A DNA stretch of 64,000 nt from Candidatus Saccharimonadota bacterium. GTDB lineage: Bacteria > Patescibacteriota > Saccharimonadia > Saccharimonadales > Saccharimonadaceae. Made by a program: the position numbers and the translations under genes. The notes under the pieces are model-generated. The model had not been told where the DNA came from and made no database searches. It was given only the letters and a program-made list of their open reading frames with translations. Below are positions 1-64,000 of the stretch, in pieces (the first letter of the stretch is position 1; every line of letters begins with the position of its first letter). The stretch spans positions 1-64,000 of the forward strand of contig JAFWHS010000003.1 of NCBI GenBank assembly GCA_017511925.1, in the 5' to 3' direction.

Positions 1-91
1 AGAGCTTTAACATTGACAATGGATCTACTAGCCTAGTCTCTATATATGTATATATTACTAATAGTTCGTAATTGGTTTCGTTGTCATGGCT

Positions 92-1780
92 TTAATATAT
101 GAAATCTTGCAGTTCAGGGTTAAGTTTACTTTCGACCAAATCGAAGTCCGGCCGCCATGTTGGATTCACAATAACGTATTCAACTACCCCACAGAGAGGT
201 TCGTAGAGATTTAGATACCGCGCACCAGAATCAAGTTTGGCTTCATTTAGAAGCGTAGCAAAAGGCTCTTTCCAGAGGAAAATGGGTCTTTTTTGGTCGT
301 CAATTTTTAGGTTCAAGAGCATTATTCGAGCAATAGCATCCTTTTCGGCAATAGAGCCATTTTCTATCTTATCGGGTAAAGTTTTTAGTAGGTTCAAGAA
401 CTCGTCTTTTGATAAGGCAATTTGCTTTGCTCCGTTGATTTTGTCGTCTAGTACCTGAATCCTAGAATCAATACCCATCAGAGTATTGTTATTCTCTGCA
501 ATTTCATTATCAAGCTTCCGTGTGATGGCAGTTATATTTCTATTCCTAGCAACAGAATAGCGGTCTAATAGGCTCCTGGCTTCAGTTTCCAGCCTAGATT
601 TTCTAGCTTCAAGGCTTTTGCGCTCGGTTCTAAGCTCTATGATTTTTTCATCAGTAAATGTAGCCATTGTTTTGTCGTATAGTTCATAGTCTTTTTCGCT
701 GAACCTCAGAGCTCTAATAGCACCAAATAGTGGACCCAATACATTTATCGCCCGAATACTCTTCTGAGAGCGAGCACACTCCTTATTGTCGCACCTATAG
801 TACAGATACCGACCACCACTACCACTGCTGGCACCAGGCACCATCTTATGCCCGCAAACACCACAGAATACCATACCTCTGAGCGGGTAATAAACCATCC
901 GCTTCTTAGCTTTGGAGTTTCTACCACCACCAAGAGCTTGGACAGCGCTATATTCGTCATAGGTTATCATTGGCTGGAACTTACCATCTGTCATTTCTAC
1001 TAAATCTACCTCTTGTCCAGCTTGTATTAGTAAGCCATAATAAAATGGATCTCTAAACATGGTGCTGAGGCCAGTTAAGCTAGGCTCGATTCGTCTAGAG
1101 ATTTTATTCTTGCGAGTAATCTTAGTCATGCGGTGAACATCATTATCTAACAGGAAATCAAGTATTTCTTGGTGCCCAATACCACTAAGCTTCATTTCCC
1201 AAGCGGTGCGTATGAAGGGATAATTGTTGTCTGGCTCATAATAACCGTCTTTGTTGCGGTCATAACCCCATTTAGGTACCCCATTTGATTTGCCTTCCTC
1301 AAGTGCGCTTTCATTAGCCCTAATAACTCCCTCTGAAATATGCTCAGAGTATTGCTTTGAAATGGCAAACAAGATATTTAGGAGCATTTTACCGCTAGAA
1401 TCATTGCTGAATTGGCAAGTAGGAAACTTTAAGTCCTTGATTATACCCTTGTCCAGTAGGTCAATTATAATTGCTGATTCAATAGGGTTGCGGGATAGAC
1501 GGTCCGGATGCCAAGCAATAATTCCATCTGCTTTACCAGTTTTAATCAGTTCTATCATTTCTGTAAACTTAGGTCTATTATTCTCGATTTTGGCAGACTT
1601 TTCTTCTTTGAAAATAGGTTTCAGAATATGTAGGTGTTCACGCTCAATAAGGGCCTCACAGTCCTTAATTTGGTCCTCAATAGACCTTTCTTGACTACCT
1701 TTATCCTCAGTAGATTTCCGAGCATAAAGAATATACCGCAATTTAGTCGGATCTATAGTTTCCAGTCCTTTTCTTGCCAT
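92..1780 (-). CDS. Large serine site-specific recombinase
   Basis: 562 aa. The protein has the order of a large serine recombinase: a resolvase catalytic domain (about residues 14-155) with the nucleophile context YARKS (Ser23) and the HPDRLSRNP motif (91-99), a recombinase DNA-binding domain (about 165-280), a four-cysteine zinc ribbon (Cys306, 309, 330, 335) and a coiled coil (about 385-445). Such enzymes integrate and excise mobile elements or invert DNA through short att sites. It is complete and is the last gene of a minus-strand run of small unknown genes, so it is probably the integrase of an element whose far end lies outside the window. An extended -10 box sits 9 bases before the ATG and no Shine-Dalgarno is seen. 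The family is certain; the substrate is unknown. Confidence 0.93.
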   Translation of the reverse strand: MARKGLETIDPTKLRYILYARKSTEDKGSQERSIEDQIKDCEALIEREHLHILKPIFKEEKSAKIENNRPKFTEMIELIKTGKADGIIAWHPDRLSRNPIESAIIIDLLDKGIIKDLKFPTCQFSNDSSGKMLLNILFAISKQYSEHISEGVIRANESALEEGKSNGVPKWGYDRNKDGYYEPDNNYPFIRTAWEMKLSGIGHQEILDFLLDNDVHRMTKITRKNKISRRIEPSLTGLSTMFRDPFYYGLLIQAGQEVDLVEMTDGKFQPMITYDEYSAVQALGGGRNSKAKKRMVYYPLRGMVFCGVCGHKMVPGASSGSGGRYLYYRCDNKECARSQKSIRAINVLGPLFGAIRALRFSEKDYELYDKTMATFTDEKIIELRTERKSLEARKSRLETEARSLLDRYSVARNRNITAITRKLDNEIAENNNTLMGIDSRIQVLDDKINGAKQIALSKDEFLNLLKTLPDKIENGSIAEKDAIARIMLLNLKIDDQKRPIFLWKEPFATLLNEAKLDSGARYLNLYEPLCGVVEYVIVNPTWRPDFDLVESKLNPELQDFIY

Positions 1781-1798
1781 GATATTCGTATTATATCA
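1781..1798 (-). promoter_or_regulatory. Extended -10 promoter of the recombinase gene
   Basis: On the minus strand TGA-TATAAT (1798 to 1790) lies 9 bases before the ATG at 1780, so the transcript should begin within a few bases of the start codon. A GGGGT/ACCCC inverted repeat lies just upstream (about 1806-1828) and could be an operator or a weak terminator of the gene before it. Confidence 0.6.
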
Positions 1799-1834
1799 CA
1801 GAACTGGGGTGAATAAAACTACTTACCCCTGTTA

Positions 1835-1990
1835 TTAGAACTTAATTACTCCACCATTATTGTCGCTCATGGTGGTAGCAGTATCGTATTTTGCCCACTC
1901 TGGGTACGTTGGGTTAGAGTTTTGCATTTTATTTAGAAGCTCTACTAGCTCCACTATATTCCGCCCACTATCATTTGCTTTATTGACCAT
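1835..1990 (-). CDS. Small hypothetical protein upstream of the recombinase
   Basis: A 51-codon reading frame on the minus strand between the recombinase and the next small genes. It begins MVNKANDSGRN and ends NNGGVIKF. AGAGG lies 9 bases before the ATG. The composition (mixed charged and hydrophobic, with a predicted helix NIVELVELLNKM) is protein-like, and the position just before an integrase is typical of excisionases or other directionality factors, but there is no recognisable domain. The frame is open upstream of the ATG as far as a TGA at about 2053-2051, with no better start. The function is unknown and the call is tentative. Confidence 0.4.
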   Translation of the reverse strand: MVNKANDSGRNIVELVELLNKMQNSNPTYPEWAKYDTATTMSDNNGGVIKF

Positions 1991-2150
1991 AGCAAAAGAC
2001 CTCTGGAGAGTATTTGGTATTTTTGTTTTACCTGATTTACCTCTACTGGGTCATATTTGGTCAAATTTGGCTATGTCTGCCTAAGCTGGTAAGGCGAGAG
2101 CATACCTCCTTAATGCTGGTGCCATCTCCTAGCGGAGTCCATTAGACTTT

Positions 2151-2159
2151 ATTATACTA
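2151..2159 (-). promoter_or_regulatory. Possible -10 box upstream of the 51-codon gene
   Basis: TATAAT on the minus strand at 2156-2151. The resulting leader (about 2144-1991) carries AAGGAGGT directly abutting an ATG at 2103 that opens only ten codons. The spacing is too short for efficient initiation, so this may be a decayed gene start. Confidence 0.35.
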
Positions 2160-2222
2160 CATGAGTGTTGCTTTAAGAAGCCTCCGGCTTTCGTATACCG
2201 CCTCCGCAATAATTATGAAAAA

Positions 2223-2441
2223 TTATCGCCTGCCAAACATTAGTATACACTCTAGGACAAAAACCACTATAAGAGTAGGTATGAAGATACCAATAAAAAG
2301 GCTTTTCCTTTCCTTTTTGGTCTTTGCCTTCTTGCGTTTGAAAGCATATATGATCAGACTCACTACTAATGAAATTATTAGCGTAGCAGCTAGAGTTCCC
2401 GCAATTGTTGACGAAGTAAGCATTGTTGAGCGGTAATTCAT
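2223..2441 (-). CDS. Small two-helix membrane protein, function unknown
   Basis: 72 aa. Two hydrophobic segments (about residues 12-33 and 48-68) flank a very basic cytoplasmic loop (KRKKAKTKKERK), giving a helical hairpin. The ATG overlaps the TGA of the preceding gene (TGATG) and is preceded by GGAAGA, so the two are translationally coupled. It resembles phage or plasmid small membrane proteins (holin-like, or the membrane part of a toxin system) in size and layout only; there is no sequence signature to prove this. It belongs to the recombinase-linked accessory region. Confidence 0.6.
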   Translation of the reverse strand: MNYRSTMLTSSTIAGTLAATLIISLVVSLIIYAFKRKKAKTKKERKSLFIGIFIPTLIVVFVLECILMFGRR

Positions 2442-2860
2442 CAGTCTTCCTCCACACTACCATTTTTCTTAAATAACTCAAGCCTGTGTTGCCATTTTTG
2501 CTTTGCTTTTTCGGATTTCTGATGTTGTATGCTATTATGCCACTCAAGACGAGGATCTTTAGAGTACTGTTGCGAGACAATAGAGTCATCGCCCAAAACC
2601 TTATTTACTTCTTCAGCAATTTTGTGCATTTCCCTCCTTTCACCTTCACTAACTTTCGTCAAGGCTTTATTTTGTAAATCGTTAAGCCTGCCAGCATATT
2701 TCACTACTCTAAGGGCTGCTTTTTCAGCTTCGTTCATAAGTGATAATGGTTCAGAATTAGGTAAATAGTAAAGCTCTCTAGCTATATCATCACCGTAATA
2801 ATGCCGGGCGATTTCCCATTTTTTGCTAGCTCCAAATGCTACATCTTTAAAGAAACCCAT
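2441..2860 (-). CDS. Hypothetical helical protein, accessory region
   Basis: 139 aa. The start at 2860 (MGFFKDVAFG) is chosen because AAAGGAGATA directly precedes it; a frame extension to 2902 has no ribosome binding site. The protein is soluble, charged and mostly helical, with a KSEKAKQKWQHRLELFKK stretch near the C-terminus and no cysteines or membrane segments. No family is recognised. Its stop overlaps the start of the small membrane protein, so the two probably act together. It is preceded by a roughly 165-base leader rich in perfect hairpins. Confidence 0.62.
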   Translation of the reverse strand: MGFFKDVAFGASKKWEIARHYYGDDIARELYYLPNSEPLSLMNEAEKAALRVVKYAGRLNDLQNKALTKVSEGERREMHKIAEEVNKVLGDDSIVSQQYSKDPRLEWHNSIQHQKSEKAKQKWQHRLELFKKNGSVEED

Positions 2861-3045
2861 TATCTCCTTTCTATTCCTTAAAACCAAGCGGGACACCCGC
2901 ATTGGGTGTCCATACTCAATTTTCTGCAGAAAGGCGTTAGCCCGACTGGAGCGGGTGCCCCGTAAGGGGGCTAATTCAGTTACCTACGGCGTCATCCGTA
3001 GACCTTTCAACAGATTTTGAATATGGACTTTTATATTATAGCATA
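2861..3045 (-). promoter_or_regulatory. Promoter and structured leader of the accessory operon
   Basis: On the minus strand TGC-TATAAT at 3043-3035 predicts a start near 3028 and a leader of about 168 bases. The leader contains four clean helices: CTACGG/CCGTAG (3001-2996 with 2989-2984), TTAGCCC/GGGCTAA (2974-2968 with 2943-2937) enclosing CCCC-GTAA-GGGG (2969-2958), and GGACACCC/GGGTGTCC (2911-2904 with 2898-2891). This density of perfect stems upstream of a Shine-Dalgarno site suggests an RNA regulator, but it matches no riboswitch class I can name. Confidence 0.5.
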
Positions 3046-3921
3046 ATTCTAATGAGTTTGAAAGCATAAGATGTTTAGCGTAGAAAAAGCGGCATAGTTT
3101 GAGGCATCAAAATGGTAAAGCACCAGAGATAGAAAAAACATCAAAGAGAAAAGCATAAAAATCAGAAACTATGAGTACAGTATAGTAAAATATTATTCTT
3201 GTAAATTGCCCTTTTTTAGCGTATATTGTCATAATCATCAGAGGTAAATAGGCATATATTGCCTAGCCGAAGCGGTACTATAGGTATTCAACAGAACCCC
3301 ACTATATTTCGCCCGATTTTGAGTCGCTAAACGGTGTTTTGGGCGGGAGTGTTATGCAAACAATATGAAAAAATTACTATTACCAGAGGTAAACTATGTA
3401 TTTGATACTATAAGCATTAAGAACCGTAGCCACTCAAATTGAGCTTCGTGGCTAAAAACTAACTAGTCTGGGGGGCTGTCGGGTCGGTAATGGGCACTCC
3501 GGTTTACTGCGATGGACATATGAAACACTATCATTGCATGATGAGGTAAGTATCATAAGAATCCAATTCATCTCCGCCCAATTTTACAAAACCAATAATT
3601 AAAAATGCGTTCTAGGCTTTTTTGAGTACAGTTGCGGGTAGTTTTAGGCATGTTCAAATTCAAAGACAGTATAAGTATCGTCTTTGAGGATTCAATTGCT
3701 TTTTGCTTGCCCTACGTCAAGAGTTTGAAGTAAATACGGCATTTTCTAGCTATCGCTCCAGCATTTATTTCGTAGAGCATTAAAATTCGTAATTCTGTTT
3801 AAGGGAGAATGGGGTTCAAAAATGTTCTGGCTGTTGTAGCTAAATCTTGTAGTTCTCTTGTAGTTTTAGCTCCAAAAGTTCTTTATGGCTGAAGCGTTGT
3901 GGAGTAAATAAGCCTGGACCG
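3046..3921. other. Gene-poor stretch with no supported gene
   Basis: About 0.88 kb in which no reading frame on either strand has both a usable start signal and protein-like composition. It holds scattered hairpins, for example TAGGCA/TGCCTA near 3253-3270 and TAGCCAC/GTGGCTA at 3427-3454, and a possible forward promoter (TTGCCC, 18 bases, CATAAT near 3208-3237). In a genome this compact it is either decayed mobile DNA, the attachment region of the recombinase element, or an unrecognised RNA gene. Nothing further can be supported. Confidence 0.5.
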
Positions 3922-4077
3922 TTGTTTTCGTATAGGAATTGTGCTACAATAATCGCAGTACTTAGTGGTTCAAGTTTATAACCACCAGGTGCACCACATT
4001 AAAATGCGTCGTAGCATTACGACTCGAACCTTCGGTGCGAGTCTAGTCAGGCGCACCAGACTAAATAGAGGAGGTAA
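3922..4077 (+). promoter_or_regulatory. Promoter and hairpin-rich leader of the surface-protein operon
   Basis: TTGTTT (3922-3927), a 17-base spacer and extended -10 TGC-TACAAT (3942-3950) give a start near 3957 and a leader of about 120 bases. Four hairpins follow in series: GTGGTT/AACCAC (3965-3970, 3980-3985), AATGC/GCATT (4003-4007, 4014-4018), GACTCG/CGAGTC with an inner ACC-TTC-GGT (4021-4043), and TAGTC/GACTA (4044-4048, 4059-4063). The last ends four bases before the Shine-Dalgarno AGAGGAGG (4067-4074), so folding could control translation. Confidence 0.65.
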
Positions 4078-5082
4078 ATGAAGATTATTAGGAAGAAATA
4101 TTTGTTAGCTGCCATAGTTACTTTATGTGGCGCTTTTTTCTGCACAAATAATATCGCATTAGCAGAAGATGGTGACGAAGCAAATGACGCAGCGACAGTA
4201 GCTACGAGCATCAGTATCAGTCCGGTGAGCAAAATTTTGCAACTTGAGGAAAACACAGTATACGAAGATGCGTTTAAGGTGACTAATAATAGCGATAGCG
4301 CAATGAATTTTGAAGTTTATGCTTCGCCATATTCTTACACTTTCTCCGAAACGGATGGTGAGTATAGGTTGGGTTTTAGCAATGAAAATAATTATACTCA
4401 AATTACCCGCTGGATCACTTTCGAAGATGAAGACGGAAACTATGTAGAGAATCCTAGTTTTACGGCTGGACCAAGGGACAGCGTGACGGTGAAATATAGA
4501 ATTTCTACCCCATCCAGCATACCTGCAGGCGGTCAATATGCAGTACTTTTCGCGCATACACTATCTGGATCTATAACTTCTAGCGGCATCAGAACGGAAG
4601 CCAGTCCAGGCTTAGTAGTATACGGCAGATCGGCTGGCGAAGTTGTGACTTCTGGCGAAATCTCGGGATTATCCATTAACCAAACCATGCAGAAAGATGG
4701 CGAAAATAAGAATATCATTAACGCTTCAGCCACAATAAAAAATACCGGCAATGTAGATTTCATGGGGACCGGTAAATTAGTGGTTGAGGGGGTATTTGGT
4801 CAGGCATATTATGAGACGCAGCCCACTGGCGGTAAAGTTTCTGTAATCCCCGAATCCGAATTAGTTGTTTCGGATGCTTGGGAAGAAACACCATATTTTG
4901 GTTTATTTAAAGCAACTTGGACCGTGACTGCAGCAGGCGAAACGGAAACTATTGAAAAAATGATTTTGATTTTGCCTATGCCGGTGATAGTGGTTGCAAT
5001 TTTATTGTTGACAATTATAACCATATGGATTATAATTATGGTCAGGAGACGTAAAGAGCGTCGGTCTAGGTTTATGGTTTAG
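4078..5082 (+). CDS. Secreted, C-terminally membrane-anchored beta-sandwich protein (DUF916/WxLIP-like)
   Basis: 334 aa. The N-terminus is a Sec signal peptide (about 1-30, ending ALAED). Residues 40-160 (ISISPVSKILQLEEN, then FKVTNNSDSAMNFEVY) follow the pattern of DUF916/WxL-interacting Ig-like domains, and a second beta domain covers about 185-290. A transmembrane helix (about 297-320) and a basic tail (RRRKERRSR) anchor it with the bulk outside the cell. AGAGGAGG is three bases before the ATG. It is the first gene of a two-gene unit with a sortase-type substrate. The role is probably cell-surface scaffolding or adhesion; the family assignment rests on pattern only. Confidence 0.72.
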   Translation: MKIIRKKYLLAAIVTLCGAFFCTNNIALAEDGDEANDAATVATSISISPVSKILQLEENTVYEDAFKVTNNSDSAMNFEVYASPYSYTFSETDGEYRLGFSNENNYTQITRWITFEDEDGNYVENPSFTAGPRDSVTVKYRISTPSSIPAGGQYAVLFAHTLSGSITSSGIRTEASPGLVVYGRSAGEVVTSGEISGLSINQTMQKDGENKNIINASATIKNTGNVDFMGTGKLVVEGVFGQAYYETQPTGGKVSVIPESELVVSDAWEETPYFGLFKATWTVTAAGETETIEKMILILPMPVIVVAILLLTIITIWIIIMVRRRKERRSRFMV

Positions 5083-5139
5083 CCTGATTGATACTTTGCG
5101 AACCAAAATAAACATAAAATATAAACAAGAGTGTAGAGT

Positions 5140-6015
5140 ATGAAAAAAACACACAAGAAAGCCGCGGGTCTCTTTGGACTATTGCTGGTTGTTGCTATGA
5201 CCATATTTGCAGCAACTTTGCCAGATACTCCGAAAGCCTCAGCTATAACGGACAGCATAACAGATACGCTGCAAATTAGGGTCGTGGGCGATACTCCAAA
5301 CGCAAAGTTTGTGGTCCCTTCGGAAAACGTCAATACGAGCGACCCAAATCAAAGCTATAAGGTAAGCTACGAAAATATTACAGACCTTACCATTAAACTG
5401 GTTTATACTGACGAGGAGGGGATATCTGGCGAGGAGATAATCCTTGGAAGTTATGACGATTTGGATTTTTATCCTGGCGATGTGACGAATGACTTAAATT
5501 TGGCCGATTATGGGTACGGCAAGTTTGTGCTTAGTACCTATGGATCTGGGTTTAATGGTGAGGGAGTCTATTTGGATGGGATTTCGTTTACCTATGTACC
5601 GATTATCGTATCAGCTTCACAGAATGAAGACACAGGATTAGTGGATGCATCAATTGAAGAGTATGGCGATGACGTGGAGACTGTGGATATTTACTTTGAA
5701 GGGGAATACTTGAAGACTGTGTCGCGAAGCGATTTTGGTAAGACGATTAAACTATCGCTAGGCAGACATGATTCTGGTTATTATAGTCTCGTGTTTATAG
5801 CAAAAGACGGAGAAGGAAAAGTACTTGGCACTTCGTATAAAGCACTCTTTTATTACAATATAATCTACGTTCCGGACACTGGTGGATTATTTAAGAACCT
5901 CAACATCTCAAAAGCTGATTATTTGATTACTGGACTTATAATCTTCTTCACTTTCGGCGTTGCAGCATTTGTGATGATTGCAAGGCGAGACAAGAAAACG
6001 GGGAAACGCCGCTAA
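5140..6015 (+). CDS. Surface protein with VPDTG sortase-type sorting signal
   Basis: 291 aa. It has a signal peptide (about 1-36, KKTHKKAAG then a hydrophobic core ending ASA), an extracellular beta-rich region, and the motif VPDTGG (residues 244-249) followed by a hydrophobic helix (about 262-281) and a basic tail (ARRDKKTGKRR). That order (xPxTG, helix, positive tail) is the hallmark of sortase substrates, and a sortase is encoded at 55860-57011. The spacer between motif and helix is longer than usual. It lies 57 bp after the previous surface gene with only a weak ribosome site, so the two are probably co-transcribed. The binding partner is unknown. Confidence 0.7.
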   Translation: MKKTHKKAAGLFGLLLVVAMTIFAATLPDTPKASAITDSITDTLQIRVVGDTPNAKFVVPSENVNTSDPNQSYKVSYENITDLTIKLVYTDEEGISGEEIILGSYDDLDFYPGDVTNDLNLADYGYGKFVLSTYGSGFNGEGVYLDGISFTYVPIIVSASQNEDTGLVDASIEEYGDDVETVDIYFEGEYLKTVSRSDFGKTIKLSLGRHDSGYYSLVFIAKDGEGKVLGTSYKALFYYNIIYVPDTGGLFKNLNISKADYLITGLIIFFTFGVAAFVMIARRDKKTGKRR

Positions 6016-6037
6016 AATAATATATACTCTACACAAA

Positions 6038-6075
6038 AAATATGGGCGCTCATAACTGCGAGGGCGCCCATATTT
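6038..6075. terminator. Bidirectional terminator between the surface operon and rpmE
   Basis: A 12-bp perfect stem (AAATATGGGCGC at 6038-6049 with its complement at 6064-6075), A-rich on one side and T-rich on the other, placed between convergent genes. Confidence 0.85.
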
Positions 6076-6086
6076 TGATATTTAAT

Positions 6087-6413
6087 TTATTCTTTTTCGG
6101 CTTTTTTCTCGGCCTCTTTGGCGGCTTTTTTAGCCTTGTTTTCAAGGGCATCTTTCATCTTTGCAGCCTTGGCAGCGCGAGCCTTAAAGCGATCCACGCG
6201 ACCTTCGGTATCGATAATCTTCTCTTCGCCAGTAAAGAATGGGTGAGAAGCAGATGAAATCTGTACCTTGATTAGTGGGTATTCTTTGCCATCTTCCCAC
6301 TTGATGGTTTCTTCGCTCTTCGCTGTAGATTTAGTGAGGAACGAAAAGTTCGCGGCTTCGTCCATAAAGACGACATCACGATAATCTTTAGGGTGTAATT
6401 CTGTTTTACTCAT
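6087..6413 (-). CDS. rpmE: 50S ribosomal protein bL31 (zinc-free type)
   Basis: 108 aa. The core matches bL31: [11 protein letters not shown] near the N-terminus and [10 protein letters not shown] in the middle, the region that contacts the 50S central protuberance and bridges to the 30S. The CxxC zinc pairs of the zinc-binding form are absent, so it is the B-type. The last 30 residues ([16 protein letters not shown]) form a lysine/glutamate-rich extension not seen in classical L31. It is transcribed divergently from rpsB. The ATG follows an extended -10 box by 10 bases with no Shine-Dalgarno, so translation is probably nearly leaderless. Confidence 0.92.
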
Positions 6414-6423
6414 AATTAGGGTT

Positions 6424-6465
6424 ATTATATCAGAGATTGACTTTTTTGTAAAGGCGTGATATAAT
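6424..6465. promoter_or_regulatory. Overlapping divergent promoters for rpmE and rpsB
   Basis: Plus strand: TTGACT (6437-6442), 17-base spacer, TATAAT (6460-6465) for rpsB. Minus strand: TTTACA (6452-6447), 17-base spacer, TGA-TATAAT (to 6424) for rpmE. The two -35 boxes lie inside each other's spacers, so polymerase can occupy only one promoter at a time. Confidence 0.8.
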
Positions 6466-6471
6466 TGGGGT

Positions 6472-6549
6472 ATATATTAATTTAATGAAACACTCTTGGG
6501 AGGATTTCCTGTTAGCGAGGTTCCTGAGAGATAAGAGAAAGGAAATCAT
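6472..6549 (+). promoter_or_regulatory. rpsB leader
   Basis: About 78 bases between the predicted start and the rpsB ATG, with an AGGA-TTT-CCT hairpin near 6501-6510 and AAAGGA before the start. Leaders of rpsB are autoregulated by S2 in other bacteria; whether this one is cannot be seen from sequence alone. Confidence 0.35.
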
Positions 6550-7236
6550 ATGGCAGTGAATGTCGATATGAAGGCTCTGCTCGAAGCTGGTGCTCATTTT
6601 GGGCACAAAACGAGCCGCTGGCACCCAAAAATGGCGCCATACATCCATAGCAAGCGTCAGGATGCACACATTATTAACCTTGAAAAGACCGTTGAGGGAT
6701 TAGAGGTAGCTTTGCCAAAGATCACCGAGATCGCCAAAAATGGCAAAAAGGTACTTTTTGTAGGCACCAAGAAGCAGATGAAAGAAGCTGTAAAAGAGGC
6801 AGCCGAAGCTGCAGAGATGCCATACGTCACCGTGCGTTGGGTCGGTGGTACACTCACTAACGTAGAGACCGTGAATCGCCAAATCAAGAAATTGAAAGAT
6901 TTGGAGCGCCGCATGGCTTCTGGCGAGCTCGAAAACCGCTACTCAAAGCTTGAGGTTCAGAGATTCCAAGAAGAAATCGACTTGCTCAATGAGCGCTACG
7001 GCGGTATCAAGGATATGACCGAGCAGCCAGCCGCAATCATTGTAACGGACGCTATCGAAGATAAGAACGCTATCAAAGAGGCAAACGTGCTTAATATACC
7101 AGTATTTGCCTTCACCGATACAAATGTTGATCCTACAAATATCAACTACGTAATCCCGATGAATGATGACGCAATCAAGGCGACCAAACTCGTGCTCGGC
7201 TACTTTGTAGAAGCTATCAAAGAAGGTAAAAAATAA
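6550..7236 (+). CDS. rpsB: 30S ribosomal protein uS2
   Basis: 228 aa. Near full-length uS2: VDMKALLEAGAHFGHKTSRW at the N-terminus is the family signature, followed by the conserved IINLEKT, VLFVGTKKQ and YVTVRWVGGTLTN blocks. It joins the 30S subunit late in assembly near the platform. AAAGGA precedes the ATG, and the gene is followed after 15 bases by tsf, the usual pairing, with its own SD (TAGGAGG). A strong -35/-10 promoter lies upstream. Nothing unusual. Confidence 0.97.
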   Translation: MAVNVDMKALLEAGAHFGHKTSRWHPKMAPYIHSKRQDAHIINLEKTVEGLEVALPKITEIAKNGKKVLFVGTKKQMKEAVKEAAEAAEMPYVTVRWVGGTLTNVETVNRQIKKLKDLERRMASGELENRYSKLEVQRFQEEIDLLNERYGGIKDMTEQPAAIIVTDAIEDKNAIKEANVLNIPVFAFTDTNVDPTNINYVIPMNDDAIKATKLVLGYFVEAIKEGKK

Positions 7237-7251
7237 TTTAGGAGGCAAAAA

Positions 7252-7842
7252 ATGGCAGAAATTTCTGTAGAACAAATCAAAAAATTGAAAGAGCTTTCTG
7301 GTGCAGGTTTGACCGATGCTAAAAAAGCTTTGGTAGAAGCAGATGGTGATTTTGACAAAGCACTTGAAGCGATGCGCAAAAAAGGTTTGACCAAGGCTGA
7401 AAAGCGTGGTGACCGCGAAACTCGCGAAGGCTTGGTGGACGCCTATATCCACGACGGTCGTCTCGGCGCAATCGTAGAAGTAAACTGTGAGACTTCTTTT
7501 GTGGCTAAGACCGATGAATTTAAGACTTTGGCACATCAGATTGCAATGCAAGTAGCTTCAATGAATCCACTTTACGTATCTGAAGAAGATATTCCAGAAG
7601 ATGTGCGTAATGCTAAAATTAAGGAACTCGAAGCAAACTTCAAAGGTCCAGAAAATATGAAGGAGAAAATCCTTGAAGGCCAAATGAAGAAAGCTTTTGC
7701 CGATAAGGTTTTGATGAACCAACCTTATATTTTGGATGACACTAAAACCGTTGAGCAATTCATCAAGGAAGCGATTGCTAAAACAGGTGAGAATATCACT
7801 GTAAGGCAATTTAAGCGTATTGAGCTCGGCGTAACAGAGTAA
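7252..7842 (+). CDS. tsf: Translation elongation factor Ts
   Basis: 196 aa. The N-terminal UBA-like domain (IKKLKELSGAGLTDAKKALVE) and the TDTF-type dimer/EF-Tu contact region near GLVDAYIHDGRLGAIVEVNCETSFVA identify EF-Ts, the GDP-release factor for EF-Tu (encoded at 36326-37510). It is the short form, like that of Thermus, lacking the second core repeat and coiled-coil insert of longer orthologues. TAGGAGG lies seven bases before the ATG. It is co-transcribed with rpsB and followed directly by a long hairpin element that should end transcription. Confidence 0.96.
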   Translation: MAEISVEQIKKLKELSGAGLTDAKKALVEADGDFDKALEAMRKKGLTKAEKRGDRETREGLVDAYIHDGRLGAIVEVNCETSFVAKTDEFKTLAHQIAMQVASMNPLYVSEEDIPEDVRNAKIKELEANFKGPENMKEKILEGQMKKAFADKVLMNQPYILDDTKTVEQFIKEAIAKTGENITVRQFKRIELGVTE

Positions 7843-7848
7843 TCTAAC

Positions 7849-7953
7849 AAAAATATACCTTTTCGGGGACGGGTCGCTCGCTCCCGTCGTTACGGGCCCA
7901 AAGCCCTTAATCCTCGGTCGTGACCTCCGGACACCCCTCAAAGGTATATTTTT
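7849..7953 (+). repeat. Palindromic repeat element acting as tsf terminator (copy A)
   Basis: A perfect 14-bp outer stem (left arm 7849-7862, right arm 7940-7953, T-rich 3' side) encloses about 77 bases that fold further (GACGGG/CCCGTC, GGGC/GCCC). The flanks inside the stem, TCGGGGACGGG and CCTCGGTCGTGACCTCCGGA, recur almost unchanged at 63950-64000 inside der, which shows this is a dispersed element and not only a terminator. Confidence 0.75.
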
Positions 7954-7965
7954 TGTTTTTTTGTA

Positions 7966-7974
7966 TGCTATAAT
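7966..7974 (+). promoter_or_regulatory. Extended -10 promoter of frr
   Basis: TGC-TATAAT at 7966-7974, 25 bases before the frr ATG. The leader carries AAGGAG. Confidence 0.65.
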
Positions 7975-7999
7975 TTATATATAAGTTAAGGAGTTATTT

Positions 8000-8545
8000 A
8001 TGTTTGACACTAAAGAAGACCGCAAGAAAATGGAAGAAGTGGTCCAAAGATTTCAGGAAGAGATGAAAAAAGTGCGGACCGGTCGGGCGCATCCAGATAT
8101 GCTTTCTAGCATCAAGGTTGAAGCTTACGGGCAGTTTATGCCGCTAAACCAAGTAGCGAATGTTACAGCGGCGGATGCGACTTTGCTCGTGATTACTCCG
8201 TTTGATCCATCCACAATTCAGGCGATTGCGACAGCAATTAGAGCAGATCAATCCCTAGGACTTAACCCAGCAGATGATGGTCGCGTAGTGCGTGTACCAA
8301 TTCCAGCTCTTACCGAAGAACGTCGCAAAGAAATCGTAAAAAATGCGTCGGCAAAAGTGGAAAACGCCAAGGTAGCGCTTAGGAATGTGCGCGAAGATGC
8401 CCGCAAAGCAATTAAAGTCGCCGAAGAAATGGGTGAGGACTTAAAGAAACGTGCCGAGAAAGAAATCGACGATCTTACTAAGGAATTCAGCGACAAGATT
8501 GATGCTGAATTCAAAAATAAATCTGATGAAATAATGAAGATATAA
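8000..8545 (+). CDS. frr: Ribosome recycling factor
   Basis: 181 aa, the usual length. Conserved blocks include VRTGRAHPDMLSSIKVEAYG, VTPFDPSTIQAIATAI-like TPFD, and LTEERRKEIVK before a long coiled helix (about 105-180). RRF splits post-termination ribosomes together with EF-G. AAGGAG lies seven bases before the ATG, and uppS begins two bases after the stop, as in many bacteria where frr and uppS are adjacent. It has its own promoter behind the tsf terminator. Confidence 0.96.
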   Translation: MFDTKEDRKKMEEVVQRFQEEMKKVRTGRAHPDMLSSIKVEAYGQFMPLNQVANVTAADATLLVITPFDPSTIQAIATAIRADQSLGLNPADDGRVVRVPIPALTEERRKEIVKNASAKVENAKVALRNVREDARKAIKVAEEMGEDLKKRAEKEIDDLTKEFSDKIDAEFKNKSDEIMKI

Positions 8546-8547
8546 TT

Positions 8548-9216
8548 ATGACATTAACACACCTTGGAATTATCGCCGACGGCAATCGCCGTTGGGCTAA
8601 AGAACGCGGTTTGCCATCCGTCGAGGGGCACAAAAAAGGCCTCGACGTAATTGGCGATTTAGTAAAAGCCGCTAGTAAAACGGACATCAAATATTTGACT
8701 TTCTACGTTTTCTCAACTGAAAACTGGGGTAGAAGCGCCGACGAAGTATCTTATATCATGAAGCTCGCCGAAGGTCGGATTTTAAAATATGCCGAAAAAT
8801 TAGCGCAAAATAATGCCCGGTTACTAGTGCTGGGCTCAAAAAATAAACTCTCACCAATGCTTGCCAGTATGATCGAAAAGGCTGAAAAAATTACTGCGGA
8901 ATGTACTGGAATCACAGTATGTTTTTGCTTTAATTATGGCGGGGAGCAGGAAATTGCCGATGCAGCAACGATAGCAGCCGATGAGGGAGAAATCACACCG
9001 GAAAGTATCCGCAAACACTTATACCATCCCGAAGTGCCGGATTTGGATATGATTGTACGAACCAGCGGCGAGGAAAGAATCAGTGGCTTCATGTTGTGGC
9101 GCGCAGCTTATAGTGAATTTATGTTCATGAAAAAGTATTTCCCGGAGATGGAGGCTGAGGATATTAAAAAAATAATAGACGAATACGAGAATCGAAATCG
9201 CAGATTCGGTAAATAA
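8548..9216 (+). CDS. uppS: Isoprenyl transferase (undecaprenyl diphosphate synthase)
   Basis: 222 aa, slightly shorter than typical (about 240-250). The catalytic loop reads IIADGNRRWAKERG with the metal-binding Asp10; most orthologues have DGNGRWA. STENWGR and the C-terminal RTSGEERISGFMLW / EFMF blocks are also present. It adds isopentenyl units to farnesyl diphosphate to make the undecaprenyl carrier used for peptidoglycan and glycans, feeding MurJ, the PBP and other envelope enzymes in this window. There are two bases between the frr stop and this ATG, so it depends on frr translation. Confidence 0.94.
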   Translation: MTLTHLGIIADGNRRWAKERGLPSVEGHKKGLDVIGDLVKAASKTDIKYLTFYVFSTENWGRSADEVSYIMKLAEGRILKYAEKLAQNNARLLVLGSKNKLSPMLASMIEKAEKITAECTGITVCFCFNYGGEQEIADAATIAADEGEITPESIRKHLYHPEVPDLDMIVRTSGEERISGFMLWRAAYSEFMFMKKYFPEMEAEDIKKIIDEYENRNRRFGK

Positions 9217-9231
9217 TGTTATAATAGGCTT
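9217..9231 (+). promoter_or_regulatory. Leaderless promoter of rseP
   Basis: TGT-TATAAT (9217-9225) starts at the uppS stop region and ends six bases before the rseP ATG. No Shine-Dalgarno is present. Confidence 0.65.
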
Positions 9232-10491
9232 ATGGATATTTTTATTGGTATTGTGGTGGGACTATTGGTACTGATGTTTCTGGTGACAGTGCATGAGTTT
9301 GGGCATTTTATAATGGCTCGGCGCAATGGCGTAAAAGTGCTGGAATTTGGTATAGGCTTCCCGCCGAGGGCGATAGCTTGGATTAAAGATCCAAAAACAC
9401 ATAAGTGGCGCAGATTTAAAAAAGACGAAAAAACCGACGGCATGATTTTTAGTCTGAACTGGATACCGATCGGTGGTTTTTGCCAAATGGACGGAGAATC
9501 TGCCGCAGATGAGAGAGCGGGCACATTTGGTCATGCGAATTTTTGGAAGAAAACCAAAATTTTGTTTGGCGGCGTAGCAATGAACTGGCTGGTGGCTTTC
9601 GTGATCTTGACAATCTTGGCATGGACTGGAATGCCGGTATTTTTGGAAAATCAATTTACAGTGGGGTCCGATACCACCACCACTGGCGCAAAAGTAGCAG
9701 TAGCTCAAGTGGTGGAAAATTCACCGGCGGATGAGGCAGGGTTTGAAGCGGATGATATTATTTTATCGGTGGACGGAAACGAAGTGTCTTATTCTTCGGA
9801 AATCAATGATTACAACCGCGAGCACGCAGGCAGAGAGGTAACCTACCGAGTTTCGAGGGTCGTAGACTGTGGCGAGGTAGATTGGGGAGAATATAAAGAA
9901 TGCGGATATAATACACTTGTAATACATGATCAACAAATTGAGCGTAATTTAACGGCGAAACTTAATGAATCGGATTCGGAATATTTGCTAGGGATCGCAA
10001 TGTCTTCGTCGCAAGAATTCAGACATTCTACCTGGTCGGCACCAATTGTGGGGGCGGGGATCACTTTGCAGATTACTGGAGAAACTTTTAAGGGGCTTGG
10101 GGAATTGGTTTGGAATTTGTTTTCTGGGGTAGGGCGAATGTTTAGTCCAGATTCTAGCGTACGAGAAAGCGGTCAAGCAGCGCTAAGCACAGTGGGAGAT
10201 TCGGTATCCGGACCAGTAGGGATTATCGGCGTGATATTCCCAAGCTTCGCTTCATCGGGCCCAGCGAATTTAGCCTTTCTTGCGGCACTGATTTCAATTT
10301 CTTTGGCGTGTATGAACGTACTCCCAATCCCGGCACTTGATGGTGGCAGGTGGTTCTTGATTGGTTTCTATAAGCTGAGGCATAAGAAACTCACCAAAGA
10401 AACTGAGCAAAAAATTGTATCAAGGGCGATGCTAGTATTACTTGCACTGATGGCGATTGTGACAATTATAGATATTACGAGGTTTTTCTAA
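9232..10491 (+). CDS. rseP: Site-2 membrane metalloprotease with PDZ domain (RseP family)
   Basis: 419 aa. The zinc motif HEFGH (21-25) lies in the first membrane helix, a PDZ domain spans about 155-245 (VVENSPADEAGFEADDIIL), and the third zinc ligand is in the C-terminal NVLPIPALDGGRW. It cleaves membrane-embedded substrates such as anti-sigma factors or leftover signal peptides. The cytoplasmic loop before the PDZ domain is longer than in E. coli. The start has no SD but an extended -10 box six bases upstream. A second intramembrane protease follows without a gap. Confidence 0.93.
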   Translation: MDIFIGIVVGLLVLMFLVTVHEFGHFIMARRNGVKVLEFGIGFPPRAIAWIKDPKTHKWRRFKKDEKTDGMIFSLNWIPIGGFCQMDGESAADERAGTFGHANFWKKTKILFGGVAMNWLVAFVILTILAWTGMPVFLENQFTVGSDTTTTGAKVAVAQVVENSPADEAGFEADDIILSVDGNEVSYSSEINDYNREHAGREVTYRVSRVVDCGEVDWGEYKECGYNTLVIHDQQIERNLTAKLNESDSEYLLGIAMSSSQEFRHSTWSAPIVGAGITLQITGETFKGLGELVWNLFSGVGRMFSPDSSVRESGQAALSTVGDSVSGPVGIIGVIFPSFASSGPANLAFLAALISISLACMNVLPIPALDGGRWFLIGFYKLRHKKLTKETEQKIVSRAMLVLLALMAIVTIIDITRFF

Positions 10492-11253
10492 ATGAAAAAA
10501 AGCGTCAAGGTTAAGACAAAGTGGTGGAAAATGTGCTTAGTAATACTGGCGCTATGCGCTTGGGTACTGATTTCTGTGATTGCAGCGCAAGTAGTAGTAG
10601 GTAACTTATTAATACTAATCCTTGGGGCAGACGAATTAAGCAAACCAGTATGGACAGCGGTTTTCTCAGCATTAGTTTATTTGCTGGCTATGGCATTAAT
10701 TATATTCATACCGCCAAAACTAATCAAAAAAATAAATTTAAAGACTAGTCGCAGAGAATTGGGCCTGACGGAGACGCCTACATGGACTGATATCGGTTTG
10801 GCACCGGTTGGATTTGTGGCGTCTTTGATTTTGGCGGCCGGATTGGTAGCGATTTTTAGTCTATTTCCGTGGTTTGATGCAGAAGAAGCGCAAGATGTAG
10901 GGTTTAATTTATTTATGTCTGGCGGCGATAAAGTTATCGCGTTTTTGACTTTGGTGGTGGTGGCACCGATCGCGGAGGAGATAATCTTTCGCGGCTGGTT
11001 ATATGGCAAAATTCGTGAATATTTACACATAAGAGTACCAGAGAAAGTTGGGGTGGGTGTTTCGATACTAGTCGTATCAGCACTGTTTGGCCTGGTGCAT
11101 TTTCAGTGGAATGTAGGCGTGAATGTCTTTGCGCTCTCGGTAGTACTATGCACAATGCGTGAAATTACTGGCACTATTCATGCCGGGATCTTGACACATA
11201 TGATAAAAAACGGCATAGCGTTTTATCTGCTTTATGTGATTGGAATTATGTAG
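10492..11253 (+). CDS. CPBP (CAAX/ABI) family intramembrane protease
   Basis: 253 aa with about seven hydrophobic segments. The CPBP motifs are intact: motif 1 EEIIFRG (E162, E163, R167), motif 2 FGLVHF (His203), and motif 3 HAGILTHMIKNG. These proteins are glutamate-type intramembrane proteases used for prenyl-protein processing, bacteriocin immunity or membrane-protein turnover; the substrate here is unknown. The ATG follows the rseP stop with no spacer, so the two proteases are made together. A bidirectional terminator follows. Confidence 0.9.
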   Translation: MKKSVKVKTKWWKMCLVILALCAWVLISVIAAQVVVGNLLILILGADELSKPVWTAVFSALVYLLAMALIIFIPPKLIKKINLKTSRRELGLTETPTWTDIGLAPVGFVASLILAAGLVAIFSLFPWFDAEEAQDVGFNLFMSGGDKVIAFLTLVVVAPIAEEIIFRGWLYGKIREYLHIRVPEKVGVGVSILVVSALFGLVHFQWNVGVNVFALSVVLCTMREITGTIHAGILTHMIKNGIAFYLLYVIGIM

Positions 11254-11263
11254 AAAGTAAAAA

Positions 11264-11283
11264 CCCGCGGCCTTAACCGCGGG
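11264..11283. terminator. Bidirectional terminator between the CPBP gene and the GH13 gene
   Basis: CCCGCGG (11264-11270) pairs perfectly with CCGCGGG (11277-11283), with AAAAA before it, between convergent genes. Confidence 0.75.
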
Positions 11284-11289
11284 AATTCA

Positions 11290-12495
11290 TTATTGGTTTT
11301 TCCAGAGCTTGATAGCTTCCTTTGTGAAATTATAATGCGAATTTTGACGACGAATTTGATCTTTATAAAGATCTTCCGGGATCGGGATGCGCGCATTAGC
11401 ACGCGAAGTTTTACGGAGGTCATCAATACTAGCACCGTAGGCAAATCGCATGGCTGTTTGGATATCCAATTCAAGCATTTGCTTATCCGATAACTCCTCT
11501 TTAGTTGGGTTATCAAGGCCTAGTTCTTGCCCCTGATAGAGACAGACTGCATCAATATTTTTGGAGAACATCTGCAATGTAATCCAATCTTTATTAGCGC
11601 AATTTTCCAGGCTAAATCTTGGGCTATCATGTGATTCTAATTCACACATGTAACCTCCAACTTTGGACATCTTACGCAGACGTTCGTCAAACACGTTAGA
11701 GCGCATGGGCTTTCCGCCACTGTCTTTTACACTTACATTAAGAATGTAGTCAACTTCGGTTTCATCCCACCATTTTGCTGAAATTTCGCCAAAGGTTGGA
11801 TCAAAGATTTCGGCAATAATGAGGCTTTTTGTGTCATGCTCAAAAATCGCATTGACCACATCCATGGCCTTTTCGCCATAAAGCAAGTCTTCAAATTCTA
11901 GTGTCTGCTTACTGAAATCCTTATTGATAGCCTGCGGCGCATCAATGCGAAAGCCGTCTACACCAAAATCTTTCCAAAATGCCACAATATCGCGATATTC
12001 CTGAACTAAATCCCAATTCAAACAATCATCATGGTTTGGATACCAATTTAAATCAGCCTGATTATAATGGAATAGGTGCAGGTAACTGCTGTGATTTTCC
12101 AATACATATTGCCAAGCAGACTTACCGGTAAATAGACTTTTCCAGCCCAAACAATAGGTTGGATCGTCGCTCCAAATATAATACTGGGGCTTCTCGTGGA
12201 ACCAAGGATGATCAGTACTCGTATGATTAACCACAAGATCTATCAATACGCGAATGCCGCAGCTGTGTGCCGCTTTGATGAAATGCTCGAAGTCTTCCAT
12301 TTCGCCATATCTGGGATTAACCAGGCAATGATCACTAACATCGTAACCATGATCAAACCACGGAGACTTGAGTAAGCCACTCAGCCACACACAGTTTGCT
12401 CCTAAATGCGAAGCGCGAAACATCTGTTTCTCCATCGCCTTTAGATTGGGCCAACTCGGAGCCCAAATCTGGTATACCAATAATTTATTTGCCAT
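11290..12495 (-). CDS. Glycoside hydrolase family 13 enzyme (alpha-glucosidase/amylase type)
   Basis: 401 aa, cytoplasmic (no signal peptide). All four GH13 regions are visible: DLVVNH (86-91), GFRIDA with nucleophile Asp185, acid/base Glu229 in IIAEIF, and LESHD with Asp290. It hydrolyses or transfers alpha-glucosyl units, most like oligo-1,6-glucosidase/trehalose-type enzymes, though it lacks the usual C-terminal beta domain and is short for the family. The ATG at 12495 is chosen because GAGGAGG lies seven bases upstream; a GTG at 12504 abuts the SD. It has its own strong promoter and is a stand-alone gene. Confidence 0.9.
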   Translation of the reverse strand: MANKLLVYQIWAPSWPNLKAMEKQMFRASHLGANCVWLSGLLKSPWFDHGYDVSDHCLVNPRYGEMEDFEHFIKAAHSCGIRVLIDLVVNHTSTDHPWFHEKPQYYIWSDDPTYCLGWKSLFTGKSAWQYVLENHSSYLHLFHYNQADLNWYPNHDDCLNWDLVQEYRDIVAFWKDFGVDGFRIDAPQAINKDFSKQTLEFEDLLYGEKAMDVVNAIFEHDTKSLIIAEIFDPTFGEISAKWWDETEVDYILNVSVKDSGGKPMRSNVFDERLRKMSKVGGYMCELESHDSPRFSLENCANKDWITLQMFSKNIDAVCLYQGQELGLDNPTKEELSDKQMLELDIQTAMRFAYGASIDDLRKTSRANARIPIPEDLYKDQIRRQNSHYNFTKEAIKLWKNQ

Positions 12496-12560
12496 AAAAG
12501 ACACCTCCTCTTTATTATTTTTGGCAAAATATTTTTAAAAAAGTACCAGGTTGTCTTTCT

Positions 12561-12589
12561 ATTATAGCACAAAAAGTTTATAAAGTCAA
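12561..12589 (-). promoter_or_regulatory. Consensus-like promoter of the GH13 gene
   Basis: Minus strand: TTGACT (12589-12584), 17-base spacer, TGC-TATAAT (to 12561). The leader is about 60 bases with a strong SD. Confidence 0.8.
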
Positions 12590-12613
12590 TGTCTACCTCT
12601 GTAAATCGTAGTG

Positions 12614-12631
12614 TGGTATAATGGTTTTATT
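12614..12631 (+). promoter_or_regulatory. Leaderless promoter of proS
   Basis: TGG-TATAAT (12614-12622) ends nine bases before the proS ATG, with no SD. Confidence 0.6.
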
Positions 12632-13852
12632 ATGAGATTATCACAGACTTTTATCAAAACTTTAAGGGAAGCGCCAAAGGATGAAACGGCGCGAAATGGG
12701 GCGCTTTTGGTGCGAGCTGGCTATATTCATAAGGAGATGGCTGGGGTGTATGATTATTTGCCATTGGGCCTTAGAGTTATTGAGAATATCAAGAGAATCA
12801 TCAGAGAAGAGCTGAATAAGCTTGGGTGTGAAGAAATTTCGATGTCCGCACTGCAAAATCCGGAACCTTGGGAAAAAACTGGTAGATTTAGTGATCAGGA
12901 AGTGGATATTTGGTTTAAAACTGAGGTGTCTTCTGGTGGAGAATTGGGCCTAGCACCAACCCACGAAGAGCCGATTACTAATATGCTAAAAGCCTACATC
13001 ACGAGCTACAAGGATTTGCCGCTTCAAGTGTACCAATTTCAAACAAAATTCCGTAACGAGCTGAGAGCCAAGTCTGGCATTTTGCGCGGGCGCGAGTTTT
13101 TGATGAAAGATCTCTACAGTTTTCATACTTCCGAGGAGGATTTGGATAGATTTTATGGCGAAGTAGAAAAAGCTTATGCGAAGATTTTTGATAGGCTCGG
13201 AATTGGTGGTGACACCTATGAGACTTTTGCAAGTGGTGGAATTTTCTCAAAATATTCGCATGAATATCAGACTTTTTTGCCGGTTGGCGAAGATACTGTA
13301 TATTATAATGGCGACAAATCAGTGGTCTTAAATGATGAAGTATTAAATGACGAGACATTGGAAGACCTGGGCGTGAAGCGAGAAGATTTGGTCGCCACGA
13401 CGGCTGCTGAGGTGGGTAATATTTTCAAGTTGAAGACTAAATATTCTGAGCCACTTGGTCTTAAGTTTACCGACCAAAATAATGAATTAAAAACTGTATA
13501 TATGGGCTGCTATGGGATTGGCGTTTCGCGCGTGATGGGCGTGATTGCAGAAAAATTCGCGGATGATAAAGGTCTGGTTTGGCCGGAAGCGGTGGCGCCA
13601 TATAAATATCATTTGGTAGGGATTGGCGAAGAGGGCATGGAGGCGGCAGAAAAGTTTTATGCCGAGCATCCTGGCGAAGTTTTGTTTGATGATCGTGACA
13701 TTAGGCCAGGTGAAAAGTTTGCCGACGCCGAACTAATGGGTTTGCCTTATCGTGTGGTGATTTCAGCAAAAACTTTGGCTGAAGAGTCCGCCGAAATTAC
13801 CGAGCGGATCACCGGCAAAACAAAGCTCGTAAAACTATCTGATCTAAAATAG
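12632..13852 (+). CDS. proS: Prolyl-tRNA synthetase (short form)
   Basis: 406 aa. It shows class II motif 2 (KFRNELRAKSGILRGREFLMKD) and motif 3 (MGCYGIGVSRVMGVIAE) and a C-terminal anticodon-binding domain (about 318-406). It attaches proline to tRNA-Pro. The protein is much shorter than the E. coli form (572 aa) because the INS editing domain between motifs 2 and 3 is missing; mischarged Ala-tRNA-Pro must be cleared elsewhere or tolerated. The ATG at 12632 starts the conserved MRLSQTFIKTLREAP; an upstream GTG overlaps the promoter. Predicted leaderless. Confidence 0.95.
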   Translation: MRLSQTFIKTLREAPKDETARNGALLVRAGYIHKEMAGVYDYLPLGLRVIENIKRIIREELNKLGCEEISMSALQNPEPWEKTGRFSDQEVDIWFKTEVSSGGELGLAPTHEEPITNMLKAYITSYKDLPLQVYQFQTKFRNELRAKSGILRGREFLMKDLYSFHTSEEDLDRFYGEVEKAYAKIFDRLGIGGDTYETFASGGIFSKYSHEYQTFLPVGEDTVYYNGDKSVVLNDEVLNDETLEDLGVKREDLVATTAAEVGNIFKLKTKYSEPLGLKFTDQNNELKTVYMGCYGIGVSRVMGVIAEKFADDKGLVWPEAVAPYKYHLVGIGEEGMEAAEKFYAEHPGEVLFDDRDIRPGEKFADAELMGLPYRVVISAKTLAEESAEITERITGKTKLVKLSDLK

Positions 13853-13862
13853 TTGGTTGCTA

Positions 13863-13891
13863 TTGACACAAGGCTTTTGGTACTGTAAACT
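13863..13891 (+). promoter_or_regulatory. Promoter of greA
   Basis: TTGACA (13863-13868), 17-base spacer, TAAACT (13886-13891). The leader contains GGAG eight bases before the ATG. Confidence 0.7.
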
Positions 13892-13919
13892 ATACTGAGA
13901 TAAAGTTGGAGTTATACTT

Positions 13920-14366
13920 ATGATTAAGAAGAGTATTAGCCTCACTGCTGAGGGTAAAAAAGAGTTGGAAAAAGAATTGGACGAATTGATAAAAGGGCGT
14001 CCAGAGATTGCGGAGCGTATCGCTACCGCAAGAGCTTTTGGCGATTTGTCAGAAAACGAAGAGTACAGCTCGGCGCGCAATGAACAAAAGATAGCCGAAG
14101 GTAGAATTTTGGAGATCCAGGATATTCTGAAGAATGCAAAAATTATCCGTGGCGGCAATAAAAATTCAGTGACCCTAGGCGTGACCGTACTGCTGAATAT
14201 GGGCGGTAAAAAAGTAGAATATACTCTCGTAGGACCGACCGAAGCTAACCCACTTGAGGGGAAAATTTCGAACGAATCGCCGATCGGGAAAGCGATTTTT
14301 GGGCGCAAACCTGGTGAAAGTTTTGATTTTAATGGCAAAAAAGTCACGATTAAAGAGATAAAATAG
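13920..14366 (+). CDS. greA: Transcription elongation factor GreA
   Basis: 148 aa. The N-terminal coiled coil (LTAEGKKELEKELDELI to about residue 75) contains the acidic tip residues in ATARAFGDLSENEEYSSAR, which enter the RNA polymerase secondary channel and stimulate cleavage of backtracked RNA. The C-terminal FKBP-like domain (about 80-148) ends KPGESFDFNGKKVTIKEI. Slightly shorter than E. coli GreA (158). Its own promoter and GGAG precede it. It converges on the next gene with 15 bases between stops. Confidence 0.95.
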   Translation: MIKKSISLTAEGKKELEKELDELIKGRPEIAERIATARAFGDLSENEEYSSARNEQKIAEGRILEIQDILKNAKIIRGGNKNSVTLGVTVLLNMGGKKVEYTLVGPTEANPLEGKISNESPIGKAIFGRKPGESFDFNGKKVTIKEIK

Positions 14367-14381
14367 TTGAGTTTGTGGCGC

Positions 14382-14951
14382 TTATCTGGTTTGAGCCTGT
14401 ACCAACCCCACAAGAAAATAGATGATGAAATAGATTGGCACACTTACTAGGCTGACGATGGCCAACTTGCATTTACTTGATTTGATGCCCAAAATCCCAA
14501 AGATGAGCCAAGCTAGGAAAAGCGGAATGCCGGCAAAGATATAATAAAGCAAGGCACCAAACCCCCTTAGATCTTCACCGCCCTGAGGTGGGCTTTGCTT
14601 TTCGCTAATATAAATGACTGTTGGAACTAAGGTTAAAAAAATCGCACAGGTCAATGATATGACCGAGCTAGCAAAATTATTTTTGACAGATAACCTAGCC
14701 GCATCTTGTACGGACTGTCCTTTTGGCGGTTTTCGGAGCGATTTTTGACTCTTTGAATAATTAACAGTTTTGTTAATTGCTATAATTAAGGAGCAGAAAG
14801 AGACAAGAATCGATATCGCAAAACCCAACATATACATAAACCAACCGTGTATGGAATCGGATTTTAGTAGCGACCATAAAACAAAAATCATAATAAGACT
14901 AACTGAACATACTATCCAGGCGATATTTCTTTGCTTCTTAAGCTTTTCCAT
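14382..14951 (-). CDS. Multi-pass membrane protein, function unknown
   Basis: 189 aa with about five hydrophobic segments (roughly 10-30, 37-60, 93-113, 128-150, 160-182) and a basic cytoplasmic loop SKSQKSLRKPPKGQS between the second and third. There are no conserved catalytic motifs and I do not recognise the family. It is divergent from lysS with only 38 bases between the two start codons, both preceded by extended -10 boxes and no SD, so the two genes share a tiny back-to-back promoter region. Confidence 0.7.
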   Translation of the reverse strand: MEKLKKQRNIAWIVCSVSLIMIFVLWSLLKSDSIHGWFMYMLGFAISILVSFCSLIIAINKTVNYSKSQKSLRKPPKGQSVQDAARLSVKNNFASSVISLTCAIFLTLVPTVIYISEKQSPPQGGEDLRGFGALLYYIFAGIPLFLAWLIFGILGIKSSKCKLAIVSLVSVPIYFIIYFLVGLVQAQTR

Positions 14952-14989
14952 AATTTAGATTATAGCATATTTTATGGTATAATATAGAT
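14952..14989. promoter_or_regulatory. Back-to-back leaderless promoters for the membrane protein gene and lysS
   Basis: Minus: TGC-TATAAT (14967-14959), seven bases before the ATG at 14951. Plus: TGG-TATAAT (14975-14983), six bases before the lysS ATG at 14990. The two -10 regions nearly touch. Confidence 0.7.
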
Positions 14990-16441
14990 ATGTTACTTGA
15001 AGATTATCGCAACGAAAGATTAAAAAAATTAGAAGAGCTGAAAGCGCGTGGGATAGATCCATACCCAGCGAAGAGCTATCGCAACACAAAGATCGCTGAC
15101 GTAGTAAATCATTTTGATGAAAAACAAGGTCAGGAAGTGACGATTGCTGGGCGCGTTGTGGCGATCCGATCTTTCGGAAAATTAGTCTTTTTGAAATTGC
15201 GTGATTATTCTGGTGAAGTACAGATCTTTATGAAAGCCGAAGGCGAAGCACCTGAGAAGGATTTGCTTGGCGCAAAAGACGTAAAGCTACTGGACCTTGG
15301 GGATTTTGTTGAGGCAAAAGGAATTGTTGATAAATCCCAAACTGGAGAGATATCGGTATTTTCTAACTTCGTAAGGCTTTTAACTAAATCGCTAAGGCCG
15401 CTACCAGAGAAATTCACCAATAAAGAAGAGCGCTACCGTAGGCGCTACGTAGATATGAACGTCAACCCAGAGGTACGCGAAAGGTTAGTGCGTCGCAGCA
15501 AGTTTTGGCAAGCAACGCGCGATTTTATGAATGCGCATGGGTTTATCGAGATAAATATACCAGTACTTGAGCACACGACCGGCGGTGCGGATGCTACGCC
15601 ATTTACTACGCACATGAATGCTTTAGATGAAGATTTTTATCTACGCATTTCACATGAGTTACCCCTCAAGAGACTTCTCGGTGGTGGTTTTGAAAAGGTT
15701 TATGATATTGGGCCGAGATTTCGTAATGAGGGTGTAGACGACGAGCATTTGCCGGAGCATATCGCTTTTGAATCTTATGCGGCATACGAAAATTACGAAG
15801 ACGGCATGAAACTTTACGAAGAAATGATCAAATATGTCGCAAAAGAAACTTGGGGAACTTTGAAGTTTCACGTGGGTGGTTTTGATATCGACCTAGATTG
15901 CGAGTGGCCACGCGTAAAGTACGCAGATTTGTTGAAAGAAAAATTTGATGTAGATGTATTCAACCCAGACCATGAACAACTCGTAAGGATCTTGAAAGAA
16001 AATGGTGTCGAGACGAATTTCGACGTAAGTGATGCAAGACTAATTGACCACGTATGGAAACTGATTCGCAAGACTTCAGCCGGGCCGTACTGGCTAGTTG
16101 AAGAGCCACTAAGTTTGTCGCCGCTCGCGAAAAAGTCTGCTGCAAATCCGTTAGTGACCGAAAGATTCCACCCAATTATCGCGGGGACCGAAATGGGTAA
16201 TGGCTTCTCGGAATTAAACGACCCATTAGATCAGCTAGGGCGCTTCGAAGAGCAGCAAGCAGCGCGCGATGCTGGTGATGAAGAGGCGCAGATGCTTGAT
16301 ATGGATTTTGTAGAAATGCTAGAGTATGGTATGCCACCGGCTTGTGGTTGGGGTAATTCGGAACGAAACTTCTGGCTGCTTGAGGGCGTACCAGGTCGCG
16401 AAGCCGTGCCGTTTCCGACAATGAAACGCGCCGAAAAATAA
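14990..16441 (+). CDS. lysS: Lysyl-tRNA synthetase, class II
   Basis: 483 aa. An N-terminal OB-fold (about 50-150, [21 protein letters not shown]) binds the anticodon. The catalytic core has motif 2 ([20 protein letters not shown]) and motif 3 ([20 protein letters not shown] region), with [14 protein letters not shown] typical of LysRS. Normal length. Motif 3 ends [10 protein letters not shown] where most LysRS have GIGIDRLVML, so the motif 3 arginine context is unusual and worth checking. Predicted leaderless. uvrB starts 11 bases after the stop. Confidence 0.93.
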
Positions 16442-16452
16442 GGTGGTTTGAC

Positions 16453-18432
16453 ATGGCAAAGTTTGAGCTAGTGTCAAAATATAAGCCGACCGGAGATCAG
16501 CCGAAAGCTATCAAACAGCTGACAGACGGGGTTCTTGGCGGTAAAAAGGAGCAGACTTTGCTTGGCGTAACTGGGTCCGGCAAAACTTTTACGATGGCAA
16601 ATATCATCCAAAATGTCCAGCGGCCAACTTTGATTTTGGCACACAACAAAACTTTGGCGGCGCAACTTTATTCTGAATTTAGAGACTTTTTTCCAAACAA
16701 CGAAGTGCACTATTTTGTGTCGTATTTTGATTATTATCAACCGGAAGCCTATATAGCTTCTACCGATACTTACATTGAGAAAGATTCAGCAATTAATGAT
16801 GAAATTGACAGATTAAGACACAGCGCGACGGAAGCGCTTCTGACGAGACGCGATGTGGTCGTGGTAGCGTCAGTATCATGTATTTATGGCATCGGAGCGC
16901 CGGAACATTATCTTGCGATGTCATTTGAAATATCTAAAAATACTAGTTTTTCACAATTAGATTTTATTAAAAAATTAGTGTCCATCCAGTACCACCGAAA
17001 CGACCTTGCTTTTGAACGAGGAAATTTCCGAGTAATGGGAGACACCATAGACCTTTATCCGGCAAACGGTGAATATGCGTATAGGTTTGAGTTTGGATTT
17101 GATACTTTGGAGGAAATCAAAATCGTAGATCCTCTGACTTTTGAAGTGAGAGAAAGGCCTGAAAGTGTGCATATTTTTCCAAATACGCATTATGCTACAC
17201 CAAAAGATCAGCTTGAGAGAGCCTTAAAAACCATCCGAGCGGAGTTTGATGAGAGGCTGCTATATTTTAATAAGCATGAAAAATACCTTGAAGCGGAAAG
17301 ATTGAGCCAGCGTACTAAATATGACCTCGAGATGTTGAAGGAGACTGGATTCGTAAAGGGAATTGAAAATTATTCTAGGCACTTAGACGGAAGAAAGCCG
17401 GGACAACCGCCTGCGACACTCCTAGATTTCTTCCCGAATGATTTTTTGCTGATGGTGGATGAGTCACACATGACTTTGCCACAAGTTAGAGGCATGTACA
17501 ACGGCGACCATGCGCGCAAATTAAATTTGGTGGAATATGGATTTCGTTTGCCCAGCGCGCTGGATAATCGGCCACTGACATTTGGTGAGTTTGAGTCTAA
17601 GATTAATCAAGCGATTTACGTTTCTGCTACACCTGGTACTTATGAATTAGAACATTCACCTAAACCAGCCGAACAAGTAATCCGCCCAACCGGACTTTTG
17701 GACCCGGAAATCGAAGTGAGGAGCTCTGACGGACAAATTGACGACCTAATGGAAGAAATAGACCGACGCATCGCTAAGGGCCAAAGGACCTTAATCACTA
17801 CACTCACGAAACGCATGGCGGAAGATTTGACAGATCATCTGAAAGAGCGCGGCGTAAAGACGGCTTATATACACTCCGATATAGATACTTTGGAGAGGGG
17901 AGATATCTTGAGAGATCTCCGCGAGGGCGTTTATGATGTATTAGTGGGGATTAATTTACTACGTGAAGGGTTGGACTTGCCCGAAGTATCGTTAGTAGCA
18001 ATTTTAGATGCAGATAAAGAAGGGTTCTTGCGCTCTGAGTCGGCTTTGATTCAGACGATCGGGCGTGCCGCTCGGCATGTAGAAGGCAAAGTGATCATGT
18101 ATGCGAATTTTATTACCGAAAGTATGGAAAAGGCGATTAGCGAGACAAACCGCCGGCGCGAAATTCAGAAACAATATAATTTTGAGCACAATATCACACC
18201 AACTTCGATCAAAAAGGAGGTCGGGATGGGGCTACGCGCTATTATTCCGGAAAAACAGGTAGAGAATAAGCTAGATATTAAGCGTATACCGAAGGATGAG
18301 CTACCTGGGCTGGTAAAACAACTGTCTTCCGAAATGCAGCTTGCCGCCGCAAACTTGGAGTTTGAAAGGGCGGCGTTGCTGCGAGATGAAATCGAGAAGA
18401 TTAAGGCTTTTATTGATGGGAAGAAGGGTTAG
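16453..18432 (+). CDS. uvrB: Excinuclease ABC subunit B
   Basis: 659 aa, full length. Walker A GVTGSGKT near residue 38, the beta-hairpin region [20 protein letters not shown] that clamps the damaged strand, helicase motifs ([18 protein letters not shown]-like [19 protein letters not shown]) and a C-terminal UVR domain (about 620-655) that recruits UvrC. It verifies DNA lesions in nucleotide excision repair. AGGTGG is seven bases before the ATG; it may be read with lysS. uvrA and uvrC are not in the window. Confidence 0.97.
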
Positions 18433-18447
18433 ACTGCGGGGATATAT

Positions 18448-20163
18448 TTAATAATCCGAGACGCAGCGCACCGACCTTCCGAAGAACTTGTAGTGGGCGT
18501 AGTCGGCAGGGATAACATAATCACTACGGAAGAGCAAGCTATATGCGTAGTTAGCATTGCTCACTGTACTAGACCAGTAGTAGCCGTTGTACCCTGCGCT
18601 GCTAAGGGCGCCCCCGCTCACGTCGCCGGACCGGACCATGTAAACAGGACTATTAATAAGACCGGTACCGTTGCTGGTAGAGCCGCTGCTGTATACGTTG
18701 TTTAATCCGGCGAACTCATTTTTTGCTGCAACGGCAGAAGTGATAGGTAATCTCCAACCTTTAGGGCAGATAGAGTTTTGTGGGTTGTTAGCTACGTCGT
18801 ATCGCGTGTTGGTGGTATAGCCACTAGAGTTGTTAGATGCAATAGCAGCGGACCAGTTATAGTAGTTTCCTATCTTGCCATGATTACCATTAGTAGTGAA
18901 GGCTGTGTGGCTGAAGTAGGTAGGGGCTACTGTATTGTTACTGTTGAGATAGTTACAGGTTTGGCTATTGCTGCCTACATAACATAGGTTAGAGTTATAA
19001 GCTTCACCTGTAGCATACCATGGGTTATCTGGGTTGCCGGCATCTGGATCAGCGGAGTAAGCGACATTATTGTCGTTCTCCCAGCCATTGAACTTACCGG
19101 TTGAAGTGTCAATACTGGTAATAGTAGAATTCTTTGGGGTCCAGTGGATTATGCCTAGAGAATCCTGAATATAACCGTTAGAATAAGCCTTGCTATCTAC
19201 TACATTAAGATCAGTGTCTTCTGAAGTAAGCTCTGTATTCTTGTTTAAGTCTAGGTCTAGGTTCTGTGTCATCCATAGCATGGAGCTGTTCATGCTGCAG
19301 CCACTATCACCAGTAGTACCACTCATACACATTCTTCTTACAGTATATGCCTTGTTGTCTCTATCGTCATAAGCAGTGACTTCTTGGCCTATTGCTATAG
19401 TACCGCCCCAGTCTTCTACGTCTTGCATCTTATAGTTACCAGCAGGAGCAGCATGGTCTGATGGGTGCAACAGTACATATTTAACTTGTCCTTCATAAGT
19501 ACCAGCTGGTTGGGTAAGTTTAATGTAGGCTGCATAGGTAGTAGTGAGGTTAGAGCCTAGTCTAGTACTGGCAGGATTATCTAGGTCAGTAGCAGTAGGA
19601 TAGGAAGCTACTTTAGTATAGGTAGATGGTACCGTATGATATGAAGTAAATGGATAGGTAGTTTCTACTCCTCCTACTTCTTCAACAGTAGAAGCTATAG
19701 TAGGCTCATAAGTACCTGGTACACTAGCTAACTTCATAGCCCAACCAGAGGTATCTCCAGATTCGTATGTATTAGTAGGTATATCATAAGTAGAGCCTAA
19801 GGTACTGCTTCTTAGTACTGTATTATACCCTCCTGTGATACCTGCATCTCCACCAGTATAGCCTATAGCATAGATTACATAACCACTTGGATCATTACAG
19901 AAGGTTTGAATGGTAGTGAGGCCTATATCTGCTAAATATTGGCCATTGATCATGGTAGCTGCATGTTGTTTACCTGGTGCTATGGTGGCAGTCATGGAAC
20001 AAGTGGATTTAACACGAATGGTGGTGGTGGCAGTTGTAGTCTGTGATAGGGGGGTAGCATAAACTGAATTTAAATATACGTTACCTAATAATATTGTACT
20101 AAGTGTAATACTAAACCCCCAAAAAACCTTAGCATTACATAAAATGTTCTTTATTTTGCGCAT
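18448..20163 (-). CDS. Secreted surface protein with FISUMP-type C-terminal domain
   Basis: 571 aa. A Sec signal peptide (about 1-36, ending SVYA) precedes a threonine-rich beta domain (about 40-235) ending AGTYEGQVKYVLLHP, which resembles the domains of the surface proteins at 53867-54445 and 60786-61757. The C-terminal half (about 270-571: YTVRRMC, MLWMTQNLDLDLN, ICPKGWRLPI, YYWSSTVS, FFGRSVRCVSDY) matches the Fibrobacter succinogenes major paralogous (FISUMP) domain. There is no C-terminal anchor, so it is secreted or held by partners. Several paired cysteines suggest disulfides. It has a long folded leader. Probably an adhesin; the ligand is unknown. Confidence 0.8.
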   Translation of the reverse strand: MRKIKNILCNAKVFWGFSITLSTILLGNVYLNSVYATPLSQTTTATTTIRVKSTCSMTATIAPGKQHAATMINGQYLADIGLTTIQTFCNDPSGYVIYAIGYTGGDAGITGGYNTVLRSSTLGSTYDIPTNTYESGDTSGWAMKLASVPGTYEPTIASTVEEVGGVETTYPFTSYHTVPSTYTKVASYPTATDLDNPASTRLGSNLTTTYAAYIKLTQPAGTYEGQVKYVLLHPSDHAAPAGNYKMQDVEDWGGTIAIGQEVTAYDDRDNKAYTVRRMCMSGTTGDSGCSMNSSMLWMTQNLDLDLNKNTELTSEDTDLNVVDSKAYSNGYIQDSLGIIHWTPKNSTITSIDTSTGKFNGWENDNNVAYSADPDAGNPDNPWYATGEAYNSNLCYVGSNSQTCNYLNSNNTVAPTYFSHTAFTTNGNHGKIGNYYNWSAAIASNNSSGYTTNTRYDVANNPQNSICPKGWRLPITSAVAAKNEFAGLNNVYSSGSTSNGTGLINSPVYMVRSGDVSGGALSSAGYNGYYWSSTVSNANYAYSLLFRSDYVIPADYAHYKFFGRSVRCVSDY

Positions 20164-20416
20164 GATCCTTTTTTACCTCACTTGTTTTGTTATATGCCCC
20201 CTTGCGGTGCCACTTATTTTATTTATAGACACATGCACAAAAATGGCACCGCAAGGGGTGCAATATTCAGCCAGTTATGCTAGATCACATAAAAGTCTTG
20301 AAACCTTAACGGTGCCATTTGTACTTTTATGTGAAAAGCTATAAAAAACTCCTAGCACTTTATTAACTAACTGAATATTGCATTACCATTATAATATAGC
20401 TCTGTGCTTTGCGCAA
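20164..20416 (-). promoter_or_regulatory. Promoter and large folded leader of the FISUMP-protein gene
   Basis: Minus strand: TTGCGC (20416-20411), 17-base spacer, TATAAT (20393-20388), predicting a start at about 20382. The RNA would begin exactly with a 12-bp helix strand (20382-20371) that pairs with 20270-20259. Inside it is an 11-bp hairpin (20333-20323 with 20296-20286). Downstream is a perfect 15-bp hairpin (20258-20244 with 20212-20198). The loop of the 11-bp hairpin carries TGGCACCGTTAAGG on the minus strand, close to the 5' arm of the 15-bp hairpin (TGGCACC...). AAAGGA precedes the ATG. Confidence 0.7.
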
Positions 20417-20446
20417 GAATATTTTAAAAGAATTTAATAGTAGCTA

Positions 20447-20461
20447 TGGTATAATTTAAAC
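20447..20461 (+). promoter_or_regulatory. Leaderless promoter of the phosphoketolase genes
   Basis: TGG-TATAAT (20447-20455) ends six bases before the ATG; no SD. Confidence 0.7.
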
Positions 20462-21394
20462 ATGAGCAGTGTGGGCATCAAAAAACTTGATGAAATCAAA
20501 CGCCGTGTTAGAGCGTGTGATTATTTATCGGTGGCTCAGCTGTATCTAATGGATAATTTTTTGTTAGAAGAACCACTCAATCCAGAAGACATTAAACCAC
20601 GGCTCCTGGGTCACTGGGGAACTTGCCACGGTATCAATGTGGCCTACGCAAATTTGAAAGCTTATTTTAATGATGGTCCAAATTTTACTTTTGTGTTAGG
20701 GCCAGGGCATGGCTTTCCAGCATTACAGGCAAATCTTTTCTTGGACGGAGAACTACTAAAAGTAGACCCTAAAGCTACACTAGATCATGATGGGTTATCT
20801 TATATTTGCAGAAGTTTTTCGTGGCCAGATGGATTCCCGTCTCATGCTAGCCCGTTTACGCCTGACATTATTACTGAAGGCGGAGAACTAGGCTATGCAT
20901 TAGCTAATGCTTACGGTATAGCATTGGGTCATCCAGAAAAAACCTTAGCGGTATTAATTGGTGACGGCGAACTCGAAACAGCCACCGCGATAGACTCTTT
21001 GAATCTTAGGAATTTGTTATGCGGCGCCAAAAATGGCCGGGTACTACCAATACTACATCTTAATGGCTACAAAATATCGGCGCCGTCAATTTACGCTAGA
21101 AAGTCAGAGCGTGAACTAAATGAATTAGTTCGTGGGTTTGGATTCACGCCGATATGGATTAATGGTGAAGACCCAGAATCATTCCAAGATGCTTTGAGAG
21201 CCGAAGTGGAATCCCCATTCTACATATTAAAGACTGAGAAGGGCGAGGGTGGGCCTAATCGTCACCATGATGCACACCAAATACCACTCAAAAATCCGGC
21301 CAGTGACCCTGACGAATTATCGGCTCTGGAGGATTGGCTAAGATCATATCGTTTTGAAGAATTATTTGATGAAAGGGAAGGATTTAAGTTATGA
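20462..21394 (+). CDS. Phosphoketolase, N-terminal half (split gene)
   Basis: 310 aa. It covers the N-terminal thiamine-diphosphate domain of the xylulose-5-P/fructose-6-P phosphoketolase family: GHWGT with His51, LGPGHGFPA with His83, SHASP, EGGELGYALANAYG and the diphosphate/Mg site GDGELETATA with LHLNGYKI. The enzyme cleaves sugar phosphates with inorganic phosphate to acetyl phosphate plus an aldose phosphate, giving ATP without an upper glycolytic investment. Normal enzymes are one chain of about 790-800 aa; here the chain ends after the PP domain and the next gene supplies the rest (ATGA overlap). GHWGTCHG has His where most have Pro. Predicted leaderless. Confidence 0.88.
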   Translation: MSSVGIKKLDEIKRRVRACDYLSVAQLYLMDNFLLEEPLNPEDIKPRLLGHWGTCHGINVAYANLKAYFNDGPNFTFVLGPGHGFPALQANLFLDGELLKVDPKATLDHDGLSYICRSFSWPDGFPSHASPFTPDIITEGGELGYALANAYGIALGHPEKTLAVLIGDGELETATAIDSLNLRNLLCGAKNGRVLPILHLNGYKISAPSIYARKSERELNELVRGFGFTPIWINGEDPESFQDALRAEVESPFYILKTEKGEGGPNRHHDAHQIPLKNPASDPDELSALEDWLRSYRFEELFDEREGFKL

Positions 21395-22563
21395 TAGATC
21401 GTGTTGAAAACCCTGGCGCTGAAAGTTTTTCTCCAGCGCGCAAGATTGGAGAATTACTTAGACGCGAACTTGAAAATGATCCTTACTTTTATTTCTTTTC
21501 ACCCGATGAAACAACTTCAAATAGATTTGATGAAATTTTTGAAGTAGCGAGTCGTGCCTGGGGAGATTTGCCACAGAGAAAATGGGATCTTCCGGAAAGT
21601 AGCGATGGGCATATCGTGGAGATGCTCTCGGAAAATGTATTATTTAGTGTAATGACTGGGCATCTCAATAATGGCGAGCAAGCTATGATGGGGAGTTATG
21701 AAGCGTTTTTCCCGATTATCACATCGCAACTTTTGCAGCAAATAAAATTTATTAAACAGAGCAAGCAGGTAGCCTGGCGCGAGCCAATGCCGGCTGTGAA
21801 TTTATTATCCACTTCTACTTGTTGGCGACAAGACCATAATGGTTTTACACATCAATCGCCAGCTTTGATATCCACTTTACTTAGTTTGCCATCAAACTTG
21901 GCTAACTGTATATTCCCAGTAGACGACGTGGCGGCGGAGGAGGCTTTTGATTTTATGTTGGATTCGCGTGATGTCGTAAACCTTACAACGTTTAATAAAA
22001 ATCCTTTGCCCAGATATATTGATTCTCATCATGCAAAGTTTTTGTTCGACAATGGTGGAGCATCTATCTATCAATTTGCGTCTGACGAAGACCCAGATTT
22101 TGTGTTTACAGCGGCAGGCGATATCCCGACGCGAGAAGTTTTGAAGGCAATGAAAATATTAAGGCGAGATTTACCAGATGTGAGGATGCGATTCGTAGGT
22201 ATTAATGCGCTTTCTTATCGCGCGATAGGGACTACAGAAAATAAATTGTCGCGTGAAAAATTTTACGAATTATTTACTAAGAAGTGCCCGATCATTGCTA
22301 ATTTCCATGGTTATCCAGAGACTTTGGAAAATATCTTGGAAAACTATACGGAGCGACGAAGATTGCGCGTTCATGGCTTCAATGAAGAGGGGTCTACTAC
22401 TACACCGTTTGAAATGTTGAGGAGAAACAGGGCTTCGCGTTATGATATCGCAATGGATGTGGCGGAAGTTTTGGGAAGAAAAGATCTAGTAGAAAAATAT
22501 CAAGATGTTTTAAAACAAAATCATGAGCACGCTGTAAAGTACGGTGAAGATTTGGTGAAATAA
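21391..22563 (+). CDS. Phosphoketolase, C-terminal half (split gene)
   Basis: 390 aa. Matches the middle and C-terminal parts of phosphoketolase: RKWDLPESSDGHIVEMLSEN, TGHLNNGEQAMMGSYEAFFPI (Pyr domain with the ThDP glutamate context), STSTCWRQDHNGFTHQSP, and the C-terminal domain with YRAIGTTENKLSREKF. Together with the preceding gene it gives about 700 aa, less than the fused enzyme. The start codon overlaps the previous stop (ATGA), as expected for two subunits made in equal amounts. A sequencing frameshift cannot be ruled out entirely, but both ends look like normal gene ends. Confidence 0.87.
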   Translation: MIDRVENPGAESFSPARKIGELLRRELENDPYFYFFSPDETTSNRFDEIFEVASRAWGDLPQRKWDLPESSDGHIVEMLSENVLFSVMTGHLNNGEQAMMGSYEAFFPIITSQLLQQIKFIKQSKQVAWREPMPAVNLLSTSTCWRQDHNGFTHQSPALISTLLSLPSNLANCIFPVDDVAAEEAFDFMLDSRDVVNLTTFNKNPLPRYIDSHHAKFLFDNGGASIYQFASDEDPDFVFTAAGDIPTREVLKAMKILRRDLPDVRMRFVGINALSYRAIGTTENKLSREKFYELFTKKCPIIANFHGYPETLENILENYTERRRLRVHGFNEEGSTTTPFEMLRRNRASRYDIAMDVAEVLGRKDLVEKYQDVLKQNHEHAVKYGEDLVK

Positions 22564-22571
22564 TTAAAATT

Positions 22572-22589
22572 TGTTAAAATACCATTATT
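22572..22589 (+). promoter_or_regulatory. Leaderless promoter of the PIN-TRAM gene
   Basis: TGT-TAAAAT (22572-22580) ends nine bases before the ATG; no SD. Confidence 0.5.
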
Positions 22590-23279
22590 ATGGAATTATT
22601 TATTTTATTATTAACGCTTGGCATATTTGCCGAGACAACAATATTAGTATTTAGAAAATATAGACCAACGATCGGTAGCAAACGCAAAATCTATGTAGAC
22701 ACTTCAGCGCTTATAGACGGTAGAATATTAAACGTAGCAAAAAGTGGTTTTCTTGACGGCGACTTAATATTATTAAAAAGTGTTTTGCTAGAATTGCAGC
22801 TACTAGCTGACGGCAAAGATTCAGAAAAACGCACACGAGCAAGAGCCGGACTTACTTTGGCTGCAGAATTAGAGCGCGTAGTGAATGTTAATACGGAAAT
22901 CGTGGACGACGGCGAGGGGCACAAAAAAGTTGATGAGGAATTATTAAAACACGCAAAAGAAACTCGTGGAGCGATTTTGACATTAGATTATAATTTGATC
23001 AAAGTTGCGGAAGCGGAAAAGATCGAAACTTTAAATATAAATAATCTAGCGTTAGCTGTTAGAAGTGAATTCTTGCCCGGCGAAAAAATCAAATTAAAAA
23101 TTCTCGAAAAAGGCTCAAATCGTGGGCAGGGCGTAGGTCATTTGGATGACGGCACTATGGTAGTAGTAGATAATGCCGCCAACAAAATCGGCAAAGAACT
23201 AGTTGTTGAATTTGTAAAATTTTATGAAACTCCCGCCGGAAAAATGATTTTTGCAAAGATTGCTAGAAGCAGAAAATAA
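22590..23279 (+). CDS. PIN and TRAM domain protein (YacL-like)
   Basis: 229 aa. A short N-terminal membrane helix (1-21) is followed by a PIN nuclease domain (about 33-150; YVDTSALIDGR with Asp37 and Asp43, then GAILTLDYNL) and a C-terminal TRAM RNA-binding domain (about 165-225; GEKIKLKILEKGSNRGQGVGHLDDGTMVVV). YacL proteins of Gram-positives carry four helices before the same two domains; here only one remains. The probable role is a membrane-bound RNA nuclease, but the substrate is unknown for the family. It converges on the PBP gene with three bases between stops. Confidence 0.85.
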   Translation: MELFILLLTLGIFAETTILVFRKYRPTIGSKRKIYVDTSALIDGRILNVAKSGFLDGDLILLKSVLLELQLLADGKDSEKRTRARAGLTLAAELERVVNVNTEIVDDGEGHKKVDEELLKHAKETRGAILTLDYNLIKVAEAEKIETLNINNLALAVRSEFLPGEKIKLKILEKGSNRGQGVGHLDDGTMVVVDNAANKIGKELVVEFVKFYETPAGKMIFAKIARSRK

Positions 23280-23282
23280 GTT

Positions 23283-26063
23283 TTATTCTTCTGTACTAGA
23301 CTGAGACGAAGCGGAATTGGTATTTGTGGGCGTGAGTGGGATTTCACTTGAAGCAGAGAACCCAGCGGTGTCTGTGACGACAATCTTAACTGAAGTCTCG
23401 GTGCCGTCTATGGCGTAGTTTGTAATGGCCCCATTAGCGCCGATAGAAGCGCCACCTTTTTCTACACCGTTTACATAGAGTGTGTAGCTAGCAATATCAT
23501 AAGTACCCTTACTCGTCGTTACAAACAATGTACTGCCGCTCCTAGATAGAGAAACCTGCGGTCCAACAAAATCACAAGTATCGCTATTCTCGCGATCATA
23601 TGGTTCTGGCACACTGTAGACATCTTTACCAGTCATCGGGTCGGTAACCTTAGTAACTTCAACCTCAATTTTGTATTCTTCTGGAGTACAGCTTGATGCA
23701 AGAAGGTGATTATATTTATTAAATACTAGCGTCTCTTTTGCTACGCCGGAGTTCTTGGACGCATTGAACCAGCTTGGCCAAATATCAGTTTTGCCGTTTA
23801 CGGATAGGGTCTGAATGCCGGCTGGCTTGACTGGCTGGTCACCATAGTGCCATTTGCCTTCTGGTTCGTAGACCTCTTTATGGACGCGTTCCATATAGGT
23901 ACCAACAGTGAAACGAACTACGTCATTCGTATTTGAACTAAGCCCCGCCCCATCATGATTGCCGTTCCAGACGAAGGTCGAGAGAGCCGTAGAATAGCTT
24001 TCGATGAGAGAATCTTTCGTCACTGCAGAGTTTGTCGTCGTGGTTGTACCAGTCTTGGTGGCTGTCCAAACATTAGGGACTACAAACCCTTCATTATTAA
24101 ACCAGCGCGCGCTGCGATCGCTTAAGATATCTGAAATCATGTAGGCGACTTGTTCGTCTACTACTGGAGTAGCCGGAGAATCGGTCCATGATTCAACGAC
24201 GTCACCAGTTGAATTTTTAACTTCCAAAACATAGGCAAGGTCTTTATATGAGCCGCCACGAGCAAGCGAGGCATAAGCATTGGCATGCTCTACCATCTTC
24301 ACACCACAACCAGAGCCAATAGCGATAGATAGACCATATCCGTCGCGACCCTCACAATATGAAACGTCGCCAAGCGAGTGTGCTACCTCCAAAGAATTAT
24401 CTATGCCATTGATATATAGCGCCTTAACTGCAGCAATATTTAAGGAGTGACCTAGAGAGAAACGAATAGTAACATTACCATAGAAAGTACCGGTCGCATT
24501 GCCAAGGGAACAACTACCACTATAGCCGGCACAATAAAGGGAGTTGATGTTTTCGTCTTTGAGAATAGACCCGGGGCCATAATTGATGCCTTCGCGTTGC
24601 ATAAAGAGCGGCGAATAATCTAGTATTGGCTTAATGGAAGAACCTGGCTCTATTAGCGAGTCTGTGGTAACATTAAGCTCGCCATAAGTAGGGTTAGTAA
24701 AATCAGCTGAACCAACCATAGCGACGACCTGCGAAGTTTCGACATCTACTGAAACTAGTGCTATGTTATCGCTTTTATTTTTGTAAGTATGTGTCATACC
24801 CACTGCCACAGCATCCTCTGCGATCTGCTGCGCACGATAGTCCAAAGTAGTAGTAATAGTCCAGCCGCCAGCGCGCATCGTAGAAATGCCATATTTTTCT
24901 TCAAGCTGAGAACGTACTTCGAGCACAAAATGCGGCGCGAGCATGTCAGAATATTGAGTAGATTCTGGCCTAATTGTGTCTAGGATGGCTACTTCCTTAG
25001 CAGAATCGGCCTCTTCTTGTGTGATATATCCCATTTCCGCCATTACATCCAACGTATATTGTTGACGCTTAATAAGCTGGTCATGCCCATATTCATTATA
25101 AGGATTAAGAACGGCCGGGTTATTTGGAATAGCAGCAAGAAGTGCGGACTCAGCCAATGTTAAATCCTTGGCCGATTTGCCAAAATAGGTTTGCGCAGCA
25201 GACTCTACACCATTACGGCGGCCACCATATGGCGATTGATTAAGATACATCGTAATGATCTGCTCTTTGTCATACATACGTTCAAGCTCTATGGCCAAAA
25301 TAAGCTCTTTGATCTTACGACTGAGGCCACCGCGATCTTCACTTTGCGCCTCATCGGAGAAATAAACTTGTTTAATGAGCTGCTGAGTGAGGGTGGATCC
25401 GCCCTGCACGCCCTGGCCAGTGAGAGTAGAGATAGTGGCACGTAGTAATGCACCCAAATCTACACCCATATGGCTATAGAAGTTGCGATCCTCAATAGCA
25501 ATAGTAGCTTGATACATATATGGCGAAATGTCTTCAGACTTCACGGTGAGCCAATAATTATCGCCGCCAGTATCTTTCCAGAGAACTACACCATTACGAT
25601 CTAGATAAGTATTTACCGTATCGGAGATTTTTATCTCCTCCAAGCGCATCTCTTCAAGATCTTTCCTATAATAAAGGAACAGACCGCCTATGAAAATCAC
25701 GAGAAGTAAAAACATTATACCAATAGTTTTTAAAATGGTAATTTGACCACGCTTAGAGAACCACCATTTAAACACGCGCTTTGGATGAAGACGCGCAAAA
25801 AATCTCTTGATTGGCTCCTTTGGCAAAGTAGCCAAATCTTCGGCGCGACGACGGGCTTCGGCCTCTTTTTTCGCCTTACGTTTATAACTCAAATTCGTAT
25901 ACAAATTCATACCTTTTTTGGTAATTTTCGCAGTTTTTTTGGTGCGTTTTGCCATTTTTGGAGCCTCTTTTTCGTTATCATTTATATTAGTTTCGTTGGG
26001 AGTAGTAAAACTTTCCTCCGGCTCTTTATCAGGCAAAATCACTTCGGATTTTGATTTAACCAT
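23283..26063 (-). CDS. Class A penicillin-binding protein (PBP1A family)
   Basis: 926 aa. A basic cytoplasmic tail (1-107), one membrane helix (108-131), then a GT51 transglycosylase (catalytic Glu191 in ATIAIEDRNFYSH; GGSTLTQQL) and a transpeptidase with SSIKP (SxxK), SLGHSLN (SxN) and TKTGTT (KTG). The extracellular C-terminus adds an Ig/fibronectin-like domain (about 840-926). It polymerises lipid II and cross-links stems. All key residues are present. The 100-residue basic cytoplasmic tail is longer than usual. It is divergent from murJ across only 33 bases and is predicted leaderless. Confidence 0.95.
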   Translation of the reverse strand: MVKSKSEVILPDKEPEESFTTPNETNINDNEKEAPKMAKRTKKTAKITKKGMNLYTNLSYKRKAKKEAEARRRAEDLATLPKEPIKRFFARLHPKRVFKWWFSKRGQITILKTIGIMFLLLVIFIGGLFLYYRKDLEEMRLEEIKISDTVNTYLDRNGVVLWKDTGGDNYWLTVKSEDISPYMYQATIAIEDRNFYSHMGVDLGALLRATISTLTGQGVQGGSTLTQQLIKQVYFSDEAQSEDRGGLSRKIKELILAIELERMYDKEQIITMYLNQSPYGGRRNGVESAAQTYFGKSAKDLTLAESALLAAIPNNPAVLNPYNEYGHDQLIKRQQYTLDVMAEMGYITQEEADSAKEVAILDTIRPESTQYSDMLAPHFVLEVRSQLEEKYGISTMRAGGWTITTTLDYRAQQIAEDAVAVGMTHTYKNKSDNIALVSVDVETSQVVAMVGSADFTNPTYGELNVTTDSLIEPGSSIKPILDYSPLFMQREGINYGPGSILKDENINSLYCAGYSGSCSLGNATGTFYGNVTIRFSLGHSLNIAAVKALYINGIDNSLEVAHSLGDVSYCEGRDGYGLSIAIGSGCGVKMVEHANAYASLARGGSYKDLAYVLEVKNSTGDVVESWTDSPATPVVDEQVAYMISDILSDRSARWFNNEGFVVPNVWTATKTGTTTTTNSAVTKDSLIESYSTALSTFVWNGNHDGAGLSSNTNDVVRFTVGTYMERVHKEVYEPEGKWHYGDQPVKPAGIQTLSVNGKTDIWPSWFNASKNSGVAKETLVFNKYNHLLASSCTPEEYKIEVEVTKVTDPMTGKDVYSVPEPYDRENSDTCDFVGPQVSLSRSGSTLFVTTSKGTYDIASYTLYVNGVEKGGASIGANGAITNYAIDGTETSVKIVVTDTAGFSASSEIPLTPTNTNSASSQSSTEE

Positions 26064-26096
26064 ATAAACATTATAGCACGTGTTATAATAATAAAT
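26064..26096. promoter_or_regulatory. Palindromic back-to-back promoters for the PBP gene and murJ
   Basis: The 20 bases 26070-26089 form a near-perfect palindrome (one mismatch) centred on CACGTG. Each arm is an extended -10: minus TGC-TATAAT, six bases before the PBP ATG; plus TGT-TATAAT, seven bases before the murJ ATG. Confidence 0.75.
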
Positions 26097-27737
26097 ATGA
26101 AAAAGTTTAAGTTCCGGTCGGTTGTGCAGCTCGCAAATATAAAGCTGTCAGTGAAGTCAGCAGCAATTGTTTTGGCAAGCTCTACCTTAGTTTCGGCGCT
26201 ACTCGGACTTTTTCGTGATCGTCTTTTAAACTCTTATTATCTTGGTACCTACCCAACTGGTATAGATGCTTACACAGCAGCATTTACGATACCAGATTTT
26301 ATGTTTTTTATTTTAACCAGTGGCGCGCTTGCAGTGTCGTTTATTCCTGTATTTAATCAACGTTTGGCTTCTGGAAATAAAAAATCCGCCTGGGAATTAT
26401 CATCAAGTCTACTCAATCTATTGGCTCTATTAACTTTTGTAACGAGTATATTAATTATTATCTTTGCAGATCCTTTAATTCGGTACATTGTAAGCCCAGG
26501 GCTTGACGAATCTGGCATGATCTTGGCAATTAACATGACTAGAGTAATAGCGATCAATCCGTTTTTGTTCAGTATCGCCACAGTATTAACCTCAATGCAA
26601 CAAGCGGTAGGAAGATTTGTGTTTTATGCTGTAGCGCCGGCTATATATAATATAGGTATCATTATCGGTATTACATGCTTCACCGGAGGAATTAATTTAT
26701 TTGGGATACAAATATTCGAAGGTGGTATCATGGGGGTAGCTCTTGGTGTGATTTTGGGTGCAATTATGCAACTAATCGTGGCTTTGATCGGATTATTTGG
26801 GCTTGGGTTCGATTACGAATTTAAAATTAATTGGAAAAATCAGGGATTTCGTACAATCTTAAAGCTTTTGCCACCACGTTCGCTAGATCAAGGAATCGAT
26901 TACGTAAATTCACTTGTCAGCACAAACTTGTCTTCAAGAATGGGGGCGGGCGCAGTTAGGTCTTTCGACCAAGCGACTACGCTCCATACCGTACCGGTAA
27001 GCTTAGTTGGAGTTGCAATTTCGACGGCTTTCTTCCCAAAACTGACCGAGGAATTGGGGGACGGCGAAAGAACAGAATTTTATAATACATTTCGAAAAGC
27101 TTTGAGGACAATTATATGGATTTCTTTGCCGGTGGCGATCATTGCGTTTTTTGGACGAGGATATGTAACAAGCTTCATTTCCAATATCGGAAATAATGAT
27201 AGCAACGGCACAATTTCTTCGGTTCTCGGTACTTTATGTGTAGCAATTTTTGCACGCTCCGTCTTTCATATTGCATCGCGTGGATTTTATGCGTATCAAG
27301 ACACAAAGACGCCTTTTCGCGTATCAGTAGTGGCAATCGGGCTGACTATCGGCCTGTCAGTATTGTTCTATTTTATGAACTGGGGAGTTGATGGGCTTGG
27401 TTTAGCACAATCACTTGGCGCGATGATTGAGATTATAATTTTACTTTTCATATTACAAAAACGTTCCGATTACAAAATTCTAGACAAAGAATTTTGGAAA
27501 GCTTTCTGTAGGATGTTGTTCGCGACCTTAATAACTGGCTGCGTAGCGTTTTCATTGACGAAATTTATCCCGCTAATGGCGACGGACTCATCTTTAGTGA
27601 TTACAATTCCGAAATTTGCTCTAATTGCAGCTCTGTCATCTTTGTCATATATTATTGCAAGTTTCTTCTTAAATCTTGATGAAGTAAAACCTATCATAGA
27701 TTATATGAAGAAAATTTTGTTTAGAAACGCAAAATAA
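26097..27737 (+). CDS. murJ: Lipid II flippase MurJ
   Basis: 546 aa with about 14 membrane helices, typical of the MOP-family flippase. Conserved signatures include STLVSALLGLFRDRLL and DAYTAAFTIPDFMFFILTSGALAVSFIPVF near the N-terminus. It moves lipid II across the membrane to the PBP, whose gene is its divergent neighbour. The length is slightly above E. coli MurJ (511). No Shine-Dalgarno; the -10 box is seven bases from the ATG. gatC follows 16 bases after the stop. Confidence 0.94.
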   Translation: MKKFKFRSVVQLANIKLSVKSAAIVLASSTLVSALLGLFRDRLLNSYYLGTYPTGIDAYTAAFTIPDFMFFILTSGALAVSFIPVFNQRLASGNKKSAWELSSSLLNLLALLTFVTSILIIIFADPLIRYIVSPGLDESGMILAINMTRVIAINPFLFSIATVLTSMQQAVGRFVFYAVAPAIYNIGIIIGITCFTGGINLFGIQIFEGGIMGVALGVILGAIMQLIVALIGLFGLGFDYEFKINWKNQGFRTILKLLPPRSLDQGIDYVNSLVSTNLSSRMGAGAVRSFDQATTLHTVPVSLVGVAISTAFFPKLTEELGDGERTEFYNTFRKALRTIIWISLPVAIIAFFGRGYVTSFISNIGNNDSNGTISSVLGTLCVAIFARSVFHIASRGFYAYQDTKTPFRVSVVAIGLTIGLSVLFYFMNWGVDGLGLAQSLGAMIEIIILLFILQKRSDYKILDKEFWKAFCRMLFATLITGCVAFSLTKFIPLMATDSSLVITIPKFALIAALSSLSYIIASFFLNLDEVKPIIDYMKKILFRNAK

Positions 27738-27753
27738 TGGTATAATTTAAGAT
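27738..27753 (+). promoter_or_regulatory. Leaderless promoter of the gatCAB operon
   Basis: TGG-TATAAT (27738-27746) ends seven bases before the gatC ATG and overlaps the end of murJ; no SD. Confidence 0.65.
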
Positions 27754-28041
27754 ATGGAAATAAAACGCGAGGATATTGTTCATTTGGCTGATTTGTCGGA
27801 TTTTTCTTTAGAAAATGACGAGATCGAAAGTCTGGGAAAAGATTTACAGGGGATTATTACATATATTTCTCAGCTTGATGAACTTAATACTGAGAACATT
27901 GAGCCGACATATCAAGTTTTTGAAATGGAAAATATCTGGCGTGAAGATGAAATTTTGCCACAAGATGCTACTCGTGAGCAGCTCCTTGCATTGACCAAAG
28001 AAGAAAAAGATAATCAGATAAAGGTGCCTAAGGTATTATGA
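27754..28041 (+). CDS. gatC: Asp/Glu-tRNA amidotransferase subunit C
   Basis: 95 aa, the normal size. KREDIVHLADLSDFSLENDEIE matches the GatC N-terminus, and the belt-like chain wraps around GatA in the GatCAB complex. The complex converts Glu-tRNA-Gln and Asp-tRNA-Asn to the amide forms, so this organism probably lacks one or both direct synthetases. It is the first gene of a four-gene operon; gatA overlaps by four bases. Confidence 0.92.
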   Translation: MEIKREDIVHLADLSDFSLENDEIESLGKDLQGIITYISQLDELNTENIEPTYQVFEMENIWREDEILPQDATREQLLALTKEEKDNQIKVPKVL

Positions 28042-29414
28042 TGAAAACTGCAAATAAAACCGTAACTGCAACTAGATTGGTGAAAGATGCGCTCGCAAAG
28101 GTAAAACATTTTGAAGATTATAATATTTTTACCTTCATAAATGAGGAGGGGGCACTAAAAAAAGCTGCTGAGATAGATGCAAAAATAGCGCGTGGAGAAA
28201 AAGTAGGAAGACTAGCTGGCGTACCTTATGCACTGAAAGATAATTTTCTGAGTCCAGAAGGAGAAACGACTGCTTCGGCGCATATTTTGGAAGGATTTTC
28301 TTCGCCAGTTACAGCAACTGCAGTAGCTAAATTAGAAGCCGAAGGCGCTATCATGATTGGGCGCACCAACATGGATGCTTTTGCGCACGGATCTTCTACG
28401 GAAAATTCATATTTTGGGCCGACTAGAAACGCTTTTGATAAAGAACGGGTGGCTGGTGGCTCTTCTGGCGGCTCAGCAGTGGCGGTAGCTCTTGATATCG
28501 TAGAGTTTGCAACTGGTACCGACACTGGTGGATCAATTCGGCAACCAGCATCATTTAATGGTGTATATGGGCTAAAACCAACTTACGGTACGATTAGCCG
28601 CTATGGTGTAGTAGCGATGGCATCCTCTACGGATTGTATTGGTTTTTTTACCAAGACTCCCGACGATATGAATCTTTTGATGGAAATTACGGCAGGGCAA
28701 GACCCGAAAGATATGACGACTTTACCGGATTATTATAAAGAAAGCACACCTAAAGAATCCAGCTTAAGGATTGGTATCATCAAAGATTTTGACAATGAGT
28801 CAGTAGATATCGAAATACGAAAAGCGCTAAAGAAGAAGTGTGAAGAGCTAAAAGCAAAAGGGCACGAAATCGTCGAGCTAGAGATGCCAGCATTAAAATA
28901 TGCTCTGGCGGCATATTATATTATTGTACCGGCAGAAATTGCGTCGAATTTATCGAGGTATGATGGGATACGATACGGTTTTAGAGCCGGCGATTCGCAA
29001 GATTTGAATGCGCTTTATAAAAATACGCGCAGCGAAGGATTTATGCCAGAGAATAAGCGCCGGATTATGATCGGGAACTTTGTGCTATCTAGTGGTTTTT
29101 ATGATGCATACTTCTTAAAAGCAGCAAAGGCGCGTACGTTAATTGTAAAAGAGTATGCAGATGCCTTTTCAAAATGCGATTTCATTTTAACACCAGTATC
29201 ACCAAACCCAGCTTTTAAACTTGGTGAAAAGGTAGGAGACCCAGTAGCTATGTATCTTGAAGATATGATGAGCGTGTCATTAAACTTGGCGGGCGTGCCA
29301 GGATTAGCAATTCCGGCTGGAAAAACCAAAGACGGATTAGCATTAGGATTGCAACTAGTTGGACCACGTCGTAGTGACAAAGCCTTGATAGAGTTTTCGA
29401 AGGAGTTAATCTGA
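28038..29414 (+). CDS. gatA: Asp/Glu-tRNA amidotransferase subunit A
   Basis: 458 aa. The amidase signature is intact: YALKDN (catalytic Lys), GGSSGGSAVAVA and GTDTGGSIRQPA with the cis-Ser/Ser catalytic pair. GatA hydrolyses glutamine and passes ammonia to GatB. The length is typical for shorter GatA. The first codons are ATG ATG; either may be used. The stop overlaps the next start by one base. Confidence 0.95.
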   Translation: MMKTANKTVTATRLVKDALAKVKHFEDYNIFTFINEEGALKKAAEIDAKIARGEKVGRLAGVPYALKDNFLSPEGETTASAHILEGFSSPVTATAVAKLEAEGAIMIGRTNMDAFAHGSSTENSYFGPTRNAFDKERVAGGSSGGSAVAVALDIVEFATGTDTGGSIRQPASFNGVYGLKPTYGTISRYGVVAMASSTDCIGFFTKTPDDMNLLMEITAGQDPKDMTTLPDYYKESTPKESSLRIGIIKDFDNESVDIEIRKALKKKCEELKAKGHEIVELEMPALKYALAAYYIIVPAEIASNLSRYDGIRYGFRAGDSQDLNALYKNTRSEGFMPENKRRIMIGNFVLSSGFYDAYFLKAAKARTLIVKEYADAFSKCDFILTPVSPNPAFKLGEKVGDPVAMYLEDMMSVSLNLAGVPGLAIPAGKTKDGLALGLQLVGPRRSDKALIEFSKELI

Positions 29415-29833
29415 TGGAAAATGGCGTAGTAATTTTTGTGGTGGCAGTATTAATCGTGGCAGTAATGCTACTTCTAGCAATTAAATTAACCGGCAAACGC
29501 AATCATAAATTTAATATAGAAGAGTATCAGACTAGATTTTTAAGAATTGAGAATAGATTGAATAAGAATAACTCTGCTACTTTCGCACTATCTATTATTA
29601 ATGCGGATAAATTACTCGACAGAGCAATGCACGAAGCGGGTATACCAGGAAAGACTATGGGGGATCGCCTAAAGAAAGCTGGCGGAAGATTCACGAATAT
29701 AGATGCTGTATGGCGAGCGCATAAATTGCGCAATGCAATTGCGCATGAAGATGATTTGGAAATTACCTATCGTCAAGCGGCTTCGGCATTGTTAATTTAT
29801 AAACAGGCATTAAAAGATTTGGGAGCTATCTAA
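29414..29833 (+). CDS. Single-pass membrane protein inside the gatCAB operon
   Basis: 139 aa. One N-terminal membrane helix (about 4-25) precedes a cytoplasmic helical domain (about 35-139; ENRLNKNNSATFALSIINADKLLDRAM, WRAHKLRNAIAHEDDLEITYRQA). The RNAIAH segment resembles the RxxxxH-type motif of HEPN/DUF86-like helical proteins, but that is a pattern only. It is fused into the operon by one-base overlaps with gatA and gatB, so it is made with the amidotransferase. No function is known to me. Confidence 0.75.
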   Translation: MENGVVIFVVAVLIVAVMLLLAIKLTGKRNHKFNIEEYQTRFLRIENRLNKNNSATFALSIINADKLLDRAMHEAGIPGKTMGDRLKKAGGRFTNIDAVWRAHKLRNAIAHEDDLEITYRQAASALLIYKQALKDLGAI

Positions 29834-31245
29834 TGAAATATATTCCAACTATAGGTATCGAATGTCACGTACAGTTATCTACGAAAACGAAATTATTTTC
29901 GGAAGTAGATAACGATGCTAGAGGCAAAGAGCCGAACTCTTGCGTGTCGCCAGTAGATTACGCATTGCCCGGGATGCTACCAAGATTAAACGGAGAAGCG
30001 ATACGACTAGCAATCTTAGCTGGGCGCGCAATGAACTGCGAAATCAACGCACAGTCTAGATTTGATCGTAAACATTATTTTTATCCAGATTCACCGAAGG
30101 GCTATCAGATCACGCAATTTTATCATCCGATCATTGGTGCTGGGTTTGTAGAATTGCCGTCTGGTACAAAAATAAGGATTGAACATGCGCATCTTGAAGG
30201 TGATGCTGGCAAGTTAACTCATTTTGATACATATTCACTGGTGGATCTTAATCGTGTAGACACGCCGTTGATTGAGATTGTATCAATGCCAGATATTCAT
30301 TCTGCCAAAGATGCACATGATTATTGCAAAGAGTTGTGGAGACTGATGTGTTATGCCGGCGTGACTTATGGCGATCTTTACAATGGTAATATGCGGTTTG
30401 ATATAAATACGTCAGTTGCGCCGGAAGGATCAGACAAACTTGGCACTAGGACAGAAGTGAAAAATTTGAACTCCTTTAGAAGCGTAGAGCGTGCAGTAGA
30501 ATACGAGATCGAGAGACAAACTAAAGTACTTGAAGCTGGTGAAGAAGTAGTTCAAGAGACTCGTGGCTGGAATGACGCAACTGGCAAGACGACTGGGCAA
30601 AGGTCAAAGGAAGAGGCCAAAGATTATCGTTATATGCCAGAGCCAGATATTCCGCCAATTAATTTGTCGGCTGAATTTATTGAAGCGGAGGCTGCAAAGT
30701 TGCCGATGATGCCAGCGGATTATCGCGCGAAGTTTAGCAGTGTCTTACCTAATGATATCCTTGAGATTTTACTGGATTATCCAGAATTGATGCAAAAAAC
30801 AAACGAAATTGACGAGAAATATGTAAAAACAATTGCTAATTTGTTCACCTCAGTGCTGCTTGCAGAGGAGAAGTCGGCAGAATATTTGAACGATTTGCCG
30901 TCCGCTAAAGATTTGAATGAGCTTGCTGAGATGAATACACAGAAAGAATTAAGTTCTACGGCGACTAAGGAAGTATTTCTCAGATTATTTGACCCACAGA
31001 TGAAAGAGCGTGGCGCCAAGACAATTGCAAAAGAACTAGGGTTGATCCAGGAAAATGATCTTGGGGCGCTCGAAGCGATCGTAGATACGGTACTAGCGAA
31101 ACCAGAAACCAAAAAGGCACAAGATGATTTTCGTGCTGGAGAGGAAAAAGTAATTGGATTTTTGGTGGGTCAGGTGATGAAGGAGTCTCGTGGCAAAGCC
31201 AATCCGAGCGCAGTACAAGAAATTCTGAGAAAGAGATTATCATAA
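29833..31245 (+). CDS. gatB: Asp/Glu-tRNA amidotransferase subunit B
   Basis: 470 aa, normal length. IGIECHVQLSTKTKLF at the N-terminus, the DRKHYFYPDSPKGYQITQ block, EGDAGKL, and DLNRVDTPLIEIVSMPD are hallmark GatB sequences. It contains the kinase-like active site that activates the misacylated tRNA, plus the C-terminal helical and YqeY-like tRNA-binding tail. It overlaps the stop of the membrane-protein gene by one base and ends the operon before a hairpin terminator. Confidence 0.96.
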   Translation: MKYIPTIGIECHVQLSTKTKLFSEVDNDARGKEPNSCVSPVDYALPGMLPRLNGEAIRLAILAGRAMNCEINAQSRFDRKHYFYPDSPKGYQITQFYHPIIGAGFVELPSGTKIRIEHAHLEGDAGKLTHFDTYSLVDLNRVDTPLIEIVSMPDIHSAKDAHDYCKELWRLMCYAGVTYGDLYNGNMRFDINTSVAPEGSDKLGTRTEVKNLNSFRSVERAVEYEIERQTKVLEAGEEVVQETRGWNDATGKTTGQRSKEEAKDYRYMPEPDIPPINLSAEFIEAEAAKLPMMPADYRAKFSSVLPNDILEILLDYPELMQKTNEIDEKYVKTIANLFTSVLLAEEKSAEYLNDLPSAKDLNELAEMNTQKELSSTATKEVFLRLFDPQMKERGAKTIAKELGLIQENDLGALEAIVDTVLAKPETKKAQDDFRAGEEKVIGFLVGQVMKESRGKANPSAVQEILRKRLS

Positions 31246-31260
31246 ACTAAATACATGAAA

Positions 31261-31283
31261 AACCCCGCGTTTAACGCGGGGTT
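31261..31283 (+). terminator. Terminator after gatB
   Basis: AACCCCGCG (31261-31269) and CGCGGGGTT (31275-31283) form a perfect 9-bp stem. There is no clear T-run afterwards. Confidence 0.6.
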
Positions 31284-31391
31284 ATGTGATTACAAGAATT
31301 AGTTCCTTTTGTTTTACATATTGTATGTGTACTTAAGATAAAATACTCACTGTGTTTGGTTTATACCAAAACGTTTACCAAATATTTTTGG

Positions 31392-31611
31392 TGATATAAT
31401 AATGTTATTCTGATTAGATTATTACCATCTTTGGGCACACATTATGCTTATATTTATAGGGCATGATTGCTACTAGCTTCGTGCGCCCTCATCGACCTTT
31501 ATACTTTTCCTGGAATTATCCTCAGTGAGAGCTATTTAAGACCTTCTTAGACGAAGTATGTCTACTATACCGCTCTCTACGTCAAAGGTCTGGCTCAGAC
31601 CGCCGGCGAAT
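31392..31611. ncRNA. Candidate structured RNA (strand uncertain)
   Basis: No gene fits here. A forward extended -10 (TGA-TATAAT, 31392-31400) would start a transcript near 31407. Downstream are nested perfect helices: ATTATGC/GCATGAT (31441-31447, 31461-31467), GGGCAC with GTGCGCCC (31433-31438, 31481-31488), GACCTTT/AAAGGTC (31494-31500, 31584-31590) enclosing GAGAGC/GCTCTC (31527-31532, 31572-31577) and TAGAC/GTCTA (31548-31552, 31560-31564), then GGTCTG/CAGACC (31587-31601). It matches no tmRNA, RNase P, SRP or 6S core I could recognise. It could also be the 3' part of the minus-strand transcript. Confidence 0.4.
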
Positions 31612-31803
31612 CTAATCTGGGGCAAAGGACTCTAATGTATCTTCGAACGAGTTCTCCGGCACGCCTTGATAAACTGATACGCTAGTAGACTGCGCATTGT
31701 TGGCGGCACGACGGGGAACAAGACGATACATAGGTACCTTGTCCTGTAAGCATATCATTACTATAAGTAAAATAAACAAAACAGTAAAAACATATGAAAA
31801 CAC
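31612..31803 (-). CDS. Small single-pass membrane protein, function unknown
   Basis: 63 aa. A strongly hydrophobic N-terminal helix (about 3-20) is followed by a short soluble tail with an RRAANNAQ segment and an acidic end (ENSFEDTLESFAPD). The start is GTG at 31803, supported by AAGGAGGAG six bases upstream, and a consensus promoter lies 80 to 110 bases further up. The promoter and SD are among the strongest in the window, which argues for a real and highly expressed gene. No family is recognised. It is transcribed away from the small unit at 31926-32192. Confidence 0.62.
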   Translation of the reverse strand: MFSYVFTVLFILLIVMICLQDKVPMYRLVPRRAANNAQSTSVSVYQGVPENSFEDTLESFAPD

Positions 31804-31882
31804 GGAATCTCCTCCTTTCTAAAGAACTAACAGTTCATATGAAGACCGAAGCCACACACTCACACAAAACTGTCGTATGGGT

Positions 31883-31912
31883 ATTGTAGCATTAAGAGAG
31901 CGATACTGTCAA
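31883..31912 (-). promoter_or_regulatory. Consensus promoter of the 63-codon gene
   Basis: TTGACA (31912-31907), 18-base spacer, TGC-TACAAT (to 31883), minus strand. The leader is about 70 bases. Confidence 0.8.
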
Positions 31913-31925
31913 TACCGATTTTGAA

Positions 31926-31954
31926 TTGACTTTTTAGAGGTAATATGCTAATAT
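31926..31954 (+). promoter_or_regulatory. Promoter of a short transcription unit upstream of fusA
   Basis: TTGACT (31926-31931), 17-base spacer, TGC-TAATAT (to 31954; TGC at 31946-31948). It is back-to-back with the promoter of the 63-codon gene, 14 bases away. Confidence 0.75.
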
Positions 31955-32004
31955 AGGTAAACCTAGCTATAGTCGCTAGAGCACTTTTGAAAGGAAGTGA
32001 TGGT

Positions 32005-32052
32005 ATGAAATTCACTCGATTTTATTATCGTCGCATAATGGCGCCTGGATAG
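32005..32052 (+). CDS. Possible 15-residue micro-protein
   Basis: ATG at 32005 with AAGGAAG eight bases upstream opens MKFTRFYYRRIMAPG and stops at TAG. The peptide is very basic and aromatic. It may be a real micro-protein, a leader peptide, or chance inside a small RNA. Only the good ribosome site and the dedicated promoter and terminator argue for it. Confidence 0.35.
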   Translation: MKFTRFYYRRIMAPG

Positions 32053-32163
32053 TTCGCTGGTTAGATTTAATCTCTTTTTAATTAATGTATTTTAATACAA
32101 AAAATAATTTAATATGACTGAAAAATTTAATATGCGAAAAATCAAATAAAAACGCCATTATAG

Positions 32164-32192
32164 TCCCCCGATTTATCGGGGGATTTTTCTTT
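32164..32192 (+). terminator. Strong intrinsic terminator
   Basis: TCCCCCGAT (32164-32172) with ATCGGGGGA (32175-32183), then a T-rich run. It closes the short unit before the fusA promoter. Confidence 0.9.
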
Positions 32193-32209
32193 TAAATATC
32201 TAAAAAGTA

Positions 32210-32288
32210 TGTTATAATGACTAAAACTTGTCTTTTTGAGTGTGGAGCTCTAAAAAGGACGAAAAAATAATAATCGTAAAAGGAGCAT
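32210..32288 (+). promoter_or_regulatory. fusA promoter and leader
   Basis: TGT-TATAAT (32210-32218), then a leader of about 65 bases with an imperfect hairpin built from GTCTTTTTGAG and CTCTAAAAAGGAC (about 32229-32261) and AAAGGAG before the ATG. Confidence 0.6.
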
Positions 32289-34388
32289 ATGGCTACTGGA
32301 ATTAAGAGTTTGGCAGACATGCGCAATATCGGTATCATTGCACATATCGACGCCGGCAAAACTACAACTTCTGAAGCGATTCTTTATCGCACAGGTTTAA
32401 AGCATAAAATTGATTTAGTTAAGGGTGGCACTGGTGGTGCTGATACTGACTGGATGGAGCAGGAAAAAGAGCGTGGTATCACGATTACTTCCGCTGCTGT
32501 AACAGTTTATTGGAAAGGTCACCAAATTAATATTATCGATACGCCGGGCCACATCGACTTCACCGCTGAGGTGGAGCGTTCGCTTCGCGTACTCGATGGT
32601 GCCGTAGTGGTATTTGATGGTAAGATGGGCGTAGAAGCGCAGTCTGAAACTGTTTGGCGCCAAGCTACCAAGTATGGCATTCCACGTATTTGTTTTGTGA
32701 ATAAAATTAATCAAATCGGTGGCGATTTTTACAAATCTCTTGATTCAATCCATAAGCGTTTGTCTAAAAACGCGGTAGCTATTCATTTGCCAATTGGTTT
32801 TGAAAAAGACATTTGTGGTGTCGTAGACCTCGTAGATATGAAGGCTTACACATACAAAGATTACGCTGATCATGAGCTCACTGTAGGTGAAATTCCAGAA
32901 GATATGAAAGAAAAGGCTAAGAATGCTCGTTCGATGCTAGTGGAAGAGGCCGTACAAGCTGACGAGGCTTTGATGGATAAGTACTTCAACGAAGGTGAAG
33001 AAGCTATCACGGTAGATGAACTAAAGGCCGCTCTACGTAAGCGCGTACTCGATGGTGATTTCTTCCTAGTAACCGGCGGTGATGGTCGTGGCGTGATCGT
33101 AGAAAAAGTACTCGATCTTATGACTGATTACTTACCTAGCCCACTAGATCGTGACCAGGGACAAACAGTTGGTACCAACCCAAAGACTGGTGACCAAATC
33201 GTACGTAAAGCAGAAAATTCTGAGCCGCTAACAGCTCTTGCTTTCAAGATTGCTACTGATCCGTTCGTAGGTAAATTAATCTTCATCCGCGTTTATGCTG
33301 GCAAGCTAAAATCTGGCGATACTGTACTTAATGCTTCGACTGGAGACAAAGAGCGCATTGGACGTTTGGTGCGTATGCATGCTAATGATCGTAAAGATAT
33401 TTCAGAAATTGGCGCGGGCGATATCGCTGCCGTGGTTGGTCTCAAGAACTGTACGACCGGTACGACTCTTTGTGACCCAGCACATCCGATTTTGCTCGAA
33501 TCGATCGAATTCCCAGATCCTCCAGTATCAATCGCCGTAGAGCCAAAAACTAAAGCCGACCAAGAAAAAATGGGTATTGGTCTGTCAAAGATGGCCGAGG
33601 AAGATCCAACTTTCCGCGTACATACTGATGAAGAAACCGGTCAAACGATCATCTCTGGCATGGGTGAGTTACACCTCGAAATCATTATCGACCGTTTGAA
33701 GCGCGAGCATGGCGTAGAAGCTAATACTGGTGCACCGCAAGTAGCTTACCGTGAAACTATTCGTGGTACTGCTGAAGCACAAGGTAAACATATCAAACAA
33801 TCCGGTGGTCGCGGTCAGTATGGTGACGTTTGGATCAAGTTTGAGCCGAACGAACCAGGTAAAGGCTTTGAGTTTATCGACCAGATTAAGGGTGGCGTGG
33901 TGCCTCAAGAATACCGCAAGCCAGTACAAAAGGGTGTCGAAGACACGCTTGCTGGCGGTGTGATCGCTGGCTATCCGGTAGTAGACGTGAAAGCTACACT
34001 TTATGATGGTAGCTACCACGACGTAGACTCTTCGGAGCTCGCATTTACCCTCGCTGGTGCCCTTGCTACTCGTGAAGGCATCAAGAAAGCTAACCCAGTA
34101 CTTTTGGAGCCGGTGATGAAGATGGAAATCACTACTCCAGAAGAATTCATGGGCGACGTAATTGGCGACATCAACTCTCGCCGTGGCCGTATTGATGAAA
34201 TGGAAGATCTAGTTGGTGGCGCAAAACTCATCAAGGCGTTTTGTCCTTTGGCAAATCTCTTTGGTTATACTGGCGATCTTCGTGGTATGACTCAGGGCCG
34301 CGCGGCAAGCTCAATGGAGCTTAATGGTTACGAGGAAGTACCACCTAACGTAGCTCAAGAAGTGATCGAATCCCGCAATTCGAAATAG
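32289..34388 (+). CDS. fusA: Translation elongation factor G
   Basis: 699 aa, full length, five domains. G1 is AHIDAGKTT (18-26) and G3 is DTPGH. G4 reads NKIN at 138-141: the aspartate that reads the guanine base in NKxD is asparagine. In Ras and EF-Tu this D-to-N change shifts preference from GTP to XTP, so either local structure compensates or specificity is relaxed. Domain IV ([26 protein letters not shown]) is normal. It drives translocation and, with RRF, recycling. AAAGGAG precedes the ATG. It stands alone, outside any str operon. Confidence 0.96.
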
Positions 34389-34402
34389 CTCGAAAAACAA
34401 TG

Positions 34403-34435
34403 AAAAATCCCCGCCTTAAAAAGCGGGGATTTTTT
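34403..34435. terminator. Bidirectional terminator between fusA and purC
   Basis: AAAAATCCCCGC (34403-34414) and GCGGGGATTTTT (34423-34434) form a perfect 12-bp stem with T-runs in both directions. Confidence 0.9.
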
Positions 34436-34453
34436 AGAGGGGGCGATAGAAAT

Positions 34454-35386
34454 TTATTTTGGCCATGCTTGACCAACCAATTTTTCATAACAATCAATAT
34501 ACCTCTGGCGCGTTTTTTGAATAACTGATCTGGGGATGGCTTCGTTTTTATTCTTTGCGATATAGTCCCTGATGATCTGTTTATCAAATGACGGTTGCTC
34601 TTTGCCAGGTTCAAATTTACTTGCGTCCCAAAAACGTGATGAATCCGGAGTTAAGATCTCGTCTCCGAATATAATTTCACCGTCTATATTGAGGCCAAGC
34701 TCAAATTTGGTGTCTGCAATAATTAAACCTTTATCATGGGCAAAATCATACGCTCTTTTGTAGAGATCTAGGCAGTATTTTTTAATGGTTTCTGCCGTAT
34801 CTAAATCACCCATGTAATTCTTGCTGATGATTTTTACCATTTCTTCAAAAGTAATATTCTCGTCATGACCAGAAGTCGCTTTGGTGGTGGGGGTGAAAAT
34901 CGGACCATCAGGGAATGGATCGCCGTTCTTAAGTCCATCCGGAAGTTTGACGCCACAAATTTCTCTTTCGCCTTTTTCGTAAAGCTTCCAAGCACTGCCG
35001 GTAATATGACCCCTGACGATACATTCAATGGGGAACATATCAAGATTAACCATATAGGTAACCCTGCCGTCTAATTTCGGATCTTCGTCGAACCCTTCTG
35101 GTATATCTATATATAGATTGCCCTCTTTATAGAAAGCTGCATTCGACGCCAGAAACGCTGTTTTATATGGAATTGTACTGTCGAAATCTACCCATAAAGA
35201 CCAGAAAGATGAAATGCCGGTTAGGATCTTACCTTTATCCGGTATTGAACCAACTCTTTCATCGAACGCCGAAACCCTGTCCGTCGTAACAACGACGATC
35301 CTATCTGACAATTCGTCATAAAAAACCTCTCTAACCTTACCACTTGAATAATGTCTAAAATCGCCGTATTTCTTCTTTAATTTCAA
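34454..35386 (-). CDS. purC: SAICAR synthase
   Basis: 310 aa. Both family signatures are intact: FPIECIVRGHITGSAW and LIIADTKFELG. The N-lobe begins YGDFRHYSSGKVREVF with the ATP-contact SGKVREVF. It joins CAIR and aspartate in purine synthesis. The start is taken as TTG at 35386, ten bases after AGAGGAG; an upstream TTG at 35416 and a GTG at 35395 fit the SD less well. No other purine gene is in the window, so purC is an orphan here. The leader shares an 18-base block (17 identical) with that of the manC-like gene, and a degenerate copy of purC lies directly upstream. Confidence 0.9.
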   Translation of the reverse strand: MKLKKKYGDFRHYSSGKVREVFYDELSDRIVVVTTDRVSAFDERVGSIPDKGKILTGISSFWSLWVDFDSTIPYKTAFLASNAAFYKEGNLYIDIPEGFDEDPKLDGRVTYMVNLDMFPIECIVRGHITGSAWKLYEKGEREICGVKLPDGLKNGDPFPDGPIFTPTTKATSGHDENITFEEMVKIISKNYMGDLDTAETIKKYCLDLYKRAYDFAHDKGLIIADTKFELGLNIDGEIIFGDEILTPDSSRFWDASKFEPGKEQPSFDKQIIRDYIAKNKNEAIPRSVIQKTRQRYIDCYEKLVGQAWPK

Positions 35387-35401
35387 GAAATTCACGCTCC
35401 T

Positions 35402-35442
35402 CTCTAAAATTTTCAATGTACGCCCCTCTATATATTATATAA
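35402..35442 (-). promoter_or_regulatory. purC -10 box and shared leader block
   Basis: TATAAT (35439-35434, minus strand) lies within a run of T/A. The block ACATTGAAAATTTTAGAG (35419-35402) recurs with one change at 40219-40202 before the manC-like gene. Confidence 0.5.
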
Positions 35443-35467
35443 TAACATATTTTGCGTAAAAAGAAAA

Positions 35468-35488
35468 CCCGCGCCAAATTAGCGCGGG
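35468..35488 (-). terminator. Terminator of the purC-like gene
   Basis: CCCGCGC/GCGCGGG stem (35488-35482, 35474-35468) followed on the minus strand by TTTTCTTTTT. Confidence 0.8.
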
Positions 35489-35513
35489 CCCGATTGTGGG
35501 GGAGGATTTGAAA

Positions 35514-36110
35514 CTAAAACAATGCTTTTAAAAGCTTCGCGTGTTCCGTAAGAGGTTTTGGGTATTCACCGTAGTAAAAATCCCCAGCATCCCAGAATAG
35601 CGTTGTGTTTGGAGTTAAAAATTCATCGGTAAAATAAATTTTACGATTACAGTCTATTCCTACACTAAAGCTAGTCTTTGCAATAATCACACCACGCGGA
35701 TACGCGTATTCGTAAGCCTTTTTAAAAAACACCCTGCAGACACCGTAGATACGATGCATGGCCGAATAAGAATAATAATCAGCTATACCATTTTGCTTTA
35801 AAATATCGACAACGTCATTCTGGCTAAGGTTTTTATTCGGGTGCTGCCCATCGTCATCAGGTGGTGCCATATACGTAGCAACAATGATAGGTTCGGGCAT
35901 TTTATCACAGCTATTTAGTCTGCTCGGTAAATTTACTCCATATATTAGGCGGCTCCCCTCAGAATATTTCGTCCAGATGTCGTCCAATAGATGATAATAG
36001 ATATTGAATTTGATAGGTAGCGGCTGCATATGCGCCGTGTGAAATCCGTTATCTTCAGCAAAATGGGCAAATTTAGTAGAAAATTCATCGTAATTTTCTT
36101 TGGGTCTCAA
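35514..36110 (-). CDS. Degenerate, N-terminally truncated PurC paralogue
   Basis: 198 aa. It aligns with the second half of the adjacent PurC: GSRLIYGVNLPSRL to REICGVKLPDGL, VFFKKAYEYAYPRGVIIAKTSFSVG to DLYKRAYDFAHDKGLIIADTKFELG, and FTDEFLTPNTTLFWDAGDF to FGDEILTPDSSRFWDASKF. The N-terminal ATP lobe is missing, and the signature DTKFE has become KTSFS, so SAICAR synthase activity is very unlikely. It keeps a clean frame, promoter region, ribosome site (GAGAGGA before TTG at 36110) and terminator, so it may be a retained protein with a new role and not a simple pseudogene. Confidence 0.75.
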   Translation of the reverse strand: MRPKENYDEFSTKFAHFAEDNGFHTAHMQPLPIKFNIYYHLLDDIWTKYSEGSRLIYGVNLPSRLNSCDKMPEPIIVATYMAPPDDDGQHPNKNLSQNDVVDILKQNGIADYYSYSAMHRIYGVCRVFFKKAYEYAYPRGVIIAKTSFSVGIDCNRKIYFTDEFLTPNTTLFWDAGDFYYGEYPKPLTEHAKLLKALF

Positions 36111-36228
36111 AAAATCACATCCTCTCTGTATAATCTTATGAAAGAGCCTCCCCCTTGTGTTTTTATAATAACATTTTTTAGTGAAGAAAGCAATTAGGGA
36201 TTTTTCATTATTATCCTCTAAAAACCTC

Positions 36229-36325
36229 TTTACAAGTAGATAAAAATAGTCTAAAATAGTAGAGTAGAGTTTTGGAGCTGGTTTTTATTAGCGCTCCAAA
36301 CATTAATAATATAAAAGGAGAAAGA
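36229..36325 (+). promoter_or_regulatory. tuf promoter and leader
   Basis: TTTACA (36229-36234), 17-base spacer, TAAAAT (36252-36257). The leader has a perfect TTTGGAGC/GCTCCAAA hairpin (36271-36278, 36293-36300) and AAAGGAG before the ATG. Confidence 0.75.
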
Positions 36326-37510
36326 ATGGCAAATTTTGACCGTTCCAAGCCGCATATCAATGTCGGCACCATGGGTCACGTCGACCATGGTAAAACCACT
36401 TTAACTGCTGCGATTACCAACGTACTCGCAAAGCGTCTTCCTTCAGAAGTAAACAAGGCAGTCGCTTATGATCAAATCGATAACGCTCCAGAAGAAAAGG
36501 CTCGTGGTATCACCATCGCTACTTCTCACCAGGAGTATGAGTCTGAAAAGCGCCACTACGCACACGTAGACATGCCAGGCCACGCAGACTACATCAAGAA
36601 CATGATTACCGGTGCTGCACAGGTAGATGGTGCTATCCTCGTAGTTGCTGCGAATGATGGTCCTTTGCCACAGACTCGTGAGCACGTACTTCTCGCTCAC
36701 CAGGTGAACGTACCAAAGATCATCGTCTTCCTCAACAAGATGGATCTCGCTGATCCAGAACTCGTTGAGCTCGTAGAGATGGATGTACGTGATCTTTTGA
36801 ATAAGTACGGTTTCGATGGCGATAACGCTCCAATCATCAAGGGTTCTGCTACTAAGGCTCTCGAAGGTGACAAGGAAAACGAAGATGCTATCATGGAGCT
36901 CGTTACTGCTATGGATGAGTACTTCGATATTCCAGAGCACGATCTCGACAAACCATTCCTAATGCCGATCGAAGACGTCTTCTCGATCAAGGGTCGTGGT
37001 ACTGTAGCTACTGGCCGTATCGAGCAAGGTGTAGTAAAGTTGAACGACGAAGTTGAAATCGTTGGTCTTAAAGACACCCAGAAGTCGGTTGTAACCGGCA
37101 TCGAGGCCTTCCACAAGACTCTCGATCAAGGTCAAGCTGGCGATAACGCTGGTCTCCTACTTCGTGGTATCGAGCGTGATCAGATTGAACGTGGCCAGGT
37201 AATTGCTAAGCCAGGTTCTATCACCCCACATACCGAATTTGAGGCTCAGGTTTACATCCTTAAGAAAGAGGAAGGTGGCCGCCACACTCCATTTTCTAAG
37301 GGCTACAAGCCACAGTTCTATTTCCGCACCACTGATGTGACTGGTGAAGTAGAGCTTCCAGCTGACAAGGAAATCGTCATGCCTGGTGACCAAGTAACTT
37401 TCAATGTAAAGCTCTTGGCCCCGGTTGCTATGAACAACAACGACCGCTTCGCTATCCGCGAAGGTGGCAAGACCGTTGGCTCTGGTGTTATCACCAAGGT
37501 TATCAAATAA
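36326..37510 (+). CDS. tuf: Translation elongation factor Tu
   Basis: 394 aa, full length. GHVDHGKTT (G1), DMPGHADY (G3; Met replaces the usual Cys), NKMD (G4) and GSATKAL (G5), then the two beta-barrel domains. It carries aminoacyl-tRNA to the ribosome and is recycled by EF-Ts. The start at 36326 gives the conserved [18 protein letters not shown]; the in-frame region upstream belongs to the leader hairpin. Strong promoter, SD and terminator, and codon choice restricted as expected for a very highly expressed gene. It stands alone. Confidence 0.98.
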
Positions 37511-37522
37511 TAACCAACCAAC

Positions 37523-37550
37523 AAAAAATAGCCCTTCGGGGCTATTTTTT
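37523..37550. terminator. Bidirectional terminator after tuf
   Basis: AAAAAATAGCCC (37523-37534), TTCG loop, GGGCTATTTTTT (37539-37550): a perfect 12-bp stem with a tetraloop. Confidence 0.95.
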
Positions 37551-37555
37551 GTTTT

Positions 37556-38428
37556 TTAACGAAGTTCTGGGAGGTCGATTTTCTCGCCAGCTGGTTTTTC
37601 GAGCTCTTCCGGATGAGAAAGAAGATATTGAAGCAACTTGGCAGATTTTGTAAAATAGTAGCCATCCGCAATACGCTCATCAAAATTCATGCCCCATTCG
37701 CAAAGTTTACGGATTTCACGCTTTTTACCAGCGATGACTTCTTCATCCTTGATTTCGCCCATCGTAAGTAGGGAAGAAGAATTGCCAAAATCGGTAATAT
37801 TGTGGAAAATAGCACCGCAACCAATAGATCCAAGATTTGAGACTATCATAGTGCTATAGTAAAGGTTGTCTTTAGTGAGGGAGCTCGGCAGAAAACCTTT
37901 TTTATCCGTCCACTTAAGGACACCAATGAGTGGCACTCTGATGATATTTGGCATTTTGCCCAGTATGTCGATGGCAGAATTTGCGCCCTGTTTATTTACC
38001 TTTTTGGACTTAGATTCGCGGAAACTATCAACCTTTTTGCGGACTTTATCACCGATAGTGTAAATCGTATCGTTTTTGTCGATCGGAATCATTACCATCA
38101 TTTCTTCGGAGTGATCGTCAAAACTGACCTTCGCCACGAAAGACAAGACGATTTTATCGTGTTCATAAAGGTGGCGGTTGGCTACAAAATAATTTAATTT
38201 GGGACGATTGTAGACTGTTTTACCAATGGCGGCAAGGAAAGCATGAAAATAAGTTACGCTTTCACCGGCTTTCTTTTTGTTGTCAATATACTTGGCTAGC
38301 TCAGTAAGGTCCATTTTTTGATTAATAGATACATCGCTCACGCTGCGATGTGGCTTAAGATCTATACTGATTTGATTCAGACCGGGGACGTTTTTAACCC
38401 GATGTGAGCCACCGTATTTTTTCGACAT
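37556..38428 (-). CDS. Orphan 2-oxoacid dehydrogenase E2-type acyltransferase domain protein
   Basis: 290 aa. It corresponds to the catalytic (CAT-like) domain of E2: KPHRSVSDVSINQKMDLTELAKY, SVTYFHAFLAAIGKTVYNRPKLNYF, VSNLGSIGCGAIFH, and the active-site loop FDERIADGYYF. The catalytic histidine of the DHRVxDG motif is replaced by Glu251 (DERIADG). There is no lipoyl or E3-binding domain and no E1 or E3 gene nearby. An alternative substrate, or a structural or CoA-binding role, is more likely than classical pyruvate dehydrogenase function. AGGAGG is right before the ATG, and it has its own promoter. Confidence 0.82.
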   Translation of the reverse strand: MSKKYGGSHRVKNVPGLNQISIDLKPHRSVSDVSINQKMDLTELAKYIDNKKKAGESVTYFHAFLAAIGKTVYNRPKLNYFVANRHLYEHDKIVLSFVAKVSFDDHSEEMMVMIPIDKNDTIYTIGDKVRKKVDSFRESKSKKVNKQGANSAIDILGKMPNIIRVPLIGVLKWTDKKGFLPSSLTKDNLYYSTMIVSNLGSIGCGAIFHNITDFGNSSSLLTMGEIKDEEVIAGKKREIRKLCEWGMNFDERIADGYYFTKSAKLLQYLLSHPEELEKPAGEKIDLPELR

Positions 38429-38448
38429 ATTCCTCCTGCTTTTTTCTA

Positions 38449-38490
38449 ATTATAGCATGGCTTGATTTTTTGTCTATTGTGTGGTATAAT
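38449..38490. promoter_or_regulatory. Overlapping divergent promoters for the E2-like gene and rpsJ
   Basis: Minus: TAGACA (38476-38471), 16-base spacer, TGC-TATAAT (to 38449). Plus: TTGATT (38462-38467), 17-base spacer, TGG-TATAAT (to 38490). The two promoters overlap, so they should compete. Confidence 0.75.
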
Positions 38491-38572
38491 GGGGGTATAT
38501 ACTAATTAATGTTCCGGAGAACTCATGGACTGCGTGTCTATCTGCAATCTGAGGTTACCGGGAAAGGAAAAA

Positions 38573-38899
38573 ATGGCAGAATCCAAAAAAGATACGGGTC
38601 TTAAGATTCGTATTCGTTTGAAGGCTTATGATCATCGCGTGATCGATCAGAGCGCACGTCAAATCGTAGACACCGCAATTCGTACCGGTGCCAGTGTTAG
38701 TGGTCCAATCCCACTACCAACCAAACGTAGCACTTTCACTGTAGTGAAGTCGCCACACGTTTACAAAACTGGCGGTGAAGCTTTTGAGATGAAAGTTCAC
38801 AAGCGTTTGATTGATATTAGCAATGCTACTCCGAAAACGATTGAGAGCTTGCAAAATCTCTCGCTCCCAGCTGGCGTAGATGCTGAAATCAAGATGTAA
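38573..38899 (+). CDS. rpsJ: 30S ribosomal protein uS10
   Basis: 108 aa. [25 protein letters not shown] is the uS10 N-terminal signature, followed by [21 protein letters not shown] and [11 protein letters not shown]. It sits in the 30S head and doubles as NusE. The start at 38573 (AAAGGA upstream) gives MAESKKDTG; an in-frame ATG at 38525, also with GGAG before it, would add 16 residues. rpsJ usually heads the S10 operon, but here it stands alone between terminators. Confidence 0.95.
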
Positions 38900-38911
38900 A
38901 AATCGAGACAG

Positions 38912-38944
38912 AAAAAATCCCCGACGTTAAATCGGGGATTTTTT
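38912..38944. terminator. Bidirectional terminator between rpsJ and the manC-like gene
   Basis: AAAAAATCCCCGA (38912-38924) and TCGGGGATTTTTT (38932-38944): a perfect 13-bp stem. Confidence 0.95.
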
Positions 38945-38950
38945 AATGTG

Positions 38951-40192
38951 CTAAGAGGTTACTGGATTTACTCTGGGAGATAATTGCTGCGACACAACTG
39001 CCTCGAGTGTGCCGTCGTCGCGCTTGTGGACATATACCGCATAATTTTGTACACCTACGAAACCAACAACTGTTTCGTTAGCAATGTTGGACCCTAAGAC
39101 GGTATTGTTTCGCGCACCCATCGAAAAGTCTGCGTCCAAAATTTCCCTGTGAGCAATATAGTCCTCTGCTAAGAGTTTAATCTTTTGGCTTTCAGAAAGT
39201 TTAGCTACGACGACGATAGGATGTTCGTTAATAACAGAGAATATCACCGCATCGTCCTCAGAACCACTGGCCCGAAGCTCCATACCTGGCGCGGCATAAA
39301 GCAAGCTACGTCTACAGCCGTTACGTTCGAAAATACCACCACCGAGGCTGGAGTTTTTGTGGTTTGGAGTCTTTTTACTAATTTCATATAAAGACTTCAA
39401 AGTACCACAATCGTGCCAGTCAAAGGTGCCGACAGAAACTTCCAAAATACGCTTTAAGATATCCATTAGTTGATCCGTATTTTTTATGCCACCAGCTATA
39501 TGAACGGGGCCATAATCAACAGTACGAATCAAAGTATCAGCACGCCAAACATTAATACCGGTGTTGCAAACCGAATTACCCTGACGCATCAACTGATCCG
39601 CTTTTGCACGATCAGGTTTTTCGACAAAACGCTCACCGGTAAGTTTAAAACATGGACCTTCGTCATTTTCGTCATAAATAGCGTGGCCACAGCCCATGGC
39701 CGTAACTATGTCGTTAACTTTGACGCCAACGATTACGGCGGCACCTTTTTGTGCACTTTCAATAGCATCACCAATAGCCGTACGAAAACTCTCGTCCGGA
39801 TTGACGTATTGATCGGACGGTGTATTTATGACAATCGCCTCTGGATCAATACAGTGGATATCTTTCGTAACCTTGACCATGGATCCAGCATAGCCAAGAG
39901 TTGGGTCGTACTTTAGAATATTTTGCGAAAGTACGCCGCGCGAAAGACACTGGCTCCTAGCAAGATCCAATTGGTTGTCATTGGTAGTAACAACCATGAT
40001 ATGGGTCGACTTTACACCAATTGACTTGAAGTTCTCGATAACTGCCTGGATAAACGTATTGCTTTCGTCAAGCTGGCAGAATTGCTTGGGGCAAGCCGGA
40101 TGGCTGATCGGGAAAAGGCGCGTACCTTGCCCGCCAGCAATAATTGCTACCCAGATGTGCTCGTTTTCTTTTGAATTTTTATTCATTTTCAA
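38951..40192 (-). CDS. Mannose-1-phosphate guanylyltransferase-like nucleotidyltransferase
   Basis: 413 aa. The N-terminal nucleotidyltransferase domain has VAIIAGGQGTRLFPIS, KQFCQL, INTPSDQYV and the RFVEKPDRAKA and NTGINVWRAD blocks typical of ManC/GMP type. A C-terminal beta-helix/cupin-like part (about 300-400) follows. It makes GDP-mannose from mannose-1-P and GTP, for glycan or glycolipid synthesis. The start is uncertain: TTG at 40192 is five bases from GGAGG and aligns with the purC start context, while ATG at 40186 is eleven bases away. It is a stand-alone gene with a strong promoter. Confidence 0.85.
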   Translation of the reverse strand: MKMNKNSKENEHIWVAIIAGGQGTRLFPISHPACPKQFCQLDESNTFIQAVIENFKSIGVKSTHIMVVTTNDNQLDLARSQCLSRGVLSQNILKYDPTLGYAGSMVKVTKDIHCIDPEAIVINTPSDQYVNPDESFRTAIGDAIESAQKGAAVIVGVKVNDIVTAMGCGHAIYDENDEGPCFKLTGERFVEKPDRAKADQLMRQGNSVCNTGINVWRADTLIRTVDYGPVHIAGGIKNTDQLMDILKRILEVSVGTFDWHDCGTLKSLYEISKKTPNHKNSSLGGGIFERNGCRRSLLYAAPGMELRASGSEDDAVIFSVINEHPIVVVAKLSESQKIKLLAEDYIAHREILDADFSMGARNNTVLGSNIANETVVGFVGVQNYAVYVHKRDDGTLEAVVSQQLSPRVNPVTS

Positions 40193-40201
40193 AAACACCT
40201 C

Positions 40202-40289
40202 CTCTAAAATTTTTAATGTGCGATGAATAAAAATTAGCCTTTTTGCAGGCTTATGCTTTGATTATATCACACTTTATAATTTTTTGCAA
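40202..40289 (-). promoter_or_regulatory. Promoter and leader of the manC-like gene
   Basis: TTGCAA (40289-40284), 17-base spacer, TGA-TATAAT (to 40261), minus strand. The leader holds an AGCCT/AGGCT hairpin (within about 40234-40254) and ACATTAAAAATTTTAGAG (40219-40202), nearly identical to the purC leader block. Confidence 0.7.
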
Positions 40290-40325
40290 GCTTACCTCTA
40301 TAGAATCGTAATTTATGAGAGTCTG

Positions 40326-40340
40326 TGGTATAATTGTTTT
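40326..40340 (+). promoter_or_regulatory. Leaderless promoter of the cell-wall cluster
   Basis: TGG-TATAAT (40326-40334) ends six bases before the ATG; no SD. Confidence 0.7.
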
Positions 40341-41609
40341 ATGTCTTTTGCTAAATTTAAAAAGCGTTTTTATTTCGTGGTAGCGAGGTATTTTAGATAT
40401 TTTGCTAATCTTTCCTTGAAGAGGTGGCATCCGCGCGTAATTGCGATTACTGGATCGGCTGGGAAGACCACAATGCTAAAGTTGCTAGAGCGCGAAATGG
40501 GTAAAAAAGCCCATTATTCGCATGACGCAAACTCGGCATTTGGGGTTTCTTTTGATATTTTGGGGCTTAAAGGAATCCGTGGTTCAAAATTGCGCTGGGC
40601 ATGGCTGATTGTTGCGGCGCCTTTTATGGGGCTTTTGTACAAACATAGACAGCCATTTTATGTAGTAGAAATCGACGGCGAGCGCCCATACGAAGCCGAG
40701 TTCCTTGCTAAGTGGCTTAAACCAGAGGTGACAATCTGGGTGTCAATCGGGCTGTCGCACGCAGTGCAATTTGAGAAAGTGGTAAAAGAGGGGAAATTTA
40801 AAGATCTATCAGAGGCGATTACGGCAGAATTTGCTAATTTGCCAGAGAATACTTCGAAGAGAGTGTATATTGACGCTGATTCAAAACTGATGAAAGAAGC
40901 CACGAAAGACATCAAGGCCAAGGTAGTACCAATAAAGAAATCCGACCTAAAGAAGTATGTGGTTTACCCAGATTCGACCGACTTCACTTATGGTGATACC
41001 ACTTTTCACTTTGATCACCCGGAGCCAAAGGATATCGCATTCAATTTATTCGTATTACAAGATTTGATGAAATATTTGAAATTACCATTTAAATCGGATT
41101 TTTCAAAAATTGAGATGGCGCCAGGGCGAAGCTCATATTTCAAAGGCATTAAAGGGATCGATATTGTTGACAGTAGCTACAATGCACACATGATTTCGGT
41201 GGCTTCCATCCTAGATATGGCGAAAAGGATGCACGCAGAGCACAAATGGTTGGTGATTGGCGATATCGTGGATCAGGGAGCGATTGAACATACCGAACAT
41301 GAACGTTTGGCGGAATTGATCGCCAGCGTGAAGCCGGAAAAGGTAGTACTAGTAGGGCGACGCACGAAAAAATACACTGCGCCAAGGCTAAAGGAGCTCG
41401 GTGTGTCGGCAGTTGCTACTACCGATCCAAAGAAAGCTTTGGCTTACATAGAAAAGCATATCACTGGCAAAGAGACTTTGATTTTTAAGGGAAGCCAATA
41501 TCTTGAATGGGTGATCGAAAAATTGTTGGCAAATCCAAAAGATGCAAAAAAATTATGTCGCCGCGAAAAAGCCGCTGTGGCTCGGCGAAAGAGTTGGGGG
41601 CTAGATTAA
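40341..41609 (+). CDS. Mur-ligase family protein (MurF-like)
   Basis: 422 aa. VIAITGSAGKTTMLKLLE (about 34-51) is the ATP P-loop of Mur ligases, and IDIVDSSYNAHMISVASILDMAKR matches the MurF DDSYNANP block. A C-terminal Rossmann-like domain follows (LVIGDIVDQGAIEHTEHERLAE). The MurF N-terminal UDP-binding domain is replaced by a short basic, hydrophobic segment (FAKFKKRFYFVVARYFRYFANLSLKRWHP spans the first 30 residues). It probably ligates an amino acid or peptide to a wall precursor or a related polymer; the exact substrate is unclear. It is the first gene of an operon with overlapping genes and is predicted leaderless. Confidence 0.8.
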   Translation: MSFAKFKKRFYFVVARYFRYFANLSLKRWHPRVIAITGSAGKTTMLKLLEREMGKKAHYSHDANSAFGVSFDILGLKGIRGSKLRWAWLIVAAPFMGLLYKHRQPFYVVEIDGERPYEAEFLAKWLKPEVTIWVSIGLSHAVQFEKVVKEGKFKDLSEAITAEFANLPENTSKRVYIDADSKLMKEATKDIKAKVVPIKKSDLKKYVVYPDSTDFTYGDTTFHFDHPEPKDIAFNLFVLQDLMKYLKLPFKSDFSKIEMAPGRSSYFKGIKGIDIVDSSYNAHMISVASILDMAKRMHAEHKWLVIGDIVDQGAIEHTEHERLAELIASVKPEKVVLVGRRTKKYTAPRLKELGVSAVATTDPKKALAYIEKHITGKETLIFKGSQYLEWVIEKLLANPKDAKKLCRREKAAVARRKSWGLD

Positions 41610-42298
41610 TGGAGAGAAAAGTAGATTTGTATATTATTCATGGTTGGACTTATACGGTGGAGCCATGGCGGAGCACCGTAAAATTACTCCGCAGTTATGG
41701 ACTCAACGTAAAAATGCTACATGTACCAGGTTTAACTTCCCCAAGCGATAAGGTATTTACGATTGAGGATTATATGAAGTGGGCCAACGCCAATATACCA
41801 GACGGAGCAGTAGCATTGGGCCACTCAAACGGTGGGAGAATTTTGTTAAATTTGTGCGCAAAAAAGCCAAACAAATTGAGTCAACTGATTTTGCTCGACG
41901 CAGCCGGAATCTATGAACCATCAAAAAAGAAGCAGTTAGTAGAAAAAATTGCCAAGATAGGTAAACCTTTAAAGAAAATTCCGCTGGTGAACAAAGCTTT
42001 CCACCGAGTAACTGGTACAACAGATTATTCACGAGCACCGGAAAACATGAAACAAACTTTGGTGAATATGCTTGAGTCTGATAAGAATTTAGATTTGTCA
42101 AAGGTAACGACTCGCACTTTCATACTATGGGGCAAGAAAGATACCGTCACGCCGCCACGTCAGGCGACAAAAATGTATGAGGCCTTGCCGAATGCAGATC
42201 TAAAATTTTACGCAAACTGGACGCATGCGCCATATATCTCTGACCCAGAGGGCTTAGCGAGGGCAATTAAGACATTACTAGCGAGGACAAAAAGGTGA
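41609..42298 (+). CDS. Alpha/beta hydrolase
   Basis: 229 aa. The nucleophile elbow GHSNGG (near residue 71), the acid WGKKDTVTPP and the histidine in NWTHAPYISDPE form a complete triad. The fold and size fit small esterases or peptidases. The ATG overlaps the previous stop by one base (TAATG), and the next gene overlaps its end by four, so it is part of the cell-wall cluster. It could trim or release a wall intermediate; the substrate is unknown. Confidence 0.82.
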   Translation: MERKVDLYIIHGWTYTVEPWRSTVKLLRSYGLNVKMLHVPGLTSPSDKVFTIEDYMKWANANIPDGAVALGHSNGGRILLNLCAKKPNKLSQLILLDAAGIYEPSKKKQLVEKIAKIGKPLKKIPLVNKAFHRVTGTTDYSRAPENMKQTLVNMLESDKNLDLSKVTTRTFILWGKKDTVTPPRQATKMYEALPNADLKFYANWTHAPYISDPEGLARAIKTLLARTKR

Positions 42299-43392
42299 AA
42301 AAATATTACTTTTTAGGTTTAGCGGCAGGAAAAAGGGGGGCATGGAGGCAATTATTCACTCGCGGCACAGAGAGAGATTGTGCAAAATTAAAAAATTTTT
42401 TACAAGACAAGTATGGCGGAGAAGCGATCTTGACAAAGAACGGGCGGTCGGCATTGGCGCTAGCACTGAAGGCGAATTTCGAAAAAGGAGACGGTATAAT
42501 CGTAAACGGTTTCACCTGTTATGCTGTATATGAGGCGATTAAAGCGGCTGGGATGAAACCAATTTGGGCAGATATTTCACGCGAAGATTTAAATTTTAAG
42601 GCTGTGGACTTAGAAAAGCCAGAGATACTTTCGGGCAGCCCGAAAGGTATTATCGTGCAAAATACCCTTGGGAACCCAGTAGGCATTGTAGAAATTGAAA
42701 AGTTTGCCAAAAAACATGATCTAAAAATTATCGAGGACTTGGCACACTCAGTGGGAGTAAAATATTTAGATGGACGCGAGGCTGGCACTGTAGGAGTTGC
42801 TACCGTACTGTCTTTTGGTAAAGATAAGTCTATCGATACCACTTCTGGTGGAGCTTTAATTCTAAGAGAACCCGGAATAAACCCGATCAAAGCGCCTAGC
42901 GTTATTCCGAAACCATCTGACACGTTAAGAGCAAGAGTCTATCCGTTATTTGGTGGATTATGTCGCAGTTTGGCACGCATACATCTTGGCGGAGCTTTGA
43001 TGAGGCTACTGGTCAAGATTCATTGGGTGGAAAAATCTGCAGATAATAAGCTAGACTTAAGTCGCAAAATCAGTAATTTTGAAGCAAAATTGGCCCTAGA
43101 GCAGCTAGAAAAGATTAAAAAATCTGGCGAAAAACCACTTAGAAACTTTTATTTGGTAAAAAACAGAGGGGAAGTTTTAGCAAAATTAAGAAAGGCTGGA
43201 TACTATTTTGATGGTTTTTGGTACGAAAGGCCAGTTTCGCCAGAAAGATATTACGAAAAAGTGCATTTTCCAGAGAAAGAATGCCCGGTAGCTACCGATG
43301 TGGCTTCTAAAATTATTAATTTTCCTAATTATTACACAAAGAAGGAGCTCTGGTCAGCGTATAAAATTATAGAGGAGTATTTGGATGATTAG
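42295..43392 (+). CDS. PLP-dependent aminotransferase of the DegT/DnrJ/EryC1 type
   Basis: 365 aa. Fold-type I PLP enzyme: NGRSALALAL (cofactor phosphate side), GFTCYAVYEAIKAAGMKPIWADI, IEDLAHSVG (Asp that pairs with the pyridine N) and SFGKDKSIDTTSGG with the Schiff-base lysine. DegT enzymes aminate sugar nucleotides or act on amino acids. The start is GTG at 42295, overlapping the previous stop (GTGA). In this cluster it could supply an amino sugar or a bridging amino acid. Its last eight bases overlap the first FemAB gene. Confidence 0.82.
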   Translation: MKKYYFLGLAAGKRGAWRQLFTRGTERDCAKLKNFLQDKYGGEAILTKNGRSALALALKANFEKGDGIIVNGFTCYAVYEAIKAAGMKPIWADISREDLNFKAVDLEKPEILSGSPKGIIVQNTLGNPVGIVEIEKFAKKHDLKIIEDLAHSVGVKYLDGREAGTVGVATVLSFGKDKSIDTTSGGALILREPGINPIKAPSVIPKPSDTLRARVYPLFGGLCRSLARIHLGGALMRLLVKIHWVEKSADNKLDLSRKISNFEAKLALEQLEKIKKSGEKPLRNFYLVKNRGEVLAKLRKAGYYFDGFWYERPVSPERYYEKVHFPEKECPVATDVASKIINFPNYYTKKELWSAYKIIEEYLDD

Positions 43393-44371
43393 TGATGAGG
43401 AATGGGTAAAAATTGTAGAAAAGTTCCCAGAGGCAAACTTTTTACAGTCGCCGAGTTATGCAAAAATGAATCAATTGCTGGGAAATAAGGTGATTTGGGA
43501 AGATTTTGACGGTAAAGGATATGCTTTGATGATTATCAGAGATGCAAAACGTGGACGTTACCTAGAAATTCCCTGTGGGCCACTGATGGACTGGGGAGAT
43601 AAAAAAAGCGTTAAAGAGGTATTTGATAAAATTACAGAGATAGGGAAGCGCGAGAAATGTGTCTTCGTGAGAATTCGACCACAGCTTAAGAACGAAGCTC
43701 AAAATTTGAAGATTTTGGAGGGTTTAGGATTAAAGCCGTCTCCTATGCATCTTGCCGCTGAACACACCGTAATGATTGATTTAACTAGGTCTGAAGACGA
43801 AATGATGTCTAAAATGCGCCGCCAGACACGCTACGAGGTGCGCCGGGCGCAGAAATTGGGTATAGAGGTAGAACAGAGTAATTCTGAGGAAATTTTTGAG
43901 GAATTTCATAAAATACAGCTAGAAACCGCAAAGAGACAAGGGTTTATACCGCCTAGCTCTAAAACTCTAGTGGCAGAGCGGGAAGCTTTTGGTGACAAAA
44001 TTTTGATCTACACGGCAAAAACCGCCGAAGGGGAAAAGATTGCATATGGCATGATTATGGGTGACGGCAAGGAAGCGGATTACTATGAAGCAGCCTCAAC
44101 TATGCTAAATCGCAAGTTGCCCGGAGCATATGCTTTGCTATGGCAAGCGATGCGTAATTTAAAAAAACAAGGGTTTGAAAGATTTAATTTGTGGGGCATT
44201 GCGCCAGCTGGCCAGCCAAACCATCGCTACGCAGGAGTGACAACTTTTAAGACTGGCTTTGGCGGCGAAATTGTAGAATACGTACCGGCACATGATCTAA
44301 TTTTGTCAAAAGTAGGATACTTAAAAGATTTGGTGGTAGAAAAAGCTAGAAAGAAACGGAGGCACTTATGA
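43385..44371 (+). CDS. FemAB-family peptidoglycan bridge aminoacyltransferase (first copy)
   Basis: 328 aa. Two GNAT-like halves typical of FemABX: FLQSPSYAKMNQLLGNKVIWE, RGRYLEIPCGPLMDW, MRRQTRYEVRRAQKLGIEVE, AYALLWQAMRNLKKQGFERFNLWGIAP and HRYAGVTTFKTGFGG. These enzymes use aminoacyl-tRNA to add bridge residues to lipid II. It lacks the long tRNA-binding coiled-coil arm of staphylococcal FemA. It overlaps both neighbours (eight bases with the DegT gene, ATGA with the second copy). Confidence 0.9.
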   Translation: MISDEEWVKIVEKFPEANFLQSPSYAKMNQLLGNKVIWEDFDGKGYALMIIRDAKRGRYLEIPCGPLMDWGDKKSVKEVFDKITEIGKREKCVFVRIRPQLKNEAQNLKILEGLGLKPSPMHLAAEHTVMIDLTRSEDEMMSKMRRQTRYEVRRAQKLGIEVEQSNSEEIFEEFHKIQLETAKRQGFIPPSSKTLVAEREAFGDKILIYTAKTAEGEKIAYGMIMGDGKEADYYEAASTMLNRKLPGAYALLWQAMRNLKKQGFERFNLWGIAPAGQPNHRYAGVTTFKTGFGGEIVEYVPAHDLILSKVGYLKDLVVEKARKKRRHL

Positions 44372-45396
44372 ACAAAGGGTTCGAGATTAAGGAAGCGGAA
44401 GATAAAAAAGATTGGGACGGATTTGTAGCAAATCAGGAACAAGCAAATTTTTTGCAATCTTGGGATTTTTATGAATTTCACAAGGCCCGTGGTAAAAAAA
44501 TAGTGCGACGGCTAATATATGAAGGCGGAGAAATCATTGGCGCCTATGCCGGGGTGGTGGAAACAGCAAAACGTGGAACTTATCTAGCCATTGCAGGTGG
44601 TCCCATTATAGACTGGAAAAATAAGGCTTTAGTAAAAACAATTTTTAGCGACATTCGCAAAATGGGCGAAGAAAATAATTGCGTATTTGTAAGAGTACGG
44701 CCACAGCTTGAATTGTCTGAAAAATCGCTCAAATTAATGCGAGAATTAGGACTTAAGAAAGCGCCAATGTATTTATCGGTAGAATACGCTGGAATCTTGG
44801 ATTTACGCAAAACCGAAGAGGAGATCTTGGCATGTGCATCACAGGGGTTCCGTCGCAAATTGCGCAAAGCAGAGAAGGCCGATATCAAGATAGAGACATC
44901 TACCAACCCTGTAGTTATGAAGAGTTTTTGCAAACTAGAGGATCTGCACGCTAAAAGGCAGGGTTATGTGGCGTTTTCGGAAAGTTTTCTAACGAAACAG
45001 TTTGAGGCTTTTGCTAAAAACAACGAAGCAATTATGTATACAGCAAAGAAAGACGGCGAAATACTAGCGCAGAACTTTATGATTTTCTATGGCCCAGAAG
45101 CAAGTTATCATTACGGCGTGTCTTCTGATCTTGGCACAAAATATTCAGCGGCGCCGCTTTTGCATATTGAAGCCATGCGCGAAGCAAGAAAACGTAAAAT
45201 AACACGCTATAATTTGTGGGGGATTGTAGGAGTAGAGGAAAAATCACATAGATTTTACGGAGTTAGTGAATTTAAACGCTCTTTTGGCTGTGAGGAATAT
45301 AAATATACTCCAGCGCACGATATGATTTTAAATCCTACAAAATATTTAGTGACAAAACTCGTAGAAACCACCCGCAAAAAGATCCGCCACGTGTAA
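44368..45396 (+). CDS. FemAB-family peptidoglycan bridge aminoacyltransferase (second copy)
   Basis: 342 aa. Clearly a paralogue of the preceding gene (QANFLQSWDFYEFHKARGKK, KRGTYLAIAGGPIIDWKN, RRKLRKAEKADIKIE, ITRYNLWGIVG, HRFYGVSEFKRSFG). Two tandem Fem enzymes usually add successive residues of one bridge, so a cross-bridge of at least two residues is a fair inference. The ATG overlaps the previous stop (ATGA). It ends the overlapping gene run that started with the Mur-ligase-like gene. Confidence 0.9.
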   Translation: MNKGFEIKEAEDKKDWDGFVANQEQANFLQSWDFYEFHKARGKKIVRRLIYEGGEIIGAYAGVVETAKRGTYLAIAGGPIIDWKNKALVKTIFSDIRKMGEENNCVFVRVRPQLELSEKSLKLMRELGLKKAPMYLSVEYAGILDLRKTEEEILACASQGFRRKLRKAEKADIKIETSTNPVVMKSFCKLEDLHAKRQGYVAFSESFLTKQFEAFAKNNEAIMYTAKKDGEILAQNFMIFYGPEASYHYGVSSDLGTKYSAAPLLHIEAMREARKRKITRYNLWGIVGVEEKSHRFYGVSEFKRSFGCEEYKYTPAHDMILNPTKYLVTKLVETTRKKIRHV

Positions 45397-45407
45397 TTTG
45401 TTATTTG

Positions 45408-45441
45408 TGTTATAATAAGCATAAGTAATATAAGGATTTTT
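45408..45441 (+). promoter_or_regulatory. Promoter and short leader of the DUF308 gene
   Basis: TGT-TATAAT (45408-45416) and a leader of about 19 bases with AAGGA seven bases before the ATG. Confidence 0.6.
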
Positions 45442-46056
45442 ATGGCACATATAAATAGAAGATTTATTGATAAACATTGGCTTGTCTTTGTTTTGAGGGG
45501 TGGGTTAGCCACAGTTTTTGGTTTCATGGCTCTGTTTGGCGCCCTCACGGATTTAGGACTAACCATATCAGTAATTAGCGTATTCTTGCTTGGGCTTGGC
45601 ATTATAGACGCTATTAGTGCGCTTTATAATTCCAATAAAAAACACGGCTGGGTGACTTCCGTGATTGACGCATTGGTCGATATTGTTGCAGCACTGGCAC
45701 TACTCTTCCTTGCGCAAAACGATCTCGTTGCAGGGCTTGTGATTATCGCCATCTATACTTTTATTTCTGGCGCGATCGATATTTTCCACGGTTTTCTTTC
45801 TACAGTGGATCCGACAGATCGTTTTATTCGTATATTGGCTGGTATTTTGGGTTGTATAATGGGGCTCGTGATCATCAACGCTGGATACTTTGAAGTAATG
45901 ACATTTATTCGCTTCTTCGGCGCTTATATGTTGATCGTTGGCGTTACCAGTATGATTTATGGCGTCCATAATCGTGAGCAAAAAATTGAGGATTCTGTAG
46001 CCAGAAAGCAAGCTAGAAAAAGCACATCAAAGAAGACAACAAAAAAGAAAAAATAG
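45442..46056 (+). CDS. DUF308 (HdeD-like) membrane protein
   Basis: 204 aa with six hydrophobic helices arranged as three HdeD-type pairs (WLVFVLRGGLATVFGFMALFGAL, ISVISVFLLGLGIIDAISALY, and so on) and a lysine-rich cytoplasmic tail (KSTSKKTTKKKK). HdeD proteins are small membrane proteins linked to acid or stress survival in enterobacteria; in this lineage the role is unknown. It has its own promoter and sits between the FemAB pair and galU. Confidence 0.82.
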   Translation: MAHINRRFIDKHWLVFVLRGGLATVFGFMALFGALTDLGLTISVISVFLLGLGIIDAISALYNSNKKHGWVTSVIDALVDIVAALALLFLAQNDLVAGLVIIAIYTFISGAIDIFHGFLSTVDPTDRFIRILAGILGCIMGLVIINAGYFEVMTFIRFFGAYMLIVGVTSMIYGVHNREQKIEDSVARKQARKSTSKKTTKKKK

Positions 46057-46088
46057 CCTCCACCGCTTCCATTATTTAACATTTTGTA

Positions 46089-46116
46089 TGTTATAATTGG
46101 GTTTTAAGGAGGACAA
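46089..46116 (+). promoter_or_regulatory. Promoter and leader of galU
   Basis: TGT-TATAAT (46089-46097), then a short leader with AAGGAGG five bases before the ATG. Confidence 0.65.
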
Positions 46117-46992
46117 ATGTCTGTTAAAAAAGCAATCATTACCGATGCTGGGTTTGCTAGCCGGTATTTACCAATTACCAAAACTATACCTAAGGCAATG
46201 ATCCCTATCGGGGCTAAGCCGGTGATGCAACTTTGCGTGGAAGAATGTGCTAATGCCGGAATCGAAGAGATAATTATTGTGGCTACGCCAAATACTAAAG
46301 CGCGTGAGATTTATGATGATTATTTTCATAATAAAGCCGAAAACGTAAAATCTCTATTGGATAGACAGGGGAAGGCTTCACGTTTTGAGCCGGTGCAAGA
46401 AATTTTAGATTTTCCAAAAATTACCATCATAGAACAAGACCCGACTTTGCCTTACGGCAACGGCTCACCAATCGCTACCGCCAAAAGTTTTATTGGCGAA
46501 GACGAACCATTTGTAGTACTATACTCCGACGACGTAGTATTTGGTAAATCCGCCGTAAAAGAATTGATTGAGGCCTACGGAGAACATCCAGATGCTAAAG
46601 CTATTATTTCTGGACAGTTAGTCCCACATGAAGAAATTAAAAAATATGCTTCTATTGACTACGATAAAGAAACCGGTATACTACGTGGTCTAGTAGAAAA
46701 ACCTGCACCAGAAGATGCCGCCTCCGACCTAGCTTCATATGGCCGCTATCTGTTGACGCCTGCAGTGTTTGAATATTTGAATCCTGATTTTACTGGGCTT
46801 GATGGTGAATTGTGGACGGCGGACGCGATTGCTCACTTAGTCCCAACCGGGAAGGTCTTTGTGAAAGAAACTTCTGGACATTGGATGACGACTGGTGATC
46901 CAAAAAACTACTTCATGGCTCACTTAGAATATGTTCTCAGTAATACTGATTACGCTGAAGATGTGAAAAAATTTGTTTCAGATTATAAATAA
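46117..46992 (+). CDS. galU: UTP-glucose-1-phosphate uridylyltransferase
   Basis: 291 aa, normal length. It follows the GalU order: N-terminal nucleotide loop, PIGAKPVMQLCVEECANAGIEEIIIV, the QDPTLPYGNGSPI region, LYSDDVVFG and GRYLLTPAVFEYL, ending with the TGDPKNYFMAHLEY block. It makes UDP-glucose for glycolipids and wall glycans. The usual AGLGTRFLP loop reads AGFASRYLP here, changing the glycine-rich loop that holds the nucleotide; activity is still likely because the rest is conserved. AAGGAGG precedes the ATG. Confidence 0.9.
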   Translation: MSVKKAIITDAGFASRYLPITKTIPKAMIPIGAKPVMQLCVEECANAGIEEIIIVATPNTKAREIYDDYFHNKAENVKSLLDRQGKASRFEPVQEILDFPKITIIEQDPTLPYGNGSPIATAKSFIGEDEPFVVLYSDDVVFGKSAVKELIEAYGEHPDAKAIISGQLVPHEEIKKYASIDYDKETGILRGLVEKPAPEDAASDLASYGRYLLTPAVFEYLNPDFTGLDGELWTADAIAHLVPTGKVFVKETSGHWMTTGDPKNYFMAHLEYVLSNTDYAEDVKKFVSDYK

Positions 46993-46997
46993 TATCG

Positions 46998-47024
46998 TGC
47001 TATAATGGCATAAAAGGAGTAAAT
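46998..47024 (+). promoter_or_regulatory. Promoter and short leader of the two small membrane-protein genes and dnaE
   Basis: TGC-TATAAT (46998-47006), leader of about 12 bases with AAGGAG before the ATG at 47025. Confidence 0.6.
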
Positions 47025-47315
47025 ATGGATGTAGCAGAATGGATTTTAGTGGCAATACTAAGCCTGACACTTTTTGTGTTTTTGATCATTGGTATTGTAC
47101 TAATGGTGAAACTACTAGGCCTTACCGACGAGGCAAAGAAAGTAGTAATAAAAAGCCAAGATATTGCGGGCAATGCAAGTGATGTGGTCGCAAACGTAAA
47201 GGGGCTAACCTCAGTAGGTGGCACGGTAGAAATGTTCGTAGAGAAATATATTAACCCAAAATTAAAAGCAAAAGTTAAAGAAAGGAAAGAAGATGGCGGA
47301 GAAAAAAGAAAATAA
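47025..47315 (+). CDS. Small single-pass membrane protein (DUF948-like)
   Basis: 96 aa. One hydrophobic helix (about 8-30) is followed by an amphipathic helix (LTDEAKKVVIKSQDIAGNASDVVANVKGL) and a basic tail. The layout resembles DUF948/YtxG proteins of Gram-positives, which sit beside YtxH proteins just as here. The function of these pairs is poorly known (general stress in Bacillus). AAGGAG precedes the ATG. The next gene begins 23 bases before this one ends. Confidence 0.65.
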   Translation: MDVAEWILVAILSLTLFVFLIIGIVLMVKLLGLTDEAKKVVIKSQDIAGNASDVVANVKGLTSVGGTVEMFVEKYINPKLKAKVKERKEDGGEKRK

Positions 47316-47511
47316 TACCGAAAAGCCAAAAAGTGGTGCAGGAAAGTTCTTTTTGGGAGCAGCACTCGGTGCGATAGCTGGCGCAATAGCTGGCAAGTTT
47401 ATCTCAACCAATATTAAGGATGAGGAAGAGAGCGAAAAAGAAGATTGTGCTTGCGATAAAGAATGTAGCTGCACAGAAAAACCAAAGAAGCAACGTAAAG
47501 CAGAAAAGTAG
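47293..47511 (+). CDS. Small YtxH-like membrane protein with a cysteine cluster
   Basis: 72 aa. The glycine-rich hydrophobic helix GKFFLGAALGAIAGAIAGKF (about 16-35) with GxxxG spacing is typical of YtxH-like proteins. The tail carries CACDKECSC (CxCx3CxC), a compact four-cysteine group that could bind zinc or another metal, which is not a normal YtxH feature. AAAGGAAAG is right before the ATG. It overlaps the previous gene and is followed two bases later by dnaE. Confidence 0.7.
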   Translation: MAEKKENNTEKPKSGAGKFFLGAALGAIAGAIAGKFISTNIKDEEESEKEDCACDKECSCTEKPKKQRKAEK

Positions 47512-47513
47512 AG

Positions 47514-50500
47514 ATGAGACTAAAGCCGAGTGATTTTGTGCATTTGCACAATCATACGCATTATTCACTTCTAGACGGTTTAACTAAGATACCAGAACTA
47601 GTGAATTTTGTGAAAGAGGAAGGTATGGAAGCCGTGGCCGTAACAGACCACGGCACTATGTCTGGCTTGGTTGAATTATATAAGGAATGCAATGCGGCAG
47701 GAATAAAGCCTTTGCTTGGGCTAGAGGCATATGTAGCAGCTCGCAAAATGACCGATAAAGATGCTGCGCATGATAAGCAGAGGTTTCATATTACTCTTAT
47801 TGCCATGAATAATAAGGGGTTTGAAAACCTTTGTAGAATAATGAGCGACGCGGAAGAATATGGCAAATATTATAAGCCGCGCACAGATCACGAAGAACTA
47901 GAAAAATATAATGAAGGACTGATCTGTCTGTCTGGTTGTATGGGCTCAGAGATCTCTGAGGCGATCCGGGCTGGGGATGATAAACGTGCCTACGAATTAA
48001 TTGATTGGTATCGCAATGTCTTTAAGGATCGTTTTTATTTGGAGATGCAAGATCACGGCCACCCAAAATCTGCTACGCATTCCGAAGAGCAAAAGAAGGT
48101 CAACGATTGGCATATGGCGCATGCCAAAGAATTAGGGTTGCCGTTAGTGGTAACCTGCGATGCGCACTATCTAAAGAAAGACGATCAGGATGCACATGAA
48201 GTGTTGCTCTGTATTGGTACTGCGGCAAACTTGTCTGATAAAAATCGTATGACTTTAAAAGATTACGATTTACACGTAATACCCGCAGCAGAAATTATTG
48301 AACATTGGCAGGACACCTGCCCGGAAGCAGTATTAAACACTAAGCAAATCGCAGATCGTTGCAATGTGGATTTGCAACTGGGTAGAATTTTGATTCCGAA
48401 ATTCCCGGTGCCGGATGGCGAAGACGAAAAAACTTTTCTTGATAAATTAGTTTTTCAAGGTTTAGTTTATCGCTATGGCGGCAAAAAATTAGAAGATACC
48501 ACCAATATGACGATTAGTGAATGCCGAAAAATCCTAGAGAAAGTAGATTTAGACCGCGACGAGGCGCATAAAATTTTGCCGCGCATCGATTATGAATTAT
48601 CTGTAGTGGATAAAATGGGATATAACGGTTACTTCCTTATCGTGCAAGATTTTATCAACTGGGGTAAGTCACAGCGTATAGTATATGGTCCTGGGCGCGG
48701 TAGTGCAGCCGGCTCGATTTTGGCATATGCTCTGCGTATTACAGAATTAGACCCATTAAAATATGATTTACTTTTTGAGAGATTCTTGAATCCAGATCGC
48801 ATTAGTATGCCAGATATCGACACCGATATTCAGGATACGCGAAGAGACGAGGTGATTGAATATTGCTCCAATAAGTATGGCTCAGCGAGGGTATCAAATA
48901 TTGCGACTTTCGGTAAAATGATGGCCAAAAACGCAGTGCGTGATGTGGCGCGAGTTCTAGAAGTGCCTTACGCCGAAGCAGACCGAATCGCTAAAATGGT
49001 GCCGGATCCCGTTATGGGTCATCATGTACATCTAGCAGATGCCATACGCGATGTGCCAGACCTAAAACATGAATACGAAACTAATCCTACCGCAAAGGAA
49101 GTGATTGATTTTGCATCAAGGCTTGAGGGAACAATTCGTAACCACGGAGTACATGCTTGTGGCGTAATTATTGCTCCAGACGATCTAGTAAAATTCTTGC
49201 CACTTGAAGTTTCGGCAAAAGGCCCGATTGCCGCGCAATTTCCAATGGGCCAAGTAGAAGAATTGGGTCTACTTAAGATGGACTTCTTGGGGCTATCTAA
49301 TTTATCAGTTATTAATAATGCCCTCAGGATGATTCGTAAGGTATACAACAATGATATCGACTTGTCGTCGTTGCCGTTGGATGATCCAGAAACTTATGCT
49401 TTGCTTCAACGTGCTGAAACGACCGGCGTATTTCAACTGGAATCTGCCGGCATGAAGAGATATCTTCGCGATCTAAAGGCGTCTACTTTTGAGGATATTA
49501 TCGCTATGGTAGCACTCTATCGGCCAGGCCCTATGCAGTTTATCGACTCATTTATCAAACGTAAACATGGTGAAGAGCCTATTACGTATTTGCACCCTGG
49601 TCTAGAAAATTCGCTAAAAAATACCTATGGTATTATGATTTACCAAGAGCAGTTCATGCAGATCTCTAAGGAATGGTGTGGTTTTACTGGTGGCCAAGCA
49701 GATACACTGCGTAAGGCTGTAGGGAAGAAAAAGATCGATATGATGAAAAAGGTGAAGCCAGAATTCATCGAGGGGGCCATAAAAGTAGGTGGAGCCACAA
49801 AAGAAATAGCAGAGACGTTTTGGAGCCAGTTGCTGGATTTTGCAAATTATTGCTTTAATAAGTCACATGCAGCGTGTTATGCTTTGATTGCCTACTGGAC
49901 CGCATATCTTAAAGCTCATTATCCTGATGCCTTTATGGCTGCACTAATGACTGCCGATATGCGTTGGACGGATCGTCTTGCAATTGAAATTGCTGAATGT
50001 AAGAGAATGGGCATAAAAGTATTGGGGCCAGATATCAACCAAAGTTATGGCGATTTTGGTATTGTTGGTGGCGAAAATACAATTCGTTTTGGCTTGTCCG
50101 GTATTAAAAGTATGGGGAAAGCCCTAGTGGAAGACATCGTAATCCCGGAGCGTGATAAAAATGGCCCGTTTAAATCGGTGTGCGATTTTGCAAAAAGAGT
50201 AGATTCGACTAAATTTAATAAAAAATCTTGGGAAGCGGCTATAAAGACAGGTGCATTCGATAGGTTTGCCTCGCGGTCTGATTTGTTATTTAATCTAGAA
50301 GCTATCCAAGCTTACGGAGCAAAATGCCAAAAGGACGTATGTTCTGGCCAAACTGATCTGTTTGGCATGATGGGTGAAGCAGGTATGATACCAGAGGTAG
50401 AAATAAAGCCGGCACCAATACAGTATGCCGAAAAAGAACAGTTGCTCTGGGAGCGAGATTTAATGGGGCTCTACCTCTCTGCGCATCCGTTAGACAAATA

Positions 50501-51242
50501 TGATACTTATTTCAATGAGCAGACTCACCCGATGAACCTAATTACGCCGGAAAATAATGGTAAGGTTGTAACAATCGGCGGAATTATCACCGCCGTAAGA
50601 ACAATCTTGACAAAAAAAGGCGACAAAATGGCTTTCGTAAAGATTGAAGATAAATCTTCCGAAACAGAATTCATAGTATTTCCAAGCGTATTTGCAGAAT
50701 ATGGAGCAAAAATGGAAGTAGATAATGTAGTGCGCGTACAAGGCAAAATAAACGCCGCAGATAAGGAAGGGAATTTGACTTCAGAAGCTAAGGTATTGGC
50801 AGAAACAATAGAGCTGGTTTCTGATGAAATCTTGGAGAATTACCAGCCTACCGGCACAAAACTAGCGGCACCTGCAATGGCAGCGACCAAAAGCTATAGT
50901 CGCGGCGGTAGAACTTCGGCAGAGAGGGTATATAAAAATACCGCATCCAGCAACGGCTCTTCGCAAAAAACTATTGATACTCCAAGAGTACTAGCGGCCC
51001 CGCCGAAAGACCCACGTAAAGAAAAATTATATTTGTTGATTGAAAACCCAGATGACACAGAGACATTAACCGCCATCAGAAGACTTGCCGACATCAATAT
51101 AGGGTTTCAGGATGTGATACTGGTACTAAAAGATGGCGAAACCAAAAGACCATTAAAAATGCCGTTCAAGGTGGAGGCCAACGAAGACATGTTATCAAAA
51201 TTAAGGGAGCTGCTTGGAGAAGATAAGGTAAAGGTGGTATAA
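47514..51242 (+). CDS. dnaE: DNA polymerase III alpha subunit
   Basis: 1242 aa, full length. An N-terminal PHP domain (FVHLHNHTHYSLLDG and VAVTDHGTMSG with metal-binding His/Asp residues), the palm with catalytic aspartates in MPDIDTDIQD (about residue 433), fingers (LYRPGPMQFIDSFIKRKHGEEP), an HhH motif, and a C-terminal OB fold (VVTIGGIITAVRTILTKKG, about 1015-1095). The PHP residues look intact, so it may proofread in cis. It is the main replicative polymerase. The ATG is two bases after the upstream stop with only a weak SD, so it is probably translationally coupled. Confidence 0.97.
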   Translation: MRLKPSDFVHLHNHTHYSLLDGLTKIPELVNFVKEEGMEAVAVTDHGTMSGLVELYKECNAAGIKPLLGLEAYVAARKMTDKDAAHDKQRFHITLIAMNNKGFENLCRIMSDAEEYGKYYKPRTDHEELEKYNEGLICLSGCMGSEISEAIRAGDDKRAYELIDWYRNVFKDRFYLEMQDHGHPKSATHSEEQKKVNDWHMAHAKELGLPLVVTCDAHYLKKDDQDAHEVLLCIGTAANLSDKNRMTLKDYDLHVIPAAEIIEHWQDTCPEAVLNTKQIADRCNVDLQLGRILIPKFPVPDGEDEKTFLDKLVFQGLVYRYGGKKLEDTTNMTISECRKILEKVDLDRDEAHKILPRIDYELSVVDKMGYNGYFLIVQDFINWGKSQRIVYGPGRGSAAGSILAYALRITELDPLKYDLLFERFLNPDRISMPDIDTDIQDTRRDEVIEYCSNKYGSARVSNIATFGKMMAKNAVRDVARVLEVPYAEADRIAKMVPDPVMGHHVHLADAIRDVPDLKHEYETNPTAKEVIDFASRLEGTIRNHGVHACGVIIAPDDLVKFLPLEVSAKGPIAAQFPMGQVEELGLLKMDFLGLSNLSVINNALRMIRKVYNNDIDLSSLPLDDPETYALLQRAETTGVFQLESAGMKRYLRDLKASTFEDIIAMVALYRPGPMQFIDSFIKRKHGEEPITYLHPGLENSLKNTYGIMIYQEQFMQISKEWCGFTGGQADTLRKAVGKKKIDMMKKVKPEFIEGAIKVGGATKEIAETFWSQLLDFANYCFNKSHAACYALIAYWTAYLKAHYPDAFMAALMTADMRWTDRLAIEIAECKRMGIKVLGPDINQSYGDFGIVGGENTIRFGLSGIKSMGKALVEDIVIPERDKNGPFKSVCDFAKRVDSTKFNKKSWEAAIKTGAFDRFASRSDLLFNLEAIQAYGAKCQKDVCSGQTDLFGMMGEAGMIPEVEIKPAPIQYAEKEQLLWERDLMGLYLSAHPLDKYDTYFNEQTHPMNLITPENNGKVVTIGGIITAVRTILTKKGDKMAFVKIEDKSSETEFIVFPSVFAEYGAKMEVDNVVRVQGKINAADKEGNLTSEAKVLAETIELVSDEILENYQPTGTKLAAPAMAATKSYSRGGRTSAERVYKNTASSNGSSQKTIDTPRVLAAPPKDPRKEKLYLLIENPDDTETLTAIRRLADINIGFQDVILVLKDGETKRPLKMPFKVEANEDMLSKLRELLGEDKVKVV

Positions 51243-51249
51243 TTGCCTT
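51235..51249 (+). promoter_or_regulatory. Leaderless promoter of smpB overlapping the dnaE stop codon
   Basis: TGG-TATAAT (51235-51243) contains the dnaE TAA (51240-51242) and ends six bases before the smpB ATG. Confidence 0.7.
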
Positions 51250-51666
51250 ATGAAAAAAAAGAAAACTCCAAGCTCGGTGACCGTAAATCGTAGAGCGCAT
51301 TTTGACTATAAACTGGGCGACGAGCTTTCTGTTGGAATGGTTCTTACTGGACCAGAAGTACGCCTCATTCGTGATCATCATGCACAATTAAAAGGTTCTT
51401 TCGTGACGATTAGAAATGGCGAATTATGGTTAAATAATTTAACACTTGGTGCCGACACCGCCAAGAATATTAAATTACTTGCTACAAAAAAACAGATTGC
51501 CGCTTTGGAAAAGGAAAAAGTGGCCGGTTCGACCATAGTGCCAACAAAATTACTTGGGGGCAGTAGATATATAAAGTTAATGGTAGCCTTAGGTAAAGGT
51601 AAAAAGAAGTACGATAAGCGCGAAACCATAAAAAAACGCGATTTTGAGAGAGGCAGATACGCATGA
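51250..51666 (+). CDS. smpB: SsrA-binding protein SmpB
   Basis: 138 aa, slightly short. NRRAHFDYKLGDELSVGMVLTGPEVRLIRDHHAQLKGSFVTI is the SmpB oligonucleotide-binding fold, and KKYDKRETIKKRDFERGRYA is the C-terminal tail that enters the mRNA channel. It partners with tmRNA to rescue stalled ribosomes. The tmRNA gene is not in the window. It overlaps xth by four bases. Predicted leaderless. Confidence 0.95.
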   Translation: MKKKKTPSSVTVNRRAHFDYKLGDELSVGMVLTGPEVRLIRDHHAQLKGSFVTIRNGELWLNNLTLGADTAKNIKLLATKKQIAALEKEKVAGSTIVPTKLLGGSRYIKLMVALGKGKKKYDKRETIKKRDFERGRYA

Positions 51667-52445
51667 AAATATATTCTTGGAATGTTAATGGATTACGCGC
51701 CGTTTTAAAAAAGGGAGCTTTGCAAGATTTCATCAAGAAAGAAAACCCTGATATTTTATGTTTACAGGAGACGAAGGCTAAGCCAGGTCAAGCCGAAGTA
51801 GATTTCCCGGAGTATGAAGAGCTGTGGAATTCGGCAGAACGGCCAGGTTACGCTGGGACGGCGATTTTCACAAAAGTCAAACCAATTTCCATAAGAAACA
51901 ACTTAAGTACGAAGTATGATTTTAAGGATCAATTTGGTGATCCTTTGTCAGAAGGAAGGGTACTGACAGCGGAATTTGAAAAATTTTACTTAGTAGATGT
52001 ATATACACCAAACTCAAAGCGCAGTTTAGAGAGACTAAACTTACGTGAAAAGTTATGGGATCCAGAATTTTTGAAATATTTGAAGATATTAGAAAAAGAT
52101 AAACCAGTGGTGGTTTGCGGCGATTTCAACGCAGCACATACCGAAATTGATTTAGCTAGACCTCAAGCAAATCGTCACAATGCTGGATTTACTGATGAAG
52201 AGAGAAGAGGCGTTTCTAATTTGCTCGCCGCCGGATTCGTAGACACTTTTCGCGAGCTAAACCCAGACGCAAAGCGTTATACTTGGTGGAGTCATATGGG
52301 GCATGCCCGCGAAAATAATGTTGGTTGGCGGATTGATTATTTTTTAATTTCTAAAGATTTACAAAAAAATCTAAAATCTGCAGAAATTTATGAAAATTAT
52401 ATGGGCTCTGATCATTGCCCTATAAGTATTGAATTGGAGTTTTGA
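51663..52445 (+). CDS. xth: Exodeoxyribonuclease III / AP endonuclease
   Basis: 260 aa. The exonuclease III/APE1 family is clear from MKIYSWNVNGLRAVLKKG, ILCLQETKAKP, VVCGDFNAAH, and the catalytic SDHCPISIEL near the C-terminus. It nicks DNA at abasic sites in base-excision repair. Normal length. The ATG overlaps the smpB stop (ATGA), so it depends on smpB translation; the downstream gene overlaps the stop by one base. Confidence 0.95.
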   Translation: MKIYSWNVNGLRAVLKKGALQDFIKKENPDILCLQETKAKPGQAEVDFPEYEELWNSAERPGYAGTAIFTKVKPISIRNNLSTKYDFKDQFGDPLSEGRVLTAEFEKFYLVDVYTPNSKRSLERLNLREKLWDPEFLKYLKILEKDKPVVVCGDFNAAHTEIDLARPQANRHNAGFTDEERRGVSNLLAAGFVDTFRELNPDAKRYTWWSHMGHARENNVGWRIDYFLISKDLQKNLKSAEIYENYMGSDHCPISIELEF

Positions 52446-53224
52446 TGGATTTTTTGCATAAACTAGATGAAAATATTTTTAAAGATTTGTATTGGAATAT
52501 ACCGGAGCAAAAACAAGGCAAAGTAAATATCATCGGCGGCAACGCGCAAAGTTTTCGCACTAGCGTAAAAACCGCAGAATACTTGCTAAAAAATTATCCT
52601 TTAGCGAATGTAAATTTAGTTTTACCAGATATTCTAAAGACCAAATTACCTCCTATGCCAGATATATTTTATCTAAAATCTACAGAAACTGGATCTTTTG
52701 CCGATAGCGAAGAGCTTAAAAATGTCATGGCGCTGGCCGACTATAGCCTAATCATTGGAGATTTGTCAAAAAATACTATTACTGGCCAAGCCATAGCAAG
52801 CGCGTGTGAAAATTCCGCAGCGCCTCTGTTGGTTACACGAGATACAGTGGATTTATTAGCGGAAAACACTACAGAAAAATCACTAATGAACGAAAATCTC
52901 GTAGTGATGGGGTCTATGGCGCAGATACAAAAATTATTTCGTGCAGTCTATTATCCCAAAGTACTCACATTGTCGCAATCACTAGTTCAGGTCGCTGAAG
53001 CGTTACATAAATTCACCTTAAGCTACCCAGTAGCTATGGTGACTATTCATAATGGACAAATCATCGTGGCGAAGAGTGGTACCGTGAATGTAGTGCCACT
53101 ACAAAAATCTGGTTTTACGCCAATACTATTTTGGAATGGAGAAATGGCGGCAAAGATTGTAGCCCTAAACTTATATAATCCTAATAATTTTATAAAAGCT
53201 ACTTCAGCTGCTGTTTTCGCTTAG
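52445..53224 (+). CDS. Ribokinase-fold protein, NAD(P)HX dehydratase-like
   Basis: 259 aa. GKVNIIGGNAQSFRTSVKTAEYLLK near the N-terminus and the later VAMVTIHNGQIIVAKSGTVNVVPL resemble the C-terminal ADP-dependent NAD(P)H-hydrate dehydratase domain of YjeF/CARKD proteins, but the strongly conserved GTPGD-type ATP motif is not visible, so activity is uncertain. The start at 52445 (TGATG overlap with xth) is preferred to the TTG three bases upstream. The 3' end runs 26 bases into the convergent phosphatidyltransferase gene. Confidence 0.6.
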   Translation: MDFLHKLDENIFKDLYWNIPEQKQGKVNIIGGNAQSFRTSVKTAEYLLKNYPLANVNLVLPDILKTKLPPMPDIFYLKSTETGSFADSEELKNVMALADYSLIIGDLSKNTITGQAIASACENSAAPLLVTRDTVDLLAENTTEKSLMNENLVVMGSMAQIQKLFRAVYYPKVLTLSQSLVQVAEALHKFTLSYPVAMVTIHNGQIIVAKSGTVNVVPLQKSGFTPILFWNGEMAAKIVALNLYNPNNFIKATSAAVFA

Positions 53225-53864
53225 TTTTGGCTTCTAGTTTTTTCTCTAGATCTACGGCATTACGGGAAATATGGTGGCGGCGTTCCGCCAAGAAAAACCA
53301 TAGAAACGCACAAATTACCATAGACGCTATAATAATGGAAATCTTAGCTACAAAGGGCCAGGTGGTAGCAAATAACATCCAGATAGCCACCGCCGCAATA
53401 AGTAAAAGATAGATCATGCGGCGAATCATGATTATTTTTTTGGCTAATGAAAAATTACGATTAATAAGAGAATTTGGACTAGCGTCATCTGGATGGCCAA
53501 ATAGTCTACCATAAATAGTACTATCTATTATGATGCTGAGAATTATATACGAGATAGCAATGATTGCGCCAGCAATAAAATTAACACGAAGCGTAAAAAA
53601 TAGTATCGCGGCAAAACCAGTAAGAGCATCTGCATACATGTCATAACGGGCTGCGTATTTACGATACCAAGGAGCTTTGCCCTTGGGGAATGGCCAACGC
53701 GTAGCGCAGGCACCATCAAAAGCGTCTGTAAGCTCTGCTAAGATAAATAAAATCAACCCCACCCCAATATCGTTGGCGTTGGAACTCAAGACGGCAAGAC
53801 CAATAATTGCAGTTGCTAAAACAAAACGAGACAACGTAAGAATATCAGCTAGATAATATTTCAT
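53199..53864 (-). CDS. CDP-alcohol phosphatidyltransferase
   Basis: 221 aa with about six membrane helices. The family motif appears as DAFDGACATR followed by YDMYADALTG, giving the D..DG..A..D...D metal site; the spacing between the halves is longer than usual because of an insert (WPFPKGKAPWYRKYA). These enzymes make phosphatidylglycerol-phosphate, phosphatidylinositol or related lipids. It follows the surface-protein gene by two bases and the GT4 gene before that, pointing to glycolipid synthesis. The 3' end overlaps a convergent gene by 26 bases. Confidence 0.85.
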   Translation of the reverse strand: MKYYLADILTLSRFVLATAIIGLAVLSSNANDIGVGLILFILAELTDAFDGACATRWPFPKGKAPWYRKYAARYDMYADALTGFAAILFFTLRVNFIAGAIIAISYIILSIIIDSTIYGRLFGHPDDASPNSLINRNFSLAKKIIMIRRMIYLLLIAAVAIWMLFATTWPFVAKISIIIASMVICAFLWFFLAERRHHISRNAVDLEKKLEAKTKRKQQLK

Positions 53865-53866
53865 AC

Positions 53867-54445
53867 TTACTCTGGGATTTTAGCTACAATGGCAAAATTA
53901 AGTGCAGTCTCATAGGTGCCGGTGGGTGATTCTAGATCAAGTTTTGCGCCGAGATGGACAGTGCTGGTAGCCCCAGCTTTACCAGTAAAGCCGCCAGAGA
54001 CATCCATAATCTTTAGCCCAGTAGCGGAAATAGGGAAATAATTGCCATTGTCTATAGCTATGCCCCAACGATTAGTAGTAAATGTATTATCTTTGCCGAG
54101 TTCGGTAGTATAGCCACCTGGCAAATCAGCTAATGTAGGAATAGCATCACCGCTAGGCGTAATCAAATCTGTAGTTGGTGCAGAAACAGTGACAACATAT
54201 CCGTCATCACTATTAGAGTAAGAAGTAATTTTGATATCCTGACTATTAAAAGTACCTTTGCTGGTAAGCTCAATAGCTAGAGGATTTGTGGAGTATTCTA
54301 TAGCAATAGACACCGATGGTTCAAGCGTAGCGGCAAAATCTAAGTTAGATGTGCCCGCTAATACATCGACATGACCATAAAAAACTGCGCCGAAACACAG
54401 TGAAACAAGTGAAAGTATGAATATGACCTTTTTTGTTTTATTCAT
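53867..54445 (-). CDS. Secreted single-domain surface protein
   Basis: 192 aa. A signal peptide (about 1-30, ending VLAG) is followed by one beta domain with the marks shared by the other surface proteins here: IPTLADLPGGY, FTTNRWGIAI, VHLGAKLDL and the end SPTGTYETALNFAIVAK. No anchor follows, so it is free or binds a partner. It is probably an adhesin module or pilin-like subunit. It starts 26 bases after the GT4 gene and is predicted leaderless (TGT-TACAAT six bases before the ATG). Confidence 0.7.
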   Translation of the reverse strand: MNKTKKVIFILSLVSLCFGAVFYGHVDVLAGTSNLDFAATLEPSVSIAIEYSTNPLAIELTSKGTFNSQDIKITSYSNSDDGYVVTVSAPTTDLITPSGDAIPTLADLPGGYTTELGKDNTFTTNRWGIAIDNGNYFPISATGLKIMDVSGGFTGKAGATSTVHLGAKLDLESPTGTYETALNFAIVAKIPE

Positions 54446-54460
54446 AAGCTCATTGTAACA
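54446..54460 (-). promoter_or_regulatory. Leaderless promoter of the single-domain surface protein
   Basis: Minus strand TGT-TACAAT (54460-54452), six bases before the ATG at 54445. Confidence 0.6.
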
Positions 54461-54471
54461 TAAAAAATTGT

Positions 54472-55710
54472 TTAATCAATAGATTTTTGCAATTTTTTCA
54501 TAATTTCTACGAGAGATACCACCTTATCGGAGACTTTAGTAAATTTACCATCTGAAGCGAGTTTGGCGCTCATTGTGTGAACTTTATCAGGATTTTTAAA
54601 TATGGAATTGATTGCGGTAGCCATTTGCTCTGGCTCTGGACCGTCCGTAAGCAAATAACTACCCTTTGGTAAAATTTCGGTAAGATCCGGATCTACAATT
54701 ATGGTAGGGGTAGCAGTAACTGCAGCCTCGAGTAAGGACATACCGAAAGTATCATAGTTGTAAGAAACCAAGACGTCTAGGTGGGCTTTTTCTAAATGCG
54801 CTCTAACCGTGTTGAAACTTTTTTCACCGTTAAATGTAACGTTTAGCTTATGGCGACGAGCGTATTTTTTGGCTTTGGGAAGGTCAAATCCATCACCATA
54901 AACATCCAAATGATATTTTCCTTTAACCATGGTAAGCGCCTTTAAAAATGGCAAGATACGCTTTTCGCCTTGTACGCGAGAATGCCAGATAATCTCAAGT
55001 GTCTCGCCTGGGATAAATGACTTTGGCATAGGTTTAGCAGCAAAGAACTGGTCACTGATCCCATGATGCAAAGACAAAATTGGAACAGTAACACCGTAAT
55101 GAATTAGTTTTTTGCAAAAGTGCTCTGAAGGGGTTAAGACGAGATCGGCATAGTTAGCGTGATTTATCATCATGGTCCACATCTTAGCACGCGCAGTAGT
55201 GGTAGCTAAATAATTGTCCTTGTGGATTTTTATAGTATGCGGAACATACCAAGAGTGGATAAAATTAAGTGCGGTGGCAGTGATAGTGCGAAATCCAAAT
55301 GGGATTGCGGTCATAACTCCGGAATCCTCTCTGCCGTGCATGACTTGAATAGCTGGAATACGATATGAGTGGGCAAGCCTTAAGCCAGCAATAGAACATC
55401 CAGCTTCATAATGAATGTAAAAACAATCAAAACTTTTAAGTTCGGGGTGATTTTTTTGAAGCCAACGAACAACAACACCGGGGCGGCGCGAAATAGGAGC
55501 AATACCGCGACCGAGAATACGACAACTTGGTACTGGATAAATATGCTGTTTAGTTAATTTTTTGAGCTCAATTTCGGAATGTGGATAGGCGCTAGAAAAA
55601 ACGCAGACCGTATGGCCTTGACGTTCGAGTTCAGCCTTTTCAGCATTGATAGTGGAGACAATACCACCGGAAAGATCTAAATAACAATCTGAGAAAAAAG
55701 CAATCTTCAT
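54472..55710 (-). CDS. Glycosyltransferase, GT4 family
   Basis: 412 aa. An N-terminal GT-B half (FSDCYLDLSGGIVSTINAEKAELERQGHTV) and a C-terminal half with the acceptor/donor loop GMSLLEAAVTATPTIIVDPD (the E-x7-E region). It resembles GT4 enzymes that mannosylate or glucosylate lipids such as diacylglycerol or phosphatidylinositol. It is followed by the surface-protein and CDP-alcohol transferase genes. The ATG lies only 12 bases after the 3' end of tRNA-Leu on the same strand with no promoter between, so its mRNA is probably released by tRNA processing. Confidence 0.88.
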   Translation of the reverse strand: MKIAFFSDCYLDLSGGIVSTINAEKAELERQGHTVCVFSSAYPHSEIELKKLTKQHIYPVPSCRILGRGIAPISRRPGVVVRWLQKNHPELKSFDCFYIHYEAGCSIAGLRLAHSYRIPAIQVMHGREDSGVMTAIPFGFRTITATALNFIHSWYVPHTIKIHKDNYLATTTARAKMWTMMINHANYADLVLTPSEHFCKKLIHYGVTVPILSLHHGISDQFFAAKPMPKSFIPGETLEIIWHSRVQGEKRILPFLKALTMVKGKYHLDVYGDGFDLPKAKKYARRHKLNVTFNGEKSFNTVRAHLEKAHLDVLVSYNYDTFGMSLLEAAVTATPTIIVDPDLTEILPKGSYLLTDGPEPEQMATAINSIFKNPDKVHTMSAKLASDGKFTKVSDKVVSLVEIMKKLQKSID

Positions 55711-55722
55711 ATTCTAATGTCT

Positions 55723-55809
55723 TGGTGGGCGAGGAGGGACTTGAACCCTCACGACCCGAAGGTCACAAGATTTTGAGTCTAGCGCGTCTACCAGTTCCGC
55801 CACTCGCCC
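55723..55809 (-). tRNA. tRNA-Leu (anticodon CAA), CCA encoded
   Basis: 87 nt including the CCA. The acceptor GGGCGAG/CTCGCCC is perfect, the D-arm GGTAGACGC is present, a long variable arm (TGACCTTCGGGTCGT, class II) is present, and the T-arm contains GGTTCAAGTCC. The anticodon loop CTCAAAA reads CAA. The anticodon stem has one T-T mismatch (positions 28-42). The promoter TGG-TACAAT lies at about 55829-55821. Confidence 0.93.
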
Positions 55810-55820
55810 ATCTTGCGTAT

Positions 55821-55859
55821 ATTGTACCATAAAATGTGTGAATATGCTATAATTTGTTT
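55821..55859. promoter_or_regulatory. Divergent promoters for tRNA-Leu and the sortase gene
   Basis: Minus: TGG-TACAAT (to 55821), 11 bases before the tRNA 5' end. Plus: TGC-TATAAT (55845-55853), six bases before the sortase ATG. Confidence 0.7.
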
Positions 55860-57011
55860 ATGGATTCAAACTCTGGTGGGCAAAAACAGAGAGACTTGCA
55901 AAGGCAAGCGGCAGCACAAATCGCTAGGAAAAAAGTCCTAGCGGCTTATACTGAAGCGGCAGAAAAATCAGCTCGCGCCAGCAGAGTAGAAAATCAGCAT
56001 CTAAAGGATCGTCCAATCACTACAAAAATTAATTCTGAATCATGGAAAAAATATCATTCGGCGTGGCAGGATTATTATCAAAAATATTATAGTGAATATT
56101 ATTCGAACGCAGCCCGTAATTATATTGCAAAGGAAAAGTTAAAAGAAGCGCGCGACCAAGCCGAGGAAGACGAAATTTTGTATGCATTGGCCCGTGCTGG
56201 CGGCAAGAGTGACAAAAGCGCCGGACTAAAGCTCCGCTCAGAGATTCAAAAAAAAGCTACCGATAGTGCAAAAAGAACTCGCCGATTTCGCAAGTTTATT
56301 CCTTTGATGGCTGGCATTGCGGTAACTTTGTTTATACTATTTTTGCAATACAATAGACTAATCTTCGCGCCCATTATGGCTTATATCTCGCCGGGCAATG
56401 CGCCAGCATCAGAAATAGAAGCCTTAGATCCGACTATCACGCAAACCGTGTCGGCTGATCCGCGCTTAATTATCCCAAAATTAAATATTGATGTACCAAT
56501 TAGATTTGGAGTGGCGCTGCCCGATGTAATGAGCGCCATGAATAACGGTGTAGCGCACTATAGGATAAGTGGTGCCAGTGCTTATCCTGGGCAAATTGGT
56601 AATTTTATTATTACCGGACATTCAGCGGGAGACGTTTACAGCTCAAACCCTTACAAATATATTTTTTCGGGGCTTGAGCGCTTAGAAGATGGCGACTTAA
56701 TTTACGTAAATTATGAATCTACAAGATACACTTACCAGGTAATAAAGAAAGAGGTGATTGAGCCAACCAATGTGGCCGCGTTAGTCGTAGAAACTAATAA
56801 ACCGCTCATAACTTTGGTGACCTGCACACCATTAGGGACTTCTCGTTATCGTCTACTAGTAACCGGCGAACAAATCTCACCAAGTTATGACGAATCCGCA
56901 GACGCCGAAGAGGAAGCAGGTAAACTAACGCCCGTCACGGACGAGGTGGAATTGCCATCAAACGAACCCTCTTTCTTTGAAGGCATATGGAATTGGCTAA
57001 CAGGGCAATAA
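55860..57011 (+). CDS. Sortase with N-terminal cytoplasmic coiled-coil
   Basis: 383 aa. The first 145 residues are cytoplasmic, charged and helical (tyrosine-rich around 70-85), then a membrane helix (146-164) and a sortase domain (about 195-340). The catalytic triad is in place: His254 in IITGHSAGD, Cys322 in TLVTCTPLG and Arg in TSRYRLL. The TLVTCTP context fits class D/E-type housekeeping sortases. A long N-terminal cytoplasmic domain is unusual. It should anchor proteins such as the VPDTG protein at 5140-6015. The ATG at 55860 gives MDSNSGG; predicted leaderless. It converges on the PEGA gene with one base between stops. Confidence 0.92.
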   Translation: MDSNSGGQKQRDLQRQAAAQIARKKVLAAYTEAAEKSARASRVENQHLKDRPITTKINSESWKKYHSAWQDYYQKYYSEYYSNAARNYIAKEKLKEARDQAEEDEILYALARAGGKSDKSAGLKLRSEIQKKATDSAKRTRRFRKFIPLMAGIAVTLFILFLQYNRLIFAPIMAYISPGNAPASEIEALDPTITQTVSADPRLIIPKLNIDVPIRFGVALPDVMSAMNNGVAHYRISGASAYPGQIGNFIITGHSAGDVYSSNPYKYIFSGLERLEDGDLIYVNYESTRYTYQVIKKEVIEPTNVAALVVETNKPLITLVTCTPLGTSRYRLLVTGEQISPSYDESADAEEEAGKLTPVTDEVELPSNEPSFFEGIWNWLTGQ

Positions 57012-57012
57012 A

Positions 57013-58401
57013 TTATTTCGCAATAACTTCGCGTATAAGATTGCCATCTGAAAAGTAATAAAGCCATTTGTCGCTCGTAATAGTGACAGGGAAACGTTCA
57101 GAAACATTGGTGGCTAGTTCGCGACGATTGAGTCCATCAAAATCATAGACGACTAAAGCTCCGTCCTTGACATCGTAAATCATGTCGTCGTCTAGCCAAC
57201 CAAAATGTAGGGAATCAAGCGTCCATTCATGGATATCAAGAGACTCCATATCAAAAGTGGCTATCGACGTACCGGATCGCATAAAGACAAATTCGCCAGC
57301 GTGTCCAATTTTTACGAAATCTGGAATAAAACTAATAGACTTAGAGACAACATCTGAATTAGAATCTTTTTTATAAACGGAAATCCTGTCGCCTGTAACG
57401 ACAGTAATATATTTGTCGTCATAAAATTGACTGATGAAAATTTTTGCATTAGCGTCGACTACAATATCGTCTAGCTTTGTTAGATTATTGCTACCAATTT
57501 TAGTCAGCACAGCCTCACCTCCGGCAATATATACAAGATTTGAGTCTAGATGATCGTAGCTTTGTACGTTTTCCGCTAAAATAGCCGAAATTTGACGATT
57601 TGATACATCGATTCTGTGTAGATTGCCGTTCCGAATTGCCAGCAAAGTGCCAGAAGATTGATCAAAAATCTGAACTTCACTAAAATCTGTAGCAAATTCA
57701 CGGGTGAGATTAACACTAGCAGACGGAGTATTAATATTAATAAGTACCCACTCTAAAGACTCGCCATTTTGTATTTTAAATAAGACATGTTCGCTGGCAC
57801 CATCCCAATCCGCATCAAGAATAGTGCCACTAAAAAGGCCAGACGAAGCACCTTCCGCTAAGCTAACTGCTGAGAATATTTTAGAAATGTCTATAGTTCT
57901 AGGTTCAAGATTTTCACTGTCCAGATTAAGTAGAGTCCACATCGTGGTATCATTTGCAATTAGCACACGCTTACGATTCGGTGAGACGGTAGCGAAAGTG
58001 GCGCTAACTGCATCGTAGACCGCTTTCTTCTCTCGTTCTAGCAGAAATAATCTCGGATAATGCAGCCGATAAAGTAAACCTTCGCGTACCTTAATGGTTT
58101 TTGACCAGGAATCGTATCCATCTTTTGTAAGGACTACGCTATGCTCGCCACTAGACAGAACCTTACTAGTGTTGGTGCGTTGAAAAATATTAGATTCACC
58201 GTCTATCTCTACATTAGCGCCGGTGGGAACGGAAGAAACTTGCAGCATACCTTGACGTTCTACTGTGAAATCAGAATTAATCCAATAGCCTGAAACTATC
58301 AAAGCTAGAACCGTAACTACGGCTACAACGGCTACAACCATAATACTTTCTGAAACTATAATACGAAGACTTTGACGTCTCGCGCGTTTTTCGGGATCCA
58401 T
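57013..58401 (-). CDS. Membrane-anchored PEGA-domain protein with beta-propeller-like region
   Basis: 462 aa. A cytoplasmic start (MDPEKRARRQ), one membrane helix (about 17-44), then a PEGA domain (about 55-115; LQVSSVPTGANVEIDGES, GEHSVVLTKDGYDSW) and a large beta-rich region of repeated blades (about 130-462). PEGA domains are common in envelope proteins that bind S-layer or wall polymers. The ATG at 58401 is chosen because a -10 box sits six bases upstream; the in-frame extension would overlap it. The ligand is unknown. Confidence 0.8.
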   Translation of the reverse strand: MDPEKRARRQSLRIIVSESIMVVAVVAVVTVLALIVSGYWINSDFTVERQGMLQVSSVPTGANVEIDGESNIFQRTNTSKVLSSGEHSVVLTKDGYDSWSKTIKVREGLLYRLHYPRLFLLEREKKAVYDAVSATFATVSPNRKRVLIANDTTMWTLLNLDSENLEPRTIDISKIFSAVSLAEGASSGLFSGTILDADWDGASEHVLFKIQNGESLEWVLININTPSASVNLTREFATDFSEVQIFDQSSGTLLAIRNGNLHRIDVSNRQISAILAENVQSYDHLDSNLVYIAGGEAVLTKIGSNNLTKLDDIVVDANAKIFISQFYDDKYITVVTGDRISVYKKDSNSDVVSKSISFIPDFVKIGHAGEFVFMRSGTSIATFDMESLDIHEWTLDSLHFGWLDDDMIYDVKDGALVVYDFDGLNRRELATNVSERFPVTITSDKWLYYFSDGNLIREVIAK

Positions 58402-58416
58402 AAGATAATTATAACA
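58402..58416 (-). promoter_or_regulatory. Leaderless promoter of the PEGA gene
   Basis: Minus strand TGT-TATAAT (58416-58408), six bases before the ATG. Confidence 0.7.
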
Positions 58417-58487
58417 TAACATTTTATTCATAATACTTGCGTTTTTGTGGATAAATGTGTATTATTTATATAAGAATAAGCGAGGTA

Positions 58488-59315
58488 ATGATGTTAGAAG
58501 ATATTAAAGGCGAGCAAGCCACAAAAATACATCGTCGGATGCATGCTCCGATTAGTCAGGATGTTGTAGTACACGTAAACAAAGTGCAAGATATGACTAT
58601 GAGGCCTCGCAATCAGAGAATACTTGGCAATTCGATCGGAGACAATAACACTAGACAGGCAGTAAATTTAGCAAAAATAGACGAACAGCTAAATGCACGT
58701 AAAGAGGAAAAACCAGAACAATCAACACGGCCTACCGCAAAGGAAATTAAAGAGCAGGAAATCCAAAAAGCTCTAAACATTGCCTCGAAGAAATATCTTA
58801 GCCGTAAGGAAGCAAAGAAAGCCAAAAAGGCAAGAAAATCTGACGAGATGACTTTTGGATTCCGACGCATGGTGCTAGCAATGGTTTGTGCAGCTGCAGC
58901 TGTATTTGCGATTGTGTATTTTGTAAATCTCAACGCTACGGATATATCACTCAAGGTTACCGCTATGCAAACTGGCATAGAAGCTTCTTATCCATCTTAT
59001 ATACCACGAGATTATAGTCTATCCGACATCACGTCTGAAAACGGCAAGATTATAATGAATTTTAGAAACTCTTCTAGTGGCGACGCCTACACACTGACTG
59101 AGGAGGCCTCCTCTTGGGATTCTACGGCCTTACTAAATAATTACGTAAAAGGTGAGTTTGGCGATAATTACACCATATTAAAAGAACAAGGATTAACTAT
59201 CTACGTAAGCAATAGTGACGCTACATGGGTGAATGGTGGCATACTGTTTAGAATAAAAACTACTTCTGGTAGCCTCACCAAAAAGCAAATCCAAACAATT
59301 GCGACATCTCTGTAA
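58488..59315 (+). CDS. Membrane protein with extracellular DUF4367-like domain
   Basis: 275 aa. A long cytoplasmic segment with basic helices (SRKEAKKAKKARKSDE) is followed by a membrane helix (about 125-148) and an extracellular domain (about 170-275) beginning YPSYIPRDYSLSDI and ending LTKKQIQTIATSL, which matches the DUF4367/anti-sigma-type ectodomain pattern. It begins with two ATGs (58488 and 58491) behind GAGGTA. It is divergent from the PEGA gene. A signalling role (membrane sensor or anti-sigma partner) is possible but unproven. Confidence 0.72.
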   Translation: MMLEDIKGEQATKIHRRMHAPISQDVVVHVNKVQDMTMRPRNQRILGNSIGDNNTRQAVNLAKIDEQLNARKEEKPEQSTRPTAKEIKEQEIQKALNIASKKYLSRKEAKKAKKARKSDEMTFGFRRMVLAMVCAAAAVFAIVYFVNLNATDISLKVTAMQTGIEASYPSYIPRDYSLSDITSENGKIIMNFRNSSSGDAYTLTEEASSWDSTALLNNYVKGEFGDNYTILKEQGLTIYVSNSDATWVNGGILFRIKTTSGSLTKKQIQTIATSL

Positions 59316-59318
59316 AAG

Positions 59319-59334
59319 TGGTATAATTGTGGGC
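59319..59334 (+). promoter_or_regulatory. Leaderless promoter of gltX
   Basis: TGG-TATAAT (59319-59327), seven bases before the ATG. Confidence 0.7.
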
Positions 59335-60774
59335 ATGAAAGCTATCACTCGTTTCGCACCAAGCCCTACAGGTTATATTCATATTGGGAACGTCCGTTCG
59401 GCAATTTACCCCTATCTCGTGGCTCGCCAAACTGGCGGCAAAATGATTTTGCGCATTGAAGATACCGACAGAGAGCGCTATGTAGAGGGCGCAACAGAGC
59501 TGATAGAAGACACTTTGAGATGGCTAGGCCTAGATTGGGATGAGGGCCCAATCGTAGGTGGTCCAAGTGAGCCTTATTTTCAGAGTGAACGTCGTGAAAT
59601 TTATTTAAAATGGGTACAGAAATTACTAGATAGTGGACGCGCTTATGCTGATCCTACTCCACCGGAAAAAATCGATGAGTATCGTCGTAAGTGTAACGAG
59701 GAAAAAGTTCCGTTTTTGTATCGCAATTTTCGGCCAGAAAATCCGCCAAAATGGGAACCAGGTATACCTATTCGCTTTAAGGCCGAGCCGAAAGAGTATA
59801 GTTGGCACGATGCAGTAATGGGCGATATGCATACTGGTCCGGAAGTATTGGATGATATTATCTTGATTAAACGTGATGGCTACCCAACTTATAACTTTGC
59901 GCATATTGTAGATGATGCTGAAATGGGCGTAACTCACGTGATGCGCGGAGTTGAGTATCTTTCCAGTACACCAAATTATCTAGCGTTATATGAAGCTTTT
60001 GGTTTAGAGCGACCGATACTAATATCGCTACCACACATCCTGGCCCCACAGGGAAATAAAAAACTTGGCAAACGCGACGGAGCAAAATCTGTCACCGAAT
60101 ATCGTGACGACGGAGTATTGCCGGAAGCCATGTTGAATTATTTAGCGTGTCTTGGCTGGAATGACGGCACTGAGCAGGAAATTTATACAAAGGATGAATT
60201 GATTAAAAGTTTTTCTATTGATCGTATCCAAAATTCCGGTGCACGTTATGACGAGACGAAATTGCTCTGGTTGAATGGTCAGTGGATCCGCAGGATTTTT
60301 GACGAGCAGGGAGCGAGAGCATTATATGATAGAACCGTAAACTTCTGGCCAGAAGTTGCAGCCAGCTACTCTGAGGAATACCGTGTAAAGGTACTATCTA
60401 TTATCTACGATAGGCTAAAAACCATGTCAGACCTTAAGACTATGACAGAATATTTCTTCGTAGACCCTGACATTGATATAAATATGCTCGTAGAAAATAA
60501 GTTTTTGAAGAAGCTTTCTGAAGCGGAGATAGAAGAATTGCTCAAGATGTCCATAAATGAACTTTCTGAACCTAAAGAATGGAATCCTGAAAGTCTGCAA
60601 GAAAAATTGAACGATTTATTAGCTAAAACTGGTCGCAAACCAGCAGAACTTTTTAGTCTAATCAGAATCGCTATATCATTTGCGCCGTTTAGTCCTGCAC
60701 TAAATCTAACCATGGATGTACTTGGGCGCGAAACAACACTAGCAAGACTAAATGCCGTAGCCAGAAGTATTTAA
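59335..60774 (+). CDS. gltX: Glutamyl-tRNA synthetase
   Basis: 479 aa. The class I HIGH motif is HIGN (16-19) in FAPSPTGYIHIGNVRSA, the KMSKS motif is KLGKRDGA, and RIEDTDRERYVEGA binds glutamate. With GatCAB it also supplies Glu-tRNA-Gln, so it is probably non-discriminating. The start at 59335 gives MKAITRFAPSPTG; predicted leaderless. It converges on the downstream surface-protein gene with no terminator between them. Confidence 0.96.
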   Translation: MKAITRFAPSPTGYIHIGNVRSAIYPYLVARQTGGKMILRIEDTDRERYVEGATELIEDTLRWLGLDWDEGPIVGGPSEPYFQSERREIYLKWVQKLLDSGRAYADPTPPEKIDEYRRKCNEEKVPFLYRNFRPENPPKWEPGIPIRFKAEPKEYSWHDAVMGDMHTGPEVLDDIILIKRDGYPTYNFAHIVDDAEMGVTHVMRGVEYLSSTPNYLALYEAFGLERPILISLPHILAPQGNKKLGKRDGAKSVTEYRDDGVLPEAMLNYLACLGWNDGTEQEIYTKDELIKSFSIDRIQNSGARYDETKLLWLNGQWIRRIFDEQGARALYDRTVNFWPEVAASYSEEYRVKVLSIIYDRLKTMSDLKTMTEYFFVDPDIDINMLVENKFLKKLSEAEIEELLKMSINELSEPKEWNPESLQEKLNDLLAKTGRKPAELFSLIRIAISFAPFSPALNLTMDVLGRETTLARLNAVARSI

Positions 60775-60785
60775 TATTTATTTAA

Positions 60786-61757
60786 TTAATAATCGTAATA
60801 ATCTTCGTCTTCATCCTCTTCTTCGTCTTTCTTGCGCTTAGCAAGAATGAAGAAGAAAGCTCCTGAAGTGGCTGCAATAGCCGCAGTAATTGCTAAACCA
60901 GTAGCGAGCGGAGTACCTTCGATAATATTGAATACGCCTTGCGGGGCGGTGTATTCTACTGTATGAGTATCACCCTCTGTCACTATAGTGGTGGTGGTAT
61001 CGTTTCCATTTGATGAAGAAGTATAATTATAAACTGTGGCACCGGAATCACTACCAGCGGCCACATAGGTACCAGTGTTATTATTGGCAACCGTATCGTC
61101 TGCCGGAGTGACTGGATTTTCTGGAGCTGGGACATTATTTTCTGTAGAAATGCCAGAAACAACACTAATAACTACAGTGTTTGTATAGGTGCCAGAGTCA
61201 GACGATGAACTAGCTTTAGCACCGAAATAAATACTTTGTGAACTTGAAGCAGTAGATTCTGCACGCAGCACCGTAACTGGCGTGCTACTAGAACCTACTA
61301 GTGGCTTGTAAGTGCTATTGCCGACACCGCTCGCATCGTCTGGAGTATTGCTGCTCCAGCTAGCAAGACTAGATGTATTACTTAGCGAGTATCCCCAACG
61401 ATCATTTGGGAAATTGGAGCGTGTGGTGTTGCTACTAAGAGTCGGTATGGTATCGGCAGAAAAAGTATTAGTGAGATCTGGAGTGGTGGTCTTTGTGGTC
61501 ATAAAGGCCGTAAAACCATTGCCATTATTGGTGGTCACCTCTAGTCCTACAGTGTTACGCAAAAAATCGCCAGTGGAACCGGCAACACCGGAACTAGGTT
61601 TGGTGACAGAAACAATTAGAACCTCGTCAATGTCGAGCTGGAACTGAGTATTGCTTGCAGTTGCCATAGTAAATGGAGCAACAGATATTGAAGATAAGAA
61701 TGCTAATAGGGTAAAGCTACTTAGAATGTTTATTTTAAGTATATTCCTTCTGACCAT
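60786..61757 (-). CDS. Membrane-anchored surface protein with acidic tail
   Basis: 323 aa. A signal peptide (about 1-35, ending TMATA) is followed by a beta domain with the shared marks IPTLSSNTTRS, NDRWGYSLS, IYFGAKASS and SGTYTNTVVISVV, then a Thr/Ser/Pro-rich linker (about 190-260), a C-terminal membrane helix (about 277-302) and an unusual tail KRKKDEEEDEDEDYYDY. No xPxTG motif is seen, so it stays membrane-bound. The start at 61757 follows a -10 box by six bases. Confidence 0.75.
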   Translation of the reverse strand: MVRRNILKINILSSFTLLAFLSSISVAPFTMATASNTQFQLDIDEVLIVSVTKPSSGVAGSTGDFLRNTVGLEVTTNNGNGFTAFMTTKTTTPDLTNTFSADTIPTLSSNTTRSNFPNDRWGYSLSNTSSLASWSSNTPDDASGVGNSTYKPLVGSSSTPVTVLRAESTASSSQSIYFGAKASSSSDSGTYTNTVVISVVSGISTENNVPAPENPVTPADDTVANNNTGTYVAAGSDSGATVYNYTSSSNGNDTTTTIVTEGDTHTVEYTAPQGVFNIIEGTPLATGLAITAAIAATSGAFFFILAKRKKDEEEDEDEDYYDY

Positions 61758-61772
61758 AACCACATTATAACA
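61758..61772 (-). promoter_or_regulatory. Leaderless promoter of the anchored surface protein
   Basis: Minus strand TGT-TATAAT (61772-61764), six bases before the ATG at 61757. Confidence 0.7.
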
Positions 61773-61825
61773 CAACCTTTTTAAATTTGTGATAAAATTA
61801 TTATAAAAATAATCGGGGATTAAAT

Positions 61826-63049
61826 ATGCAACCAGAAGCGCCAAAAAATAGCATTATAGTTCAACCGGAAGAGCCAAAAAAGCCGGCCAAAAACAAGAGA
61901 CCCTGGCTTGGTTTTATGATAGCCGGGATCATCGGAATTATAGGTGGGTTAGCAATGATCCTTGGTGCTTTGTTTATACCAGAAAAGACCTTGGCTGGCA
62001 TTAGTTTTCCGACTATCCCATCGGAGGCCGCTTCCGACAAAGTTTATAGCAAATTGACCGGTGAAGAATTAGCTAGCGGCGCCGATATAAATGCTCCAGC
62101 TTACTGTATACAAACCCCAAATGGAACCGATGGCGCCCGTCCGCAAGCCGGATTGACTCAGGCGGGCGTAGTGTTTGAGGCGATTGCTGAAGCAGGCATT
62201 ACAAGGTTTGCGGCAATTTATCAAAATCCTACTTCGGCAGTGATCGGGCCAATCCGATCACTCAGGATATATTATTTGCAGTGGGATACACCGTTTGACT
62301 GTACAATTGTGCACGCTGGTGGGTCTGGTGATGCATTGGCTGCAGTAGCCTCTGGTGGATATAAAGACCTGACAGAGAATTATACTTATATGTATCGCGG
62401 TACATACGGTTCAAGGCTATGGAATAACCTATTTACTACATCGTCATATCTTGCGCAATTTAGCAATGATAGTGGTTATACAACTTCCGACATAAAAGGG
62501 TTCTCTAGGATGACACCGGAGGAATCCAGCAGGGCGCGCGTAGATGCTAGTGTAGCAGAAAAACTAGTTATCACCGAGCCAGCCACGGGTGATTTATCAA
62601 GCATAAATGCTACTGTGCAAAATATTGCATTAAGATTCGGCGGTTGGGCCTCCTTCAATGTAAACTATGCATATGACGCTAGTACGAATAGTTACAAGAG
62701 AGGTTATGAAAGTGGCGTAGCGCACGAAGTATATGAGTGCCCGGCTGAGGATCTAGGCGAGCGTAATCCGGAAGATGTATGCACGCTTACACAAATGTCA
62801 CCGAACGTAGTGATAGCGATGGTCGTACAGGAGAGTAAGGCTTCAGACAACTATCACGAAGATATAAAAGCTGTGGGATCTGGCAATGTATATATTTTCC
62901 AAAACGGCACCGCGATCAAGGGCGAGTGGGTAAAAGGTTCAGCTGCGGAACAAATAAAGTTTTACGACGAAGATGGCGACGAAATTAAGTTGGCACCTGG
63001 TCAAACCTTTGTAGAAGCTATTCCAAGCTACGGAAGTATTGAATATTAA
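61826..63049 (+). CDS. Membrane-anchored DUF3048 protein (YerB-like)
   Basis: 407 aa. A proline/lysine-rich cytoplasmic start, one membrane helix (about 30-53), then the two-part DUF3048 domain: ARPQAGLTQAGVVFEAIAEAGITRFAAIYQ, VIGPIRSLRIYYLQW and the C-terminal GEWVKGSAAEQIKFYDEDGDEIKLAPGQTFVEAIP. YerB of Bacillus is a lipoprotein of the same family; here a membrane helix replaces the lipobox. The function is poorly known, probably in the envelope. GGGGA lies about eight bases before the ATG. Confidence 0.85.
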   Translation: MQPEAPKNSIIVQPEEPKKPAKNKRPWLGFMIAGIIGIIGGLAMILGALFIPEKTLAGISFPTIPSEAASDKVYSKLTGEELASGADINAPAYCIQTPNGTDGARPQAGLTQAGVVFEAIAEAGITRFAAIYQNPTSAVIGPIRSLRIYYLQWDTPFDCTIVHAGGSGDALAAVASGGYKDLTENYTYMYRGTYGSRLWNNLFTTSSYLAQFSNDSGYTTSDIKGFSRMTPEESSRARVDASVAEKLVITEPATGDLSSINATVQNIALRFGGWASFNVNYAYDASTNSYKRGYESGVAHEVYECPAEDLGERNPEDVCTLTQMSPNVVIAMVVQESKASDNYHEDIKAVGSGNVYIFQNGTAIKGEWVKGSAAEQIKFYDEDGDEIKLAPGQTFVEAIPSYGSIEY

Positions 63050-63058
63050 GCTATTTTG

Positions 63059-63153
63059 TGCTATAATTAGGGTATACCGTATTCGCTACGCTCATACTGG
63101 AGCCTGCGTTCGCTCTTTAAAACAAAACAAGTTTTGTTTTAAATCTCTCACTT
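63059..63153 (+). promoter_or_regulatory. tRNA-Glu promoter and folded leader
   Basis: TGC-TATAAT (63059-63067) starts a leader of about 80 bases that includes GAGC/GCTC and a perfect 13-bp palindrome TTTAAAACAAAAC/GTTTTGTTTTAAA (63116-63128, 63131-63143) ending 10 bases before the tRNA. Confidence 0.6.
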
Positions 63154-63230
63154 GGTTCCGTCGTCTAGTGGTCTAGGACGTCTGGTTCTCATCCAGAAAA
63201 TCGCGGGTTCGACTCCCGCCGGAATCACCA
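63154..63230 (+). tRNA. tRNA-Glu (anticodon CTC), CCA encoded
   Basis: 77 nt including CCA. The acceptor GGTTCCG/CGGAATC (one G-U), the D-arm, the anticodon stem TCTGG/CCAGA with loop TTCTCAT, and the T-arm CGGGTTCGACTCCCG are all regular. It reads GAG. Confidence 0.95.
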
Positions 63231-63268
63231 AGCATTAAAAGAAGCCCTTTGGGGCTTATTTTAATGCT
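63231..63268 (+). terminator. Terminator after tRNA-Glu
   Basis: AGCATTAAAA/TTTTAATGCT with inner AAGCCC/GGGCTT: a 16-bp near-perfect stem directly after the CCA. Confidence 0.85.
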
Positions 63269-63279
63269 TTATGGTTCTA

Positions 63280-63413
63280 GTGGGAGGCGAACTTTAGTTC
63301 GCCCTTTCAAGGAAATGAGAGAAAAAGAAAAATTTATTTTTCTTTTTCCGAATGACGCAGAAAGGAAAGAATTTTGCAAAGCAAAATTCTTACTCCCGCG
63401 AGCTAACTCCCAC
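63280..63413. repeat. Multi-hairpin island (three perfect hairpins within a closing stem)
   Basis: GTGGGAG (63280-63286) pairs with CTCCCAC (63407-63413). Between them lie GGCGAACT/AGTTCGCC (63286-63293, 63296-63303), GAAAAAGAAAAA with its complement (63321-63332, 63337-63348) and AAGAATTTTGC/GCAAAATTCTT (63367-63377, 63381-63391), all perfect, with loops of 2, 4 and 3 bases. No credible protein is coded. Confidence 0.7.
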
Positions 63414-63441
63414 CATAGTTCTTTACCGAATATGTTTTTTA

Positions 63442-63456
63442 TGTTATAATTTTAGT
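63442..63456 (+). promoter_or_regulatory. Leaderless promoter of der
   Basis: TGT-TATAAT (63442-63450), six bases before the ATG at 63457. Confidence 0.7.
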
Positions 63457-64000
63457 ATGAAAAAGTTACCAATAGTAGCATTGATCGGGCAAACAAATGC
63501 CGGCAAATCATCCTTGCTCAACCGGATGGCGCACAAAAATATTGCCATCGTAGCAAGGGAAGAAGGCACGACCAGGGATAATGTCGTGGCGACGATTGAC
63601 GACGCATTTGTTCTTATTGACACGGCGGGTCTTAAGGATCCGAACGATGATTTTGAAGCTTCAATTCAAGATCAGATTGCGGATGCGATTGATGTGGCCG
63701 ATGTGATATTGGTAACCCTAGATTCTTCGAAATATTTTGACCACAAAGATGCAAAAATTGCTAAAGATGCCTTGAGATCTGGCAAACAAGTATATCTCGT
63801 ACTCAACAAATGTGATCTTGCCGAATCCCTGCCAATCACGGAATTTAGAGCGCTTGGTGTTGCACCGGAAAATACCTATTATGTCTCGGCTACGACTGGA
63901 CAAGGCATGGCAAAGCTGAAGACAGGCTTAGAATCCGTCCTCTTTCGGGACGGGGTTCCTCACTCCTCGGTAGCGACCTCCGGAAGCCCTCAAGAGGAGG
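63457..64000 (+). CDS. der: GTPase Der (EngA), 5' part, runs off the window
   Basis: 181 codons are visible. IALIGQTNAGKSS-type P-loop (GQTNAGKSS), the switch DNVVATID, DTAGL (G3) and NKCD (G4) identify the first G domain of Der, a double-G-domain GTPase for 50S assembly; because the second domain is outside the window, a single-domain relative cannot be excluded. The frame stays open through a palindromic element (63950-64000) at the point where the inter-domain linker should lie, which reads FRDGVPHSSVATSGSPQEE. Predicted leaderless. Confidence 0.82.
   Translation, partial: MKKLPIVALIGQTNAGKSSLLNRMAHKNIAIVAREEGTTRDNVVATIDDAFVLIDTAGLKDPNDDFEASIQDQIADAIDVADVILVTLDSSKYFDHKDAKIAKDALRSGKQVYLVLNKCDLAESLPITEFRALGVAPENTYYVSATTGQGMAKLKTGLESVLFRDGVPHSSVATSGSPQEE
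63950..64000 (+). repeat. Palindromic repeat element inside der (copy B)
   Basis: CCTCTT (63950-63955) pairs with AAGAGG near the window end. The interior TCGGGACGGG and CCTCGGTAGCGACCTCCGGA matches the copy after tsf (7849-7953), with about 27 bases missing between the two conserved blocks. Confidence 0.7.

Follow-up and report, generated by a model that had tools for sequence, protein, structure and literature searches.

Palindromic elements of Saccharibacteria that insert in frame into genes carry an inverted copy of their flank and probably spread by fold-back copying

Introduction

Protein-coding palindromic elements have been known in Rickettsia since 2000, and later in Wolbachia. These elements are short, occur both between genes and in frame within many conserved protein genes, form several families per genome and have no known transposase (PMC2229807, PMC10969869). 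A review lists 12-bp terminal repeats for the Rickettsia elements (RPEs) and enters a question mark for their target duplication, and in the open-access literature we found no description of target-derived inverted outer stems for them.

Ordinary transposons and MITEs generate direct target duplications, and MITEs such as Correia, RUP and ERIC possess terminal repeats of fixed sequence. The elements described here resemble MITEs in being small, non-autonomous and dispersed, with inverted-repeat ends, but they are accompanied by an inverted flank copy instead of a direct target duplication and have no fixed terminal repeats, only the core ends TCGGG/CCCTC being shared while the outer stem is target-specific. 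REP/BIME sequences mobilized by RAYT (Y1) proteins, including the GTAG/CGTC-tagged REPs, are likewise palindromic and present in many copies, the REPs measuring 20–40 bp (PMC3733652). They are mostly extragenic, unlike the copies studied here, and the Y1 transposase is missing from 58 of the 60 genomes considered below, nearly all of which carry the element.

In the mitochondria of Nematomorpha, inverted repeats lie within translated genes and their arms are kept alike, for which template switching has been proposed, and in those of Magnusiomyces hairpins interrupt protein genes (PMC6649704). In the nematomorph palindromes, however, each arm encodes conserved protein sequence of the ordinary kind, and there is no mobile core. 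The Magnusiomyces hairpins, presumably those named ‘byps’ with reference to translational bypassing, are untranslated, whereas in our case the kept frame and the lack of stops point to translation.

Here, we analyzed a window of 64,000 nucleotides, located on contig C21 of an 832-kb Saccharibacteria genome in 24 contigs, together with related genomes. We report a family of small, non-coding mobile hairpins from Saccharibacteria close to Candidatus Nanosyncoccus. As had been proposed from the sequence of the window, the family is reminiscent of RPEs in its behavior: palindromic copies are several to many per genome (about ten in the genome of the window and up to 31 in relatives), they lie in frame in unrelated protein genes and relatives have empty orthologues. 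RPEs measure 105–146 bp, versus a core of about 75 nt here, about 100 nt with one arm and about 125 nt with both, and the present family differs in its GC-rich core and its phylum. A literature search restricted to open access yielded no earlier description of such elements, be it in Saccharibacteria or elsewhere among the Patescibacteria, and the association of a core with an inverted flank copy was found in no known system.

Results

The window holds two copies of one dispersed palindromic element, both on the forward strand. The first (7849–7953) is located between tsf (elongation factor Ts; 7252–7842 in the ORF list, with orthologues in 59 of 60 genomes) and frr (ribosome recycling factor, identified by sequence reading; 8000–8545), and its ends (7849–7868 and 7934–7953) are 90% complementary. 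An inverted repeat formed by the left outer arm (7849–7862, AAAAATATACCTTT) and the right outer arm (7940–7953, AAAGGTATATTTTT, then a T run) encloses the core (7863–7939, TCGGGG...CCCCTC), which was matched at 7859–7944 by our two covariance models, R1 and R2 (88.4 and 81.6 bits, respectively), and which features inner hairpin 1 (7883–7896, CCCGTCGTTACGGG) and inner hairpin 2 (7916–7925, GGTCGTGACC). The second copy lies within der, encoding the EngA GTPase, which occupies 63457–64000 in the ORF list and, upon further sequence reading, runs past the window on contig C21. Its left outer arm (63920–63944, AGACAGGCTTAGAATCCGTCCTCTT) is coding, its core (63945–63991, R1 match at 63940–63997 with 25.3 bits) is read as FRDGVPHSSVATSGSPQ, and the right outer arm starts at 63992–64000 (AAGAGGAGG...) and continues to contig position 64015, so that most of the full right arm (AAGAGGAGGATTCTCAAGCCTGCC) falls outside the window. 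The original prediction had located this copy at 63950–64000; it is indeed present, but its true extent is 63920–64015. Both palindromes and the two blocks that they were said to share, TCGGG(G)ACGGG and CCTCGGTnGnGACCTCCGGA, were found as described. The first inner hairpin (CCCGTCGTTACGGG) is missing from the der copy, which is therefore a deletion derivative. Allowing at most one mismatch, CGACCTCCGGA occurs three times in the window versus 0.37 expected, and an Rfam search of the window returned tRNAs only and no match to the element.

Using the tsf copy as a BLAST query, further copies were retrieved from the same genome, where the covariance model R1, built without the der copy, gave 11 matches at E ≤ 10, including nine at E ≤ 0.003 and a best E-value of 1e-19. 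The covariance model thus indicates about ten copies in this genome. The intergenic copies follow tsf and precede a heat-shock-like operon, with the rplA terminator as a third terminator-type site, and the genic copies are in frame within polA, argS, pepN, trmD, queA, der, a GTPase gene of contig 1 and an O-antigen ligase-like gene. The copy in the last gene has an E-value of 0.07 with R1 and 6e-8 with R2, and the truncated rplA copy one of 1.4 with R1. The model R2, built from 39 copies, gave 600 matches in 60 genomes of the same genus, 56 of which were positive, with 0 to 31 matches per genome. At E ≤ 1e-4, R2 had no match in 284 genomes from other genera of the phylum, where at most 15 candidates were scored per genome and weak relatives could escape, while a deeper family-level search revealed weak relatives of the element in three other genera (G350, G359 and G364). 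The family is thus mainly one of this genus, surrounded by older relatives. The covariance-model search suggested at the outset thereby uncovered copies in the genome itself and in its relatives. A plain tsf terminator and a normal, variable Der linker that resemble each other by chance would agree with the differing lengths of Der linkers and with the T run that ends the tsf element; this reading, to which we attach virtually no probability, is refuted by some 600 copies in 60 genomes, by E-values down to 1e-19 in the same genome and by the filled and empty orthologous sites presented below, all of which bear out the proposal of a mobile palindromic repeat.

The conserved core, hereafter E, measures about 75 nt. 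It is closed by a GGG/CCC helix and contains two hairpins: hairpin 1 (CCCGT/ACGGG), whose variable lower stem shows full compensation, and hairpin 2. In an alignment of 111 copies, changes on both sides were found in at least one copy for 13 of the 16 predicted pairs; hairpin 1 is conserved with covarying pairs, and two of the three predicted pairs of hairpin 2 vary freely with compensation, the third doing so rarely. Because both strands are open to folding, DNA and RNA folding are indistinguishable here.

The outer stem has a sequence specific to each copy and yet pairs with itself. Counted outward from the core, its median score was 14.5, versus 1.0 for a null obtained by swapping left and right flanks between copies, and 93% of the copies exceeded the 99th percentile of this null. 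The arms are mostly 18–25 nt long, and in 93% of the copies they form an inverted repeat of about 24 nt that is specific to the target. With regard to age and arm decay, arm match was not correlated with core similarity (Spearman −0.08) among the copies studied, which are the best-scoring ones and in which young insertions are possibly over-represented. Outer stems that differ while remaining self-complementary had been noticed from the two copies of the window and attributed to compensation; the observation is correct, but the arms are better described as a flank and its inverted copy, as detailed below.

We then considered the position of 110 distinct copies, comprising those of the same genome and the best-scoring ones of its relatives. 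A large majority, 84, are in frame within long ORFs that extend beyond the copy at either end; 39 of these copies face one way and 45 the opposite way, and all six frames are used. The other 26 include 21 that overlap no ORF of at least 80 aa, two that only touch an ORF end and three ambiguous cases, and no clearly broken gene or out-of-frame copy was encountered among the 110. As all frames are used and none is out of frame, out-of-frame insertions are presumably lost through selection. About 34 groups of host genes were distinguished, named by sequence reading with ten proteins checked against Pfam, and their products include MnmA, TruB, Der, Obg, LepA, PolA, GatB, UvrB, AlaS and IleS as well as TopA, UvrC, LigA, Tgt, PheT, TsaD, DnaX and RecX. 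When read, a genic insert amounts to approximately 20–45 extra residues. Judging from the kept frames, copies located in housekeeping genes would be translated with their hosts, as was anticipated for the der copy.

Two host proteins were checked against structures or a model. In a model of Der with its insert (L024), of modest quality with a mean pLDDT of 68, residues 166–193, which correspond to the insert between the GTPase domains, have a pLDDT below 50, and known TrmD structures align with the sequence flanking the insert and skip the insert itself. The der insert thus sits in a flexible linker and the trmD insert in a loop between conserved blocks. In Der, the span from NKCD to RPN measures 80 aa here versus 63 aa in the shortest orthologues; extra residues are therefore present, in frame, in the linker as predicted, although they number 17 rather than about 19. 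The orthologues, which originate from Saccharibacteria MAGs mostly of ruminant gut and include Candidatus Nanosyncoccus alces, share 72–87% identity in the best segment, and the comparison of der between strains that had been advised revealed at least 15 species without the extra residues. Neither of the two outcomes named beforehand as refuting the proposal, a lack of further copies or der orthologues that all share the residues, was thus obtained.

Empty orthologous sites were identified for trmD, mnmA, der and others. In 20 pairs of filled and empty orthologues, from which der was excluded on account of its variable linker, the filled gene was longer by 102.6 nt on average, the predicted gain being 74.7 nt for the core alone, 99.3 nt for the core plus one arm and about 124 nt for the core plus two arms. 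The 23 empty genic sites displayed no inverted repeat beyond chance (maximum of 6.5 versus a 95th percentile of 7.5 in random controls). Since the empty sites are devoid of an inverted repeat and the gain equals the core plus one arm, the insertion itself creates the inverted flank copy.

The trmD site provides a detailed illustration, with a region of 31 aa when empty (AREFARDAHYIILC and similar) and of 55–98 aa when filled, both orientations and several element types being found at one place. Filled genes show, in order, the upstream residues, which are kept, the element, an inverted copy of the upstream codons and HYIILC. By eye, the native arm in trmD is mostly the upstream one; alignment scoring was decisive in about half of the pairs, with upstream leading downstream by approximately 10 to 4, and opposed the reading by eye in one trmD pair. 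Comparison of filled and empty sites, made between species, shows a change that reads as X-Y to X-E-X'-Y; here, X' repeats in inverted form about 20–25 nt of the flank X. Because X' is copied from X, a locally derived stem closes nearly every inserted hairpin.

The alternative that the element inserts solely into the loops of pre-existing hairpins, the outer stems being old, derives its appeal from the terminators. Relatives have ordinary short terminator hairpins at the tsf site, and the element occupies the terminator loop in two species, that of the window and G050; the left outer arm of the tsf copy is probably the stem of the original terminator. The stem at tsf may thus be older than the element, so that this site provides no test of arm origin. 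The tsf copy had been taken for the terminator itself: it does stand at a terminator site, but as an element within the loop of a hairpin that is ordinary in relatives. The rplA terminator of the same genome (G000:C24:85318-85349, L023) harbors a truncated copy whose outer arms (ATATACCTTT) are the same as those of the tsf copy, an identity that copying or conversion between the two may explain. Against such an origin of the stems stand the 23 empty genic sites without an inverted repeat above random and the gain, in filled genes, of the core plus one arm instead of the core alone. Pre-existing hairpins are hence contradicted for genes, could still hold for terminators and, as a sole explanation, appear very unlikely.

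In nine species with an insertion in der, the likeness of the arms is 0.82 within a copy versus 0.67 between species. Either the arms were converted to each other or the insertion recurred at one place; unless insertions recurred, later arm conversion is therefore at work in der. This resemblance of the der arms within each copy across several species would also be expected if stems were maintained by selection for RNA or DNA pairing or by arm conversion, with little bearing on how the insertion arose, and conversion has been proposed to maintain the coding palindromes found in mitochondria of Nematomorpha (PMC6649704). We nevertheless regard maintenance as an improbable substitute for inverted copying at insertion, as it accounts neither for an insertion that exceeds the core by one arm nor for the similar stem length of nearly all copies at unrelated sites.

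At the trmD and der sites of other species, we also found elements with different cores, one of them coding for ...STSYTGTPAEPSLRDEP..., and again with target-specific stems. That unrelated cores share the insertion signature argues for an origin in host DNA handling or in one enzyme with loose demands. A second family, whose core is ACGTCATAC..AATATACGT and whose stems are likewise target-specific, was observed in der of L059, L088, L092 and L097, in trmD of L153 and in L101; several of its copies share an inner arm (GACTTGAATTTT...), as if arms from an earlier site had traveled with the core. Nested events were encountered as well: an insert of about 35 nt, TTGCCTTCGGCAATTCGCGTCCCAAGGGGCGAGCG, lies in the loop of inner hairpin 1 in L232:1546-1663 and L249:1475-1592, with a related one in L247:1552-1673. 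In L172 (pepN) and L160 (trmD), the element end and flank are tandemly duplicated within the insert, which suggests that templates were switched repeatedly. Within the window, three overlapping nested pairs of inverted repeats in an intergenic gap (20198–20382) are possibly another palindromic element.

Discussion

We consider it quite probable that the family has inserted many times, in frame and between genes, together with an inverted copy of the flank, as established by comparison of sites, and that it moved by folding back, as we infer from the product. Fold-back copying is the best fit to this product, which the comparison shows, every step being a reconstruction. A growing DNA strand would pick up E via a template switch, and the self-complementary ends of E (TCGGGG/CCCCGA) would allow the new 3' end to fold back. 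The folded 3' end would then copy the strand just made, from X to X', over 20–25 nt or about two helix turns, before rejoining the old template at Y. Similar switches would possibly keep the arms alike later on. In yeast, fold-back inversions arising from single-stranded hairpins have been described (PMC7467729). Closer to the locus, positions 63207–63292 of the window form a 41-nt inverted repeat (80%, with a 4-nt loop), the left arm of which comprises the 3' end of a tRNA gene (63154–63227) and a terminator stem, and the right arm its inverted copy. This looks like the fold-back extension of a terminator hairpin, an event of the same type without the mobile core, and thereby supports fold-back copying.

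The main rival to fold-back copying is an enzyme, from the host or the element, that would cap a broken end with E, nick the other strand some 20–25 nt away and join the far end, yielding the same X-E-X'-Y in a manner likened to P nucleotides at opened hairpins. Such an enzyme would account for arms of rather uniform length, often 18–25 nt, and for a signature common to several unrelated cores, but no candidate emerged for it. A Y1 transposase (PF01797) is present in just two of the 60 genomes, and reverse transcriptases, present in 40 of 60, are unrelated to copy number (p = 0.47); we rejected both as drivers, and view end capping as unlikely. The genome of the window encodes two reverse transcriptases (G000:C24:205139-205762 and C24:123604-124170), which possibly belong to diversity-generating retroelements.

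A broader interpretation, to which we give somewhat less than an even chance, is that these elements represent an undescribed mode of DNA mobility, in which unrelated short hairpins would spread by fold-back copying as a property of host replication or repair instead of through an element-encoded enzyme; the Rickettsia elements may move alike. The family appears to be an independent case of protein-coding palindromes from a different phylum. Hundreds of copies are spread over dozens of species, several element families occur and both filled and empty sites are available, and the insertion signature of a core plus an inverted flank copy hints directly at the mechanism, in a way that can be tested. 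The case also means that highly reduced genomes, those of tiny parasitic bacteria, lengthen essential enzymes with selfish DNA, and hence that the gene models and structures of Saccharibacteria hold many such inserts.
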